A DNA stretch of 64,000 nucleotides from Deltaproteobacteria bacterium (GTDB lineage Bacteria; Myxococcota_A; UBA9042; DTJE01). The position numbers and the translations under genes are program-made. The notes under the pieces are model-generated. The model worked only from the letters and a program-made list of their open reading frames with translations. It was not told where the DNA came from and did no database searches. Shown piece after piece: positions 1-64,000 of the stretch. Numbering within the stretch: the first letter of the stretch is position 1; the number at the start of each line of letters is the position of its first letter. Location: positions 1 to 64,000 of the forward strand of contig JAKPTZ010000081.1 in assembly GCA_029555025.1 (NCBI GenBank), written 5' to 3'.

Positions 1-17
1 GCTAGCCTAATGCCGCT

Positions 18-1379
18 ATGAAGCTGACTTCAACAGTTAAGGGCAATTCATTCACGTTTCCGGACGTAAAGGCCGTGATGGCGCGGGCCAACGAGCTGAA
101 GTCCGGCGACGAACTGGCCGGCGTGGCGGCGACTTCCGACATGGAACGCATCGCGGCCAAGCGCGTCCTGGCCGACCTGACGCTGAACGACATCCGGGAA
201 AACCCCGCGGCGCCGTACGACAAGGACGAAGTCACCCGTCTTATTGAAGCCGACCTGGACAAGGAAATCTTTGCCAAGGTCAAGGATTGGACGGTGGCCC
301 AGCTTCGCGAGCACGTCCTGTCGGCCAACACGACCGGCGAGGATCTGCTGACGCTTGGACAGGGCTTGACCAGCGAATGCATCGCGGCCGTCGCCAAGCT
401 GATGACCAACATGGATCTGGCGCTCGGCGCCGCGAAAATCCGGGTCATCACGCACGCCAACACCACGCTGGGCCTGCGCGGGCGCTTCTCGGTCCGCCTG
501 CAGCCCAACCACACCACCGACAACCCGGACGGCATCCTGGCATCGACCATGGAAGGTCTGTCCTGGGGCATGGGCGACGCTCTTATCGGCGTGAACCCGG
601 TCACGGACACATGGGAAGCGACGTCGGCGATCCTGAACCGCCTTTACGACTTCACGCGGGCGTTCGGCGTCCCGACCCAGATATGCTGCCTGGCCCACAT
701 CACGACCCAGATGGAAGCGCTGCGCCGCGGCACACCGATGGACGTGATGTTCCAGAGCCTGGCGGGCAGCGAAATCAGTTGCAACGCCTTTGGAATCAAC
801 AACGCGATGCTTGCGGAAGGCACCGCGATGATCGCGGAAAAGGGGACGGCGCCGGGGCCGAACCTGATGTACTTCGAGACCGGCCAGGGCAGCGAACTCA
901 GCAGCGGCGGGCATCACGGCGCCGACCAGGTGACGATGGAGGCCCGCTGTTACGGGCTGGCCCGCCACTACAAACCGTTCATGGTCAACACGGTCGTCGG
1001 CTTCATCGGTCCCGAATACCTGTACAACGGACGCCAGGTCGCGCGCGCCGGCCTTGAAGACCACTTCATGGGCAAGTTCCACGGCCTGCCGATGGGCTGC
1101 GACGTGTGCTACACGAACCACATGGACGCGGACCAGAACGACAACGAGAACCTGGCGATAATCCTGGGCGCGGCCGGCTGCAACTTCTTCATGGGCCTGC
1201 CGATGGGCGACGACATCATGTTGAACTACCAGTCCACCAGCTTCCACGACAACGCGTCGGTGCGCGAACTGCTTGGACTGCGCCCGACCCCGGAATTCGA
1301 GCAGTGGATGGAACGGATGGGCCTGATGAAGGCGGGACGCCTGACGTCTTCGGCCGGAAACATGGGCTTGTTCTTGTGA
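18..1379 (+). CDS. eutB: Ethanolamine ammonia-lyase heavy (large) subunit
   Basis: 453 aa ORF with EutB-like sequence (ANTTLGLRGRFSVRLQPNHTTDNPDGILASTMEGLSWGMGDALIGVNPV; CYTNHMDADQNDNENLAIILGAAGCNFFMGLPMGDDIMLNYQSTSFHDNASVRELLGLRPTPEFEQWM), followed directly by eutC. Confidence 0.97.
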   Translation: MKLTSTVKGNSFTFPDVKAVMARANELKSGDELAGVAATSDMERIAAKRVLADLTLNDIRENPAAPYDKDEVTRLIEADLDKEIFAKVKDWTVAQLREHVLSANTTGEDLLTLGQGLTSECIAAVAKLMTNMDLALGAAKIRVITHANTTLGLRGRFSVRLQPNHTTDNPDGILASTMEGLSWGMGDALIGVNPVTDTWEATSAILNRLYDFTRAFGVPTQICCLAHITTQMEALRRGTPMDVMFQSLAGSEISCNAFGINNAMLAEGTAMIAEKGTAPGPNLMYFETGQGSELSSGGHHGADQVTMEARCYGLARHYKPFMVNTVVGFIGPEYLYNGRQVARAGLEDHFMGKFHGLPMGCDVCYTNHMDADQNDNENLAIILGAAGCNFFMGLPMGDDIMLNYQSTSFHDNASVRELLGLRPTPEFEQWMERMGLMKAGRLTSSAGNMGLFL

Positions 1380-1517
1380 CGTTGTGCGTGTCTGACGGGC
1401 GCGGGCTTGCGCCCGCTTCAGGCGCAGGCAACATGGGTTTGTTCTTATGACGTTGTGCGTGTCTGACGCGCGGGCTTGCGCCCGCTTCAGGCGCCGGAAA
1501 CATGGGTTTGTTCCTGT
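1354..1517 (+). repeat. Tandem repeat (3 partial copies, spacing 71 and 69 bp) of the eutB 3' end including the stop codon and a GC hairpin
   Basis: CATGGG(C/T)TTGTTC occurs at 1361, 1432 and 1501. Between copies lies GCGGGC-TTGC-GCCCGC (1401-1416 and 1470-1485). Confidence 0.95.
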
Positions 1518-1530
1518 AGGGCGGTGACCG

Positions 1531-2415
1531 ATGGACGAAAAACAGATTCAGGATCTGGTCACCGCCGCAGTCGTCGAGGCGCTTGCAAAGCAGAACGCCC
1601 CGACGAAGTTCCAGCCCGGTGGAAACCGTCCTGCCGAAGAATTGAAGCTTGCCAAGCGCGTTGCCGACTGGGCCGGAATGCCGATGCCACTGCCGCCGGC
1701 CCTGCAGAACTGGCTGCCCGATGGCAACCGCGCCACTTACCTTGGCGCGACCCCTGCCCGCCTGGGCGTCGGCCGCACCGGTGTCCGCCCACGCACCGAC
1801 ACGTGCCTGACGTTCCGCGAGGATCACGCCGCAGCCAAGGACGCCGTTTCGTCGTGCCTGGACGAAAACATTCTGAAGCAGTTCAACATCGTCCACCTGC
1901 ATTCGGCCGCGAAGGACCGCGCCGAATTCCTGCGCCGACCCGACCTTGGCCGCAAGCTGGACGCTGAATCAGTTGAAAAGATAAAGAAAACCGCCGTCAA
2001 GGGCGCCCAGATCCAGATTGTCCTGGTTGACGGTCTTTCGGCGACGGCCCTGAACGCGAACGTCCCGACAATCCTGCCGCTGATCCTGGACGGACTTAAC
2101 CGTGCCGGCATCAGGTCTGGAACCGTGTATGCCGTTTCGCTTGGCCGCGTCGTCGTCTCGGACGAAGTTGCCAGGCTGACCGGCGCCGAATGCAGCCTGC
2201 TGCTTGTCGGCGAGCGCCCCGGACTGAAAACCGCGGAATCCATGGGCGGTTACGTGACTTACATGAAGGCCAGGAACTTCAACGAGGCCATGCGCGACGT
2301 CACATCCAACATCCACCGCGGCGGCCTTCGCTGCGAGGAAGCGGCCGCAAAACTGGTCGAGGGCTGCGCAAAGGCCCTGCGGGAACGCAAGACGGGCGTT
2401 GACGCCAACGGGTGA
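1531..2415 (+). CDS. eutC: Ethanolamine ammonia-lyase light (small) subunit
   Basis: 294 aa. EutC-like throughout (LPDGNRATYLGATPARLGVGRTGVRPRTDTCLTFREDHAAAKDAV; GYVTYMKARNFNEAMRDVTSNIHRGGLRCEEAA). N-terminus MDEKQIQDLVTAAVVEAL resembles the enterobacterial EutC targeting helix. Confidence 0.97.
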   Translation: MDEKQIQDLVTAAVVEALAKQNAPTKFQPGGNRPAEELKLAKRVADWAGMPMPLPPALQNWLPDGNRATYLGATPARLGVGRTGVRPRTDTCLTFREDHAAAKDAVSSCLDENILKQFNIVHLHSAAKDRAEFLRRPDLGRKLDAESVEKIKKTAVKGAQIQIVLVDGLSATALNANVPTILPLILDGLNRAGIRSGTVYAVSLGRVVVSDEVARLTGAECSLLLVGERPGLKTAESMGGYVTYMKARNFNEAMRDVTSNIHRGGLRCEEAAAKLVEGCAKALRERKTGVDANG

Positions 2416-2439
2416 CAAACCGCCGTAACGGTTGACAAA
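2407..2439 (+). repeat. Short direct repeat spanning the eutC stop codon
   Basis: AACGGGTGACAAA (2407-2419) and AACGGTTGACAAA (2427-2439), 20 bp offset, one mismatch. Confidence 0.7.
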
Positions 2440-2441
2440 TC

Positions 2442-3722
2442 ATGATTCTGGAACCGATTAAGCCGCGCGTCCTTGGCCTGCGGGTCATCCCGAATGTCGA
2501 TCCACAGCTTGCACGCGACCTGAAGTTGCAGCCGAACCACCGCGCGATCGGCCTGCTGACCTGCACCAGCGACGACGCCCTGTACACCGCGCTGGACGAA
2601 GGCACCAAGGCCGCCGACGTCGATGTCGTCTATGGCCGCAGTTTCTATGCAGGTTCGGCGCACGCAAGCGGCCCGCTTTCGGGCGAGGTCATCGGCATCT
2701 TCGCCGCCGCCGATGAAGAAAGCGTCGCATCCGCCCTGACCGCAACCACCCGTTATCTTGACACAAAGGCCTGGTTCTATTCGGCAAACGACGAATGCAG
2801 CCTGGCGTTTTTCCCGCACGTCATACCGTCGGTCGGGCGGTATCTGGCCGGACTGGCCGGCGTCGAGCCCGGCACCCCGATGGCGTACCTGATCGCCCCG
2901 CCGATCGAGGCGATGGTCGCCCTGGACGCGGCCTTGAAGGTCGCCGACGTTGAAATGAAGATTTTCATTCCGCCGCCGTCTGAAACGAACTTCGCCGGGG
3001 GCTTCCTGGTCGGCGACATATATGCAGTCCAGGCCGCGGCGGCGGCGTTCCAGGAAAAAGTCCTGGAAATGGCGGCACTTCCCCGCGTGATGACGCCAAA
3101 ACAGGAACTTGAATGCCTGACCGAGCGCTTCGGCCGCGAACGGGCGAAACTGGCGAGAAAGGGAAAGAAGCCCTTCCGCATCCTGGAAAGCGGCCTTGAA
3201 CTGGATTCCAAGCCGAGCGGGTTCACGCACCTGTTCGACAACCGCAGCCTGGTGCCGAAGAACCATCCGGCCATCCGGTTCCGCGGCAAACTGGATCTGC
3301 TGCAGGCGTACGTCCTGGACGCCCAGCAGGCGTGTATCGCGGAAGGTCTGGGCGATATCGCGAAGGACCTTGGGGACATCCTGGACTACCTGCGCCGGCT
3401 GCTTGCCGCCGAGGTTGTCGGCACCCCGGTTCCCGAGCTTGTGGTGGGCGGCCTGAAGGCCGACGAGCTTCAGAAGTTATCACATAACACAAAGAAATTC
3501 TTGAATGTCGGATGGGTAATGCCAGACGCGACGATGGGCGCCGCCGTCGTCAAGCTGAACCTTCTGCGCGCCTATTCCAGGGACGTGGAGATCGCCGCAA
3601 TCGACGCCCACGGCGGCGACACCCACATGAACCCGGCGGACCGCGACGCGATGATTCACGGCCTGAACCGCATCAGTTCCGCCATCCACGCCCTGGTCTG
3701 CAAGCGCCTGAACCGCACCTGA
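2442..3722 (+). CDS. eutL-eutT: Fusion protein: EutL-type BMC shell protein (N-terminal about 215 aa) + EutT-type corrinoid adenosyltransferase (C-terminal about 180 aa)
   Basis: N-half IKPRVLGLRVIPNVDPQLARDLKLQPNHRAIGLLTCTSDDALYTALDEGTKAADVDVVYGRSFYAGSAHASGPLSGEV...PMAYLIAPPIEAMVALDAALKVADVEMKIFIPPPSETNFAGGFL is EutL-like. C-half THLFDNRSLVPKNHPAIRFRGKLDLLQAYV...LSHNTKKFLNVGWVMPDATMGAAVVKLNLLRAYSRDVE...GLNRISSAIHALV is EutT-like. Confidence 0.88.
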   Translation: MILEPIKPRVLGLRVIPNVDPQLARDLKLQPNHRAIGLLTCTSDDALYTALDEGTKAADVDVVYGRSFYAGSAHASGPLSGEVIGIFAAADEESVASALTATTRYLDTKAWFYSANDECSLAFFPHVIPSVGRYLAGLAGVEPGTPMAYLIAPPIEAMVALDAALKVADVEMKIFIPPPSETNFAGGFLVGDIYAVQAAAAAFQEKVLEMAALPRVMTPKQELECLTERFGRERAKLARKGKKPFRILESGLELDSKPSGFTHLFDNRSLVPKNHPAIRFRGKLDLLQAYVLDAQQACIAEGLGDIAKDLGDILDYLRRLLAAEVVGTPVPELVVGGLKADELQKLSHNTKKFLNVGWVMPDATMGAAVVKLNLLRAYSRDVEIAAIDAHGGDTHMNPADRDAMIHGLNRISSAIHALVCKRLNRT

Positions 3723-3804
3723 ACCGCATCAGTTCGGCCATCCACGCCCTGGTCTGCAAGCGCCTGAACCGCACCTGAACCACACATGAACCGCGCCTGA
3801 ACCT
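3663..3804 (+). repeat. 56-bp tandem duplication of the eutL-eutT 3' end plus degenerate CCTGAACC repeats
   Basis: CTGAACCGCATCAGTTC(C/G)GCCATCCACGCCCTGGTCTGCAAGCGCCTGAACCGCAC at 3663-3718 and 3719-3774, one mismatch. Spans the TGA stop (3720-3722). Confidence 0.97.
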
Positions 3805-3883
3805 GTCGCTTTCTTGACCATAATAATGATCCGGGCTGACAATTCATCGCAGGGATTGGTTTGTCAACAGGTTGCCCGGAAAA

Positions 3884-4990
3884 ATGGCCGCAGAAAGTCC
3901 AGAAATGCCCGCCCTGACCATCAGGCTTGACGGAGCGGTTGACCGGAACACCGTCGCAAGCACGTGGCGCGACGTGCCGGCGGCCGTCCGGACGGCAAGG
4001 GCATCCGAAATAATTCTGGATCTTCAAGATGTTACCGCGATGGACAGCGCCGGCGCGGCACTGTGCCGGGTGATTGCCGAGACTGCGACCAGGCGGGGCA
4101 CCAGGTTGCATGTCAGTGGCGTCAGCACGCATGCCCGCGACGCCCTGAAGCTGTTCCGCGTCTCGATCCTTGACGACATCGGGCCCAGACGGCGCCCCAA
4201 CATGTTCGAGCAGACCGGCGACGGCATCGACAGGCTCATCGAGGGCACCATCGACATGCTGGTTCTGGTCGTCGATACCTTCTACCTGACCGTCACCGGC
4301 ATCTGGAACCGCATGAACCGGGCCCGTGGCGAATATGTCCTGGATCAGATGGTCCGTATCGGCCTGGAATCCTTCGGAATCGTTGCCCTGATTTCACTGC
4401 TTGTCGGGCTTACGGTCGCCCTTCAATCGGCATCGGTACTGCACGACTTCGGCGCTGACGTCTATCTTGCCGATTTTGTCGGCATTTCGATGGCTCGCGA
4501 GATGGGCCCCCTTATGACGGCCATCCTCGTGGCGGGCCGGTGCGGCAGTTCCATCGCGGCCGAAATCTCGACGATGGTCATTACCGAGGAAGTGGATGCG
4601 CTGAAGACGATGGGCATCAATCCGATACGTCACCTGGTGGTGCCCCGCTTTGCCGCGATTACGCTGACCCAGCCGCTTCTGTCGATTATGTCCGTCTTCA
4701 TGGGCATTCTTGGCGGCCTGGTGGTCGCGATGGTTTATCTTGACCAGAGTTTCGTGACCTTCAACGCAGAGTTATGGTCCGCGCTGACGGTAAAGGATAT
4801 CGTCACCGGCATAATCAAGAGCGTTTCGTTTGCCTGGATTATCGTCTTCATCGGGGCCCACCGCGGATTCAAGGTTCACGGCGGCGCCGAAGGGGTCGGC
4901 ATCGCGACGACATCGTCCGTGGTTCAGGCAATCTTCAGCGTTATCGCGGCTGATGCGATGTTCAGCCTGATTTTCTGGTTTGACTGGTAG
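3884..4990 (+). CDS. mlaE: MlaE-family lipid ABC transporter permease with N-terminal STAS (MlaB-like) domain
   Basis: ORF 3872..4990, ATG at 3884. STAS-like N-terminus (IILDLQDVTAMDSAGAALCRVIAETATRRGTRLHVSG), then MlaE motifs (VGLTVALQSASVLHDFGADVYLADFVGISMAREMGPLMTAILVAGRCGSSIAAEISTMVITEEVDALKTMGINPIRHLVVPR). Confidence 0.95.
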   Translation: MAAESPEMPALTIRLDGAVDRNTVASTWRDVPAAVRTARASEIILDLQDVTAMDSAGAALCRVIAETATRRGTRLHVSGVSTHARDALKLFRVSILDDIGPRRRPNMFEQTGDGIDRLIEGTIDMLVLVVDTFYLTVTGIWNRMNRARGEYVLDQMVRIGLESFGIVALISLLVGLTVALQSASVLHDFGADVYLADFVGISMAREMGPLMTAILVAGRCGSSIAAEISTMVITEEVDALKTMGINPIRHLVVPRFAAITLTQPLLSIMSVFMGILGGLVVAMVYLDQSFVTFNAELWSALTVKDIVTGIIKSVSFAWIIVFIGAHRGFKVHGGAEGVGIATTSSVVQAIFSVIAADAMFSLIFWFDW

Positions 4991-4995
4991 GTGCC

Positions 4996-5799
4996 GTGAG
5001 CAAGGAAGACCCAATAATCAGGGTTGAAAACCTGACCGTCGGATACACGCCGGGAAATCCGATCATCACGGATCTGTCGGTGGAGTTCTCGCGGGGCAAG
5101 ATCTCAACAATCGTCGGAACTTCCGGATGCGGCAAAAGCACCCTGCTGAAGTCGATCATCGGGCTGCTGCGCCCCTGGGAAGGCCGGACATCCGTCGCCG
5201 GGAACGACCTGAATTACCTGGAAGGAAACGAATTGACACTGGCGCTGTCGAGAATCGGCCTGCTCTTCCAGCAGGGCGCCATGCTGAATTCGATTACGGT
5301 GGCCCAGAACGTCGCAATGCCGCTGCGCGAACACACGAAACTGCCGCAGTCCGTAATCCGCGAGATCGTGCGGCTGAAGCTTGACCTGGTCGGCCTTGGA
5401 CACGCAATCGACATGCTGCCGTCCGAACTGTCGGGTGGCATGCGCAAGCGTGCTGCCCTTGCCCGCGCGATGGTGCTGGATCCGGAAGTGCTGCTGTGCG
5501 ACGAGCCAAGCGCCGGGCTTGACCCGCAGACCGCGGCCAGCCTGGATGAATTAATCCTGAACCTGAAGGCCACCTTCGACATGTCGGTGGTGGTCGTTAC
5601 CCATGAGCTGCCCAGCATCGATATGATTGCAGACGACGTTGTGATGCTGGGCCGGGGTGGACAGCTTCTGTTCGACGGTTCGCTTCGCCAGGCGAAGCAG
5701 TGCCAGGTGCCCGAAGTCGTGGCCTTTTTCGCCAGAAGCGTTCCATCCCAATCCGGCCGCAGCAAGCCGCTGCTGTCATACCTGGAGGAAAGGGAATGA
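4996..5799 (+). CDS. mlaF: ABC transporter ATP-binding protein, MlaF family
   Basis: Walker A GTSGCGKSTLL, signature LSGGMRKR, Walker B VLLCDEPSAGLDP; between MlaE and MCE genes. Confidence 0.96.
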   Translation: MSKEDPIIRVENLTVGYTPGNPIITDLSVEFSRGKISTIVGTSGCGKSTLLKSIIGLLRPWEGRTSVAGNDLNYLEGNELTLALSRIGLLFQQGAMLNSITVAQNVAMPLREHTKLPQSVIREIVRLKLDLVGLGHAIDMLPSELSGGMRKRAALARAMVLDPEVLLCDEPSAGLDPQTAASLDELILNLKATFDMSVVVVTHELPSIDMIADDVVMLGRGGQLLFDGSLRQAKQCQVPEVVAFFARSVPSQSGRSKPLLSYLEERE

Positions 5800-6809
5800 T
5801 TACCCGCGCCCAGAAAGTCAGACTCGGGATATTCCTGATCTTTTCACTGGTCGTGCTGTTCGGCACGCTGGGCACCCTTGCGGGCCTGAAGCTGGTTGAA
5901 AAGAACGACGAATATACTGTTCGTTTCAGCATCTCGCTGTCCGGACTCGAAAGGGGCGCTTCGGTCAAGTACAACGGCATCTGGGTCGGGCGTGTCGAAG
6001 ATCTGAACATCAACCGGAAAAACGTCAGCGAGACCATCGTCACGATAAGCCTGAAGCAGGGGACGCCAATCAAGAAGGACACGAGGGCTGTGGTTTCGAT
6101 GTCGGGCATCACCGGCAGCAAGTTCATCGAACTGACCGGCGGTACGTCGGACAGCGAGTTCCTGCCGCCCGGCAGCGAAATCCTGCCTGGTGAATCCTTC
6201 ATGGATCGCCTGACCGGGAAGGCGGAAAACATCGCCGAGAAGATTGAAATCCTGGCCAACCGCTTGAACGCGCTGGTATCCGCCGAGAATCGCGAAAAGA
6301 TCATGACCACGGTCGATAACATCGACAAGCTGGCGATATCGACAAGGGAGACAATTGACGAGAATCGCGGAAACATAAAGGAAACCATAGCCAACCTGAA
6401 GGGCTCGACGGACAAGTTGGACCGGACCATCGCGACGCTGGAGGTCGAGGCGACCGATGCCCTGCGCGAGGTGAAGACGCTTGCGGCAAACCTGAACCAG
6501 GCAGTCGAAAAGCAGAAGATCCGGAATATCGTCAGTAACGTCGAGGTCATCACGGCGGAAGGCAAGGCGGCCGTCGATGAGGCGAAGCTGCGCGAAATCG
6601 TCGTGAAGGTGGCAAGCCTGATCGACACGACCGAAGGAACCGTGCACAACATCGACACGACCGTCCTTCGTGCAAAGGACGACATCTTCTCCAGCCTGAC
6701 GTATCTGGACGAAGCACTTGAAAACCTTTCGGAATTCGCCAGGATGATACACGAGAACCCGGGTTTGATTCTTGGTGGATCCCAGGAAAAGGAGCGCAAG
6801 CTGCCATGA
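5796..6809 (+). CDS. mlaD: MCE-domain (MlaD family) substrate-binding protein
   Basis: ORF 5700..6809; ATG at 5796 overlaps the mlaF stop (ATGA). N-terminal TM and MCE domain (YTVRFSISLSGLERGASVKYNGIWVGRVEDLNI...VVSMSGITGSKFIELTGG), then long coiled-coil tail. Confidence 0.94.
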   Translation: MITRAQKVRLGIFLIFSLVVLFGTLGTLAGLKLVEKNDEYTVRFSISLSGLERGASVKYNGIWVGRVEDLNINRKNVSETIVTISLKQGTPIKKDTRAVVSMSGITGSKFIELTGGTSDSEFLPPGSEILPGESFMDRLTGKAENIAEKIEILANRLNALVSAENREKIMTTVDNIDKLAISTRETIDENRGNIKETIANLKGSTDKLDRTIATLEVEATDALREVKTLAANLNQAVEKQKIRNIVSNVEVITAEGKAAVDEAKLREIVVKVASLIDTTEGTVHNIDTTVLRAKDDIFSSLTYLDEALENLSEFARMIHENPGLILGGSQEKERKLP

Positions 6810-7552
6810 TGAAGAACAAAGCTTTCACGATTACGCTGGGCATTATTGTGCTTCTGCTGATGCTTCCGCTTGCGGGCGGATGCGGAACCGGTCCCCAGCG
6901 CAAGTACTACACGCTCGCATACGCAATCGATGACAACCCGGCCAATTTCGAGAGGGCCCCGCTTTATCCGGTAAGCATCAGGGTCAAGCGGTTCACGATC
7001 GGTGAACCTTACAACAGGCCGCAGCTTGTTTACCGGCAATCGCCCTTTGAATTCATGTACTACGGGTTCCGTTACTGGGCCGCCAAGCCGCAGAAGCTGC
7101 TGCGCGACATCATCAAGGAACACATCCAGTCGCTGAACATTGTCAATTCCATTTACCTGGAATACACCGACAAGGTGCCCGACTACGAACTGGGCGGAAA
7201 CATCGAATCCATCGAGGAATTCGATTCAGGGGGTGACTGGTACGCACACCTGGCGCTGCGGCTGGAACTGACCCGCTTTTCCGACAAGACCGTGATCTGG
7301 CGCTATTCATTCGACCGCAAGAAGAAGGTCGAGCAGAAGAATCCGGTGTTTGTCGTTAAGGCAATGTCCGAGTTGCTGAAGGAAGAGATGGCTGTTATCG
7401 CGGCGCAGATCGACGCGGCCCTTGCCGGGGAACGCGGTTCGAAACCGACCCTGACCTGCCCTGCCACGCCAGTGGATGAGATACCCGTCCTGGAGACTTT
7501 CCCGAGTCAGCCGGACAAGCTGCTGAAGGAAGAGCGGCCGGACGCGAAGTAG
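6806..7552 (+). CDS. ABC-type transport auxiliary lipoprotein (PqiC-like)
   Basis: Lipobox LAGGC, then GPQRKYYTLAYAIDDN...SIRVKRFTIGEPYNRPQLVYRQSPFEFMYYGFRYWAAKPQKLLRDII; last gene of an MCE operon; overlaps mlaD stop. Confidence 0.8.
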   Translation: MMKNKAFTITLGIIVLLLMLPLAGGCGTGPQRKYYTLAYAIDDNPANFERAPLYPVSIRVKRFTIGEPYNRPQLVYRQSPFEFMYYGFRYWAAKPQKLLRDIIKEHIQSLNIVNSIYLEYTDKVPDYELGGNIESIEEFDSGGDWYAHLALRLELTRFSDKTVIWRYSFDRKKKVEQKNPVFVVKAMSELLKEEMAVIAAQIDAALAGERGSKPTLTCPATPVDEIPVLETFPSQPDKLLKEERPDAK

Positions 7553-7596
7553 GCTGCCACCGAGTATTCGTTTACCCCCGTGGACGCCCAAAATTG

Positions 7597-7654
7597 TGAC
7601 AACAACTGTCATTTTTCAGAATTTTGTTGAAATATCAGAGCGAATCGTCATAAT
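7597..7654 (+). promoter_or_regulatory. Putative promoter/operator of the metY-metX gene
   Basis: Dyad TGACA-acaac-TGTCA (7597-7611) inside CAAAATT...AATTTTG (7589-7626); TTGAAA (7627-7632), 16 bp spacer, CATAAT (7649-7654). AT-rich patch in a GC-rich genome. Confidence 0.5.
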
Positions 7655-7660
7655 TGGGGC

Positions 7661-7920
7661 ACCACACCGGCTTTCTGACGGTGGCACAAAGGGACACGAT
7701 GAAGCCAGGATCCACAAAGTCTGATGTCAAATCGGGCGAAAGCTGGCCCGCCGACATCACCCGCCCAGGGACGCATCCCGTATGTCGAATGCGCGGCGGT
7801 GCGGCCGCCGTCCGTTGACCGGTCGCACCAGTTCCCCTGAAACACATGAAGGATTGCTGCCTGCCGCATGGCAGGACGAATATGTCGTGCGAAGCGATGC
7901 ACGGCTTACGGGAGCGTGAA
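7661..7920 (+). ncRNA. Candidate structured 5' leader (cis-regulatory RNA) of the methionine operon
   Basis: About 260 nt between putative promoter and RBS GGGAG. Hairpins include TGATGTC/GACATCA (7722-7759) with inner CGGGC/GCCCG, GGGA-CGCA-TCCC (7768-7779), GGCGG/CCGCC (7795-7809), CCTGCC-GCAT-GGCAGG (7860-7875), CGTGC/GCACG (7886-7903). Confidence 0.45.
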
Positions 7921-10341
7921 ATGCAACGGATACTGAACAAACTGGTCGTGGATGATTGCTGCGACGACGCCGGGCCGGGCATCGAGACTATCCTGGTTCA
8001 TGCCGGCCAGGCGCCGGATCCGGCGACCGGGGCGCGTGCCGTCCCGCTTTACCAGACGGCCAGCTACGTGTTTGAAAGCGCCGATCATGCCGCGGACCTG
8101 TTCGCGTTGAAGCGTGAAGGAAACATCTACACCAGGCTAGGCAACCCGACCTCCGATGTATTTGAGCAGAGGGTTGCGGCCATGGAGGGCGGCTCGGGCG
8201 CCCTGGCGACCTCCAGCGGGATGGCGGCCATCTTCCTTGCCGTGCACACGGTGGCGCGCGCCGGCGACCACATTGTTGCCGCGGCATCCCTTTATGGCGG
8301 CACGGACACCCTTTTCCGCCACACCTTCGAACGGCTGGGCATCGACGTAACCTTCATCGACGACCCGACACCTGAAAGCGTCCTTGGCGCAATGCGGCCG
8401 GAAACGCGCCTGGTTTTCATCGAGACCATCAGCAATCCTGGCGGCGACGTCCCGGATATCGCCGGAATCGCGGCGGCGGCCCATTCGGCCGGCGTTCCGC
8501 TGTTCGTTGACAACACGTTCGCTCCGGTTCTTTGCCGCCCGCTGCGGCACGGGGCTGACGTTGTGATTCACTCGGCCACCAAATGGATCTGCGGCCACGG
8601 AACCTCGATTGGCGGCGTCATCGTGGATGGCGGCCGATTCGACTGGACTTGCGGCCGATTCCCGGACTTCACCACGCCCGACGAAAGCTACCACGGGGTC
8701 GTTTATGCCCGCGACTTCGGCAATATGGCGTTCATTCGCAAGGCTCGCCTTCAGGGCCTTCGCAACATCGGCATGTGCGCGTCGCCTTTCAACAGCTTCA
8801 TGTTCCTTCAGGGACTTGAAACGCTTCACCTGCGCATCCGGGAACAGTGTGCCGGCGCGCTGAAGCTGGCCCGCTGGCTGGCCCGCCGCCCCGAAGTGCT
8901 GTGGGTCAACTACCCCGGGCTGCCAGGGCATCCGTCGCACGAAAACGCCCGGCGCTTCCTCGCCGGCGGCTTCGGATCTGTCCTGGGTTTCGGTATCCGC
9001 GGAGGGGCGACTGCCGGCGCAAGGTTCATCGATTCAGTCAAGCTGGCGTCGCACCTGGCAAACATCGGCGACGCAAAGACCCTGGTCTTGCATCCGGCTT
9101 CAACCACCCACCAGCAGATGCCCCCCGAAGGTCTTGCCGCCTGCGGCATAACACCAGAATTCATCAGGGTTTCCGTTGGCCTGGAAAACGTCGCCGACAT
9201 CATCGCCGACTTCCGCCAGGCCTTTGCGACGGCATGCGGGACTGACGGGGCCTGCGGCCGGGACGAAGCCATTGACGTTCGGGAAACCGACACCGCGGCA
9301 CCGGTCTCGGACTTGACGAAATTCGCGGACATCCCCGGCGGGCTTACCCTGGAGAGCGGGGTGCGCCTGCCGGAACTACGACTTGCGTACCGCACGTGGG
9401 GCCGACTGAACCAGGCCGGCGACAACGCGGTCGTCCTTTGTCACGCGCTGACGGGCTCGGCGGACGCGGATGACTGGTGGAAAGGGCTAATCGGTTCCGG
9501 ATGCGCGGCCGACCCTGCCGACGACTTCATCGTGTGCGCCAACCTTCCGGGAAGCTGTTATGGCTCGACCGGGCCTCTTGCCAGAAACCCCGCCACGGGA
9601 CGTCCATGGGGTCCCGACTTCCCCGCGCTGACCGTCCGCGACATGGTCGCGGCACAGGCGGCCCTGTGCAGGCAGCTTGGCGTACGATCGATTCGCACGG
9701 TCATTGGCGGCTCCCTTGGCGGCATGATGGCCCTGGAGTTCGCGGCGATGTACCCGGAGATGGTGCGGTCGGCCGTGTCGATCGCGGCCTGCGCACGCCA
9801 TTCGGCATGGTGCACGGGGCTTTCCGAAGCCCAGCGCGCCACGATAATGGCGGACCCCGACTGGTGCGGCGGCCGATATGATCGAACCTGCCCGCCGGCC
9901 GCGGGCCTGGCGGCCGCGCGCATGACCGCGATGTGTACCTATCGAAGCCACGAAAGCTTCCAGGCGAGGTTCGGCCGGACGATCCAGGACGATGGCCGAT
10001 TCGCGGTCGAATCATACCTGCACCACCAGGGTGACAAGCTGGTCGGCCGGTTCGACGCAAACACATACATGATCCTGACAAGGGCGATGGACACGCACGA
10101 CCTGGGCCGCGGGCGCGGCGGACTGCAGGCGGCGCTTGCGGCGATTCGCATCCCGGTCCTGGTCGTTTCATACGACAGCGACGTGCTGTACCCGACTGCC
10201 GACCAGGCGGAGATCGCCGCAGGCATTCCCGGGGCGCGTCTGGAAACGCTTCATTCGCCCCACGGACACGATGCATTCCTGATTGATATCGCGCAACTGG
10301 CACGTCTTATCGCCAACTTTCGGGCAGAGGTGAAATCATGA
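7921..10341 (+). CDS. metY-metX: Fusion: O-acetylhomoserine sulfhydrylase (MetY, PLP) + homoserine O-acetyltransferase (MetX, alpha/beta hydrolase)
   Basis: ORF 7846..10341; ATG 7921 has RBS GGGAG. N-half Cys/Met PLP family (YTRLGNPTSDVFEQRVAAMEGGSGALATSSGMAAIF; VIHSATKWICGHGTSIGGVIVDGG). C-half MetX (LESGVRLPELRLAYRTWGRLNQAGDNAVVLCHALTGSAD; VIGGSLGGMMALEFAAMYPEMVRSAVSIA; SYDSDVLYPTADQ; HGHDAFL). Confidence 0.95.
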   Translation: MQRILNKLVVDDCCDDAGPGIETILVHAGQAPDPATGARAVPLYQTASYVFESADHAADLFALKREGNIYTRLGNPTSDVFEQRVAAMEGGSGALATSSGMAAIFLAVHTVARAGDHIVAAASLYGGTDTLFRHTFERLGIDVTFIDDPTPESVLGAMRPETRLVFIETISNPGGDVPDIAGIAAAAHSAGVPLFVDNTFAPVLCRPLRHGADVVIHSATKWICGHGTSIGGVIVDGGRFDWTCGRFPDFTTPDESYHGVVYARDFGNMAFIRKARLQGLRNIGMCASPFNSFMFLQGLETLHLRIREQCAGALKLARWLARRPEVLWVNYPGLPGHPSHENARRFLAGGFGSVLGFGIRGGATAGARFIDSVKLASHLANIGDAKTLVLHPASTTHQQMPPEGLAACGITPEFIRVSVGLENVADIIADFRQAFATACGTDGACGRDEAIDVRETDTAAPVSDLTKFADIPGGLTLESGVRLPELRLAYRTWGRLNQAGDNAVVLCHALTGSADADDWWKGLIGSGCAADPADDFIVCANLPGSCYGSTGPLARNPATGRPWGPDFPALTVRDMVAAQAALCRQLGVRSIRTVIGGSLGGMMALEFAAMYPEMVRSAVSIAACARHSAWCTGLSEAQRATIMADPDWCGGRYDRTCPPAAGLAAARMTAMCTYRSHESFQARFGRTIQDDGRFAVESYLHHQGDKLVGRFDANTYMILTRAMDTHDLGRGRGGLQAALAAIRIPVLVVSYDSDVLYPTADQAEIAAGIPGARLETLHSPHGHDAFLIDIAQLARLIANFRAEVKS

Positions 10342-12839
10342 GCGACTGGAAAGTCCTGAAATTCGGCGGATCGTCCATGGGCGCTCCGGACCGCATCGCC
10401 CAGGTCATTGAAATCATCACCGCGACATCGGCCGGGTGCCCGACCGCCGTCGTCGTTTCCGCGATGCAACATACGACGGATCGCCTGATCGAGGCCAGCG
10501 AGCTGGCCGCTGGTGGCGATCTTGAGGCCGCGGGCCGCATCGTCGATACGGTCATGGATCTGACGACCTCCAACGGACTGTTCGTCCTGCAAAACCTGCC
10601 CGGCGGCAAAAACGGCGGATCCGGGATCATCCCGCTGATCCGGGCCATGACGGACGAACTGCGCCAGCTTCTGTACGCCATGAGCCTGCTGCACGAACAG
10701 ACGCCGCAAACGTTGGATTTGATCCTGTCCTTCGGCGAACGCCTGTCGGCCTCTGTGCTGACCGAACTGCTGAAGGCGGCCGGCCTTCCGGCGGTATTCG
10801 TGGACTCACGTCAATGGACCGTGACAGACGCCGGTTTTGGCGCCGCGGTCGTGGATCAGGACGCCACCAGGGCCAGTCTGCGCGAGCTGGCGGCGGACTG
10901 GGACGGCCGCGTGCCCGTGACCACCGGGTTCCTGGGGCGCACCCCCGACGGCCGCACGACCACGCTCGGACGCAACGGGTCGGACTACACCGCCTCGCTG
11001 CTTGCGCGGGGACTTAAGGCCAGCGAAGTCGTCGTGTGGACGGACGTTTCCGGCGTCATGACGGCCGACCCGGGAATCGTGGCCGACGCGTATCCCCTGG
11101 CGCGCATGAGCTACATGGAAGCCCTGGAAATGGTTGACTTCGGCGCGACGCTGTTTCATCCGCGCACGATGATTCCGTTGATCGAGGACAACATCCCGAT
11201 GCGCATCCGCAACACGATGCGCCCGGACGACCCCGGCACGCTGATTGACGCCACCGGCAGCCAGGACGAATCGGCGGCAACGTCGGTTACCTCGATGGAA
11301 AACCTTGCCCTGCTGAGCATCCAGGTCCGCCGCATTGCAATGCGCGCACAGGCTTCCGTACGTGTCCTTGGTGCCCTGGAACAGGCGGGCGTCACCGTCT
11401 GGATGTCCACGCTGTCGGCCCACGGCCACTCGGCCGCCGCGGTGGTCAGGCGCGCCGATGCCGCACGCGCCAGTGACGCCATCAGCCGGGAATTCATCCT
11501 TGAACTGCAACGCGGCGAAATCGAGCCGGTCAGCCTGCGCGAGCCGGTCACCCTGCTGACCCTGGTCGCCGAGGCCATGGGCCGCACGACCAACGTGGCC
11601 GGGCGCTTCTTCAATTCCCTTGGCATGATGGGCATTCCCATCCGCGCCAGTGCCCAGGGCGCCAGCGAACGCTCGATTTCATGCGTCATCGACGCTGCGG
11701 ACACACAGGTTGCTGTCCGGACGGTTCACTCGGCCTTCAACTTCAGCCACCAGGACGTGTCGCTGTTCATCCTTGGCAAGGGAAGCGTCGGCGGCAACCT
11801 GCTGACCCAGATTCGCGACGAACGCGACCGGCTTGAACGCGAATGTGACGTCCTGCTGCGCGTCGTCGGCATACGCGACAGTCGCGCCCTGATTTTTGAC
11901 GACCGCGGGATCGACCTTGACCGGTGGGGCGAACTACTCCAGGCGGCCGGCCCCGGGGACGTCCTGGATCGCCTTGACGACCTGCGTCGCCTGCCCGTGC
12001 CCATACTGGTCGATACGACCGGCCTGGACGGCATGGAAGAAATCTATCGCCAGGCGCTGTCCCGCGGCATCCACGTGGTGGCCGCGAACAAGAAGCCCCT
12101 GACCATCCCGGGCGCCGAACGGGCCGAACTGTTCGCGACCGCGCGTCGCAACCACCGCGTCTATCTGTACTCGACCACCGTCGGCGCAAGCCTGCCGGTC
12201 ATCGAGACCTTGAAGAACCTGGTCAGGACGGGAGACCACGTCAGGCGCATCGAAGGCAGCTTTTCCGGCACGATCGGCTACATCACGAACGAACTGATGG
12301 CTGGCGTCCCTCTTTCGCAGGCAACAAGGATCGCCCGGGAACTGGGCTACACCGAACCGAATCCGCAGGACGACCTGGGCGGGATGGACGTGGCCCGCAA
12401 GGCGCTGATCCTGACGCGCGAAATGGGCCTGGAACTGGAGATGTCCGACCTGGTTGTCGAGCCCCTTCTTCCGCCCGAACTGATGACGCCGATGAGTCCC
12501 GATGCGTTCTTCGAAAGCCTGAAGGCTTACGACCGGACGATGGCGGAAAGGATTGCGGCGATCAAGGAAAGCGGGAAGATCATGCGTTACCTGGCGATCG
12601 TCGATACACACGCCACCGGCACGCCGCAGGACCCGGTCGTTAAGGTTGGCCCGGTGCTGATCGAACGCGACCATCCGGCCGCGCTTCTGCGCGGAACCGA
12701 AGCTTTCGTCGCGTTCACAACCGACCGCTTCCTGGATTACCCGATTATCGTGCAGGGCTCCGGCGCTGGCGGGGTCGTCACCGCGGCCGGCGTCCTGTCC
12801 GACATCCTGAAGGTATCTATGACACTGCGCGGCCGGTGA
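10338..12839 (+). CDS. thrA: Bifunctional aspartokinase / homoserine dehydrogenase
   Basis: 833 aa: AK (VLKFGGSSMGAPDRIAQV; GRNGSDYTASLLARGLKASEVVVWTDVSGVMTADPG), ACT-like region, HSD (VVAANKKPLT; EGSFSGTIGYITNELMAG; PNPQDDLGGMDVARKALIL). ATGA overlap with the upstream gene. thrA versus metL not resolvable. Confidence 0.96.
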   Translation: MSDWKVLKFGGSSMGAPDRIAQVIEIITATSAGCPTAVVVSAMQHTTDRLIEASELAAGGDLEAAGRIVDTVMDLTTSNGLFVLQNLPGGKNGGSGIIPLIRAMTDELRQLLYAMSLLHEQTPQTLDLILSFGERLSASVLTELLKAAGLPAVFVDSRQWTVTDAGFGAAVVDQDATRASLRELAADWDGRVPVTTGFLGRTPDGRTTTLGRNGSDYTASLLARGLKASEVVVWTDVSGVMTADPGIVADAYPLARMSYMEALEMVDFGATLFHPRTMIPLIEDNIPMRIRNTMRPDDPGTLIDATGSQDESAATSVTSMENLALLSIQVRRIAMRAQASVRVLGALEQAGVTVWMSTLSAHGHSAAAVVRRADAARASDAISREFILELQRGEIEPVSLREPVTLLTLVAEAMGRTTNVAGRFFNSLGMMGIPIRASAQGASERSISCVIDAADTQVAVRTVHSAFNFSHQDVSLFILGKGSVGGNLLTQIRDERDRLERECDVLLRVVGIRDSRALIFDDRGIDLDRWGELLQAAGPGDVLDRLDDLRRLPVPILVDTTGLDGMEEIYRQALSRGIHVVAANKKPLTIPGAERAELFATARRNHRVYLYSTTVGASLPVIETLKNLVRTGDHVRRIEGSFSGTIGYITNELMAGVPLSQATRIARELGYTEPNPQDDLGGMDVARKALILTREMGLELEMSDLVVEPLLPPELMTPMSPDAFFESLKAYDRTMAERIAAIKESGKIMRYLAIVDTHATGTPQDPVVKVGPVLIERDHPAALLRGTEAFVAFTTDRFLDYPIIVQGSGAGGVVTAAGVLSDILKVSMTLRGR

Positions 12840-12845
12840 ATCCAG

Positions 12846-12914
12846 TCCCCCTGCCCTGGCCTTGTACGGGCGGATTACATTCCCCTGCCCTGGCCTTGTA
12901 CGGGCGGATTACAT
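12846..12914 (+). repeat. Tandem 34/35-bp repeat carrying the GTACGGGCGGATTACAT element
   Basis: TCCCC(C)TGCCCTGGCCTTGTACGGGCGGATTACAT twice (12846-12880, 12881-12914), with a third partial GTACGGGCGGATTACA at 12945-12960. Confidence 0.95.
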
Positions 12915-12921
12915 CCGCCCG
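12898..12921 (+). repeat. Palindromic element, variant A: GTACGGGCGGAT-TAC-ATCCGCCCG
   Basis: Perfect 9-bp stem CGGGCGGAT/ATCCGCCCG. Confidence 0.95.
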
Positions 12922-13016
12922 CCGCGACAGGCAATGATCCCATTGTACGGGCGGATTACACGCGCCCGCCCTGCAACCGAATCATCCTCCCCCTTTCCCC
13001 GTTCCGTCCTTCGATC

Positions 13017-13026
13017 TAGAATCCGC
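13017..13026 (+). promoter_or_regulatory. TAGAATCCGC -10-like motif upstream of the DUF1566 lipoprotein
   Basis: Same 9-mer TAGAATCCG also precedes CDSs at 59872 and 61536. Confidence 0.3.
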
Positions 13027-13060
13027 TTCAAGTCACACTGAAACATCCACGGAGGTTCAC

Positions 13061-14617
13061 ATGAACTCTGCCCATACCCGCATTCCCCGTCTTCTGTCGG
13101 TGTTCGCCCTGCTGGCGGCCCTGCCGCTTGCGGCGTGCTTTGAAAGCGACGATGACCCGCAGGAAGAGGAATGGTGCGATTCGGCGACACTCCTGTGCTG
13201 GCAGGACCCGCACTCGGTCACTGGCATGACGTTCCAGGAAGCCAACCAGTACTGCATCGACCTGGTCTGGAACGGCCACACGAACTGGGAACTGCCGACG
13301 ATCTTCCAGCTTCGCACCCTGATCGAACGCTGCGACTCGACGGACGTGAACGGCCCCTGCCAGCCCGGCGCGCCTTCGGTTGACTGTCTGGATTCCGACT
13401 GCACCACCAATTGTTTCGGCTGCGCCCAGGGTGGCGGGCCGGACACCGCCAGCGGTGGCTGCTACTGGCCGCAGGAACTTGACGGCACATGCGGCGCCCA
13501 CTGGTCCGCGACCGAACTCGGCGACGTCGGCGGGGCCGCCTGGTACGTCAACTTCATAACGGCACAGGTCGGCGACTCGGCACTTGAATCGACCATGACC
13601 GTCCGATGCGTCCGTCCGATGCCGTGGGAAGAAGACACTGGCAAGGACGCGGTCGATGACGTTCAGGACGTCGTGGAACTGGACGTGCCGGATACCCCTG
13701 ACATCGTCCTGACCGACACGACGAACATCAAGGATACGGCCGTGCCGGATATGACCCTTGTTGAAACGATCGACCCGTACGACTGCAAGGATGGCGACAC
13801 GAAATGCATCGGGGACGAATTCTGGCTCTGCAACGAGTCCGGCGAGTGGGCCCTTGAATACGACTGCTTCGTTTCATGGCAGTTGTGCGGCGAAACGACC
13901 TACGGCGGATTCGGATGCACGGAATACCCGGACTGCACGGTGGAACAGGAAGGGGAACGGCGCTGCTGGCGCGACCGCGCGCTGAAATGCGTGACGGGCG
14001 GCATCGACTGGCAACTCAAGGACGATTGCTCGGACTTTCAGGGTATGTACTGTGAACCGGATCAGGCCCCCTTCGTCGGCAAATGCCTTCACAACGCTGG
14101 CCTGACATGGGTGGATCCGGCCACATCCCTGGAATGGCAGCGCCCCGTGTTCCCGGACCACGACGAATACCTGGACACCTGGCTGGTCGCCAACACGTAC
14201 TGCAACGACCTGGTCTGGGCCGACCACGACGACTGGCGCCTGCCGACGATTTCAGAACTTCGCACGCTGGTTGCCGGCTGCCCGGGAACGATGACGGGCG
14301 GCAGTTGCGCATACACCGACGCGTGCATGGAAGACTGCTGGGAAGGCGACTGCTGGGGATGCACCGAGTGGGAAGGACCCACGATCAACGTTTACGACGA
14401 GGATCGTGGCGGCTACATCATCAACGAATTCGAATACGAATTCAGCAATATGTCCTGGAGCATGTACGTGTGGTCGGGAACCCACTGCGTGTACTACACG
14501 GATCGACCCGAGGCGCAGTACTGCCAGATCGATTTCCGCAGCGGCGCCATCGATGTCAAATACAACGACACGAAGGCCGACCCCGGGTACCCCATCTGCG
14601 TCCGCACCGGCAATTGA
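13061..14617 (+). CDS. Lipoprotein with two DUF1566 (Lcl C-terminal-like) domains around an acidic linker and Cys-rich middle
   Basis: Lipobox LAAC; duplicated pattern AN.YC.DLVW..H..W.LPTI..LRTL...C; linker VVELDVPDTPDIVLTDTTNIKDTAVPD. Confidence 0.85.
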   Translation: MNSAHTRIPRLLSVFALLAALPLAACFESDDDPQEEEWCDSATLLCWQDPHSVTGMTFQEANQYCIDLVWNGHTNWELPTIFQLRTLIERCDSTDVNGPCQPGAPSVDCLDSDCTTNCFGCAQGGGPDTASGGCYWPQELDGTCGAHWSATELGDVGGAAWYVNFITAQVGDSALESTMTVRCVRPMPWEEDTGKDAVDDVQDVVELDVPDTPDIVLTDTTNIKDTAVPDMTLVETIDPYDCKDGDTKCIGDEFWLCNESGEWALEYDCFVSWQLCGETTYGGFGCTEYPDCTVEQEGERRCWRDRALKCVTGGIDWQLKDDCSDFQGMYCEPDQAPFVGKCLHNAGLTWVDPATSLEWQRPVFPDHDEYLDTWLVANTYCNDLVWADHDDWRLPTISELRTLVAGCPGTMTGGSCAYTDACMEDCWEGDCWGCTEWEGPTINVYDEDRGGYIINEFEYEFSNMSWSMYVWSGTHCVYYTDRPEAQYCQIDFRSGAIDVKYNDTKADPGYPICVRTGN

Positions 14618-14710
14618 TTTGTTCCACGATCGTAATTCCACGCTCGACGACGGACGCATTCGTGCCTGTGGCCGGCCATGAAGTGTCCGGTTCGAGAGGC
14701 CCCACGCTCC

Positions 14711-14735
14711 GTACGGGCGAATGAAAATTCGCCCG
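14711..14735 (+). repeat. Palindromic element, variant B: GTACGGGCGAAT-GAAA-ATTCGCCCG
   Basis: Perfect 8-bp stem GGGCGAAT/ATTCGCCC with GAAA loop. Confidence 0.95.
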
Positions 14736-14761
14736 CACAAGGACACGGTACTCGACCGCAG

Positions 14762-14785
14762 CGGGCGGATGTAATCCGCCCGTAC
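14762..14785 (-). repeat. Palindromic element, variant A, inverted
   Basis: CGGGCGGATGTAATCCGCCCGTAC is the exact reverse complement of GTACGGGCGGATTACATCCGCCCG at 12898. Confidence 0.95.
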
Positions 14786-14812
14786 AAGCAAGGAACCGGA
14801 AATCAATCCGCC

Positions 14813-14837
14813 GTACGGGCGAATGAAAATTCGCCCG
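14813..14837 (+). repeat. Palindromic element, variant B
   Basis: GTACGGGCGAATGAAAATTCGCCCG. Confidence 0.95.
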
Positions 14838-14868
14838 CCCCAGGGAGCAACCGTCCGCCCCACGCTCC

Positions 14869-14893
14869 GTACGGGCGAATGAAAATTCGCCCG
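14869..14893 (+). repeat. Palindromic element, variant B
   Basis: GTACGGGCGAATGAAAATTCGCCCG; shares CCCCACGCTCC flank with the copy at 14711. Confidence 0.95.
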
Positions 14894-14919
14894 CCTGCGT
14901 GAAAATTCGGCCGCTTCTG

Positions 14920-15732
14920 TCACATGGTGGCTGCGATTTCGCCCAGATCGTCGAAGATGATGTCCGGCTTCAGATCCGATACGGCCACGTCCGCCATCGT
15001 CGTTTCGCCGGAAAGGACCAGCGTCGCCACCATGCCCGAATCGACGGCCATGCGGATGTCGGTGTAAAGCCGGTCGCCGCAGTACGCGATATCGGCGGCA
15101 TCCAGCCCCAGCTTTTCACACAGGGCCCTTATCATCAGCCTGCTCGGCTTGCCGACAATGAAGTCGGGATCACGACCCGTCGATGTCTTCACCAGAGCAA
15201 GCATCGCGCCCACGTCGGGAATGTACCCGCCCTCGACCGGACAATTGTTGTCGGGATGCGTAGCGATGAACGGCTTGCCGTCGCGAACGATGTCACACAG
15301 ATCCACCAGCCGCTGGAACGTCAAGGTCATGTCGAACGCCAGCACCGCCAGGTCGGCGTCCGCCCTGCCCCGCGCCAGTTCGATGCCGGCTTCCCGGACT
15401 TCCTGCTCGAATGACGGCGTCGCGCAAAGATAAACGCGCCTTCCCGGATACTCGGAATGCAGGTAACGAATCGTGGCGTCACCGGACGTCATGACGTTCG
15501 ACAGATCTGCATCAATCCCCATGCCGTTAAGCTTCTTCACGTAATCGGCACATGATTTCGAGCTGTTGTTGGTCAGGAACACGTACGGAATGCCCCGATC
15601 GCGGCACATCTGCAGAAACGGCGGGGTTCCCGGCAGAAGCCGCTTCCCCAGGTAAACCGTTCCATCCATGTCCAGCGCGAACGCCTTGATGTTCTTTATT
15701 CTTTCCGCCGCACCCTTCGTGATTTCAATCAT
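14920..15732 (-). CDS. HAD-IIA family hydrolase (NagD / 4-nitrophenylphosphatase-like)
   Basis: FALDMDGTVYLGKRLLPGTPPFLQMCRDRGIPYVFLTNNSSKS...GKPSRLMIRALCEKLGLDAADIAYCGDRLYTDIRMAVDSGMVATLVLSGET; probable ATG at 15732. Confidence 0.9.
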   Translation of the reverse strand: MIEITKGAAERIKNIKAFALDMDGTVYLGKRLLPGTPPFLQMCRDRGIPYVFLTNNSSKSCADYVKKLNGMGIDADLSNVMTSGDATIRYLHSEYPGRRVYLCATPSFEQEVREAGIELARGRADADLAVLAFDMTLTFQRLVDLCDIVRDGKPFIATHPDNNCPVEGGYIPDVGAMLALVKTSTGRDPDFIVGKPSRLMIRALCEKLGLDAADIAYCGDRLYTDIRMAVDSGMVATLVLSGETTMADVAVSDLKPDIIFDDLGEIAATM

Positions 15733-15844
15733 ATTCGTCCCCGCATCAGCAAGCCCCCGGAAACGCCGCGATTGTACACGAACCGTCACGGCAGGGTCGC
15801 ATTAAAGTCCACCCATGGCGTTTCACCCTTCCGGCCCTTCCCCC

Positions 15845-15869
15845 GTAAGGGCGAATGAAAATTCGCCCA
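15845..15869 (+). repeat. Palindromic element, variant B (GTAA instead of GTAC)
   Basis: GTAAGGGCGAATGAAAATTCGCCCA. Confidence 0.9.
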
Positions 15870-16004
15870 TGTCACTTTGCCCTCTTATGCCCAGATGACC
15901 CGCCCACTCTGAAGCTTCGACGTGATCATTCGCCCGAACAATTGGCATTGACACACGCGCGTCGCTCCGGCGTAATTGTCTGGCCTTGCGCTGGATATAA
16001 GCAC

Positions 16005-16733
16005 ATGACGACAACACTGATTCCGAAATGGCTCGAACCGTTTTCCCAGCCGGTTCAGGACGCGATAATGCTGCTGATGGCCGAGCCCGGCCGCAAGTTG
16101 GCCTGTTTCGACGCGGACGGGACCCTGTGGAACGAAGACATCGGCGAGGCCTTCTTCAGGTGGCTGATCGCCGGCAACCTTCTGCCCCATCGCGACTGCA
16201 CGCGCGACATCTGGCAGGAATACGAGGACCGGGTCGCCGAAAACCGCGCCCAGGGTTACGCCTGGGCCGTCCAGTCCATGGTCGGCATCCCCGAATCCGA
16301 CATCGTCCGCTGGTCAATCCAGATGGCGGCCGCCTGGCCCAACTACCGCCCAGCCATGGCCGACCTGGCCCGCGGGCTGGCCGAATCCGGCTTCGACGTC
16401 TGGATCGTATCCGCCACCAACCAGTGGACCGTCCGCGCCGCGGCACCGAAGATGAACTTTGACCCCGACAATGTCATCGCGATGGCAAGCGCCCCGGAGG
16501 GCGGCATCATGACCGAAACGATGGTCGAACCGCTTATCTGCAACGCCGGCAAGGTTACGGCAATACAGCAGAAATTCGGCCGCCTGCCCGACGTTTCCTT
16601 CGGTGACAGCATGGGCGACTTCGAAATGCTGTGCGCCAGCCGCGTGCCGGTCGTCATCGGTCGCAACGACAAGCCCAACCGCGCCATCCTGGCCGAGGCC
16701 GTGACCCGCGGCTGGCCCGTCCATATGTTCTGA
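16005..16733 (+). CDS. HAD-superfamily phosphatase (phosphoserine phosphatase-like)
   Basis: ACFDADGTLWNEDIGEAFFRWL; VWIVSATNQWTVRAAA; VSFGDSMGDFEML; ATG at 16005. Confidence 0.8.
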   Translation: MTTTLIPKWLEPFSQPVQDAIMLLMAEPGRKLACFDADGTLWNEDIGEAFFRWLIAGNLLPHRDCTRDIWQEYEDRVAENRAQGYAWAVQSMVGIPESDIVRWSIQMAAAWPNYRPAMADLARGLAESGFDVWIVSATNQWTVRAAAPKMNFDPDNVIAMASAPEGGIMTETMVEPLICNAGKVTAIQQKFGRLPDVSFGDSMGDFEMLCASRVPVVIGRNDKPNRAILAEAVTRGWPVHMF

Positions 16734-16798
16734 TCGCCGCGCGGAACCGCCCTGTCGGAAGGACTTCCCTTTCAAACCGTCACGTTTTTGGTTCAAAT

Positions 16799-17107
16799 TC
16801 ACGGTCTTTGCGACGCGGCGAAGACCGGGATGCCGGTCGTCAGCAGGCTGCCGAGTTGTTCACGGCGAACTTCCAGATCGTAACGGGCCTGGAGGTTCAT
16901 CCAGAATTCGGGGGAAGTGCCGAAGTAACGCCCCAGTCTCAGGGCCGTGTCCGCTGTGATTCCGCGGATTCCATGAACGATTTCATTGATGCGCCGCGCT
17001 GGCACGCCGATTGCCTTCGCAAGCCTGTACTGCGAAACGCCCAGCGGATTCAGAAATTCCTCGACCAGTATCTCTCCCGGATGCACCGGCGGCATTTTTC
17101 CAGTCAT
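16799..17107 (-). CDS. higA: HigA-family antitoxin (XRE HTH)
   Basis: MPPVHPGEILVEEFLNPLGVSQYRLAKAIGVPARRINEIVHGIRGITADTALRLGRYFGTSPEFWMNLQARYDLE. Confidence 0.95.
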   Translation of the reverse strand: MTGKMPPVHPGEILVEEFLNPLGVSQYRLAKAIGVPARRINEIVHGIRGITADTALRLGRYFGTSPEFWMNLQARYDLEVRREQLGSLLTTGIPVFAASQRP

Positions 17108-17116
17108 TTAAGCACC

Positions 17117-17401
17117 TCAGTCGTGATAGTCCACAAGCTCAACGTGTTCCGCTGTTCCTCCGGACCATTCGAAACAGATCCGCCATCTGTCATTCACCCT
17201 GATGCTGAACTGCCCCGCCCTGTCCGCTTTCAGCGCCTCAAGCCGGTTTCCCGGCGGAGCCCTGAGATCGTCAAGACGTACCGCGGCATCAAGCATCAGC
17301 AGCTTCCGCAGCGCCGACCGGGCGATTTCAGCGGGAAAAGCCCTGGTGTGTTCCCGACGAAACAACCTTTCCGTATCCCGAGACTTGAACGAACCGATCA
17401 T
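17117..17401 (-). CDS. higB: HigB/RelE-family toxin
   Basis: MIGSFKSRDTERLFRRE...RKLLMLDAAVRLDDLRAPPGNRLEALKADRAGQFSIRVNDRWRICFEW; 9 bp upstream of higA. Confidence 0.95.
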   Translation of the reverse strand: MIGSFKSRDTERLFRREHTRAFPAEIARSALRKLLMLDAAVRLDDLRAPPGNRLEALKADRAGQFSIRVNDRWRICFEWSGGTAEHVELVDYHD

Positions 17402-17419
17402 CCGCAATAATAACGGTAC

Positions 17420-17432
17420 ACGTTAATAACGT
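17420..17432. promoter_or_regulatory. Palindromic operator candidate of higBA
   Basis: ACGTTA-A-TAACGT 19 bp upstream of the higB start. Confidence 0.5.
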
Positions 17433-17593
17433 CAAACGTTACCAACAGGCAGGCCGCTCTCCCGTAGGGTTAGGTAAACAATCCAGGCCAGGTACTATTC
17501 GGGCGGCGGGGCGGTTTGTTCCACTTTGCCCCTCGCGGGGCGCGGCTGGCGGCGGTATAGTGACGCAATCATCGCAACCCCCGGAGGCCGGGC

Positions 17594-20290
17594 ATGAACA
17601 GGTATTTAATCGTTGTCGCGGCGGTTCTTCTGACGGCCTGTTCGGGCGGGGCCGATCCCGGGGACACCGGCGATGCGCTGGTCGGTGACACGGCCGCCGA
17701 CGTCGAACAGCCCGACGACGCTCTGCCTGAGACAATGGCCGACATCGCCGCGGATACCATGACCGACACCGCCGCGGATACCATGACCGACACGCACCCG
17801 GACATGACCACAGACGAATCGCCGCTGGACGTGCCAGCCGACTTGCCGCCACCCGAACCGGTGTCTTACGCCGGGATCACGGCCGGCCAGGACGGCCGCA
17901 TACTGAAGCTGGCGAACGGACTGGTCGAAGTCGCTTTCGACCTGGACAATGGCGTGTACGACGTCGTTTCGAAGGCCGGTCCGATCAGAATCACCGGCGC
18001 CGAGGCCCGACTGGTCGCGGACAACGGCGACACCGGAACGATTCTGGGCACCATGGGCCGCAAGGCCACCTGGGCCGCAGTCCCGGTCGATGACAGGCTC
18101 GGTTCGGGCGTCGATGTCACGCTGTCGATCCTGCGCCAGGCGGACGACCAGCCTGAAATCGACCTGACGCTTGGTCTTCGGGGCTCGGGCACGTTCGTGA
18201 CCGCGAAAATGGCCGTCCGCTGGGATGCCGACGAGAACTGCCACGCTAAATTCATGTCGCCGCTGGTCGCTGACGAACGCACCGGCGGCGCGATGTTCAT
18301 CGGCGCCAACCCGGCCATGCACACGGTCCTGGACAACGGTTCAGACGTGTATTTCGATTACCAGTCCCGCATCTTCCGCATGGGATACGGCGATTCGTTC
18401 CTTTTCCAGCCGGGCACCGTTTCCAACTGGAACATCGCCGTCAAAGATCCGGAAGGCCCGGATTCGCTGGTCGCGGGCTGGCTTTCCAACGAAAAGTCCA
18501 TCGGCATGGTACGCGTCAACTACTCGCCAAAATTCTCGATCGAGCAGGACGGCCGCAAAAGCTTCACGACCGTCGAGGGTTTCGGCTTTTACGACCCGCC
18601 AAAACCCCTGACGACGACGGATCCGGCCGCCCGCGGCCCTGCCCCCGGCCTGACTGGCGAAACGTTCTATATCGACGTTGCGCCAGCGACACCACAGGAA
18701 GGCCTGGAAGACTGGGCAACCCGCCTGGCCGCGTTCGCGAACAAGGCGGTCTGGCAGAACGTGCCGTCCGGCTGGAATTCATGGGGTGGCGGCGGCAGCA
18801 GCGGCGGGTATTCCCAGGACATTTACGCCAGCCGCATCATCGACAACTTCAACGCGATGGTGTCGGACTTCGCCCCATACGGCCAGGAATACTTCCTGAT
18901 CGATGACGGCTGGCAGCAGGACCACGGCGACTGGATCACAAACAAGACCAAATTTCCCGACCAGGCCGGCCAGGACTTCATGCCATGGCTGGCGCAGCAG
19001 GCTCGTGAGAACGGACTGATTCCCGGCCTGTGGATCGCGCCCTTCTGGGTGAAGAAGTCGTCGGACCTTTACGCGGCCCACCCGGACTGGTTCGCGGACA
19101 TCAACGATTACGGCAACCTGCTGGTACGTCCCGCCGACAACGCCGTCCTGGATCTGACACATCCGGAGGTCCTGGCGTTCCTGCACGACCTGTTTGCGCG
19201 CATCACGCAGGAATGGGGCTACAAGTGGCTGAAGATGGACTTCACCTATTACGCCCTGTTCACGAAGAACCTGCATGACCCGACAGTGACGGCATCAGAG
19301 GCGTACCGTAACGCCATGCGCGTCATCCGCGACGCCGCCGGCCAGGACACGTTCATGCTGGGCGTGGCCGCGGTCGGCCTGGCCCTTGGCCTGCTGGACG
19401 GGTGCCGCACCACCCTGGATAACTTCCCCCAGTGGGGCGACGACAAACAGCAAAGCATCAAGGTCACGCTGATGACGGCCGCCCACCGCTGGTACCTGTC
19501 GCGCGCCTGGGTAAACCATCCCGACCTGCTTTTCTTCCGGTCCGAACCGCTTGGGCTGACGTTCCAGGAGGCCCGCGCCTGGGCTTCGTTCGTCGCGATT
19601 TACGGCGGCATCGTAAAGATCGCCGAACCGTATATCGATATGCACGACCACCAGGACTGGCTGTACACGGTTCGCGCGATGCTGCCGGTTTACCCCCGTA
19701 CCGCCCGCCCGATCGACCTTTTCGAACTGAAATTCCCCGAATACTGGGTCCTGCCGGTCGAACGGGGTTCTCAAACATGGAACGTCGTCGGCCTGTTCAA
19801 CTGGGGCCTGAACGAAGACGTCGTGGCGTCGGCCCCGATTGCCGAGGCGCCACGCGAAAAAACCCTTCGCTGGTCCGACCTGGGCCTGGAACCAGATGCC
19901 GAAGTGCTGCTGTTTAACGGATGGGATCGCACCTGCGAATGGGCGACCGGGCCCGAATGGAGCATGACGGCACAGCCACGCACCGCAGCCATCCTGGTTG
20001 TTAGGGAACACGCTGACGTACCGCATGTGGTTTTCACGACCAGGCACCTTCTGGGCGGCGCAGTCGAAATATCAAACGAACAAGTCAACTACGACGACGC
20101 CAGCCTGGATTTCGATATCGAAAGCCCATCCGGCCAGGAAGTCACCGCGTACATCTTCAGCCCTGTCGCCCCGACCACGATCACCGCCCCTGCCGAAGCC
20201 ACCATCGCCCCCGGCCCGTGCGAAAACGTCTGGGCAGTGACATTCACCCCCGCTGCCGACACCACGAACGTGCAGATCGAATTCATCTGA
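17594..20290 (+). CDS. Lipoprotein with GH36-like (alpha-galactosidase-type) glycoside hydrolase domain
   Basis: Lipobox LTAC; acidic linker; PSGWNSWGGGGSSGGYSQD, YFLIDDGWQQDHGDW, GLWIAPFWV, WGYKWLKMDFTYYALF (candidate nucleophile Asp in KMDF). Confidence 0.85.
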   Translation: MNRYLIVVAAVLLTACSGGADPGDTGDALVGDTAADVEQPDDALPETMADIAADTMTDTAADTMTDTHPDMTTDESPLDVPADLPPPEPVSYAGITAGQDGRILKLANGLVEVAFDLDNGVYDVVSKAGPIRITGAEARLVADNGDTGTILGTMGRKATWAAVPVDDRLGSGVDVTLSILRQADDQPEIDLTLGLRGSGTFVTAKMAVRWDADENCHAKFMSPLVADERTGGAMFIGANPAMHTVLDNGSDVYFDYQSRIFRMGYGDSFLFQPGTVSNWNIAVKDPEGPDSLVAGWLSNEKSIGMVRVNYSPKFSIEQDGRKSFTTVEGFGFYDPPKPLTTTDPAARGPAPGLTGETFYIDVAPATPQEGLEDWATRLAAFANKAVWQNVPSGWNSWGGGGSSGGYSQDIYASRIIDNFNAMVSDFAPYGQEYFLIDDGWQQDHGDWITNKTKFPDQAGQDFMPWLAQQARENGLIPGLWIAPFWVKKSSDLYAAHPDWFADINDYGNLLVRPADNAVLDLTHPEVLAFLHDLFARITQEWGYKWLKMDFTYYALFTKNLHDPTVTASEAYRNAMRVIRDAAGQDTFMLGVAAVGLALGLLDGCRTTLDNFPQWGDDKQQSIKVTLMTAAHRWYLSRAWVNHPDLLFFRSEPLGLTFQEARAWASFVAIYGGIVKIAEPYIDMHDHQDWLYTVRAMLPVYPRTARPIDLFELKFPEYWVLPVERGSQTWNVVGLFNWGLNEDVVASAPIAEAPREKTLRWSDLGLEPDAEVLLFNGWDRTCEWATGPEWSMTAQPRTAAILVVREHADVPHVVFTTRHLLGGAVEISNEQVNYDDASLDFDIESPSGQEVTAYIFSPVAPTTITAPAEATIAPGPCENVWAVTFTPAADTTNVQIEFI

Positions 20291-20394
20291 AACGCCCCCG
20301 GTCAACTGAAACAACTTCCGGCCCATATCGAAACAGACTGACGCGCCGCAAAACGACGCGCTTGCCGCCAAACACTTATTGGTGTAAAATTTCA

Positions 20395-20592
20395 ATGAAA
20401 CGCGTTGAACTTGAAAAGGTTCTTCGTTGCCTGGGCTGGATCTTCGTGCGACATGGAGGAAATCACGACGTGTGGAAGCGCGACAGGAAATCGTTGGCGG
20501 TGCCCAGACAATGCAATATCAACGAAATTACCGCCAGATCCATCCTGAAGGCTGCGCAGGAAACCGAAGATGAGGAGGTTCTGCCATGCTGA
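20395..20592 (+). CDS. hicA: HicA-family toxin
   Basis: MKRVELEKVLRCLGWIFVRHGGNHDVWKRDRKSLAVPRQCNINEITARSILKAA. Confidence 0.9.
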   Translation: MKRVELEKVLRCLGWIFVRHGGNHDVWKRDRKSLAVPRQCNINEITARSILKAAQETEDEEVLPC

Positions 20593-21005
20593 GGTTCACG
20601 GGCAGGCTGATTAGATCCGGCGGATGGTGGGCGGTCGAAGTTCCGCTGCTGGGGATATACACGCAGGGCCGCACGAAAAAGGACGCTTATGCGATGGTCG
20701 CCGACGCCGTGGAGTGTCTTGTAAACCGCAAGGGTTTTAAGGTACAGGTTTTTCCCGGGGACTCGAACTACTTCGAAGTGGGCTCGGACACTGTCGCGCC
20801 CCTTGTCGCAAGGTTTCTTCAGCATCAACGCCACCAGGCGGGACTAACCCTGGTTGAGGTGGCGCGGCGGCTCGGTTCTGCTTCGCCAAATGCCTATGCC
20901 CGCTATGAACAGGGACGGTGCGTCCCCTCCATGTCCAAGTTGTCGAAACTGATAAGCGTCCTGAACGACGGCAAGGGCGTCGTCATCGAAATGCCGCGAT
21001 CGTAG
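20586..21005 (+). CDS. hicB: HicB-family antitoxin with XRE-type HTH
   Basis: MLRFTGRLIRSGGWWAVEVPLLGIYTQGRTKKDAYAMVADAVE (HicB fold), then HQAGLTLVEVARRLGSASPNAYARYEQGR (HTH); overlaps hicA stop. Confidence 0.88.
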   Translation: MLRFTGRLIRSGGWWAVEVPLLGIYTQGRTKKDAYAMVADAVECLVNRKGFKVQVFPGDSNYFEVGSDTVAPLVARFLQHQRHQAGLTLVEVARRLGSASPNAYARYEQGRCVPSMSKLSKLISVLNDGKGVVIEMPRS

Positions 21006-21142
21006 GATGCCGGCGATCGTTGGACACAGACGGTCGGCATGCATCCACATCAGTGGGGCGCCTGCCGCTGTGGCACCCTTTCAACGCTGCTTCCGATGGG
21101 ATACAATTTCCGGACTTTCCGGACTTTTCAGAAGGAATCGAG

Positions 21143-23182
21143 ATGAAGAGATTCAATCCCTCAATTCATTGTCTTGTGATTCTTCTTGTTGTCATGGGTG
21201 CTACCGCCTGTGGTGACGGCAGCGGCCCGACCATGGACAACGGAGCCACTGACACTGTCGAAATGGATGGAAACGACACTCCCGACGGACAACAGCCGGA
21301 CCTGGTCGTCAATCCCGACGCGGCCCGCGACCTGGCCGGACATGACCTGGCCGGAATAGATCTGGTCGGCGCGGATCTGAACAATCCCGACCTGCCCTTC
21401 AATCAGGATAACGGCCCCACAGACAACGGCGACGGCGACACCGCCATCCTGCCGCCTTGCACGGACTCGGCTCAATGCCAGTTGGGCAACGTCTGCATCG
21501 ACCGCCAGTGCGTCCCCGGTTGCAACGGCGACCGTGACTGCCCCGGCAACCAGCACTGCAAGTCAGATGCGCTTCCCTACGGCGCCTGCCTTGATTGCGT
21601 TACTGACGACCACTGCGATGACGACATGAAGTGCAATGCCGGAAAATGCATGGTCACGTGTGAAGTCAACGAGGAGTGCAGCGCCACGCCAATCACCCCA
21701 TTCTGCGACTATGACTCCGGTCTTTGCGTCAAGTGCCTGTCCGACAGCAACTGCCCCGAGGGGCGCCTGTGCATCGGCCGCGACTGCATCGTGGGATGCA
21801 AGGGCGACCGGGACTGCCCGGACGGCCTTCGCTGCGATCCAAAATTCGGGACATACGGGGACTGCTTCACCTGCGTCGAGGACGCCGATTGCAACGGCAA
21901 GGTCTGCCGCGACCACCAGTGCGTGATCGATTGCGATGCAATCAACTGCCCGGTCGAACGCCCAATCTGTGATCCAGCAACAGGCAACTGCCTGGAATGC
22001 ATTAAAAAAGCTGACTGCGGAACCGGCAAGATCTGCATCGGAAACCTTTGCATCACGGGGTGCGAATCCGATCTGGATTGCGGAACCCGCCACTGCAACA
22101 ACGGATCCTGCGTGGAATGCACCATCGACGACCACTGCACCGGCGGACAGAAGTGCCGCGCAAACACGTGCTCCGCCGGTGAATGCTTCAAGGACAGCGA
22201 CTGTTCACCCGGCGACTACTGCCACCCGCTGCTGTATTCTTGCGAGGATCTTCCCAGCAACCACTGTGACAGCAACTCCGACTGCACTTCATGGATCCCC
22301 GGACTGCTGGATCAGCACTGCGACCCGCTGACCCGCGAATGCATCACGGCCTGCCTGTCCGGATTCTGCCTGGATCTGCTGGGGAGCGGGCGCGATACGT
22401 GCGTCAATGGCGGCTGCTATGGCTGCGGCACCGACTTCGACTGTGCCGGCGTCAGGTGCAGCCCGTACGACCGCTTCTGTTACGCGTGCCAGGACAACGA
22501 CGACTGTTCGGTGCCCGGCTGGAAGTGCGCCCAGGACGGCGCCTGCTATGAATGCCTGAGCAGCTTCGACTGCCCCTCGCCCAAGGTCTGCGATACCGCC
22601 AACGGCCGGCGCTGCGTCGAGTGCCTGACCAGCGGCGACTGCAAGAATCCATCCAAACCGGTGTGCGGCAAATCAAAGACATGCATCCCGGCCTGCCAGA
22701 ACGAATGCGAATCCGGCGACATGATCTGCAACCCGGACGATACCACCTTCCCGATAACGGCGTTGACCTGCGGCGACACCGACGACGACCCCTGCCTGGA
22801 ATACGGCGGTTACTACAACTGCGGAAACGGGGCGTCGTGCGTCACCCAGGGCTCAGGGCTCGGCGAATGCGTCTGCAACAATGAATGCAGTTCAGGCCAG
22901 AAGTGGTGCGCATCCGGCAAGACGGACGTCGTTGAAACATGCAAGCAGGATTCCACCAGCGGCTGCTGGTACATAAGCACAAGCTACTGTTCGTCAAGCT
23001 ACGGCGAAATCTGCAGCAACGGAACATGCGTCTGCGATAACAAATGCACCGAAAACCAGACGGTCTGCACCAGCACGACCGCCTACAAAAAGTGCGTGTC
23101 CGACTACTACACAGGCTGCCTGTACTGGACCAGCTACACTTGCAGCAGCGGCTATTACTGCAGCAACGGCAAATGCCAGTAA
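21143..23182 (+). CDS. Cys-rich-repeat lipoprotein
   Basis: ORF 20918..23182; ATG 21143, MKRFNPSIHCLVILLVVMGATACGDG; then repeated C..D.DC..G..C modules. Confidence 0.8.
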   Translation: MKRFNPSIHCLVILLVVMGATACGDGSGPTMDNGATDTVEMDGNDTPDGQQPDLVVNPDAARDLAGHDLAGIDLVGADLNNPDLPFNQDNGPTDNGDGDTAILPPCTDSAQCQLGNVCIDRQCVPGCNGDRDCPGNQHCKSDALPYGACLDCVTDDHCDDDMKCNAGKCMVTCEVNEECSATPITPFCDYDSGLCVKCLSDSNCPEGRLCIGRDCIVGCKGDRDCPDGLRCDPKFGTYGDCFTCVEDADCNGKVCRDHQCVIDCDAINCPVERPICDPATGNCLECIKKADCGTGKICIGNLCITGCESDLDCGTRHCNNGSCVECTIDDHCTGGQKCRANTCSAGECFKDSDCSPGDYCHPLLYSCEDLPSNHCDSNSDCTSWIPGLLDQHCDPLTRECITACLSGFCLDLLGSGRDTCVNGGCYGCGTDFDCAGVRCSPYDRFCYACQDNDDCSVPGWKCAQDGACYECLSSFDCPSPKVCDTANGRRCVECLTSGDCKNPSKPVCGKSKTCIPACQNECESGDMICNPDDTTFPITALTCGDTDDDPCLEYGGYYNCGNGASCVTQGSGLGECVCNNECSSGQKWCASGKTDVVETCKQDSTSGCWYISTSYCSSSYGEICSNGTCVCDNKCTENQTVCTSTTAYKKCVSDYYTGCLYWTSYTCSSGYYCSNGKCQ

Positions 23183-23192
23183 CCGCGACGGC

Positions 23193-24776
23193 TCAGTCGT
23201 CGTACTCGAAGCTGTAGTCACCACTGACGGGCGGGGTTTCCAGGTAGTCGGCGAAAGGTTCATCCAGGCCGAAGGCACGCTGGATCAGAGGAACCGCGAA
23301 CATCTGGACGATGACGTGCTGACGGTGACGGCTGATGGTCGGCTCCTTGTCGCCCATGCCGCCCATCACGCCATATCCGTAAACCTTGTGGTCACAGAAG
23401 GATCCGTGGTTGCCGCCGTTGATATCGACCAGCCATTTGATGCCCGCCTGGGTGTTATAGGTGTTCTTGTAAGTCGCGGGCGTGGACTGCATATCCTTTG
23501 TCGCCCCGATGATCATTGTCAGCCCCGGCGCCTGGATTCCATCATCGACCGGCCCCAGGAAAAGCTCGCCGACCGTTGCATCCCACTCGCCGTAATCATT
23601 GACGTGACACAATTCCTCGATGCGCCCGGTTCCGCGCGAATGACCAATCCAGAAGACTTCCGACGTTGTCGTCACCTTTTGAAGCACCGCATTCTTGCTG
23701 CCAAGATTGACGCCCCTGAAGGACTGAACCAGCGGACCGGTGTTGAAGATAAGCTGGGAATAATCCTCGCCGGCGAGGTTCTGGATGGTTTCCGGGACAA
23801 TCGTGACGAATCCCCAGGTTGCAAGAAGCTCGGCCAGGTATTCGTACTGCAGGTGCAGCGCCCCGTTTCCATGCAGAATGACTACCAGCGGCCACGTACC
23901 TTCGGCAGCCGGACGTCTTACGGAACCGCATTCCGCGGGGTAATAAACCCTGGTTTTGGAGGAATCGCCGGTAATATCGACATATCCCGCCGCATACGGA
24001 CCGGCAGCCCACGGATTGTCGGGAACCTTTCCACTTGCAGCCGGCGTCGATCCGTCACACGCGACAACGCCCTTTTCGGTCTGCCGGAATGGACCGGCGA
24101 TCGTCGCCACCTTGTTGTCCTTGTCATAAACGGTAATCGGGCCTTTAACACCGGCCGTCGCGCTTACATAAAGCCTGTTTTCATCCTTGGCCACGGTGTT
24201 GCCGGAATACATCACGGTGCCGATCTTGACCTTCACATCGACCAGGAAACCACCGGTATGGAAACGCTCGCCATCGATGATGATTCGATCCCCGACGGTT
24301 CCGTCCAGCGAATGGATATTGAAAAGCCCAAGAGCAGCCGAAGTCCACGTCGCACGCTGCTGACAGACGCCCATGCTGAAAAGGCAGACTTCGTCATCCG
24401 CGCAGTCGTCATAGCTGGTACAGGCTGTCGGTGGCTCGACTGTATCCTCGACCGTTTCGGGTTCGACATCGGGCGGCACATCCTGAACCACATCGGGCAT
24501 TACATCCTCGACAACGTCAGACTGAACGTCCGGCGATCCCTGATCATGGCCACCGGGATCCGGCGCCACTTCCCACACGTTGTCCGGGCCGGAATCGCGC
24601 CCCGCATCGGGGACGACATCTCCTTCCGTCGTCTCGCCCAGGACGTCGTAGTCTTCGCCGTCCTGCTGGCCGAAGGTGTCCATCCTGACCGGTTCGGGAT
24701 CGTCGCCGCATCCGGTGACACCAAGCAGCGAAGCGACCGTAACTGCCGCGACCACGAGCAACTTTCTGGAAAGCAT
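23193..24776 (-). CDS. Lipoprotein with acidic linker, IPT/TIG-like domain and alpha/beta-hydrolase domain
   Basis: LLGVTGCGDD; IIIDGERF...VKIGTVMYSGNTV.....LYVSATAGVKGPITVYD (IPT-like); PLVVILHGNGALHLQYEYLAELLATWGFVTIVPE...VFWIGHSRGTGRIEEL. Confidence 0.75.
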   Translation of the reverse strand: MLSRKLLVVAAVTVASLLGVTGCGDDPEPVRMDTFGQQDGEDYDVLGETTEGDVVPDAGRDSGPDNVWEVAPDPGGHDQGSPDVQSDVVEDVMPDVVQDVPPDVEPETVEDTVEPPTACTSYDDCADDEVCLFSMGVCQQRATWTSAALGLFNIHSLDGTVGDRIIIDGERFHTGGFLVDVKVKIGTVMYSGNTVAKDENRLYVSATAGVKGPITVYDKDNKVATIAGPFRQTEKGVVACDGSTPAASGKVPDNPWAAGPYAAGYVDITGDSSKTRVYYPAECGSVRRPAAEGTWPLVVILHGNGALHLQYEYLAELLATWGFVTIVPETIQNLAGEDYSQLIFNTGPLVQSFRGVNLGSKNAVLQKVTTTSEVFWIGHSRGTGRIEELCHVNDYGEWDATVGELFLGPVDDGIQAPGLTMIIGATKDMQSTPATYKNTYNTQAGIKWLVDINGGNHGSFCDHKVYGYGVMGGMGDKEPTISRHRQHVIVQMFAVPLIQRAFGLDEPFADYLETPPVSGDYSFEYDD

Positions 24777-24841
24777 GGAACCCCCGTACCTGTATGCTTC
24801 GGGAAATTATAACTTCTTTGAAGGAAAAGGACGAACCGGAA

Positions 24842-26197
24842 TTACTTCGCGCCCTTCGGCTTGGCGTTCCAGATGCTGACCATCAGCATCGCGGACAGGA
24901 TGGCCAGGAAGGCCAGCAGGATGAAAATCAGGGTCCATTCGGAGAAGACTGCGGCCACGCCGGCCGGCAGCGACGACCGCAGGTCGGCCGTCAGCGTGGG
25001 GGTGACGTCCTTCAGCCAGCCAATCCCCGCGCCCGAAATCATCGCGCCGAAGTTGCCCATCGCCATCGTGAAGCCGGTCGCGGCGGCGGCGGCCTTCGGG
25101 TGCACATCCGCCGTGGCGGCGCCGGACATCAGCATGTCGGGACCGTAAATCAGGAATCCGGCCAGGCCAAGCATCGCCGTGGCGATACCGACCGCACCCT
25201 TCGGCACAAGGATGAACCCGATGCAGACGACGGCCAGCGAAAACAACATGATCGCGCACAGCGGCGCGCGGCGCTTGTGAAACAGCTTGTCCGACATCCA
25301 CCCGGCCGAAACCGCTCCGATTGCGCCGATCAAAGGCAGGGCTACCGCCTTGAACGCGCTGTCCTTGATCGCCTGGCCCTGGAAGTCGGCCATATAGGTG
25401 ACCGCCCAGTTCATGAAAGAATACCGGACACTGTTCATGCAGAAATAGCCGATGGCCAATACCCACAGGATCTTGTTGGACAGGACAAGCCGCATGGTTT
25501 CGGCGAACGGCAGTTTTTCCGTCTCGATCGCGGCGGCGGTGTTCGCGTGGGCGCTGTCGTCATCCCCAAGGTCGTCGCGAACGCGCCCGAACCCGACCAG
25601 CCGGGGGTCGTCACGCAACGCAACGGCAAGAACCACCGTCATGGCGGCAAGAATGATCGACGGAACCATGAAGGCCATCCGCCATCCATATGTGCCGGCC
25701 ACATAACCGGCAAGCAGCCAGGACGCCACGTTCCCGACCTGGTAACACGTCGATATCAGCCCGACCAGCAGACCTCGATGCCTGGTTGTCGTCCAGTTCG
25801 TAAGGGTCTTGATGACCAGCGACCACCCGGCGGACTGTGCATAACCGTTGACCGCCCACAGAAGCAGCATCAACGGCAGGCTGCTTACCTGGGAAAACAG
25901 CAGGTTGGTGATGACCGCCATCGACATCGCAAGCGTCATCATCTTCCGGGCGCCGAATTTTTCGCCGAGTTGCCCGTTGACGAACTGACCAATTGCGTAA
26001 GCAAAGGCATAAACTGTCGGAATCAAACCAATTTCGGCCGACGACCAATCCGGAAAATCCTTCAGGATCATCGGCTGGGCAACCGAAAAGTTCATGCGAC
26101 AAAGGTAATACGAAGCGTATCCGCCCCAAAGGGTCGCGAACGTCTGTACCTGCCACCTGGTAAGTCTCTTGCTGTTGATCGCCCCGCTGTCGCCCAT
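24842..26197 (-). CDS. MFS transporter, organophosphate:phosphate antiporter (GlpT/UhpC-like) family
   Basis: ATLWGGYASYYLCRMNFSVAQPMILKDFPDWSSAEIGLIPTVYAFAYAIGQFVNGQLGEKFGARKMM. Confidence 0.9.
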   Translation of the reverse strand: MGDSGAINSKRLTRWQVQTFATLWGGYASYYLCRMNFSVAQPMILKDFPDWSSAEIGLIPTVYAFAYAIGQFVNGQLGEKFGARKMMTLAMSMAVITNLLFSQVSSLPLMLLLWAVNGYAQSAGWSLVIKTLTNWTTTRHRGLLVGLISTCYQVGNVASWLLAGYVAGTYGWRMAFMVPSIILAAMTVVLAVALRDDPRLVGFGRVRDDLGDDDSAHANTAAAIETEKLPFAETMRLVLSNKILWVLAIGYFCMNSVRYSFMNWAVTYMADFQGQAIKDSAFKAVALPLIGAIGAVSAGWMSDKLFHKRRAPLCAIMLFSLAVVCIGFILVPKGAVGIATAMLGLAGFLIYGPDMLMSGAATADVHPKAAAAATGFTMAMGNFGAMISGAGIGWLKDVTPTLTADLRSSLPAGVAAVFSEWTLIFILLAFLAILSAMLMVSIWNAKPKGAK

Positions 26198-26426
26198 CTG
26201 ATTTCCCCCGAATCCGCATGGTCAAAAATCGCCGTGACTAGTCTGCCATTGGCACACTTCCGGCGCAAGAATTGTTGTTTCGCCCGGGCCGGGACAGGTT
26301 TCGATTGTTTCTGGCCATTTATTGATTCACGCCCGCGTGTTCCGGACAACCCGCCGCGGGAGGACGACGATGCAGGCGATGCGAAGCCCCGCTGACACAA
26401 TGCCGATAATGCCCTACACTCGCGCC

Positions 26427-27674
26427 ATGAATGATGCCGCATCACAGGTTTCAGTCGAACGCAGGGCAAAGAAACACGTCAAGGCTCCGGTGCACCGCTG
26501 GTTCGCGGTCTGCTCGCCTGGCACCGAGGCGATTGTGCGCGCTGAACTGGCCACGCTTGGCCTTGAGCCGGCTGCCGTCGATATACATGGTGGCGTTGAG
26601 TTTCCGGGCCGCCTGGATGACGGCATGCGCGCCAACCTTCACCTTCGGACTGCCGCGCGCATCCTGCTGCGCGTCGCGTCGTTCCGTGCCCGCGCGGTCG
26701 AGGATGTCTTCCGTGAAACGGTGGCACAGCCCTGGGAGGCGTTCCTGCCACAGGGGTGTCGGCTTCAAATTGCCAGCACCATTCACGGCTCCAGGCTGAA
26801 CAGCCGCAGTCTGCTGGAATCGACCATCCGCGAAGCGGTCTGTCGCCGCTTTGCCGATCAGGGACTTGCCGTCCCGCTGCCGGAATCCGCGGTGGCTGCC
26901 GACACAACCAGGAACACAAAGACAGATGCTGCGGCACTCACGGCCGCGGGCGCGCAGGCAATACAGGCCCGCCTGGACTCCGACCATATCGAACTTTCAC
27001 TGGATTCGTCCGGGGAACTGCTTCACCGCCGAGGCTGGCGCCGCGAAGCCGTTGCCGCGCCGATCCGCGAAAACCTGGCCGCCGCAATCCTGCTGGCCGC
27101 CGGCTTCGCGCCAGGGATGAACCTGGTGGACGCCATGTGCGGATCCGGCACATTTGCCATCGAGGCCGCCCATATCGCGACCGGTACGCCACCCGGCATC
27201 TCGGCGACCCCGCCCCGCACCTTTGCCTTCATGGAATGGCCGGCCTTTTCACGCCCGGCCTGGGATCACCTGTGCAAGCTTGCCGGGCCGGTCCCGACGG
27301 ACTCCGAGATTGTCGCCCGCGACATCGACCCGGCGGTCCTGCAGGCCGCCTCGACCAACGCCGACCTTGCCGGCGCCACGACGCTGATAATATTCGAGCC
27401 GGCCGACTTCTTTGACTCCGCCCCGCCCTGCCCGTCCGGACTTCTGGTTCTGAACCCGCCTTACGGCCTGCGCCTTGACGCCACCCGCGATGCCGCCGCA
27501 CTGTACCGCCGAATCGCGACCACCATCAGTTCCCGCTGGGCAGGCTGGCGCTACGCCGTCGTCATGCCCGACCAGTCACTCGCCCGCACCTGGCCCCTTC
27601 AGACCGATTCATCCCTGCGATTCTTGCACGGCGGCCTGAAAGCCCTTGCTTTGATTGGAAAAGGGCCTGCCTGA
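26427..27674 (+). CDS. THUMP-domain class I rRNA/RNA methyltransferase (RlmL-type)
   Basis: RWFAVCSPGTEAIVRAELATLGLE...LHLRTAARILLRVASFRA; LVDAMCGSGTFAIEAA; LLVLNPPYGLRL; ATG at 26427. Confidence 0.9.
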   Translation: MNDAASQVSVERRAKKHVKAPVHRWFAVCSPGTEAIVRAELATLGLEPAAVDIHGGVEFPGRLDDGMRANLHLRTAARILLRVASFRARAVEDVFRETVAQPWEAFLPQGCRLQIASTIHGSRLNSRSLLESTIREAVCRRFADQGLAVPLPESAVAADTTRNTKTDAAALTAAGAQAIQARLDSDHIELSLDSSGELLHRRGWRREAVAAPIRENLAAAILLAAGFAPGMNLVDAMCGSGTFAIEAAHIATGTPPGISATPPRTFAFMEWPAFSRPAWDHLCKLAGPVPTDSEIVARDIDPAVLQAASTNADLAGATTLIIFEPADFFDSAPPCPSGLLVLNPPYGLRLDATRDAAALYRRIATTISSRWAGWRYAVVMPDQSLARTWPLQTDSSLRFLHGGLKALALIGKGPA

Positions 27675-27704
27675 CAGAGGCACGTCCTGAATCATCACCC
27701 AATA

Positions 27705-30557
27705 TCAGGAACCATGACGACTCATGAATTCGTGCATCTGAGAAACCGGAAGTATTCTCTCAATTATTGATTCCAACTGATTGTAATCAGGGATGGATCT
27801 TGTTTTTGCACCAAGATTGCGAATGAACTTCTCGATATCCCTGTCCTGGGAGGTTCCACTGGAAACTGACGCTCTAATCTGACCATCGACGAAGCGCGAC
27901 AAATTCTCCGCGATACACTTATCAACGCGGTTTGGAAACTGGTTGACCAGGGTATCAAAGTTTGCCTTCAGAACAGCATCGTGTGCAGGTTCATCCAACT
28001 GATCCGAGGGAAGCCCGACCTCCGACCTTCCGTTAAAGGTCAGATCGCGCAATTCCGATCGGTTACCATCCTGAACCGTGCAAATAACCTCACCAGCCTG
28101 ATTCACAATATCGATGGCGACGGCCGTTTGGTACTCCCAGAAATACCAGGTTCCGCTATATCGATACTCCTTGTTTTCATTGACATCGACATACGCCGGG
28201 AGCGCATTACACATATACTCAAGCTTGTCCCTGCGCTCTCGCGCCTGATTGTAAAGAAGCTCCTGAGCTGCAACTGAACATCCGGCATTAACAAGGCCGC
28301 CGACCAATCCTCCAAGAAATCCAGTTCCAACGTTCTGCTGTGTTGCCCGCGCAAGTCGACGGCATTGATGCTCGGCCTGCTGCATAACGGATTGTGCCGC
28401 CGCCTCCGCACTTCTTGCCCTTGGAACTGCCTCACATGCCTCCCTCTTTTCACTGTTTGGAACACTCCGGGTTGCAACGTACTTGTGAACCCTGGATTCA
28501 TCACGCTTTGACGCAGACCACTTACTATCTACCCGCCGCACATTAAGTATTACAGGAAGGCCTCCACCGGGAAGGCCATTTGAAATGCGGGCGGATAGAT
28601 AATCACCAAGAAGCGGGGCCAACCTGGCACCCATCTGACCTGATGTGAAAGCCGTGTTCAAGTTCATATACTTCCTGACCGACACTATGGAAGCAAGGGA
28701 GCCGCCAACATCCGGGTAGGCTTGCATAAGTCGCTGTCCATCTTCCGGAAACAGCCTGTCAAGAATAACCTGATATAACCAGCCAAGCCCGATCAGACCA
28801 CCACTGTAAGCACCTTCAGCCCGTGAATACAGACTCGGTGCAATCAGGCCCTTTGCCTTTGCCGCGAATTCCACAAGACCGGGGCGCCTGTACTCCGCCT
28901 CTGATTCCATCGCAAACCGGAATGCAGTTGGGACGTCCATCGCGGACAAGGCCGCGTTCGCCGACAACAACTTCTCGTCGGCCAGCTTGCACTTGAATAC
29001 GTCCGTTCCGCCTTCGACGAGCGCCTGCGAACACTCCTGCCCCAGTTGGCTGGTTAATGCATTCTGGAAACCCTCAATTCCTGAAGCGGTAAACCCAAGG
29101 ATCTTCTGAACATTTTTTGCAGCAACCGCCCCCCTGGTCAACTTGACATGACCTAAAAGGACAGATTCGCCATTCTTGCACAATGATTCAAGTTTTTCGC
29201 GGATATCGGCAAGGATGCCCCGATCGCATTCCAGAAGACACTCCTGACGAGCTGCCGCAACATCGGGTTCAAGGACGCCATACCCCTTTACCACCTTCAG
29301 CATATCAAGACCTTTGCGACTGCCCGAAGAGCAAACGTTGGCGGCTTCGGCCATTAGAGTTCTTGATTTTGCCAGATCCGATTCGATAGTTTGACGAGCT
29401 TTGATCGCCCAATCTGAACCGGCGAGTTCCCCGCTCGAAAGGTGCGTTCCAAGGATTTGAAGCGCATCCCCGTACATCTTGCGCCTCATCACTGAGTCCA
29501 ATTTCGATTTGACCCAAGTCGAATACTGCTTTTCACACGTTGTAAACAGATTTGAAACCTGACTCGCTTCCAGTTCCCTGGACACGTCCAGTTTGCGGAG
29601 GGAGGCATCGCACACACCCCTTCTGATTCCATCTGAAAGCCCCCCAACCGATCCAGCAAGAACTGCGTCTAAAAAGTCTGCCTGATAGTCGGGATTCCGC
29701 TTCGAAAGAGACTTCAGGAACTTACTGAAATCCTTGAGCGATGGTTCAACCCGGAGATAGCCAAGCAGCGAGAAGAACTCTCCAGCCCCTTCGATTCCGG
29801 GTTCATAAAGCTGCTTGGAAAGGAACCCCCATACCGCAGATCGATTTATCGCCCCAATATCACCAATCTCTGATACCGGACACTTGCCGATTTGACGATG
29901 CAATGACTGATTCCATTGCATCTCGAGGTCCGAAGAATTCGACCAGCCGATCAGGCGCCCGCCAAGGCTTGTGCAGAAACATTCTCGATAACGTGAAAAG
30001 GCATCTTCATGTTCCTGCCTGCGATTATTCGGCATCAGAGATACAAGACATACATCGGTCTGAGACCTGCTCAGGAGTTGATCATCGACACACTGCTCGT
30101 CAATTCCCCTGTCATATTTCTTCGCCAGAATATTCGCCAGTTCGAGGACACATTTGGAATACACCGATCTGACGCACTCCGACGCACCGACAACGCTGCA
30201 AATTCGGTTTGCCGAGCAATCGACGGCACCGCCCGAAGTACTTCGAAAGACCTCGAACGCCTCCTGAGCAGCCTGCCTGACAGTCTCTGGCGTAGTGCCA
30301 TACACCTTGGCAATCTTGTCGGCTGAATTGACTATTCCATCGTAGGATTGACAGGCACCTTCAACACTGAGAGATGAATTGGAGATGCTACTCTGAACCT
30401 TTACACGCATTTCCTCGCTGCGATCACTGACTTGAACCGGGACAACTTCAGACGAGCGCCTAGGTTTTACCGTTGGTCCCGCACAACCTACCGACACAAA
30501 GGCAACAAGAAGCACAATCCGCAACAATCCAAATGAATTCAAGCGCCATCCGAGCAT
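27705..30557 (-). CDS. Large lipoprotein of unknown function
   Basis: ORF to 30674; probable ATG at 30557 (MLGWRLNSFGLLRIVLLVAFVSVGCAGPTVKP, lipobox). No recognisable domain. Confidence 0.75.
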   Translation of the reverse strand: MLGWRLNSFGLLRIVLLVAFVSVGCAGPTVKPRRSSEVVPVQVSDRSEEMRVKVQSSISNSSLSVEGACQSYDGIVNSADKIAKVYGTTPETVRQAAQEAFEVFRSTSGGAVDCSANRICSVVGASECVRSVYSKCVLELANILAKKYDRGIDEQCVDDQLLSRSQTDVCLVSLMPNNRRQEHEDAFSRYRECFCTSLGGRLIGWSNSSDLEMQWNQSLHRQIGKCPVSEIGDIGAINRSAVWGFLSKQLYEPGIEGAGEFFSLLGYLRVEPSLKDFSKFLKSLSKRNPDYQADFLDAVLAGSVGGLSDGIRRGVCDASLRKLDVSRELEASQVSNLFTTCEKQYSTWVKSKLDSVMRRKMYGDALQILGTHLSSGELAGSDWAIKARQTIESDLAKSRTLMAEAANVCSSGSRKGLDMLKVVKGYGVLEPDVAAARQECLLECDRGILADIREKLESLCKNGESVLLGHVKLTRGAVAAKNVQKILGFTASGIEGFQNALTSQLGQECSQALVEGGTDVFKCKLADEKLLSANAALSAMDVPTAFRFAMESEAEYRRPGLVEFAAKAKGLIAPSLYSRAEGAYSGGLIGLGWLYQVILDRLFPEDGQRLMQAYPDVGGSLASIVSVRKYMNLNTAFTSGQMGARLAPLLGDYLSARISNGLPGGGLPVILNVRRVDSKWSASKRDESRVHKYVATRSVPNSEKREACEAVPRARSAEAAAQSVMQQAEHQCRRLARATQQNVGTGFLGGLVGGLVNAGCSVAAQELLYNQARERRDKLEYMCNALPAYVDVNENKEYRYSGTWYFWEYQTAVAIDIVNQAGEVICTVQDGNRSELRDLTFNGRSEVGLPSDQLDEPAHDAVLKANFDTLVNQFPNRVDKCIAENLSRFVDGQIRASVSSGTSQDRDIEKFIRNLGAKTRSIPDYNQLESIIERILPVSQMHEFMSRHGS

Positions 30558-30761
30558 CCGACACCTCTCAAAAAGCTGAAAAGCTGCCCTGAAAATTGAG
30601 TTTCGTTCGGAACTATATATCAGATTCGGACATCCATTCAATAATCCCGGCCGGGTTATAAGAGTGAAGCGCAAAAAATTCTGTGGTAAAAATCACGGAT
30701 AGCGGAGCGGGATCTAAAGAATCGCCTTGAAGCATACCGGTGCTTCAGGCAAGGAGCAGGA

Positions 30762-32447
30762 ATGTTAAGAATTCAATCACTGGCGGCGTTCATCTTGCTT
30801 CCGGCGATCCTGGCAAGCTTATGGACTTGTGAGGCTGCTGCTCAGGATTCCCGTGAAGGCCGCAAGACAATAATCCTGATTTTCCCATTCCAGATCTCCG
30901 GGCTCTCTTTGTCACAAGAAGAGAAAAGGGAACTCAGGAATTACCTTGACACCCGGCTGACCATGGAAGGCAGATACAAGGTCATGCCGGAATCCCAGAT
31001 GAAAAAGGACTTGAGTACGGCAAAGATTCAGTCCTATGAAGAGTGTTACGACGAAGCCTGCAGAATCGACCTCACCAAGACTGTTTATGCCGACAGAAGT
31101 CTTTCAGTTGAAATTGTGCGCGAGAAGGGCAACTGCCGAGTAACTTCAAAAATCTACGACATCGCCCAGGAGGCCACGGAGGCTGCATCGGATGTTGAGA
31201 CCGATTGTGATTTCGATCAGGTTAAAAGGTCGATGGTTGAGACGGCAAGACAATTGAGCAGGAGCCGAAGGTTTCACAGGAAACCGTTATTTACGACATC
31301 ACCTTTGCAGACAGTTCCTTCCGTGGCTTCCATGGACGCGGCGGAAGCGGTTCAAAATCAACTTCTTGACGACTCCGATATCAAGACCTATGAGGCCTGG
31401 GACAAGGCAGTTGCCATCGAGACGGACCTGGAAATTCGTCCAGAGGAGAAGTTGGCGGTCTGGGAACAGTTATCCAGGGACTTCCCATCTCTCGATTCGC
31501 GGGTTTCAAAACGAATTTCACGATGGCGCAGATACCTGGCGCAGTTGGAAGACCTCAGACTTGCTGAAGCCAAACGCAAGCAGACAATGGATCAGGACTG
31601 GGAACGGCTTTCACGGATGTTGAACCTGAAAAGCTTCTCGGATGATGAACGCGCATCGTGGGCAAAGACATTTGTTGAAGCCTATGGCGAATACAGTCTG
31701 ATAAACCCATATTTTTCACAACTTGCCAAATTTTTGAAACCGGATGGAATCCCCAGGGTTGAATGGGTTAACCTGGAAGGCGGTTCATTTCACATGGGCT
31801 CGGATGATGGCGATGAGGACGAAAAGCCCGTGTTAAAAAGGGAAGTCAAGCCGTTCCGCATGACGAAGACCGAGGTGACCGTCTGGCAATACCGACAATG
31901 CGTTCACGCATCTGCCTGCACTGAACCACTCAAGGCCGCCGGATGCAACTGGGATGTTCCCGGGCGTGAAGACCATCCAGTTAACTGCATTACATTTCAA
32001 CAAGCATCGGCTTACGCCAAATGGATTGGAGGTCGCCTTCCAACCGAGTCCGAATGGGAATTCGCTGCTCGAAGTGGTGGAATGAACGTCAAATACCCTT
32101 GGGGCAATCGTGAGCCATCCTGTGATCTCAGCATTGTCTCAAAGGGCAGAGATGGATGTGGAAAGGGTGGAACGTGGCCTGTCTGCTCACGGCCACAGGG
32201 CAACTCCAGGCATGGCATCTGCGATCTTGCTGGAAATGTCTGGGAGTGGGGTTCTGATATCTATCGACCATTCCACACTCCTGAACCAGCCAAAGCCAAC
32301 GCCGGAATGGACACAAACAAAGCATCCCGGGTTGGACGAGGGGGATCCTGGTTCTTTCGGCCAATCGAGGTGCGAAGCACCAACCGTGCCGAATTCCAGC
32401 CAAACGAAGCTCGAACGGATCTCGGCCTTCGATGTGTAACAGACTGA
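30762..32447 (+). CDS. Exported SUMF1/FGE-fold protein with N-terminal TolB/CsgG-like region
   Basis: Signal peptide; RRKTIILIFPFQISGL-type N-domain; C-terminal VNLEGGSFHMGSDDGDEDEKP...RLPTESEWEFAARSGG...DLAGNVWEW...RVGRGGSWFF....RSTNRAEF......DLGLRCV. Confidence 0.85.
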   Translation: MLRIQSLAAFILLPAILASLWTCEAAAQDSREGRKTIILIFPFQISGLSLSQEEKRELRNYLDTRLTMEGRYKVMPESQMKKDLSTAKIQSYEECYDEACRIDLTKTVYADRSLSVEIVREKGNCRVTSKIYDIAQEATEAASDVETDCDFDQVKRSMVETARQLSRSRRFHRKPLFTTSPLQTVPSVASMDAAEAVQNQLLDDSDIKTYEAWDKAVAIETDLEIRPEEKLAVWEQLSRDFPSLDSRVSKRISRWRRYLAQLEDLRLAEAKRKQTMDQDWERLSRMLNLKSFSDDERASWAKTFVEAYGEYSLINPYFSQLAKFLKPDGIPRVEWVNLEGGSFHMGSDDGDEDEKPVLKREVKPFRMTKTEVTVWQYRQCVHASACTEPLKAAGCNWDVPGREDHPVNCITFQQASAYAKWIGGRLPTESEWEFAARSGGMNVKYPWGNREPSCDLSIVSKGRDGCGKGGTWPVCSRPQGNSRHGICDLAGNVWEWGSDIYRPFHTPEPAKANAGMDTNKASRVGRGGSWFFRPIEVRSTNRAEFQPNEARTDLGLRCVTD

Positions 32448-32474
32448 TATCGGGTTCAGGCTGTCATCAATTGA

Positions 32475-35400
32475 TCAGGCGCGGCTTTCCAGGTTGATGC
32501 CGAGGGCGCTGCGCAGGATGTAGTGATCGTCGCTGATGGCGAACCGCAGAACTTCCTCGATGCGCTCGCGCTGGGTCATGTTCGAGAACCCGCTCTGCTC
32601 GGTGCGCAGGAAGTTCATGACCGACGGGACGTTGCAGGCAACAAGAGTACCGGCGTGAAGCTGGGTGACTTCGATGCTGCGGAAGAAGTCCCTGAACATG
32701 TCGTCCAGCGACATCGGGTACTTCTTCATCAGGTCATCGACCAGCTTCGTCATCTGGTTCTTCTGCTGCTGACCCATCTTGCGGTCAATCGTGCGCGACA
32801 ATTCCATGACAACGTCCGCGCCGGTACCCAGTTCCATTTCCGGCTTGCAGTACTTGAACACGGCAGCCATCAGGATCTTCAGTTCGGTCAGGTTCTTCAC
32901 CGAGGCCAGGAAATGCATCGGGTGCAGGAACGTCAACTGACGACCGATCTGGAACGCCAGTTCGTATTCATCGTGGCCGGTCATCATGTCCGCGCCGACA
33001 ACCAGTGCCGGCGGCACCAGGAAGTCAACCTTCATGCCGGTCGGGTTGTCATCGCGATAAACCTTGTGCGGCAGCGGGCCCAGGGCCTTGTTGACGGCCT
33101 TGTAGATGTTCACGAACATCAGCTTCTGGTCCATGTCCATGTCCGGCTTGCGGCGCAGGCCAAGGTCCTTCAGTTCCTTCACGTCCAGGTACGACCCGAC
33201 GCCCTGGAAAAGCACCTGCAGAGTCCGGCCAAGCAGGACGTTTTCGTCCTTGGCCATCAGGTGGGTTTCCCAGCGCAGCGGATCGATGGTTCCCTTGAAC
33301 CACGGCACGCCGGGTTCCAGGTTGTCTTCGTACAGCTTCTTTTCCTTTTCATCCGCGATTCCCATCGCCGTCATGATCGACGAAACCACGAACGCCCGAT
33401 CAAAATCACCACGCTGCATGTAAAGACGCTGCATCGCCTTGTACGAACCCGCGGCATCCTTCGAAATCGGGCCAAGCATCACGATCTGCCTGTGGGCATC
33501 GATCGCCTTGTCGGTGGCGTCCTCGGTAACCTCGAACAACTGCGCCAGGATCTCGTACGTCCGCTTTTCGGACGGTTTGATCTGCGATGCGCGCTGGTAT
33601 TCGAAGATCGCCATGTCCATGTTCTTAAGGCGCGACCGGTAGATTTCACCCAGGTTTGCGTGAAGCCTGTATTCCAGCTCGATGTTGCCACGACCGGCCA
33701 GCCTTTCCAGCATCCTGCTGTAAGCCTTGGCCTGTCCGTCCCAGTCCTTCTTCTGGGTCAGGACCTCGTCGATGGCCCGGAACGCTTCAAGACGGTCGGG
33801 ATCCGCATCCAGGGCAAGGTTCAGGTACTCGATGGCGCTGACGTCATCACCCAGTTTTTCCTGGTAAAGGGCGGCCATCTGGACATAGACGCGCGAACGC
33901 TGCTCCATGTTTTCTTCGGCCAGCGCCATGCTGTTGAGCATGTAAAGCGCGTCCTCGAAAGCGCCGCTTTCCAGGTGCAGGTTGTACAGGCGCATCAGGG
34001 CCACCTTGGCGCCCGGATCAATGGACAGCGCTTCCTTGTACGCCGCCATCGCGCCATGCACGTTCTGCATCTTTTCCTTGTAGATGTCGCCGATTTCCAG
34101 CATCACGCTGAAACGCTCGTAAGCGTCGCCGCGCGCATCCACCCTTGCCTGCTTGTAACGGATGACCGCCGGCCAGTCCTTGCGCCGCTCGGCAATCGCG
34201 ATCTGCAGATCGACGGCCTTCTCGTTGTTCGGGGCAAGCGCCAGGACCTTGTCCAACTGGATTCCGGCCTCGCGCTCGTCGTTCAGGGCAAGGTTGATTT
34301 CGCCCAGGGCGAAGCCGATTTCGATCTTCTCGTCATCGGTCAGTTCTTCACGGCCGTTGATGACGGCCTTCATGAAGTTGTCCTTGGCAAGCTGCCACAG
34401 TTCCTTGCGCTGGTAGTAACGACCAAGTCCCAGAACCGTCCGGAAATGACCGGGCCGAGTCTTGACTGCCATCGTGTACTCACGGAAGGCACGCTCGTAA
34501 TCGAACAGTTTTTCCGCGCACAGACCCATGTTGTAATGGATGTCGGCGGCACGGACCGCATCGGCCATCACCGCGGAATCGGAAACCAGCAGATCCAGCA
34601 GCGGCTCCGCCTTTTCCCAGCGTGCCGACGCGACATAAGTCGAGGCCAGCGCAAGCGCCACGTCCGACAGCTTCGGATTGATTTCCAGCGCCCTTTCGAA
34701 ATGCTCGATGGCGTGTGAACGATCCTTCAGCTTGTTCAGGTAGATGTCGCCGGCCTGAGCCCTTGCGCGCGCCTTTTCGTCATCCGTCTTCAGGTAGGGT
34801 TCCATGCCAAGATGGACACCGGCAACCTTCTCCCAGTCTTCCAGTTCGCCATAAATGTCGATCAGGCACTTCGAAGCGACCTGATTGGTCGGATCGACAA
34901 CCATGATGCCCTTCAGCATCTCGATCGCGCGATCCGGGTTTTCCAGCTTATGGCGGACAATATCGACGGCCTTCATCATCAGATCGACCATGTGGTGATC
35001 CGAATCGACCTGTTCCTTCCACTTCAGGTACGTATCAACAACGTCTTCCCATGCCTCCATCTGCTCGAACAGGCGGATCAGGTTCTCAAATCCCGGCACG
35101 TAATCCGGCCGGTAATTCAACATCCGCTGGAAGCAGGTGATCGCGGAATTGACGTCCTCCTGCTTCTTTTCATAGACATCGGCCTCGCGGGTCAGCGTGG
35201 CGATCCGCACATCGACGTCTTCGACGCGGCTGATCCTGCTTTCGTACAGGTTGACCAGTTCGGACCAGTCTTCCATCTTTGTCAGCAGTCCGACCGCTGT
35301 CTCGAAGACTTCGTCGTCCTCGGGGTCAAGATCCAGTACCTGCAGGTAGTAATCCAGGGCCTTCCGGTCGTCGCCCAGCGCGTCGTGATAAAGGACGCCA

Positions 35401-38400
35401 AGGCGGTTGCAGTAAAGGATCCTGTCCGGAACCTCGTTCGACATGTCCAGGAGCCTCTGGAAAACGTCGGCCAGGCCGGCCCAGTCTTCCAGTCCGCCAT
35501 AAAGGGACTGCAACCTGTCGATCGCGGCCGAATGCGCCGGATTCTGCTCGAGAACCGCCTCGAAAGCCTTGATCGCCCTCTTGGCGTCCCCGACCTTTTC
35601 CTCGAGGACGGTACCGGCCCGGAACCTGATGTCGATCTCGTCCGGCGGCATCGTGCCGGCCTTGCGATCCAGGGCGCCAACCAGCTTCTCCCAGTCCTTC
35701 AACTGCTCGTAAAGACGAATCAGTGCGTCCAGGGTCTGAACGTGGCTGTCGTCGAAATCAAGGATCTTCGCGTAAGCCACCACCGCGCGCTTCGGGTCGT
35801 GGACTTCATTTTCAAGAACCTGGCCAGCCCTGAACTGAAGTTCGACCTTTTCGATGTAGTCGGCACTCAGATCGACCCTCTTCTCAAGGACATCGACCAG
35901 CTTGCCGTGGTTCCCGGCCTCGGCGTACAGATCCGTCAGGGCAACCAGGGCGGACTCGTTTTCCGGCCAGTCCTTCAGCACCTTTTCGTACCAGCCGATC
36001 GCATCGGCCTTCCGTTCGGTGTGCTTCGACAGGACCTCACCGAACCTGACCAGGTGCTCAAGGCGAAGGTCGTCCCCCATCCTTTCGACAACGCTGCCGA
36101 CCATATCGACATAGTCGCCCCAGTTCTGAAGGTCGCGGGCCAGCCGCCACAGTTCGATGAACGTATTTTCGTCGGTCGGCGCCACGTCGGCGGACTTCAC
36201 ATACACCAGGAAGGCGTTTTCCTTTTCACCCTTGCGGTTTTCATAAACCCGGGCGATTTCGGAAAGGTTGTTAACGCGATCATCGATATCCTTGATGATC
36301 TCGTCACGCGCCAGCATGGTTTCCGCAAGGGCATCCCAGTTTTCCAGCCTGACGTAAAGGTCGCCAAGCCGCTCGCTGACGTCCATGCTGTTGCCGACAA
36401 TGCCGACGACCGTCTGCAGCGTCTCGGCCGCGGCAGCCAGATCCTTCATCTGATCCGACTGCATCGAAGCCGCCCTGGACAGCATCTCGGCCTTTTCCTG
36501 GTTGTCCGAAGACAGATCAACCAGCCGCTTGATTACCCCGACGCACTCGCCGAACCGGCCCATTTCCTCGTACAGCCGGTCGAGCGACTTCAGCGCCGCA
36601 ACGTCGTTGCCGTCGATTTCGACAACCTTGTTCCACCACTTGATGGCGACTTCGAAACGCGGCAGTTCCTCGGTCAGCAACTGCGCAAGCTCTTCCAGCA
36701 GCTTCTTCAGTTCCGCGCCCTGGAATGTGCCGGTGTCATAAATGGCTTCCAGTGTCTTCGCCAGTGAATCGACATCACCCGACTCACGATAAAGCCTGCG
36801 AAGCGCCTGCAGGGCATCCATCTGGCCCGGTGCCGCGTCGAGGATTCGCCTCCAGGCATTCTGGGCCTGGAACGTGTCACCAAGTTCCTTTTCGGCGGCA
36901 ACCGCAATCCCGCGAAGCAGTTCGCCAGTCCTTGACTGATCGTCGGTCGCAAGCGGCAGTTCGCGTTCGCACGAATCGACATAGGCCGCCCAGTCGCCCT
37001 TGGCGGCGTACAGGCGCTGAAGATTCCGCAACGCCTCAACGTCGCTCATATCGGCGCGGGATACTTCATCCCACAGACCAAGCGCGGTCTCGCTCTGTTC
37101 AAGCTTTTCCTCGGCAAGGACTGCCATGCGCCTCTGCAGGCCGGATCTGACGTGCGATTCCGGGGCCACGTCCGAAAGCCTTGAAAGGACGTTGAACAGT
37201 TCTTCCCATTCGCCCCTCTGATCATGCAGTTCGGACAGCGCGGTAAGCGCCGGGCGATGCATCTCGTCGGCCTGTGCAATCTGCTTGTACGCGGCGACCG
37301 CGCCATCCAGGTTGCCCAGCCGTTCGCGCTGCAACGCGCCGACCCGCATCAGGAAGCCAATCTTTTCGTCGTCGTATTCGGAAGCGGCAACCTCGCTGTT
37401 CAGGATGCCAAGCAGGTCGGCCCAGCGCTGCTGGGACTCGTACATGGCGTCCAGGGCCGCGAGAGCCGTCCTGTCGGTGGCGGAAACTTCCAGAACCCAC
37501 TTGCCGATCTGCTCGGCCTTCTCAAGATCCGAAAGCTTGTCACGCGCGGTTTCCAGGGCCTTGTGCCACAGGTAAATCTTGCGCTCCTCATCCTCGCACG
37601 GCTTGGCGGCCGCAAGCAGGATGTCCAGCAGCAGCTTCCAGTCCGCCGACTGGCCAGCAAGCATCTCGATCTGGATCAGCAGGGACTCATCGGTCGCATC
37701 CAGCTCAAACGCCTTGCCATACCAGGTCATCGCCGGGCGCAGTTCCTGGCGCTTCTTTTCCCACACCTCGGCCAGCTTAACCATGATGCCGCGGCGGCTT
37801 GACGCCTCGGAGACGTCCGCAAGGGCCGCCTCATAGACGGTGGTCAGGTCTTCCCAGGCCGAAGTATCGACATAAATCGGTTCAAGGATATCCAGAACCT
37901 GGGCCCTGTGCTTGCCCGCATTAAACATCATCCGCAGCGCGGCGACCGCATCGGACTGGTTCGGAACCAGGAACAGGACTTCCTGCCGCGCATCCAGCGC
38001 CGCGGCGGAATCATTCAGCCTGTCCTCGCACACCGTGGCGAAGCGCAGCATGAACCGAACCTTGTCCGCGACTTCACGCGACGCATCGAACTCGGCGCGA
38101 AGGATCCTGGCCAGTTCCTTCCAGTCCTCGAGCGTGCTGTAAAGCTCGTCAAGGGCCTCGAGCGCCTCGTGGTTGTCGGGAATATCCTCGATGATCTTTT
38201 CAAACGCCGCGGCCGAAGCCTTCAGGTCCGACAGGCGATCGCGCAGGATGCGCGCCGCATGCAGCCGAAGCCCAAGCGCCTCGGGCGAACCGTCAATGAC
38301 CAGGGCACCTTCAAGCATCAGGCCGGGCACGTTTTCCCACATATCGTGGGAAGCGGCCAGCGACTCGATGCGCTCGCGGGCGTCGCGGTTCAGGGGATCC

Positions 38401-41400
38401 GCCACGAACGCCTTTCCGAAGCACTCGAAGCCGCGCAGGGGTTCTTCCATGCGCATTTCCGCGATTTCGCCCATCGTCAGCAGGTTTGCAACCTTGCGGG
38501 CAACGTCTTCCTCGCGGTCGGTGATGACCTCGTAAACAACGTACAGGCGCATCCATTCCTGGCGTTCGGAAAGTGTCGGTGCCAGGATCCGGAACGCATC
38601 CTCGGCGGCCAGGTCGGCACGAACCATACCTTCCAGGGCCTCGACGGCATCCTTGTTATCGGGGAATTCGGACAGCAGGGCTTCATAGACCTGGACGGCC
38701 CTGGTCGCATCGCCGATTTCGCGCTCAAGCAACTTGCCCATCCTGAAGTGGATGGTCAGGCGCTCTTCGCCGGACACCAGTTCGTGCAGGCTTTCCAGGG
38801 AGGAATAAAGGTTCCACCAGTCCTCGGCGGCACCGTACATGCGATCCAGCGTGCGAAGCCCTTCCACGTCGCCCGGGCTGAACGCCATGACCTGAAGATA
38901 GGTCTCGATCGCCTCGACCGTGTTTTCCATCCGGTCGTGCTGGACAAGGCCCTTCTTCTTCAGGGCGGCGACCTTTTCGTGGCTTTCGGTGAAGTCCGCC
39001 TTGCGGCCAAGGACGTCCACCAGTTCCATCCACATCTCGTTCTTTTCGTAAAGGGCTTCCAGGGCGACGATTGCTTCCATGTCGCGCGGATCAAGGTCAA
39101 GGACGCCATTGAACGCACTGATGGCTTCCTCGTCCTTGCTCAGGCTGCCGGCATAGAGGTCGCCGGCCCAAAGAAGCAGCTTCGCCTTTTCCGCGGTTCC
39201 GTGAACCAGATCCGCCTTGACCATGATCAGGGCGACCAGCTTTTCGGTCTCGGAATCCTCGACGTACATCTCGATCAGGTTGTCGATCGCGTCCATGTCC
39301 GTCGGGTCGATGCCGAGCACCGCCGAGTAGTGACGCTTCGAAAGTTCCCTGTCAACGCGGGCCTCGCGACAAACCTTCGCGATAATCCTGTGGGTCTCGC
39401 GACGCGGCTCCTCGTCACCGATATCAAAAACCTTACCGGCAAGGACGTGCACAGCCTCGTCAATCTTCTGCCGGGCAGCGCCAAGGCGCAGAACCTCGTC
39501 AACCAGTTCACGACGCTCGGGGGCCGTGCTGAATGCCTTCGACCGGTATTCAAACGCGCGGTCCAGATCCTTCAGGTTGATTTCGTAAATCTCGGCAATC
39601 GTCGCGTAATGCATCAACCTGGTATCGACGTAATCGGCGGCTTCGGCCAGGACGTCATAGACCGCGACCAGTTTCAGGTCGTCGCCGCTTGCGCGGTATG
39701 CCGGCAGCAGTATCGGGGCGACAAGAACCTTGACGTCCGGGTTGTCAAACAACCTTTCAAGCTGCACCAGGGTGTCCGCATTCGCCGGATCCCCATCCAG
39801 GATGGTCTGATAGACGTTGACCGCGCCACCCAGGTCTTCCAGCTTGGTTTCCAGCGTCTCGGCCAGCCTCAGGCGCAGCCATGTGCGGTCGGCATCGCCC
39901 TCGGCAAGGGAAATGCGGCGACCCAGGACGTCGGCCAGATCCAGCCAGCGCTCGGCCCTTACGTACAGGTTATCGAGCTGTCTCCAGGCGGCAGAGTATT
40001 CCGGATCGATTTCCAGAACCTTGCGAATCGCCTCGATGGCACCCTCGATATCTTCCAGGTGATCCGAAAGCTCGGCCGCCATCTTGAATGCGTAGGCAAT
40101 CTTTTCACCGGAGTACGGCGAAACCTCGAAGCGCCGACGATAGACCTTCAGCAGTTCCGGATGGTTTTCAAGACCTTCATAAATGGTTTCCAGGGCGTCC
40201 AGCGCCGTTTCGTTGCTGTCGTCCAGCGCCAGGACGGCGTGGAACGCCTTGCGCGCCTCGTCAACGCTCTTCAGTTCTTCCCAGAGGATGCGCGCAAGGC
40301 GCAGGTTAAGGGAGACGCGGGCGTCCGGCATCTCGATCATCTCGACGCAGATGGAGTACAGATCGACCAGGCTGCGCCATGAACCAAGGGAAGCGGTAAC
40401 CGACTCAAGATTGTCCCAGGCACGGGTGACGTCCGGCGTCACCATCATTATTCTTGAAAGCACGCGGAAACGCTTCGGCTCGTTCGACGCGCCGCCGGCA
40501 TACAGTTCTTCCAGTTTCCAGAGCAAATCGATCGTGTCGATGCTGTCGCCCTTGATCTGAAGTTCCATCTCGATCAGATCGGCAAGGTCCGCATCGCGCC
40601 CGGCGGCCTCGAACGGGCCCTTCAGGAGATCGATCAGCCTGGGGCGAAGCTCCTCGACGCCGATCAGATCTTCCAGCATCTCGATCGTCGCCGCGTGGCC
40701 GGGGACGTAGTTCAGGGCCGTCTCGTATGCATCGACCGCTGCGCTGCCGTTGCCGTCGATACCACTCGTCAGAAGACCGACACGACTGTAAAGGTCGGCC
40801 ATCATGACCGGGTCGATCTGGTCAAGCGTGAACATCGCGTCGATCTGCCTGTTCAGCAGGCCGCGAAGTTCCTCGTATCGCTTTTCCTTCAGAAGGAGTT
40901 CCCCGAGCTGGCTGTATGCGGTGAATTCAAGAGGATCGGCCGCCAGGATGTCGTTCCAGGTGGCGACGGCTTCATCGACCGCACCCATGCAATCGTACAG
41001 AGCCGTGGCTATCTCGAAACGGACGGCCTTGCGCTCCTCGATGTCGGTGACCAGGGACAGCCGCATCTGCAGGATCCGGATCAGATCCTCGTGACGATTC
41101 AGCTTGCGGTAAATGGCCTCGAGCGCGGTGATTGCCTCGCGGTTGCCGGTGTCCATGTCCAGCGCGCGCTTGAAGGCGGCCTGACCGGCCTCGATATCGC
41201 CCAGGTTTTCGCTGTAAATTTCACCGATGCGCAACCACGTCCTGATGCGGATCGAGGTCTCGGTCATCACGTTGACGGCCTGCTCCAGCGCGGCCACATA
41301 GACGTCCCAGTTGTCGGACGGTCCGGCAAGCAGTTCAAGCTGTTCCTGGAGCTCGCCGTTGAGCATGTCCTCCTGGAAAGCCGCCAGATAAAGGAAGAAG

Positions 41401-43232
41401 GCTTCCTTCGTGTTGTTGAGCTGAACCTTCTGAACCTCGGCCGCCTCGACGCGCAGGCTTTGCCGCTGATAGAAGTCCGCCGCGCCCGCGATTGCCACCT
41501 CATAGACCTTTGGAAGCTTTCTCCAGTCGCTCAATCCGCGGTAAAGGTCGATCAGATCCCCGGCGGCCCGGGCATCGTTCGGCGCAACCGCCAGGACGCC
41601 TTCCAGGTTCTTGACCGCGCGGGTCGCCTGGCCCAGTTCATCGCGCCAGATGGCGGCCAGCTTGAACAGGACGCCCTTCTTTTCTTCCAGATCCGGAATG
41701 CTGTTGACCTGGCCTTCGAGTGTTCGCGCCAGTTCTTCCGGATTGCCGTAGCGGCGCAGGAACCATTCCAGTTCGTCCCACTTGCGCTGCCCGAGGTAAC
41801 GAGTCCTCAATTCGCGCTTGGCGCGTTCGTGATTCGGATCGACATCCAGGATCTTCCGCCAGGTCTCCATGGCGCCGTTGGCATCTTCCAGCTTGGTTCC
41901 GAACAACTGGGCCAGCTTCTCGAGGATCGCGATGCTCTCGGCCGGGTTGGAAGTCATGGCCTGGCGCCGCTGCAGGACGACCGCCAGCTTGTCCAGTTCC
42001 TTCGTCCTTTCGTAAAGCCCCTCAAGGGCACGCAGGGCATCGTCGTTCGACTCGTCAAGAATCAGGACCAGTTCCCACAGTTCGATTGCCACCGGGAACT
42101 TGCGCAGTCTCTCGGTTGCCATGACCGCCAGGTCGGCATACTGGGCCGCCTTTTCTGCACCATCGGGCATCGAATCGGCCTCGGCCCTGCGAATGCGGAT
42201 CAGGTTTTCATAGTCATGACGCTTCTCGTAAAGATCCTTCAACTTGTTAAGGATATCGCGCCGTTCGGGGTCGATTTCCAGGATGGCCTCGTAAGCCTTC
42301 ATCGCCTCCATCGCGTTGGCGAACCTGGTCTCCATCAGTTCGGCCTTCTTTTCCATCAGGCCGACCTTCTGGCGAATGTCAGAAGCCGATTCAATCTTGC
42401 GATCAAGAACCTTGGCGTAGTCGGGCCACCTGCCGGCCGCCTCGTACTTGGCAAGCAGGGAGTCCATCGCTTCGATGTTGGCCGGATCCACGTCCAGGAT
42501 CATCTGATACGTGGAAAGAACCTTCGGTTCCGCCCGCATCTTCTGGTCATAGATTTCCAGCATCTGCTTCAGGGCAAAGACCTTTTCCGTGACGGCATCA
42601 TCGGGGAGTGCGGTGAAACGGGCCTTGTAAAGCTCGGCAAGCGACGGCCAGCGCTGAAGCTGGGCGTAAAGCTTTTCAAGGCTGTTGCTGGCTTCTTCGT
42701 CGCCCGGATCAAGCTTGGCGACTTCCTGCCAGTAAGAGAGCTCCTTTGTCGAATTGTTGGCCTCGGCCGCGGTTCTGGCCAGGGTGCGCTTCATCTCGAT
42801 TTCGGGCTTGCCGAACTTCTGAACCGCTTCGCCCATGAACTGCCCGAGACGAAGCCAGTTGCCACGGCTGGCGTAAAACACGCGATAAAATTCCAGCCAC
42901 GTATCGACATCGGGCAGTTTGTCTTCACCGACTCCCCTCATGAAGAACTCGGCCCGGACCAGGTCATTCAGGATCTTCCAGGCCACCACGGCGGCAGCCC
43001 ATGCCACGATCCGACCCTTGTCGCTGGTGCGTTCGCGGCGGAAAAAGGCATCCGCCTTCTTGACGAAAGTTTCGGCCACGGCCGGATCGCCAAGAAATTC
43101 CATCACCTGGGCAAGGAATGACTCAAGACCCTCGACACCGCCTTCGGCCAGAGCTTCTTCAACAGCCCTGTCGAACATGACCGCGTCATCCGGGTTACCC
43201 TCAAGTTCCACCAAGAAATCGGTTACTTCCAT
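32475..43232 (-). CDS. Giant TPR-solenoid protein (about 3585 aa), no signal peptide, distinct C-terminal domain
   Basis: Single ORF 32475..43235; ATG at 43232 with AGGGGT RBS. About 72-aa repeat, e.g. LYEKRHDYENLIRIRRAEADSMPDGAEKAAQYADLAVMATERLRKFPVAIELWELVLILDESNDDALRALEG / LYERTKELDKLAVVLQRRQAMTSNPAESIAILEKLAQLFGTKLEDANGAMETWRKILDVDPNHERAKRELRT. Confidence 0.95.
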   Translation of the reverse strand: MEVTDFLVELEGNPDDAVMFDRAVEEALAEGGVEGLESFLAQVMEFLGDPAVAETFVKKADAFFRRERTSDKGRIVAWAAAVVAWKILNDLVRAEFFMRGVGEDKLPDVDTWLEFYRVFYASRGNWLRLGQFMGEAVQKFGKPEIEMKRTLARTAAEANNSTKELSYWQEVAKLDPGDEEASNSLEKLYAQLQRWPSLAELYKARFTALPDDAVTEKVFALKQMLEIYDQKMRAEPKVLSTYQMILDVDPANIEAMDSLLAKYEAAGRWPDYAKVLDRKIESASDIRQKVGLMEKKAELMETRFANAMEAMKAYEAILEIDPERRDILNKLKDLYEKRHDYENLIRIRRAEADSMPDGAEKAAQYADLAVMATERLRKFPVAIELWELVLILDESNDDALRALEGLYERTKELDKLAVVLQRRQAMTSNPAESIAILEKLAQLFGTKLEDANGAMETWRKILDVDPNHERAKRELRTRYLGQRKWDELEWFLRRYGNPEELARTLEGQVNSIPDLEEKKGVLFKLAAIWRDELGQATRAVKNLEGVLAVAPNDARAAGDLIDLYRGLSDWRKLPKVYEVAIAGAADFYQRQSLRVEAAEVQKVQLNNTKEAFFLYLAAFQEDMLNGELQEQLELLAGPSDNWDVYVAALEQAVNVMTETSIRIRTWLRIGEIYSENLGDIEAGQAAFKRALDMDTGNREAITALEAIYRKLNRHEDLIRILQMRLSLVTDIEERKAVRFEIATALYDCMGAVDEAVATWNDILAADPLEFTAYSQLGELLLKEKRYEELRGLLNRQIDAMFTLDQIDPVMMADLYSRVGLLTSGIDGNGSAAVDAYETALNYVPGHAATIEMLEDLIGVEELRPRLIDLLKGPFEAAGRDADLADLIEMELQIKGDSIDTIDLLWKLEELYAGGASNEPKRFRVLSRIMMVTPDVTRAWDNLESVTASLGSWRSLVDLYSICVEMIEMPDARVSLNLRLARILWEELKSVDEARKAFHAVLALDDSNETALDALETIYEGLENHPELLKVYRRRFEVSPYSGEKIAYAFKMAAELSDHLEDIEGAIEAIRKVLEIDPEYSAAWRQLDNLYVRAERWLDLADVLGRRISLAEGDADRTWLRLRLAETLETKLEDLGGAVNVYQTILDGDPANADTLVQLERLFDNPDVKVLVAPILLPAYRASGDDLKLVAVYDVLAEAADYVDTRLMHYATIAEIYEINLKDLDRAFEYRSKAFSTAPERRELVDEVLRLGAARQKIDEAVHVLAGKVFDIGDEEPRRETHRIIAKVCREARVDRELSKRHYSAVLGIDPTDMDAIDNLIEMYVEDSETEKLVALIMVKADLVHGTAEKAKLLLWAGDLYAGSLSKDEEAISAFNGVLDLDPRDMEAIVALEALYEKNEMWMELVDVLGRKADFTESHEKVAALKKKGLVQHDRMENTVEAIETYLQVMAFSPGDVEGLRTLDRMYGAAEDWWNLYSSLESLHELVSGEERLTIHFRMGKLLEREIGDATRAVQVYEALLSEFPDNKDAVEALEGMVRADLAAEDAFRILAPTLSERQEWMRLYVVYEVITDREEDVARKVANLLTMGEIAEMRMEEPLRGFECFGKAFVADPLNRDARERIESLAASHDMWENVPGLMLEGALVIDGSPEALGLRLHAARILRDRLSDLKASAAAFEKIIEDIPDNHEALEALDELYSTLEDWKELARILRAEFDASREVADKVRFMLRFATVCEDRLNDSAAALDARQEVLFLVPNQSDAVAALRMMFNAGKHRAQVLDILEPIYVDTSAWEDLTTVYEAALADVSEASSRRGIMVKLAEVWEKKRQELRPAMTWYGKAFELDATDESLLIQIEMLAGQSADWKLLLDILLAAAKPCEDEERKIYLWHKALETARDKLSDLEKAEQIGKWVLEVSATDRTALAALDAMYESQQRWADLLGILNSEVAASEYDDEKIGFLMRVGALQRERLGNLDGAVAAYKQIAQADEMHRPALTALSELHDQRGEWEELFNVLSRLSDVAPESHVRSGLQRRMAVLAEEKLEQSETALGLWDEVSRADMSDVEALRNLQRLYAAKGDWAAYVDSCERELPLATDDQSRTGELLRGIAVAAEKELGDTFQAQNAWRRILDAAPGQMDALQALRRLYRESGDVDSLAKTLEAIYDTGTFQGAELKKLLEELAQLLTEELPRFEVAIKWWNKVVEIDGNDVAALKSLDRLYEEMGRFGECVGVIKRLVDLSSDNQEKAEMLSRAASMQSDQMKDLAAAAETLQTVVGIVGNSMDVSERLGDLYVRLENWDALAETMLARDEIIKDIDDRVNNLSEIARVYENRKGEKENAFLVYVKSADVAPTDENTFIELWRLARDLQNWGDYVDMVGSVVERMGDDLRLEHLVRFGEVLSKHTERKADAIGWYEKVLKDWPENESALVALTDLYAEAGNHGKLVDVLEKRVDLSADYIEKVELQFRAGQVLENEVHDPKRAVVAYAKILDFDDSHVQTLDALIRLYEQLKDWEKLVGALDRKAGTMPPDEIDIRFRAGTVLEEKVGDAKRAIKAFEAVLEQNPAHSAAIDRLQSLYGGLEDWAGLADVFQRLLDMSNEVPDRILYCNRLGVLYHDALGDDRKALDYYLQVLDLDPEDDEVFETAVGLLTKMEDWSELVNLYESRISRVEDVDVRIATLTREADVYEKKQEDVNSAITCFQRMLNYRPDYVPGFENLIRLFEQMEAWEDVVDTYLKWKEQVDSDHHMVDLMMKAVDIVRHKLENPDRAIEMLKGIMVVDPTNQVASKCLIDIYGELEDWEKVAGVHLGMEPYLKTDDEKARARAQAGDIYLNKLKDRSHAIEHFERALEINPKLSDVALALASTYVASARWEKAEPLLDLLVSDSAVMADAVRAADIHYNMGLCAEKLFDYERAFREYTMAVKTRPGHFRTVLGLGRYYQRKELWQLAKDNFMKAVINGREELTDDEKIEIGFALGEINLALNDEREAGIQLDKVLALAPNNEKAVDLQIAIAERRKDWPAVIRYKQARVDARGDAYERFSVMLEIGDIYKEKMQNVHGAMAAYKEALSIDPGAKVALMRLYNLHLESGAFEDALYMLNSMALAEENMEQRSRVYVQMAALYQEKLGDDVSAIEYLNLALDADPDRLEAFRAIDEVLTQKKDWDGQAKAYSRMLERLAGRGNIELEYRLHANLGEIYRSRLKNMDMAIFEYQRASQIKPSEKRTYEILAQLFEVTEDATDKAIDAHRQIVMLGPISKDAAGSYKAMQRLYMQRGDFDRAFVVSSIMTAMGIADEKEKKLYEDNLEPGVPWFKGTIDPLRWETHLMAKDENVLLGRTLQVLFQGVGSYLDVKELKDLGLRRKPDMDMDQKLMFVNIYKAVNKALGPLPHKVYRDDNPTGMKVDFLVPPALVVGADMMTGHDEYELAFQIGRQLTFLHPMHFLASVKNLTELKILMAAVFKYCKPEMELGTGADVVMELSRTIDRKMGQQQKNQMTKLVDDLMKKYPMSLDDMFRDFFRSIEVTQLHAGTLVACNVPSVMNFLRTEQSGFSNMTQRERIEEVLRFAISDDHYILRSALGINLESRA

Positions 43233-43425
43233 CACACACCCCTAATCAACGTGGAGCAGGAAAAATGCCGTCCGCATATCTTTATCAGAGCCGCACGTTT
43301 ACATCAAGGGAAACAGGCGCGCCAAAGGTATGTATGTTTATATTTTCTTTACGCGTGAACGTGCGCGAAAGTCGGGTTCCCGAGCAACGGTTCTGCCAAC
43401 CAGACGGGAATCACACCTTGGTGGG

Positions 43426-45564
43426 TCAATCCATGACGGAGAATGACAGTGTCGATTCGTGGCTGAAGTAGGCCTGACCGCTGTCCGGCTCGACCGAGAA
43501 AACCACCAGACGGAACTCGTAGTCGCCACCGACGTCGGGAACGACCGTGAGCTGGCCCTGGGCCGCTGCTGAATTCAGGAAGACCCGGCTGGCCGGGGGC
43601 TTTTTGGAAACGAACCAGATATAGCCGGAGTTAGCCGGAATCGGATAGGAACCGGGCACGCTTGCCGTACCGTCGAGAACCACCGAATCGCCGGCCTTGA
43701 TCGGGCCGGAAACCTGGCCAGCGTCGGCCACGGGCAGCGTCACCCCGTCAAAGGAATTGAAGCCGGCGACGTTGATCTTCTGGTTGATGACCTGACCGCC
43801 TTCACCTGCCAGCGGATCGACGTAATCGATATTCACGAACCCGTTGACCGTGGTGCCGCCGTCATGGGTGCCGTTGAAGGAAACGGTGAAACGCCTGACT
43901 TCACCTTCAGACAGCGTGAACGGACCGGTCGCGGATTCAAGGATGCTGAACGCCTGGGGATCCTCCAGATTCGCGGGCTCGACGCTGACGCCCGCAATCT
44001 CGAGGCCCAGATTGCCCTTGTTCATGACGACGAAAGACTTCTCGGCCGTCGTTCCAGGTGCGGCATACAATGTCATCCTGACCTTTTCAGGGGCCGGGGC
44101 GATGGCCAGTTCGCCCTTCTTGTCACCACCGCACAGGCTGACGATCTGCTCGCCATCGTACGGATTCGCGAACAGAACCTTCATTTCTCCGTTGAACCCG
44201 CTGTCCGCCGGCGCCACGTATGTGATCGCGACGGTAATCGGACTGTTTTCCGGCGTCAGCGTGTACTTGTTCTCGGTGATTTCCTCGCCGGTCACATTAC
44301 CGCACTCGCCGTCCTTCTGCGCGCCCAGCTTGAACCACTGAACTGTATAGGGACTGGTTTCGGGTGAACCGGAAACCTGAACCGTCGGCTTCGTGACCAG
44401 AACGGATCCCGGACCGGGATTGGCAAGGCTCAAAGCCTTCGTGCATGAGGTTCCCGGAACGGTGACGCTCTGGAAATTGACACAACCGTCGGCCTGGTCG
44501 CCGTGCGTGATTTCAAGCGAACCCGCCTGGGCCTCGCCGCGCAGCGGGACGCTGGTCAGTTCGGGGACGCGGCACACGCCTGTCAGACAACGCCACTTGC
44601 AATCGGGCGACTGCGGATCATCGCAGAAGTATGCGCGGCATTGCTCCGAGAACGTGCAGTTGCAACGACCGTTGAAGCATGTGTAGGGACACGACTTGCT
44701 CTTGTCCGGGCAGAGCTTGTCGCTGTTCTGGCAGGTCGGCGTTCCAGAGCACTCGACGCCGGTATCGATCAGCGAACCCCACTGGATTTCGAGGCTGGCC
44801 AGATCCGGGGGGGTCACCGGCCGGTACTGGACGACGACCTCGATCGGACCCTCGGCGGAACCTTCGACCGTCGGATCGATAATCATATTTTCGTGAATCG
44901 GACGCGAAGTATAGGTAATCGAGTAAGCCGAGGCCGGTTCGACACGAATCGACGCAAGCGCAAGATCGGCATCGCCGACATTCTCGACCGTGAACGACGC
45001 GGTGGCCGGGTTCATGGAAGTGGCACCCATGAAGATGTAGTTGTTCGGGGTTACCTTGATTTCCGCCGTCTTTTCATTCGGGGAAACCGTGAACTCGAAA
45101 ATGCCGCCGGCGTACATCGGGTCGTTCGTCGTCAGGCGGATCCTGGTCGGCGTCAGATCGCGGTCAGCGTCCGGGACGTAGGTGATGTTCAGCTTGACCA
45201 CGGTCTCATGGACTTCCCGATAATCCCCGTTTTCCACGAAAATCGGGTACTGAAACGCGGTGACATCCTGGCTTATCAGCATGTCTTCGTTCTTCTCGAC
45301 AATCTCGATATTGGAAATCTGAAGGATATCGTCGCCCATGTTTCCGAAGACCAGCACCATGGTGCCGCCGCCTTCACGGAAATCACGATTCTCGCCGTTG
45401 TTCACGCGCTCCATCGAGCTGTCAACGGCACCGGTCGCCGTCACGTACAACTCGGGAGAGACCCCGGCTCCGCCACCCTTGCACCCGGAAAAGCCGCCGA
45501 CCGCCAATGCAGCCAGAGCAACCGCGACAAACATGAATCGACCCGGGAACCGTCCGATACTCAT
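43426..45564 (-). CDS. ASH/choice-of-anchor-D-type lipoprotein with Cys-rich insert and PKD-like C-terminus
   Basis: ATG at 45564 with AAGGAG RBS; lipobox GGFSGC; ASH-like PNNYIFMGATSMNPATASFTVENVGDADLALASIRV; C-terminal PVADAGQVSGPIKAGDSVVLDGTASVPG (PKD-like). Confidence 0.8.
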   Translation of the reverse strand: MSIGRFPGRFMFVAVALAALAVGGFSGCKGGGAGVSPELYVTATGAVDSSMERVNNGENRDFREGGGTMVLVFGNMGDDILQISNIEIVEKNEDMLISQDVTAFQYPIFVENGDYREVHETVVKLNITYVPDADRDLTPTRIRLTTNDPMYAGGIFEFTVSPNEKTAEIKVTPNNYIFMGATSMNPATASFTVENVGDADLALASIRVEPASAYSITYTSRPIHENMIIDPTVEGSAEGPIEVVVQYRPVTPPDLASLEIQWGSLIDTGVECSGTPTCQNSDKLCPDKSKSCPYTCFNGRCNCTFSEQCRAYFCDDPQSPDCKWRCLTGVCRVPELTSVPLRGEAQAGSLEITHGDQADGCVNFQSVTVPGTSCTKALSLANPGPGSVLVTKPTVQVSGSPETSPYTVQWFKLGAQKDGECGNVTGEEITENKYTLTPENSPITVAITYVAPADSGFNGEMKVLFANPYDGEQIVSLCGGDKKGELAIAPAPEKVRMTLYAAPGTTAEKSFVVMNKGNLGLEIAGVSVEPANLEDPQAFSILESATGPFTLSEGEVRRFTVSFNGTHDGGTTVNGFVNIDYVDPLAGEGGQVINQKINVAGFNSFDGVTLPVADAGQVSGPIKAGDSVVLDGTASVPGSYPIPANSGYIWFVSKKPPASRVFLNSAAAQGQLTVVPDVGGDYEFRLVVFSVEPDSGQAYFSHESTLSFSVMD

Positions 45565-45630
45565 AAACAAACTCCTTTATTTGTCGGGGCGGAACGCCGT
45601 CCACCCGTCACATCAATCATGAATCCCCGA

Positions 45631-48600
45631 CTACGGCTCGAAACAGAGCGTCTCGTAGTGAACCTCAATCTCGTCGCCTTCCTGCGGCATGTTCGGGCTT
45701 TCAACGTCGAAGATGATCGAATTCGACGCCGCGTCGTATTCCCATCCATCGTTGTCGGCAAGCTGGACGCCCTTTACCTTTACCGTAATCGAGTTCGGGT
45801 CGGCGATTCGCGAAAGGAAGAACTGCTGCTTCAAGCCGAACGCGACGCTGCCGATTTCGGTAAGAACCTCCTTGTAATTCGGGTCGCAGATGGAGCCGAC
45901 CTTTCCGTTGGTCGCGTTCGCGACTTCGATGTAACGCTTTGCCTCGTATGCGCCGGAGCCGGTCGGGCCGATACAGCCCGGCTGCTTCGTGCCGTCCTGG
46001 AACACCAGCGTGCCGTCATCGACGCCGACGATCGCATTGAAGTGCATCATGTTCTGGTTATAGAAGCCCTTGATCGACCTGAAGAAATCGATATAGAAGC
46101 CAAGGTCGCCGCTGCTCTGGTCTTCCTCGTCCGACAGGGCGATGATCTCAAGCTGGGCATCCTCCCGCAGGAAGCCCTTGTTCCAGCCGCCGCAGGTCGA
46201 TTCCAGGCACTTGAACGGACAACTGGCCGCGTCGGTGCACAGGTTCGGATCGGAAGAACAATCCTCGTCACGGGTGCACGAGACGCCGGTATCGGTAACC
46301 AACGGTGCCGACAAGCCGGCCTGGGCGTTCGCAAGCGCGCCTTCGCTGTTGTCGCCGTCACTGCCAAGGTTGGCGAGGTTCGCGAACTGGGATTTCGCGT
46401 TCGGGCCCGGCGTGATGTACCTGGGCAGCGTCCTGGGATTGCCAAGGTTCAACTTGCCAAGGATGTGTTCATAGCTCAGGCCGGTCGAAACGACGCCGAT
46501 GTGGTAATCGTTCTGCCAGACTTCCGCCTGGTTGATGAAGTATTCAAAGTTTTCGATCAGCGTCTGCTGGTCGTCACCCATGGAACCGGAGTCGTCGATT
46601 ACGAAAAGGATGTCAACTTCCTGTCCCGAAAGCTGCGTGAACACATCGGTCTGATCACTGTAGATCGTGCCCTGCCCGCTCAGGCCGACAAACAGCTCCG
46701 GAATGCTCTGCTCATTCGAAAGGACTTTCAGGATGCACGAATCCTCGGTGGTATCCTGCGGAACGAAATTCACGCCGAAACAAAGCGGCGAGCCTGTCGT
46801 GATGGGACGCGGCAGCGGCGGCATTCCCTTCAGCTTGAACTCGGGCGTGCAGCCATCGAGCTTGACTCCGGTAACCTGCAGCGGTGCCGATCCGGTGTTG
46901 TAGGCACAGATCTGATAGGTCTTGGATGCGCAACCGAGCGTTACCAGGCCGAACTTGACTTCGGAAGGAAGCACCGCCAGGTTCGCGACGCCGCTCGTAC
47001 CCTTCAGGTTGGCGGAATACGTTCCGGTTCCTGAAGGCTTGGGAACGATCAGATCCTTCTTGAGCTGTGAGTCATAAATCATCACGCCCATAATCGCGTT
47101 GTATTCGGTGAGTTCCCCGAACATCGTGCCGGTCTGGGGCGGCTGGAACCTGACGAAAATGGTGGCTGACCCACCCGGGCCGATGCCGTTCTGAATGACC
47201 CCCGGCTGCTGGGAAACGACGAATTTCGTGGACTTGGACGTCGTGAAAGGCTCGGCGCATGCACCGCCGAAGCCGATGCCGAATCCGGATGAGCAGTCCT
47301 GGATATAAGTCTGCTTGTAGCTGCAGTAACCAAGACCGGTGTTGACGACGCGAATCGGAAGCTCCTTCTTGAAGCCCATCGGGACAAGGCCGAAGTCGTA
47401 CGCCGACGGGACAAGCTGCGGAATGCAGTTGGCAGTGCCGCCGCGGCTGATCTTCACCGGTATCAGCGTTTCGGTGTTCGGAACGGACTTATCGTTGCTC
47501 ACAATGCGAAGTTTCGCGCGAATGTCGCCGGTTTCAGGCCCTTTGTTGGTGAAGCCAATCTTGACCTCAAGCCCTTCGCCCGGGGCCAGCGTGTATTTGC
47601 CGCCGCTCGGAACCTTGTCCGGGGTCGATACGCTCCACTCCTGGCCGTACTTTTCGTCGGTCTTCTCGATCAGGTTCGGTATCCCGTCGATGACAAGGTT
47701 GGCCGAACCGTCGTTACGAATCGCGACCGACTTGAACACCGTGATACCCTGGGCGCCGTATCCCATGTCCAGGTTGTCCGGGGTAACCGTCATCAGCGGG
47801 GACTTCACGAAACCGTAAATCGAGACCATCGCGGGGGACGCGGGATCCGTGCTTGCCACCTGAAGCCAGCCGATAGCCTGGCCGGTCGCCCGTTCCGCCT
47901 TCGTGACGGTCCACGCGACATACACGTCCCGTTCATCCTCGGGCTCAAGGTTGAAGCTGCTGTCGCCTTCGACGGCCAGCCCCTCGTGACTTCCCGGCGA
48001 CAAAGCGACATTGGTCACGCGAAGCGAGTCGTTTCCGACATTCTTAAGCACCACCAGTCCGCGACCGGTCGAGCCGATGTCAACGCCGCCGATTTCAATC
48101 TGCTTCGGATTGATGAACAGTCTCGGTCCAAGGCCTGTGCCGAACACGTCGAACGACCAGACGTTCTCCTCGCCCTTCACAACAAGTTGGGAGTACTCGT
48201 TCGCGCCTTCCTGAGGGGTGTATTCGATGGTGACGCCGATGACCTCGTCCGGATCAAGATCGACCGGAAGGATGTCGCCTTCGGGCGGGACGATGCTGAT
48301 CAGCTTGAAGGCACCTGAGCCTTCCGCGCTCATCATGACCTGCTCGATCTTGAAGGACGCCGTTCCGACGTTGCGGATCGAGACATCCATAGTCGTCGAA
48401 TTGCCGATATTGATTTCGCCGAAATCGATCGGGCTCGGCTCGGTAATCAGGGTCGCGGTCTGACCGGCGGAAGTCACCGATATCCGTGTCTTGTAGTTCT
48501 GGGTTGCCACGTTGTGCGCGACGACTATGACGCCGGAGTCGGTCGATGCATCGGTTGGCCTGTAAATCACGTCAAAAGTCGCAGTCTCGCCAACAGCAAG

Positions 48601-48885
48601 CTCCGTCTTCGAAAGCTGGCCGGTCGTGAACTCGCCGGAAAGCCCTTCCATCGAAATGGCCCCGAGCACGACGACACCTGATTCGCCGGAATGCCGAAGG
48701 GTGACCGACAAAGTCTTCTGCTGTCCGATGACGACCGATCCGAAGTCAACCGAACGTGGCAAATAGTCGATCGCCAACGCATCGGCGACGCCGGAACCGT
48801 CATCGCAGGCGATCTGGCCGGAACACGCGGCCAGAATCATCCACGTGGCGGAAACCAACCGGGCAACTTTTCGGAATGACATCAT
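45631..48885 (-). CDS. Multi-ASH-repeat lipoprotein with von Willebrand A domain
   Basis: ATG at 48885; repeats SVDFGSVVIGQQKTLSVTLRHSG, PIDFGEINIGNSTTMDVSIRNVG, QIEIGGVDIGSTGRGLVVLKNVG, AYDFGLVPMGFKKELPIRVVNTG, EVKFGLVTLGCASKTYQICAYNTG; vWA MIDAS DILFVIDDSGSMGDDQ. Confidence 0.88.
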   Translation of the reverse strand: MMSFRKVARLVSATWMILAACSGQIACDDGSGVADALAIDYLPRSVDFGSVVIGQQKTLSVTLRHSGESGVVVLGAISMEGLSGEFTTGQLSKTELAVGETATFDVIYRPTDASTDSGVIVVAHNVATQNYKTRISVTSAGQTATLITEPSPIDFGEINIGNSTTMDVSIRNVGTASFKIEQVMMSAEGSGAFKLISIVPPEGDILPVDLDPDEVIGVTIEYTPQEGANEYSQLVVKGEENVWSFDVFGTGLGPRLFINPKQIEIGGVDIGSTGRGLVVLKNVGNDSLRVTNVALSPGSHEGLAVEGDSSFNLEPEDERDVYVAWTVTKAERATGQAIGWLQVASTDPASPAMVSIYGFVKSPLMTVTPDNLDMGYGAQGITVFKSVAIRNDGSANLVIDGIPNLIEKTDEKYGQEWSVSTPDKVPSGGKYTLAPGEGLEVKIGFTNKGPETGDIRAKLRIVSNDKSVPNTETLIPVKISRGGTANCIPQLVPSAYDFGLVPMGFKKELPIRVVNTGLGYCSYKQTYIQDCSSGFGIGFGGACAEPFTTSKSTKFVVSQQPGVIQNGIGPGGSATIFVRFQPPQTGTMFGELTEYNAIMGVMIYDSQLKKDLIVPKPSGTGTYSANLKGTSGVANLAVLPSEVKFGLVTLGCASKTYQICAYNTGSAPLQVTGVKLDGCTPEFKLKGMPPLPRPITTGSPLCFGVNFVPQDTTEDSCILKVLSNEQSIPELFVGLSGQGTIYSDQTDVFTQLSGQEVDILFVIDDSGSMGDDQQTLIENFEYFINQAEVWQNDYHIGVVSTGLSYEHILGKLNLGNPRTLPRYITPGPNAKSQFANLANLGSDGDNSEGALANAQAGLSAPLVTDTGVSCTRDEDCSSDPNLCTDAASCPFKCLESTCGGWNKGFLREDAQLEIIALSDEEDQSSGDLGFYIDFFRSIKGFYNQNMMHFNAIVGVDDGTLVFQDGTKQPGCIGPTGSGAYEAKRYIEVANATNGKVGSICDPNYKEVLTEIGSVAFGLKQQFFLSRIADPNSITVKVKGVQLADNDGWEYDAASNSIIFDVESPNMPQEGDEIEVHYETLCFEP

Positions 48886-49076
48886 GATCGACCCCCGAAC
48901 GAATTGTTTGAAAACCATGCGAATTACCCGAACGGCCACCGGGTTACGGTGTCCGGACAGAACGCTGCGCGACTATTTTAGTAATCTGGAAGCAAATTGA
49001 AACAATAAGTTGCGTGGGAACCGACAATCCAGTTCAAACTGGGCAGCAAACAGGGGAAATGAACCGGCCGTCAGGA

Positions 49077-51185
49077 CTATTCGCAACCGCCGCCGCCGAT
49101 GGCGGAGAAGGACGGCTCCTCGTAACCCTTTGTGATCTTGAACGAGTTGTCGGGATTGCGCAGAAGGGTAACGGTCTGCTGCGGCCACTCGATCTCGGCC
49201 GCGTACCACATGTCGCACTTGTACATTGCCGTGCCGGACACCGACATATCGACGCTGAACACTTCCTCGCCGTAAATGAAGCACTTAAGGCGCGGATAAC
49301 TGGCGCCGAAGCCATGGTCGTCCCAATAGTGAACGCCGATTCGATAGACGCGGCCCGCGACCGGCGAATCAAGATTCAGGTTTTCAGGGCCGGCACCGTC
49401 CGTGTCGTCGCGGTCAAGGGACGGATTGTCCTTGCCGTCCGGATTCGGGGTTTCCCATTCCGGGTTCGGCTGGAACCAGAAAACGTCGTAGGGCACGTGG
49501 AACCAGGGGTCGCGGATTCCGTCCTTGTCGATATCGGTCATGGCCGCGAACGGATGGGCGAAATGGAGATCCATGTCCGCGCCCATGTCCTCGCCCTCGT
49601 CGAACTCGTCCGTGTCGGCCGGAGTGTGCCAGGTAAGCTCGCAGTGAATCGCCTTGTCCGGGATGACCTTGACGGTCTTGCAGACGGAACCGCCGCACTT
49701 GGGATCGCTGCTGCAGTACTGGTTGTCGCAAACGTCCAGGCAATAGGTGTACTCGCCACCGATGTTGACTTCGTGCGTGACGGTCGGGCTGGACGCCGAC
49801 GGCAGCAGGATGAACTTGTTTTCGTCCGGCTGATCCACCGTCCACGAATACTTGATTATCGAGCCGCCGGCAGAACCGCTCTGGCTCTGTTCGCCGTGAA
49901 TGTGAAGCAGCGTCTGGGGCTTCACAAGTTCACCTTCCTCGATCACGATCACCGGCTTCGGACAGTCAACCGTAACGCCGTAACCGGATATCGGAATCTC
50001 GGCGTTCGGCTCAATACCGTTGTTGCCGACCAGCAGCGTTCCCGTATCGGGAATCGGCTTTCCATCGTTGTCACGCGGATTCTCATCGTTCGGCGTGAAG
50101 GTCATCATGACATCGATGGCCTGGCCGTTTTCGAGGGTGACCGGGTTTTCCGGTGTCGGAGCCGCGGCCAATCCCTGAATCTCCATTTTGAAGTCGGCAC
50201 TGGTGTCCTCCTTCAGCGCAAGCTGCGAGATCACCAGGGGTTCGTCGCCAGTGGAACGGACACTGACCATCATGCCAGCCGTCTTCTGGATCAGCTTGCC
50301 GCCAAAATCGATTGGGTTCGGATCGACAACCAGCTTGGGACCGGACGCGTTGGCAACCAGATCCACGAAGTAAAGGCCGTCCTGAACCTCGGTGTTGTTC
50401 GTATGGATAACCAGCGTCGCACCCGCGGCGTTGGTATCGACAGGAGCAAACAGGGCGCCCCACATCACGCCGCTTCCGGGGGCGATGGTGACGACCTCGG
50501 GCAGCATGCGCTGCTCGAAGTCGGACTTTCCGACATAATCATTGCCCTTGACGGTGACGGTGAACGCTTCCGGATGACCGACCGACTCGCCTTCAACGCG
50601 AATGTAATCGATGACCAGATCGCACGTTCCCGTGTTGACCAGGCCGATGTCCTGGTATGAATCGTTTCCGAGACTGACGAAACCAAACTCAACCCGCGAT
50701 TCGACGTCCAGGACGGGACGACACTTCTTTCCATCGAAACTGATTACAAGTTCCTGATCCTGGAAGTTGGTCGTATTGTTGTTGCGAACGGTAACGGTCG
50801 CGGAACGCCCCTTCCCATCCTTGGGAGCCTGGTACCGCAAGGTGAACGACGTCTTTGAAGACGGACTTGAAGACACCGGCTCGAGGGTCGCGGGAAGCGT
50901 TCCCTTGAACAGGATGAAAGCCGGCCCCTGCTCGCTTTCATCGGCCGATTCCGGCGTGTAGTTCAATACGACGTCGGTGATTTCCAGGTTCCGGCCTTCG
51001 CCGGTGTTCGTGATGTTCACGACATAGTCGGAATCGACCAGGATGTTGACAGCCCTGTCGCCGGGGCTGATTGAAATCGATGAGAACTGGTTGGCGGATC
51101 CACCCTCGCACGCGACCATGGCAAGTGAAAGACCGACGATCGCCAGAATGACCGAGCGCCAACCGCGACAGGACTTCGTGTTCAT
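49077..51185 (-). CDS. ASH-repeat lipoprotein with PKD-like and YfaP/DUF2135-like C-terminal domains
   Basis: ATG at 51185; AMVACEGG lipobox; RVEFGFVSLGNDSYQDIGLVNTG, PIDFGGKLIQKTAGMMVSVRSTG; C-terminal ADMDLHFAHPFA...DDTDGAGPENLNL...YRIGVHYWDDHGFGASYPRLKCFIYGE. Confidence 0.82.
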   Translation of the reverse strand: MNTKSCRGWRSVILAIVGLSLAMVACEGGSANQFSSISISPGDRAVNILVDSDYVVNITNTGEGRNLEITDVVLNYTPESADESEQGPAFILFKGTLPATLEPVSSSPSSKTSFTLRYQAPKDGKGRSATVTVRNNNTTNFQDQELVISFDGKKCRPVLDVESRVEFGFVSLGNDSYQDIGLVNTGTCDLVIDYIRVEGESVGHPEAFTVTVKGNDYVGKSDFEQRMLPEVVTIAPGSGVMWGALFAPVDTNAAGATLVIHTNNTEVQDGLYFVDLVANASGPKLVVDPNPIDFGGKLIQKTAGMMVSVRSTGDEPLVISQLALKEDTSADFKMEIQGLAAAPTPENPVTLENGQAIDVMMTFTPNDENPRDNDGKPIPDTGTLLVGNNGIEPNAEIPISGYGVTVDCPKPVIVIEEGELVKPQTLLHIHGEQSQSGSAGGSIIKYSWTVDQPDENKFILLPSASSPTVTHEVNIGGEYTYCLDVCDNQYCSSDPKCGGSVCKTVKVIPDKAIHCELTWHTPADTDEFDEGEDMGADMDLHFAHPFAAMTDIDKDGIRDPWFHVPYDVFWFQPNPEWETPNPDGKDNPSLDRDDTDGAGPENLNLDSPVAGRVYRIGVHYWDDHGFGASYPRLKCFIYGEEVFSVDMSVSGTAMYKCDMWYAAEIEWPQQTVTLLRNPDNSFKITKGYEEPSFSAIGGGGCE

Positions 51186-51392
51186 AAACAGCCTCTGCGT
51201 GTTAAACCGGCTGGGAAACCGACTGCCGGTCCATTTCCGAAGATAATTCCAGAGGATTATCCGAAGCGCCCGGTGCGGTGTCAAGAAAGGAATGACCGCA
51301 TTGGAATTGTTTTTTCCTTTGACTGTCCCGGCTTTCGGCAACATCGTCTCGCTGCTGTGCAATTTTATCTCTCTTCCTGCGATAATCACGCC

Positions 51393-53093
51393 ATGAATCG
51401 GGCAACCACGGGTAACTCCACGGCAGCATCCCAGACGCATCGACCGCGCATCGCGGCAGTGATGCTGGCCGTGTGCGCCGCGGCCGTCATTCCATGGGTT
51501 GGAACCGTGACGTACCCGCTGCTGCACGACGACAACATGGCCGTGGTCAACAACCCGCTGGTGGACGGCCGGAAGGTGGATCTGGGAAGGATCTTTTCGT
51601 CAACAGGCTGGGGCGACGTGCCGGAATACACGCATGTCGCGAATTACCGGCCACTTTCCACAACGACGCTTGCCGTTACCAGGTACTTCGCGGGCTCCGG
51701 GCCGCTGGCCTTCAGGATTTCAAACATCGTTCTATATTCAATGGCGTGCATGGTGCTTGCCGCCGTAATGATTTCACTTGGTTTCGGCATGCTGCCGTCC
51801 GCTCTCGCGTCAATCTGGTTCGCATTGCACGGAACCCACGTTGAGACGGTGATGTTCGCGGTCAACCGGGAAATCATCCTGGTCTTGCTGTTCTATCTTT
51901 CCGGCCTGCTGGTCGTGATCCGACGATCAACGATGGTGCCGGAACCGCGACAGTGGACGCTGGCATCGGTCGCCGGACTTTTCGCATTGACCCTGGCCGG
52001 GCTCTTTTCAAAGGAGTCGGCCATCACCATGCCGTTTGTCGCCGCGCTGATCATCCTTATCGAACGCCCAGCCTGCCGGCCGGCAAGGGAATCCGTGGCG
52101 CCGATCGCGGCAATGACGACGGCCGTTGCCTTGTACTTCACTGTCCGGCTGATCGCCGTCGGCCGAATCGATGCGTCCGCGATCCCGTGGCAGGACAACC
52201 CGCTTGTCCTGTCGGCCTGGCCCGCGCGGCTGGCAGGCGCGCTTCAGGTTCTTCTCGAGGCCGCGCGGCTGCTGATTCTGCCTGCGGGGATGACGGTGGA
52301 TTACGGATTCGATGTTCTTGGCCTGCCCGGCCCGCCGCCCGGCGCGAGTCCGGCCGCGATCGCGGGCGGGGCGGGGTTGCTCGTCGCCGGACTGGTTCTG
52401 GCGGCGTGGCTTGTCCGCAGGCGTGCGGCCGCATGGCCTGGAATTGTCATGATGGCCCTTTCCTGGGGACTCGTGTCTTCAATCGTGTTCCCAAACTGGA
52501 TTATCCTGGGCGAACGTCTTATGACCGAGCCATCGGCCGGAATGGCCATCGGCCTGGCCGGTGGACTTGCGGCCATCCGGGCGCATTCCAGACGGTCACC
52601 GCGATTCAGTCCGGTCTTCGCCGGTGCCGCCGCCGTCGTCATCGCGTGGGCTGCGATGCTCGGGGCGCTGGCAATCGACCGCGTCGGGGATTACCGCGAC
52701 GCCGAGACGCTTTTCAAGTCGTCCCTGGCCAACCGTCCCGGCAGCACGCGCCTGCACAACAATGTCGGCAAGGCACTGATGGACTCGGGTCGCTGGGCGG
52801 AAGCCGAACCGTGGCTTCGCAAGGCCATCGACATTGACCCGGCCAACGCCGAGGCGCACAACAACCTGGCGCTGGTTCTTGGAAACGCCGGAATGCCCGG
52901 ATCGGCCGTGGCCGAACTCCAGGCCGCACTGCTGCATCGTCCTGGCATGCCCGCGGCACTAGCGAACCTCTGCATCATCCTTGCGGCGCACGACCGCTGC
53001 CGGGATGCCCTGCCAGTGTGCATGCAGGCCCGCGAAAGGGGCGCTGGCGTCGAGTCGCAGATTGCCAGATGCGAACGCCCGTCCGACCCCTGA
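51393..53093 (+). CDS. Polytopic membrane protein with C-terminal TPRs (TMTC/PMT-like glycosyltransferase type)
   Basis: PLLHDDNMAVVNNPLVDGR.....ANYRPLSTTTLAVTRYF, many TM segments, then TPRs (RLHNNVGKALMDSGRWAEAEPWLRKAIDIDPANAEAHNNLALVLGNAG). Confidence 0.8.
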   Translation: MNRATTGNSTAASQTHRPRIAAVMLAVCAAAVIPWVGTVTYPLLHDDNMAVVNNPLVDGRKVDLGRIFSSTGWGDVPEYTHVANYRPLSTTTLAVTRYFAGSGPLAFRISNIVLYSMACMVLAAVMISLGFGMLPSALASIWFALHGTHVETVMFAVNREIILVLLFYLSGLLVVIRRSTMVPEPRQWTLASVAGLFALTLAGLFSKESAITMPFVAALIILIERPACRPARESVAPIAAMTTAVALYFTVRLIAVGRIDASAIPWQDNPLVLSAWPARLAGALQVLLEAARLLILPAGMTVDYGFDVLGLPGPPPGASPAAIAGGAGLLVAGLVLAAWLVRRRAAAWPGIVMMALSWGLVSSIVFPNWIILGERLMTEPSAGMAIGLAGGLAAIRAHSRRSPRFSPVFAGAAAVVIAWAAMLGALAIDRVGDYRDAETLFKSSLANRPGSTRLHNNVGKALMDSGRWAEAEPWLRKAIDIDPANAEAHNNLALVLGNAGMPGSAVAELQAALLHRPGMPAALANLCIILAAHDRCRDALPVCMQARERGAGVESQIARCERPSDP

Positions 53094-53107
53094 ATTTCGG
53101 AAAATGA

Positions 53108-54754
53108 CTAGACCATGTGGGGAATCTTCAGTGCGGTTCTGCGGGCCGCATCGACGGCAAGATCGTAGCCGGCATCGACGTGCCGGAAGACACCGGTTGC
53201 CGGATCGCCGCGAAGCACCCTTTCCAGCTTGCGGGCCTGCGCGTCCGTTCCGTCCGCCACGATGACGACACCGGCATGAATGGAATATCCGATGCCGACC
53301 CCGCCACCATGATGAATCGAAACCCATGTGGCGCCGTTGGACGCGTTCAACATCGCATTCAGCAGCGGCCAGTCCGCGACGATGTCCGACCCGTCCTTCA
53401 TTGCCTCGGTCTCGCGATGCGGCGAAGCCACCGATCCCGAATCAAGGTGATCGCGTCCGATAACGATCGGCGCCTTGACCTTTCCACGTCGAACCAGATC
53501 GTTAAAGGCCAGGCCCGCAACGTCGCGTTCGCCATACCCGAGCCAGCAGATTCGGGCGGGCAGCCCCTGCCAGGCAACCTTGCGCCTTGCCATGTCAATC
53601 CACCTGGCAAGACCTTCGTCCTTCGGGAACAGTTCAAGCACGAGGTCGTCCGTGGCCGCGATATCGGCGGGGTCGCCGGAAAGCGCCGCCCACCTGAACG
53701 GTCCGCGGCCCGAACAGAACTGCGGCCTGATATAGGCAGGCACGAATCCGGGAAATGCATAGGCATCGGCAAGCCCCATGCGGAAAGCCTGCGTCCTGAT
53801 GTTATTGCCGTAATCAAACACGTGCGACCCGAGGCGCTGCAGATCAAGCATCGCCTGAACGTGCCTGACGACCGCGTCGAAGGACAACTTCTGGTACTTG
53901 TCGGGATCGCTCTTCCGAAGTGCCAGCGCCTCTGCGTAATCAACCTGATCCGGAACGTACCCGGTCAGCATGTCATGAGCCGAGGTCTGATCGGTCACCA
54001 GGTCTGGCACGATTCCCCGCCGAACCAGTTCCGGGAAAACTGTCGCACAATTGCCGTGAAGCCCGATGGACAAGGGCTCCCTGGCCATCATAGCCCGCCG
54101 GGCCATCTGAAGTGCCTCGTCCAGGCTGTCGGTGGACACGTCAAGATACCTGGTGTCGAGCCTTCTCTGAATGCGGTGACGATCGACTTCCACGCACAAA
54201 GCCACGCCGCCCGCCATCGTGATGGCCAGGGGCTGGGCGCCGCCCATGCCGCCGAGCCCGCCAGTAAGGACAAGCCGGCCCCCGAGATCCCCGTCGAAAT
54301 GAGTCCTTGCCGCAGCGGCGAAGGTCTCATACGTCCCCTGCAGAATCCCCTGGGTTCCAATGTAAATCCATGACCCGGCGGTCATCTGGCCGTACATCAT
54401 CAGACCCAGCCGATCCAACTCGCGGAACTTCTCCCAGGTCGCATAAGCAGGAACCAGATTCGAATTGGCAATCAGTACCCTGGGCGCATCGGCGTGGGTG
54501 CGGATTACGCCCACAGCCTTGCCGGACTGCACCAGAAGCGTTTCGTCATCCTCAAGTTCAACCAGCGCCCGGTCAATCTTTTCAAAACAGTCCCAGTTCC
54601 GGGCGGCCTTCCCTATTCCACCGTAAACGACCAGTTCTTCTGGATTTTCGGCAACATCGGGGTGAAGGTTGTTGTGCAGCATCCGCCTGGCGGCTTCCTG
54701 CTGCCATCCCTTGCACGAAAGCCTCGTCCCGGTCAGGTATTCGACAGTCCTCAT
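53108..54754 (-). CDS. hutU: Urocanate hydratase
   Basis: [81 protein letters not shown]. Confidence 0.97.
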
Positions 54755-55662
54755 CTACAGTCTCCACAAGAACCAGCCACAACTCCGGCGCCGCTTCCCC
54801 GATCCAGTCTCCGAAACTCGTCGGCGGGGCACCGATCCCGAAGCATGACGGCACCGTATCCGACGACCGAGGACGCGTCCCCGGTGCAATCCATGCTCGT
54901 CTGGTAGCCTACCAGCTCGCCGTATCCGGCGCCAGCTTCCCGGGCCGCCAGCATCATTACCACGACGGGAACGACCCCGCACATCGTGATGTGGTGCTCG
55001 ACGACGGCCTGGTAAAGTCCGGGAGCATCAAGTCCGACCATCCGATCCAGCACCATCCTGTCCTTCCGCGCACCGATGCGCAATGGCTCGTTGTGGTTCA
55101 AGTCGGAACTGGCCACCAGAAGGACTTCTTCGCCGCGATCCCTGAAACAGGCGACAACCCCGGCGATGGATGTGGCAATCCGCGCGCAGTCGGAATACGA
55201 CATCGAACGCAGACAAAGCGCGGTCAGACGGACGGACGGGTTGGCGGCCTGGATGTATGGAAGCACCGCTTCAATCGAATGCTCTTCGTGATGGGCCAGG
55301 TCGTCAAAGGCAAGAAGCGGACAGGCGTCGACGATTGCCGCGGCCATGTCGCGATCCATTTCAAAAGTCCCTGAAGGTGTCGAATACGAAAACCGGTCGG
55401 CCACGGCCGCGACCGCGCCAAGACCGGTATGGTTCGGCCCGATGACCAGGACATGATCGGGAACCCTGACCCTGGACCAGAGTGCCGCGGCCACCTTGCC
55501 GCAATACTCGATTGAAGCGTGCGGAACGACAACACCCCGGACGCCGTCCACCCTGGAAGCGCCGCCGGCCGAACTGCCCTGCCCCAGTCCAGCCAGAACC
55601 TGGGACAGATGGCCGGCCGACTCGGGAAAATACAGACCGGAAACAACCGAACGCCTGGTCAT
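54751..55662 (-). CDS. MEMO1 / AmmeMemoRadiSam system protein B family
   Basis: [73 protein letters not shown] overlap with hutU. Confidence 0.9.
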
Positions 55663-55740
55663 TGGAATACTCCGGGAGAGCCCGCAGGCGAATATACGTT
55701 ACCGCCGGGCGGTATTCCACTGGACGAAGATACTGTTAAG

Positions 55741-55827
55741 CGGAGAGAGAGGGAGTCGAACCCCCGGTAAGCTGACGCCTACGCCTGATTTCGAGTCAGG
55801 TGCCATCGACCACTCGGCCATCTCTCC
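55741..55827 (-). tRNA. tRNA-Ser(CGA)
   Basis: GGAGAGA acceptor, anticodon arm CCTGA-CTCGAAA-TCAGG, long variable arm GTAGGC-GTCA-GCTTAC, T arm GGGGGTTCGACTCCC; no encoded CCA. Confidence 0.95.
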
Positions 55828-55853
55828 AATGAACAAGGTCACTAACGGAACTG

Positions 55854-55939
55854 CGGAGAGAGGGGGATTCGAACCCTCGGAGGCTTTTGACCTCACACGA
55901 TTTCCAGTCGTGCACCTTCGACCACTCGGTCATCTCTCC
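55854..55939 (-). tRNA. tRNA-Ser(GGA)
   Basis: GGAGAGA acceptor, anticodon arm CACGA-CTGGAAA-TCGTG, long variable arm, T loop GGTTCGAATCC. Confidence 0.95.
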
Positions 55940-55966
55940 AGCATGGCATGCCCCGGCCAACAATTC

Positions 55967-56455
55967 TTAACGCCTGTCGGCCGCCGCACGCCTCAAATCC
56001 TTAAAGAACCGCTTCAACAGTTCGGACGCCTCTTCGGCGCGAACCCCGTGAACCACCTTGCACCTGTGGTTCAGCCTGGAATCGGTCACCGCCGTGTAAA
56101 GGCTTCGAACCGCCCCGGCTTTCGGGTCATCGGCACCGTAAACCAGCGTGCCGATCCGCGAAAGGACTATCGCGCCGGCGCACATTATGCACGGCTCGAG
56201 AGTCACATACAGGGTGGCCGCCCCCAGGTCGAGGCCGGCCCTGGCCGCGCGGCTCAGAACCAGCGCCTCGGCATGGGCCGATGGATCGCCGAACTCGATC
56301 GTCCGGTTGTGATCCGATTCGACGACGTGCCCGTTAATCACAAGTGCCGCCCCGACCGGCACTTCACCGCGATCACCGGCCGCCCGGGCGGCATCGAGGG
56401 CAAACGCCATGAAGTAATCATGGTTTTCAGCCAAGCCGCCACCATCCCCGCGCAT
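55967..56455 (-). CDS. tadA: tRNA-specific adenosine deaminase
   Basis: GEVPVGAALVINGHVV, DPSAHAEALVL, LYVTLEPCIMCAGAIVLSRI; ATG at 56455. Confidence 0.93.
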   Translation of the reverse strand: MRGDGGGLAENHDYFMAFALDAARAAGDRGEVPVGAALVINGHVVESDHNRTIEFGDPSAHAEALVLSRAARAGLDLGAATLYVTLEPCIMCAGAIVLSRIGTLVYGADDPKAGAVRSLYTAVTDSRLNHRCKVVHGVRAEEASELLKRFFKDLRRAAADRR

Positions 56456-56624
56456 GCAAAGAACGCGCCCCAAAAAGCCGGAAGAATTTATCAGAGGCGA
56501 CTTGAAACGTCAACAGAACCTTGCACGGGTCTTGATGAGTGTTTCGAACCAGCGAAGCGAATCGAATGGGCATTCGTCGAGCGTGGGATAACAGGTCGAC
56601 GGCGGTACGTGGTATAAGACGGCC

Positions 56625-57956
56625 ATGGCCTGCATTCCACAGATAATACGGTCGGTCGCGAAGCAGCTCGGCCCGAAGCCCTTGCACATGGATATCATGT
56701 CCGGCGCCGAGACTACCTTTGTCGATTTCCGAAACCAGGCATGGTTCATGGCGGCCAGACTGGTTCGCCTTCCGCCGGTTGACGACGACGGGGTCGCCCT
56801 GATCGGATTTTCCGGCGTCCAGGCGCTTGTGCTGGAGGCTGCGTGCCAGACCGCCAGCCTGGTTCCGTTCTCAATCGCGCCGTCAATTCCCGCCGACGAA
56901 ATCCTTGCGGCGGTTCTGATCTGCCGGTGCAGATGGTTCATCTTATGCGACGACCCGACGTTCGACGCCGGCCTTGTCAGGACAACACTTGAACCCCTGT
57001 CGCATGTCGCCACCGAAATCCCGATCGAACGGCTTCGCCCGCCCCCCGATATCGGCGAAGACGAGCTTGTGGCGATTCTTGAAGATCCTGAAGTTGAAAG
57101 ACGGATTTCCGTTATTGGCCCAAGACACGCGGCGTGCGGACTCGCCCACGTGACGCCCGACGGCAGAACCCAGGTTGTTGCGATTTCCCACGAAGGCCTG
57201 GGCAGCCTTTGCGAATCGCTTCGCACGGAGCTCATGGCTGACGAAAGCGATGTCTGGACTTCGATTTCCGGACTCGAGTCGCCTTTTGCCAGGATCGTCT
57301 GCTGGTACTGCTGCCTTCTTTCCGGTGGAACATACACGGTTGCCCCATTGGGGCGATCCCCTGTCGAGGCACTCTTCCTGACACAACCGACAATCGCCGT
57401 CTGCGATTCCGTCGGCGCCGCCGACATTGAATCAGGACTGATCTCCGAACTCCAACTTCTTGAAGGTGCCAGGGGCAGACTGACCAGATGGGGTTTTCAC
57501 AGGGCAAGGGCCAGAACCGCCGCCGGGACGGAATCGCACGGAATGCTGGACGCTCTTGCCGATCTGGCCGTCGACCGGCTGGTTCGCGATATCCCGGGCG
57601 GCTCCCTTCGGACAATCCTTTGCGACGGAATGAATGATCCGGCAGCTTCCAGGACGACCTTCCAGACGGCGGGCATCGACCTGTGGGAAATCTCGGCACC
57701 GGCGTCCGCCTGCTGCTTCCTGGCTGCGCGCCGTCCCGGCTGTTTTCGTGAAGGCTCGGTCGGCAAGCCACTTCCGGTCACCTCGCTCTTCGTTTCCCCA
57801 AGGGGGGAACTGATGGCTTCGGGGCCTGCAATAATGGTTTCCGAAATGTGCCTTCCCCCCGCCGAATGCCAGGATCTTGACCACGGCAATCTTAAGACCG
57901 GACTTCGCGGAAGGGTCGATGACGAAGGATTCGTTTTCATCGACGGAAGATTGTAG
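56625..57956 (+). CDS. Degenerate, C-terminally truncated ANL (acyl-CoA synthetase-like) homolog
   Basis: 443 aa; ...HVTPDGRTQVVAISHEGLGSL (P-loop position), CFREGSVGKPLP, TGLRGRVDDEGFVFIDGRL-stop (A8-like). No canonical TSGTTG.PKG; no C-terminal catalytic-Lys domain. Confidence 0.65.
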   Translation: MACIPQIIRSVAKQLGPKPLHMDIMSGAETTFVDFRNQAWFMAARLVRLPPVDDDGVALIGFSGVQALVLEAACQTASLVPFSIAPSIPADEILAAVLICRCRWFILCDDPTFDAGLVRTTLEPLSHVATEIPIERLRPPPDIGEDELVAILEDPEVERRISVIGPRHAACGLAHVTPDGRTQVVAISHEGLGSLCESLRTELMADESDVWTSISGLESPFARIVCWYCCLLSGGTYTVAPLGRSPVEALFLTQPTIAVCDSVGAADIESGLISELQLLEGARGRLTRWGFHRARARTAAGTESHGMLDALADLAVDRLVRDIPGGSLRTILCDGMNDPAASRTTFQTAGIDLWEISAPASACCFLAARRPGCFREGSVGKPLPVTSLFVSPRGELMASGPAIMVSEMCLPPAECQDLDHGNLKTGLRGRVDDEGFVFIDGRL

Positions 57957-58044
57957 CCTGGATCGCAGGCCGGACTCCCCGACATGCATCGACATCAAGA
58001 CGTTCAATATGCAACGGGTCTGGCAAAGGTAAGCCGAAACTGAA

Positions 58045-59670
58045 TCAATCGGCCGGTGCGCAGTAGTCGCCAACCGTGCTGGTAACGCACTTCATGGTAC
58101 CGGGACAGTCCGGGGTCGCCATGCATCGCTTCATGCACAGCCTTGATCCGCCAACCGTTTCACAGATTGTGGGGAAGGGACACAAATCATCGGCCAGGCA
58201 CGGCATCGTGCAGAACCCGTCGGTACTGCCGGTGAATCCGATGCAGTTCGAGGAATAGCACTCGTCGTCCTGACGACAGTTCGTTCCCGGATCACCAGGA
58301 TCAATCCTGACACAGGACCGGACCCCGGGCTGGAACTTCGTGTCTCCGTACATGCACCTCAGACCCGCCTCCTCCCAGCAGTCGCTTTCGCTGAAAGGAT
58401 CCTCCGGATTCGACGGAACGCACCTGGGAAGACACAATCCCTTCAGACTGTCCTCGTCTGCAAGGGTCATTACGCAAATTGACTGATCCACCGTGCATGT
58501 CGTCGTGCCGCAATTCGCCGTGCAGAATCCAAAAGTCTGCAAACTGCTCTGGCGGCAGATGGCCTTGGTGATCGCGCAATCGGCGTCTGTCGTGCAACGC
58601 CGTCCGGTGAAATCGAAGTCGGTACAGGTTCCAGTGTAGGACACGTTGCACTTCCCGGACTTGCATTCGGTTTCGTTAAGACACTGTTCACCAATCGACT
58701 TGCCAACTGTTCCGGAACCGCAGACCTTCATTGTCTGCCCGGTCAGCGCGCTCTTCATATCGATACACGCGCGGGAAAGCTGACGACTTCCGCCGACACA
58801 ACCCTCATCGCCGTCCTGACAGGCGACCGAATGACCACAATCCTGGCTGTCAACACACGACTTCAGGCAAACTCCGCGGCCCTGAAGCCTGGTACAAGCC
58901 GTGCCCTCCGGACATGGATTCGAAGCGTCGCAACTCAGAACCGCGCAATAACCGCCATCGAAGTTCGGAAGACACCCCATGGCGCCCTGGCAGTGCTCGT
59001 GGGCCTGGCAGGGACCCCCAACTTCGCTGGCCTCGCCGACTTCCATGTAACAGATTGATTTGAAAATGTTTGACGGATCCGGAACAAGCTTGCAGGCATA
59101 TTTGTTGCCAAGCAAATCCACGGTGTCGCGGCAATCGGAAGCCTGCTGGCACGTCACCGTGCAATACGCGCCGTTGGCGCCGGCAGCCAGGTTCATGCAG
59201 GTCGTCCCTTCAGGACATGCCACCCCGTCCTGGCAGCCCGGCATGGCGCAGAAACCACGCGGCCAGGACAGGCACGAACCGTCCGGCCAGCCATCGTTCC
59301 TGCAGACGGCGGCCGTGTTGCAGGCCATGCCGATGTAACCGGCCGGATACTTGTCGGGGTTACCGGTATCTTCTGGCTCGACAAGATCCATGCCGCCAGG
59401 ATCCAGCACGACATCGGTCGGTTCTTCACGATCGTTGCCAGGATCCGAAACGACATCCTGGCTGTCGGAATCGTTGCCGGCGTCGATGACGATAACCACA
59501 TCCTTCTCGATCGGGACGTCGTCCTTGACCCTGCGACAGAAGTCGCCTTCGCGTACCGTTCCCGGGGGACAGACCTTTCCGCCACAACCCGGAAGACCGA
59601 CGAACAGGGCCATCGCAATGATCACGGCCGCGCCGCACCAACTCTTCCGATTGGTCTCAATTCTTTCCAT
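58045..59670 (-). CDS. Cys-rich lipoprotein with acidic linker
   Basis: ATG at 59670; LFVGLPGCGGK lipobox; DSDSQDVVSDPGNDREEPTDVVLDPGGMDLVEPEDTG; Cys-rich repeats. Confidence 0.8.
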   Translation of the reverse strand: MERIETNRKSWCGAAVIIAMALFVGLPGCGGKVCPPGTVREGDFCRRVKDDVPIEKDVVIVIDAGNDSDSQDVVSDPGNDREEPTDVVLDPGGMDLVEPEDTGNPDKYPAGYIGMACNTAAVCRNDGWPDGSCLSWPRGFCAMPGCQDGVACPEGTTCMNLAAGANGAYCTVTCQQASDCRDTVDLLGNKYACKLVPDPSNIFKSICYMEVGEASEVGGPCQAHEHCQGAMGCLPNFDGGYCAVLSCDASNPCPEGTACTRLQGRGVCLKSCVDSQDCGHSVACQDGDEGCVGGSRQLSRACIDMKSALTGQTMKVCGSGTVGKSIGEQCLNETECKSGKCNVSYTGTCTDFDFTGRRCTTDADCAITKAICRQSSLQTFGFCTANCGTTTCTVDQSICVMTLADEDSLKGLCLPRCVPSNPEDPFSESDCWEEAGLRCMYGDTKFQPGVRSCVRIDPGDPGTNCRQDDECYSSNCIGFTGSTDGFCTMPCLADDLCPFPTICETVGGSRLCMKRCMATPDCPGTMKCVTSTVGDYCAPAD

Positions 59671-59837
59671 CGACAAACCACCAGCACTCAAGCAGCGCGG
59701 TTATGATATTCAAAATTCTTACTTATTGCGACGTGAAAATTTCTTGTCACAAGCCACTTAACAATCATATAAACCCCTTGAACGAAAGAATTTTCAGCAA
59801 CCCGCCCTTCAACTTGGAACGGGCGTCCAGCTGGTGC

Positions 59838-59846
59838 TAGAATCCG
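59838..59846 (+). promoter_or_regulatory. TAGAATCCG -10-like motif (with TTGGAA 18 bp upstream)
   Basis: TTGGAA-cgggcgtccagctggtgc-TAGAAT, about 30 bp before the CDS at 59872. Confidence 0.35.
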
Positions 59847-59871
59847 TGCCTGCGGAGGCTTTTTTGCCGAA

Positions 59872-61398
59872 ATGAGATTCAACTGTACAAACTGCAACAA
59901 GATTTACGAAATCGATCCAGGCCTGATCCAGGGCAACGCGGTCATGTTCACCTGCCGCAAGTGCGGACAGCAACTGGTAATCAGGAAAAGCGACAGGCCT
60001 GAGGATGCCGTCATCCCCGCCGGAAAGCCTGGCGACCGGATCAAAAGCTTCACCCAGGAAATTTCAAAGGTAACGAAAGGCAAGATATCCGCGCTGACGA
60101 CGCCGCACGCCCTGCGTCGCGAAAACCCGCCTGCATGGTACGTTACCGCGATGGGCCGGCGGCAGGGTCCCCTTGGTGACCTTGCGCTGATTGATCTGCT
60201 GTCGTCGGGCAAGATTCTTCCGGCCACGTACGCCTGGCGAAAGTCCATGACCGAATGGGTTCGAATCAAGGATATACCGGAACTTGCCGATGTCCTGGCC
60301 GAGGCAATCCGCAAGAATCCGGAAGTCGGTGCCCGGATCAACGACAAGTCAAGCTTAAGTGCGGCCCGAGTACGCTCGAGAAGCGACGTCGCCGATCTTG
60401 ATTCGTCGGTTCACAGACAGGAAGTCCCTTCAGGCTCGCTCGCCGACGACCTTTATGAGGGGCTTGGATCCGGCCCGATCGATCCGAGAAATTCAACAAT
60501 CCTTCAGCACGAGGAATCTCCGCTGGAGGACGACGAACAGCCTTCAAGGGATCCTGCGCGTGCCGCAACGGTGCCTCACATGCGTTCGATTGACTGGGGC
60601 GAGGAAATCCAGGACACGCTGCGTCACCAGACTGTCAAGACGCGGCCCTTCAAGCGTCACGACACAGCACCAATCAATCTGGCTCTTCTTCGCCGTGAAC
60701 GGTTGAACACCCGAATCGCGCTGATCGTAATGATCAGCTTGATTTCGCTGGCCGCAATCGCTGCCGGCGTGGTTGTGGCGATACATTTCATCGACAGCGG
60801 GACATCCATTTCGCACCAGGCGGCTATTCCGGCCAGGCCGGCCGCGGCCCGCAGGAACTTCGACTCCGTCCCGGCAGACGGCCCGGCTGCGGTTCCGGTT
60901 CGTGAACCCGAGGCCAGTCCCCCCGTCCCGGCGCCGACGCCAGTTCCCACCCAGGAGCCGCCGGCCCAGCAGCAGCCGCCGACACAACAGGAACCAACGG
61001 CTCAGCAGCAACCGCCGGCCCAGCAGCAACCGCCGGCTCAGCAGCAACCGCCGGCTCAGCAGCAACCGCCGACGGTTCGGCTGCCACTTCCTTCGGTTGG
61101 TTCAACTGTGGTTGTTGACAGCGGCGACATCGGGCTCGACGAGTTGAAATCGTTCGTCGCATCTCAGATTCCCGCTATATCGGGATGCCGTTCGAAGCTG
61201 ATTCACCAGACCGACGCATCGATTGCGCTGGAGCTTTCATTCACCCTCGCGACCTCCGGCAGGACTGAAAAGGTTCTTGCGCGTGCGGTGGGGATGGACG
61301 AGCCACGATTGACCGGATGCGTCGAACAGGTCGTCTCGAGTTGGGAATTCGACCAGCGTTCCTACCCTGTCAGCTTTTCAGGCACGCTGGCGCTTTGA
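59872..61398 (+). CDS. Zinc-ribbon (MJ0042-type) + GYF_2-like + TM + PQ-repeat protein with AgmX/TonB-like C-terminal domain
   Basis: MRFNCTNCNKIYEI...VMFTCRKCGQQLVI; AWYVTAMGRRQGPLGDLALIDLLSSGKILPATYAWRKSMTEWVRIKDIPEL; TM IALIVMISLISLAAIAAGVVVAI; PAQQQP repeats; C-terminal ISGCRSKLI...GCVEQVVSSWEF. Confidence 0.85.
   Translation: MRFNCTNCNKIYEIDPGLIQGNAVMFTCRKCGQQLVIRKSDRPEDAVIPAGKPGDRIKSFTQEISKVTKGKISALTTPHALRRENPPAWYVTAMGRRQGPLGDLALIDLLSSGKILPATYAWRKSMTEWVRIKDIPELADVLAEAIRKNPEVGARINDKSSLSAARVRSRSDVADLDSSVHRQEVPSGSLADDLYEGLGSGPIDPRNSTILQHEESPLEDDEQPSRDPARAATVPHMRSIDWGEEIQDTLRHQTVKTRPFKRHDTAPINLALLRRERLNTRIALIVMISLISLAAIAAGVVVAIHFIDSGTSISHQAAIPARPAAARRNFDSVPADGPAAVPVREPEASPPVPAPTPVPTQEPPAQQQPPTQQEPTAQQQPPAQQQPPAQQQPPAQQQPPTVRLPLPSVGSTVVVDSGDIGLDELKSFVASQIPAISGCRSKLIHQTDASIALELSFTLATSGRTEKVLARAVGMDEPRLTGCVEQVVSSWEFDQRSYPVSFSGTLAL
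60958..61072 (+). repeat. In-frame 18-bp tandem repeat (PAQQQP)
   Basis: CCGGC(T/C)CAGCAGCAACCG repeated; encodes PAQQQPPTQQEPTAQQQPPAQQQPPAQQQPPAQQQPP. Confidence 0.95.
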
Positions 61399-61411
61399 TT
61401 CGAGGTTTGTC

Positions 61412-61457
61412 CCGGACAGCGGAAGTCCGGTGCAGGCCACTGGAATTGTTGCCAGTG
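61412..61457 (+). terminator. Possible terminator hairpins after the AgmX-like gene
   Basis: CCGGAC/GTCCGG (61412-61430) and CACTGG/CCAGTG (61438-61457), followed by a T-rich stretch. Confidence 0.3.
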
Positions 61458-61535
61458 CATGCCTTTTGAGCCTGTCTTTATTCGCATTTATTTTGTAGAA
61501 TCCGCTGGAAGTTTTTCCGGAGCCCGAGGTCAGAC

Positions 61536-63710
61536 ATGACGAGATTCAAGACGCTTGCGATTATTCTGGTGCTTGCATCCACTTTCGGCCCCGGTTGTTC
61601 CGGGTCCAAGGTTCAGGTAACCCCGCAGATTACAATCAGTCCCACGGTAACGAACATCCAGATGGGCGCAACCTACAACATCAGGATTGCGAACTCCGGC
61701 GATGGCGACCTTATCGTCTCGGGATTTGAGATCGGCGGCGACACATGCACCGGCGGCGGTTTTGCATTTTCGGTCGATCTTGGGGAAGCCGAGCTTCCGG
61801 TAACGATTGCACCGCCCGGATCGGAAGGCGACGTGAACCCGATGTGGTTCGACATCGTCGTTCGGCATGACGATCCTTCGCAGAGTTGCCCCGCGACCGC
61901 AACACTTACAATCAGTTCAAACGATCCGACGCAGCCCAGGATGGTTCTCCAGCTTACGCGGACTTCGACGGAACCGAACATCATCGCCGAGCCGAATCCG
62001 CTGGATCTGGGATTCGTACCGGTCGGAACCATTCCGGCGTCCGATTACATCCTCGTTCAGAACACCGGGCTTGATGATCTGGAAATCACGAAGCTTGAAG
62101 TAATTCCTCTTTCGGAAGGTTTCTCATTCACATGGCCATGCGTCCGCAACCCGGACACTTCGGTCACGGCCCCCTGGGGACTTGACCCGGATTCCCGCAT
62201 AACGGTTTCCATGGTCGCGAATCCGGCCGATCGCCTGGTTCTGGACGGGGACGTCTGCCTGGAGCCTCTGATCGTCAAACCCGCCGAGTCGCTCTCGATT
62301 CCGGTGTTCTACACGGCAATCGCTCCGAACCCCGCAAAGGCGGAATTCCGTTTCCACAGCAATGATCCGGACTATGACAGCACGAAGGGTGACGCATACA
62401 CGGTCACGGTTCAGGCCAACATGAGCGGCCCGTGCATCCAGGTTCTGCCGAATCCGATCGAATTCGGGTCGAACATTGCGACGACCGCCGTCAAGGGAGT
62501 TCCGGTCGTGATCACGAACTGCGGCGATGAACCCCTTGAAATCACATCCATCCGGAAGGAAGGCGACAACTGCGCGGAATTCAGCTTCGACCTTACTGGA
62601 ACGGGCGAATTCGACAGCACGCACCCGCTGGTCATCCAGCCCGGTGTTTCCATCAGCATCATCGCGAAATATACCCCGGTCGATATCAGCCCCAAGGACT
62701 CGGAAAACATGTTCATTCCGGACGAATGCCTGATGGTGGTTGACAACAATTCCGCCAGGCAGTCGGTCGAGATACCGATGTCCGGCGTCGGCACGGAAGC
62801 GGAATGTGCCGTATGTCAGTTTGTCATGATGGAAGGCGGGATCCAGCTTGGCGAAAACGCCCAGGTGCTGCCCCAGGTCGTCATTGAGATGGTGAACCAC
62901 AGCTACGACCCGACCATTGGCGGCGGCATCAAGTCTTACAACTGGACTGTCAAGCAGCCCGGCGAATCGGCCCAGGTGTTCAATCCAACTTCGACCTGGG
63001 ACAATCCGACATTCCAGCCCAACGTTGTCGGGGACTACGAATTCTGCCTGGAAGTTTTCAACAACGACGGCTGTTCCGACAGTTGCTGCAAGTCGATTGA
63101 AGTCGTTCCGCCGGAAGGCCTTCACATCGAACTGACCTGGAATACTCCGTCGGATCCGGATCAGACGGATCAGTGCGGGCCCGGTGTCGTTTTCAACAAT
63201 TGCGGCGCCGACCTTGACCTGCACATCGTCCACCCGCTTGCCGGCCAGGGCGGCATGACGCTCGATCCCGAAACCGGCTCGCCTTACGGATTCTTTGACC
63301 CGACGTGGGACTGCGTCGGCTGGTCCAATCCGCACCCCGTGTGGGACAAGGAAAACCAGGGCGATCCGTTGTACCAGCCCAACTTCGACCTGGACGACAC
63401 CGACGGGGCCGGGCCTGAAAACTTCACTTACACAAGGCCGGATCCCAAGTACTCGACTACAAACCCGAACTGCTACAAGGTTGGCGTCCATTATTATGAC
63501 GACCACACTTTCGGGAAGTCGTACCCGACGGTGAAGATATTCATCAACGGCGAGGAGCCCATTTCGGTTACGCTCGGCTCCGGCATGTCGATGCTGGACA
63601 TGTGGGACGTGGGACGCGTCTGCTACTACGGCAGCCCCGTCTTCGTTGAGCGCAAGAACACAAACGGCAGCCCGCACATCATCCCGAACTACGCGGTTCC
63701 GTGGTTCTGA
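61536..63710 (+). CDS. ASH-repeat lipoprotein with PKD-like and YfaP/DUF2135-like C-terminal domains (paralog of 49077..51185)
   Basis: LASTFGPGCSGS lipobox; PLDLGFVPVGTIPASDYILVQNTG, PIEFGSNIATTAVKGVPVVITNCG; C-terminal ADLDLHIVHPLAG...DDTDGAGPENF...YKVGVHYYDDHTFGKSYPTVKIFINGE. Confidence 0.85.
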   Translation: MTRFKTLAIILVLASTFGPGCSGSKVQVTPQITISPTVTNIQMGATYNIRIANSGDGDLIVSGFEIGGDTCTGGGFAFSVDLGEAELPVTIAPPGSEGDVNPMWFDIVVRHDDPSQSCPATATLTISSNDPTQPRMVLQLTRTSTEPNIIAEPNPLDLGFVPVGTIPASDYILVQNTGLDDLEITKLEVIPLSEGFSFTWPCVRNPDTSVTAPWGLDPDSRITVSMVANPADRLVLDGDVCLEPLIVKPAESLSIPVFYTAIAPNPAKAEFRFHSNDPDYDSTKGDAYTVTVQANMSGPCIQVLPNPIEFGSNIATTAVKGVPVVITNCGDEPLEITSIRKEGDNCAEFSFDLTGTGEFDSTHPLVIQPGVSISIIAKYTPVDISPKDSENMFIPDECLMVVDNNSARQSVEIPMSGVGTEAECAVCQFVMMEGGIQLGENAQVLPQVVIEMVNHSYDPTIGGGIKSYNWTVKQPGESAQVFNPTSTWDNPTFQPNVVGDYEFCLEVFNNDGCSDSCCKSIEVVPPEGLHIELTWNTPSDPDQTDQCGPGVVFNNCGADLDLHIVHPLAGQGGMTLDPETGSPYGFFDPTWDCVGWSNPHPVWDKENQGDPLYQPNFDLDDTDGAGPENFTYTRPDPKYSTTNPNCYKVGVHYYDDHTFGKSYPTVKIFINGEEPISVTLGSGMSMLDMWDVGRVCYYGSPVFVERKNTNGSPHIIPNYAVPWF

Positions 63711-63771
63711 TTCCATCCAGTGCCCATGTCTGCTATCCTCTCGTGCAGTCCCTGATTGACGGTGCCTTATC

Positions 63772-64000
63772 GTGAAGAATTCAAACTTCGCCGGCCTGTT
63801 CCTGCTGGCCTGCTGCCTGGGGTTTGCCGGTTGCCCCGCGCCGACGCCGGATCCGGTTTTCGACCTGCCGTCGTTTGATTACGGGGTGCAACACGACACC
63901 ATTGCCGCCGACACGGCGACGCCCGACGTTGAAAAGCCGGAAGACACACAACGGGATCAGGGGACGGCAGACGATAATGGCACACCCGACATCGGGGGAA
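63772..64000 (+). CDS. Lipoprotein N-terminus, truncated by the window end
   Basis: GTG start, translated by hand: (M)KNSNFAGLFLLACCLGFAGCPAPTPDPVFDLPSFDYGVQHDTIAADTATPDVEKPEDTQRDQGTADDNGTPDIGG; open to the window edge. Confidence 0.7.
   Translation, partial: MKNSNFAGLFLLACCLGFAGCPAPTPDPVFDLPSFDYGVQHDTIAADTATPDVEKPEDTQRDQGTADDNGTPDIGG

Follow-up and report, generated by a model that had tools for sequence, protein, structure and literature searches.

The window analysed here, a stretch of 64,000 nucleotides (G000:C153:1-64000), begins with a compact ethanolamine cassette on the forward strand. The gene for the large subunit of ethanolamine ammonia-lyase, eutB (18-1379, 453 aa; PF06751 684 bits, NF011649 656 bits), opens the contig, so that any sequence upstream of it is beyond the contig's edge, and is followed by the small-subunit gene eutC (1531-2415, 294 aa; PF05985 244 bits, NF003971 252 bits). 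Codons 1-21 of eutC (1531-1593, forward strand) encode MDEKQIQDLVTAAVVEALAKQ, an amphipathic N-terminus that by sequence comparison resembles an encapsulation peptide, as do the N-termini of the EutC of relatives and of the AldDH of the main shell locus; residues 1-20 of EutC are the encapsulation peptide in Salmonella (PMC12487888). The eutC stop is separated by 26 bp from the start of eutLT (2442-3722, forward strand, 426 aa; identified with HMMs and homologues), which adjoins eutBC in the loci of the window's family wherever the contig permits. Two neighbouring genes, eutB and eutLT, have had their 3' ends duplicated in the same manner: at 1353-1513, a 69-bp unit in 2.3 copies repeats the last eutB codons (GNMGLFL-stop) twice into the spacer behind the stop, and at 3662-3781, a 56-bp unit in 2.1 copies places the final 19-20 eutLT codons a second time after the stop; both repeats are absent from the sister genome G001. 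Further along the window, an 831-aa ORF (7846-10341) joins a MetY-like Cys/Met-metabolism PLP enzyme to a MetX-like alpha/beta-hydrolase domain and adjoins a fused aspartokinase-homoserine dehydrogenase (10338-12839), and three short palindromes of the type GGGCGGATTACATCCGCCC (12902-12920, 12949-12967 and 14763-14781, against 0.05 expected in the window) are possibly REP-like.

The preliminary description had read eutLT as one uninterrupted 426-aa frame, directly after eutBC, in which EutL is followed by a linker and an EutT-type domain. This reading holds: a single open frame runs from an ATG over 2442-3722, all the peptides quoted in that description are present, and EutL and EutT/Cob_adeno_trans models match the same protein. 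The EutL domain, a tandem permuted BMC-T shell protein (residues 1-215, 2442-3086), matches the EutL equivalog models over its full length: the NCBIfam EutL models together cover residues 2-215, NF011934 scoring 281.7 bits over residues 2-214 (cut-off 198) and TIGR04502 291.3 bits, slightly below its cut-off of 300, while PF00936 (BMC) gives 43.5 bits, above its gathering cut-off, and phmmer aligns this half with 4edi at 216 bits (E 7e-63). A linker (residues 216-254, 3087-3203) leads to the corrinoid adenosyltransferase (ATR) core, of EutT/Cob_adeno_trans type (residues 255-419, 3204-3698). PF01923 (Cob_adeno_trans) matches residues 260-419 with 41-43 bits, the 41.1 bits of the eutLT product against a gathering score of 24 placing it in the PduO/EutT superfamily. 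The EutT model NF011595 gives 78 bits over residues 255-419 and 81 for the C-terminal part alone, a match to the last two thirds of the profile only (positions 87-245) that falls short of the equivalog cut-off of 226 bits. The domain that the preliminary description had placed at about 240-426 is thus found by the HMMs, with its start at about 255 and not 240. As judged by the NCBI model scores, the product would be named a plain EutL, meaning that the fusion is easily overlooked.

Full-length fusions occur in 21 independent Myxococcota genomes from six families, with identity down to 46%: in all 13 genomes searched of the window's own family, in two genomes of a second family and, following a search of 379 Myxococcota genomes, in six more from four further families (46-59% identity). 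The 21 proteins can be aligned over their entire length. In one further genome (G216), the fusion is divided by a contig break, with 12 bases left between the EutL part and the end of one contig and 86 between the end of another contig and the ATR part, 98 bases in total where about 96 are expected for the linker. Among named records, the fusion is carried by MAGs under the labels Myxococcota, Myxococcales, Deltaproteobacteria or Oligoflexales; outside the Myxococcota, a search of a plasmid collection did not find it, and a contig scan reaching close relatives only found it solely in MAGs labelled Myxococcota, "Deltaproteobacteria" or "Oligoflexales". Over six pairs, EutL has a pN/pS of 0.09-0.20 and the ATR domain one of 0.09-0.25, values that place both under purifying selection of similar strength; the linker usually has a higher pN/pS than either domain. 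An internal translation start in the linker was considered and rejected since M218 is not conserved among the 21 fusions; the linker holds no conserved methionine, giving no sign that the second half is translated on its own. That a chimeric join or a missed frameshift created the long frame, as could be feared with a metagenome draft in which eutB and eutLT both end in small tandem repeats, is hardly conceivable when 20 other genomes, independently assembled, carry the same architecture at 46-87% identity in a single aligned frame with both domains constrained: eutLT is a genuine EutL-ATR fusion and assembly error is ruled out.

Phylogenetically, the ATR domains of the fusions cluster in a single clade, apart from the separate EutTs (support 95/89). 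The EutL tree splits the fusions into two groups that flank a clade of EutL-only Myxococcota, a topology compatible with one early fusion followed by losses or with two fusions of related domains. EutL-only relatives that have eutBC comprise 17 sampled proteins of one clade, plus that of G352 (L125 8371-9156), which is nested in the fused group, keeps a linker-like tail and on this basis probably lost its ATR domain. In a spirochaete (locus L038), eutL and a metal-free eutT are separate genes in one contiguous BMC locus.

What organelle would EutLT belong to? Other contigs of the same genome (G000) carry a BMC-T, a BMC-H, a BMC-P, AldDH and a tandem BMC gene (C81), a PduS-like protein and a BMC-T (C116), and two BMC-P genes with a class II aldolase (C157). 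Three adjacent BMC-P genes stand beside a DUF2505 protein on C111 (L096 8968-9891), and with three further BMC-P genes in addition to this trio the number of pentamer paralogues is high. A main shell locus with AldDH (C81) and a satellite of two BMC-P genes and an aldolase (C157) are the features of an HO-type BMC, an HO-like assignment made by gene content. HO satellites with two BMC-P genes and an aldolase have been described, and HO, SPU3 and SPU6 BMCs have "EUT module" satellites consisting of EutA/B/C and EutL, whose proposed role is to add ethanolamine to the range of the main BMC (PMC8217296). Here, eutB, eutC and eutL are together and apart from the main shell locus. The eutBC-eutLT locus therefore fits the pattern of an "EUT module" serving as satellite to an HO-like microcompartment, the other shell genes of which are scattered over separate contigs. 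Neither the window's genome nor its family yielded a full EutA, the candidates in the genome being rejected as short ATPase-motif hits; EutQ, the enteric luminal acetate kinase, was not found in the window's genome.

An orphan EutL lacking a shell was rejected because BMC-H, BMC-T, BMC-P and AldDH genes are present in the same genome. A related proposal, that EutLT and EutBC act in the cytosol outside any shell with EutL as a mere scaffold, could draw on the distance of the cassette from other shell genes and on Acinetobacter, where EutBC can work without a metabolosome (PMC9426561). We nevertheless regard it as very unlikely because the genome and the family contain a complete shell gene set with AldDH, both EutC and AldDH bear encapsulation-peptide-like N-termini, and HO BMCs have been described with satellites of eutBC and eutL (PMC8217296).

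The predicted structure gives two domains whose folds can be recognized independently. An AlphaFold2 model of eutLT (from the 21-sequence alignment) has a mean pLDDT of 84.8 with two confident domains, and pLDDT falls below 50 at linker residues 216-240; the overall pTM of this monomer model, 0.50, makes the relative placement of the domains uninformative. Foldseek matches the model to EutL crystal structures (E ~1e-23, target TM-score 0.92), and its non-BMC matches are PduO-type adenosyltransferases, which are also the top matches when the ATR domain is modelled alone (pLDDT 90). The ATR domain is nevertheless remote from solved ATRs (Foldseek E ~5e-3 to 2e-2, TM ~0.45-0.66; profile E 0.006). 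Its active site is well conserved: D285 (3294-3296), R376 (3567-3569), R380 (3579-3581) and E383 (3588-3590), together with N409 (3666-3668) and S412 (3675-3677) of an NRxS motif, are invariant in 21/21 fusions. When aligned with PduO-type enzymes and with the EutTs of E. coli, Listeria, C. difficile and Cetobacterium, these six residues fall on the PduO/EutT positions D, R-x3-R-x2-E and NRxS (LNRxSD in PduO). Mutant structures of L. reuteri (D35, R132) and human (R190) enzymes are among the Foldseek matches, and we take D285 and R380 to be equivalent to these mutated residues, from the alignment and the family numbering. Position 358, a W that is replaced by F in the second clade, lines up with the aromatic residue F112 of PduO. 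Also retained are the conserved lysine K273 and a KPxxxTH motif, both of which active EutT homologues share.

The domain was announced as EutT-type, and this is right for the adenosyltransferase core; the N-terminal module of EutT and the metal motif of the enteric enzyme are missing. The motif H-X11-CC-X2-C, found at residue 67 of E. coli EutT and characteristic of class I, occurs in 0/21 fusions, and it is also missing from the Listeria, C. difficile, Cetobacterium and spirochaete EutTs. With an EutT core conserved in the absence of the metal motif, as in the aligned Listeria, C. difficile and Cetobacterium proteins, the fusions match class II, the metal-free class named by Costa and Escalante-Semerena (2018, as cited in PMC9426561). 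Each separate EutT in the comparison begins with 55-80 residues that bear a TPSA-x3-L signature (SPAA in the spirochaete), and alignment shows that this module (~60 aa, TPSAxxxL) is absent from the fusions. The region resembles the first 50 residues of EutQ (hhalign E 1e-4; hmmsearch 10.7-11.5 bits; one of 4000 shuffles scored as high), a weak similarity suggestive of homology. In Salmonella, EutQ helices H1/H2 (residues 9-41) reportedly bind the shell at the EutL-EutM interface while H3/H4 bind cargo (PMC12487888). By this resemblance, canonical EutT may dock to the shell via its N-terminal module, which the fusion may have made dispensable.

The ATR domain could conceivably have lost its activity and instead bind or chaperone B12 at the EutL pore, or simply trimerize EutL, leaving AdoCbl synthesis to a separate PduO-type enzyme. 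Such an enzyme is in fact encoded in every member of the window's family (in G000 the gene is fragmentary, with one piece at a contig end), the scores of the ATR domain against ATR and EutT models are low, and EutL has been crystallized with cobalamin, to go by a title cited in PMC12487888. The mapped catalytic positions are however all invariant in 21 sequences, K273 and KPxxxTH are retained as in active homologues and the domain is constrained as strongly as EutL, making this loss of function improbable. The presence of a separate PduO-type ATR throughout the family also makes the fused copy look dedicated.

We therefore favor a reading in which the EutL half anchors a trimeric ATR at the shell of an HO-like microcompartment and supplies AdoCbl to EutBC, which we consider likely. 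The coupling of cofactor supply to the shell, already suggested in the preliminary description, is the best-supported mechanism that we infer from the data. The EutL half would form a trimeric tile in a facet of the microcompartment, which would also encapsulate EutBC, and the three C-terminal domains, carried on flexible linkers, would come together as a PduO/EutT-type adenosyltransferase trimer. PduO-type ATRs are trimers, and since EutL is trimeric as well the two halves would share threefold symmetry. Cob(II/I)alamin and ATP would be converted to AdoCbl at the shell, and the shell-anchored ATR would thus supply or regenerate the cofactor for EutBC. In Salmonella, EutL is required for shell-cargo association (PMC12487888). 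Several points count against this reading, namely the remoteness of the ATR matches, the missed EutT cut-off, the replacement of the PduO ATP loop, the dispute over shell orientation in native organelles (PMC6109187), the existence of EutL-only relatives with eutBC and the weakness of the proposed EutT-EutQ module homology.

The side of the shell on which the ATR works is a further question. The circular permutation of EutL should place its C-terminus on the convex side, towards the lumen, and the ATR would most likely be luminal, inside the organelle below the EutL pore. Convex sides of shell tiles face the lumen in the HO shell, and it is on this side that permuted tiles have their termini (PMC6787980, PMC6109187). 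Alternatively, the ATR could sit on the cytosolic face, with AdoCbl entering through the EutL pore and no need for ATP inside. The orientation of the shell in native organelles is disputed, with arguments both ways (PMC6109187), ATP is thought to cross shell pores poorly (PMC12487888; PMC11334477), EutL is a trimeric tile with a large gated pore proposed as the passage for AdoCbl (PMC5821096), and the window's genome yielded no EutQ. By analogy with the solved HO shell, however, the termini of a permuted EutL would be on the convex, luminal side (PMC6787980; PMC8217296), and we hold a cytosol-facing ATR to be rather unlikely, albeit the most serious of the alternatives.

If the ATR is indeed anchored at the shell, an active enzyme might be covalently built into the BMC wall, the EutL pore tile and the symmetry-matched ATR trimer forming a cofactor-processing gate that adenosylates cobalamin for EutBC; this stronger proposal is tentative. 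It would imply that separate EutTs in other bacteria dock at EutL via their N-terminal module, a docking that the covalent link would replace in eutLT. On how AdoCbl-dependent enzymes inside microcompartments have their cofactor renewed, and on where EutT resides, reviews offer postulates only: entry of AdoCbl by way of the EutL pore, or its regeneration within the organelle (PMC5821096; PMC11334477). A natural EutL-ATR fusion across Myxococcota families is independent evidence that both proteins work side by side and makes the EutL-EutT contact directly testable. It also provides a natural precedent for an enzyme anchored to a shell tile, which engineers attempt to obtain artificially (PMC6109187, PMC6787980).

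The fusion can be set against five known systems. It shares the whole fold of EutL (NF011934/TIGR04502; 4edi, 3u27, 3i82); the EutL of Clostridium perfringens is ~50% identical to the EutL half, and the EutLs of E. coli, Listeria and C. difficile occupy the same position after eutBC, but the named EutLs compared end at ~217-220 aa, where eutLT adds the linker and the adenosyltransferase domain. Class II EutT (Listeria/Firmicutes) shares KPEHxTHL...LVxKxHPxIxxRGKLD, RxxxRExE and ALNRLSS with the fusion, both being devoid of H-X11-CC-X2-C; the fusion differs in being joined to EutL and in lacking the TPSAxxxL module. The catalytic core is also homologous to that of class I EutT (E. coli/Salmonella) over NF011595 positions 87-245, minus the N-terminal region bearing the metal motif. 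PduO-type ATRs (2nt8, 2idx, 1nog) have the same helical-bundle fold and the D, R, R, E, N and S positions, whereas sequence identity is low (~15-20%) and their N-terminal ATP loop T-x-x-G-D-x-G-x-T is replaced by the EutT-type KPxxxTHL. Finally, like the "EUT module" satellites of Sutter and Kerfeld (2021, PMC8217296), the locus combines eutB and eutC with an EutL-type BMC-T(sp) separately from the main shell locus, except that EutL is here fused to an ATR and no eutA was found. The main text of that paper does not mention an EutL-ATR fusion and, as the preliminary description had supposed, no report in open-access full text was found in which an adenosyltransferase is joined to EutL or to another shell protein with a BMC domain. 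Both domains and the type of locus are known; their architecture, and the coupling that it implies between cofactor supply and the shell, appear new to us.
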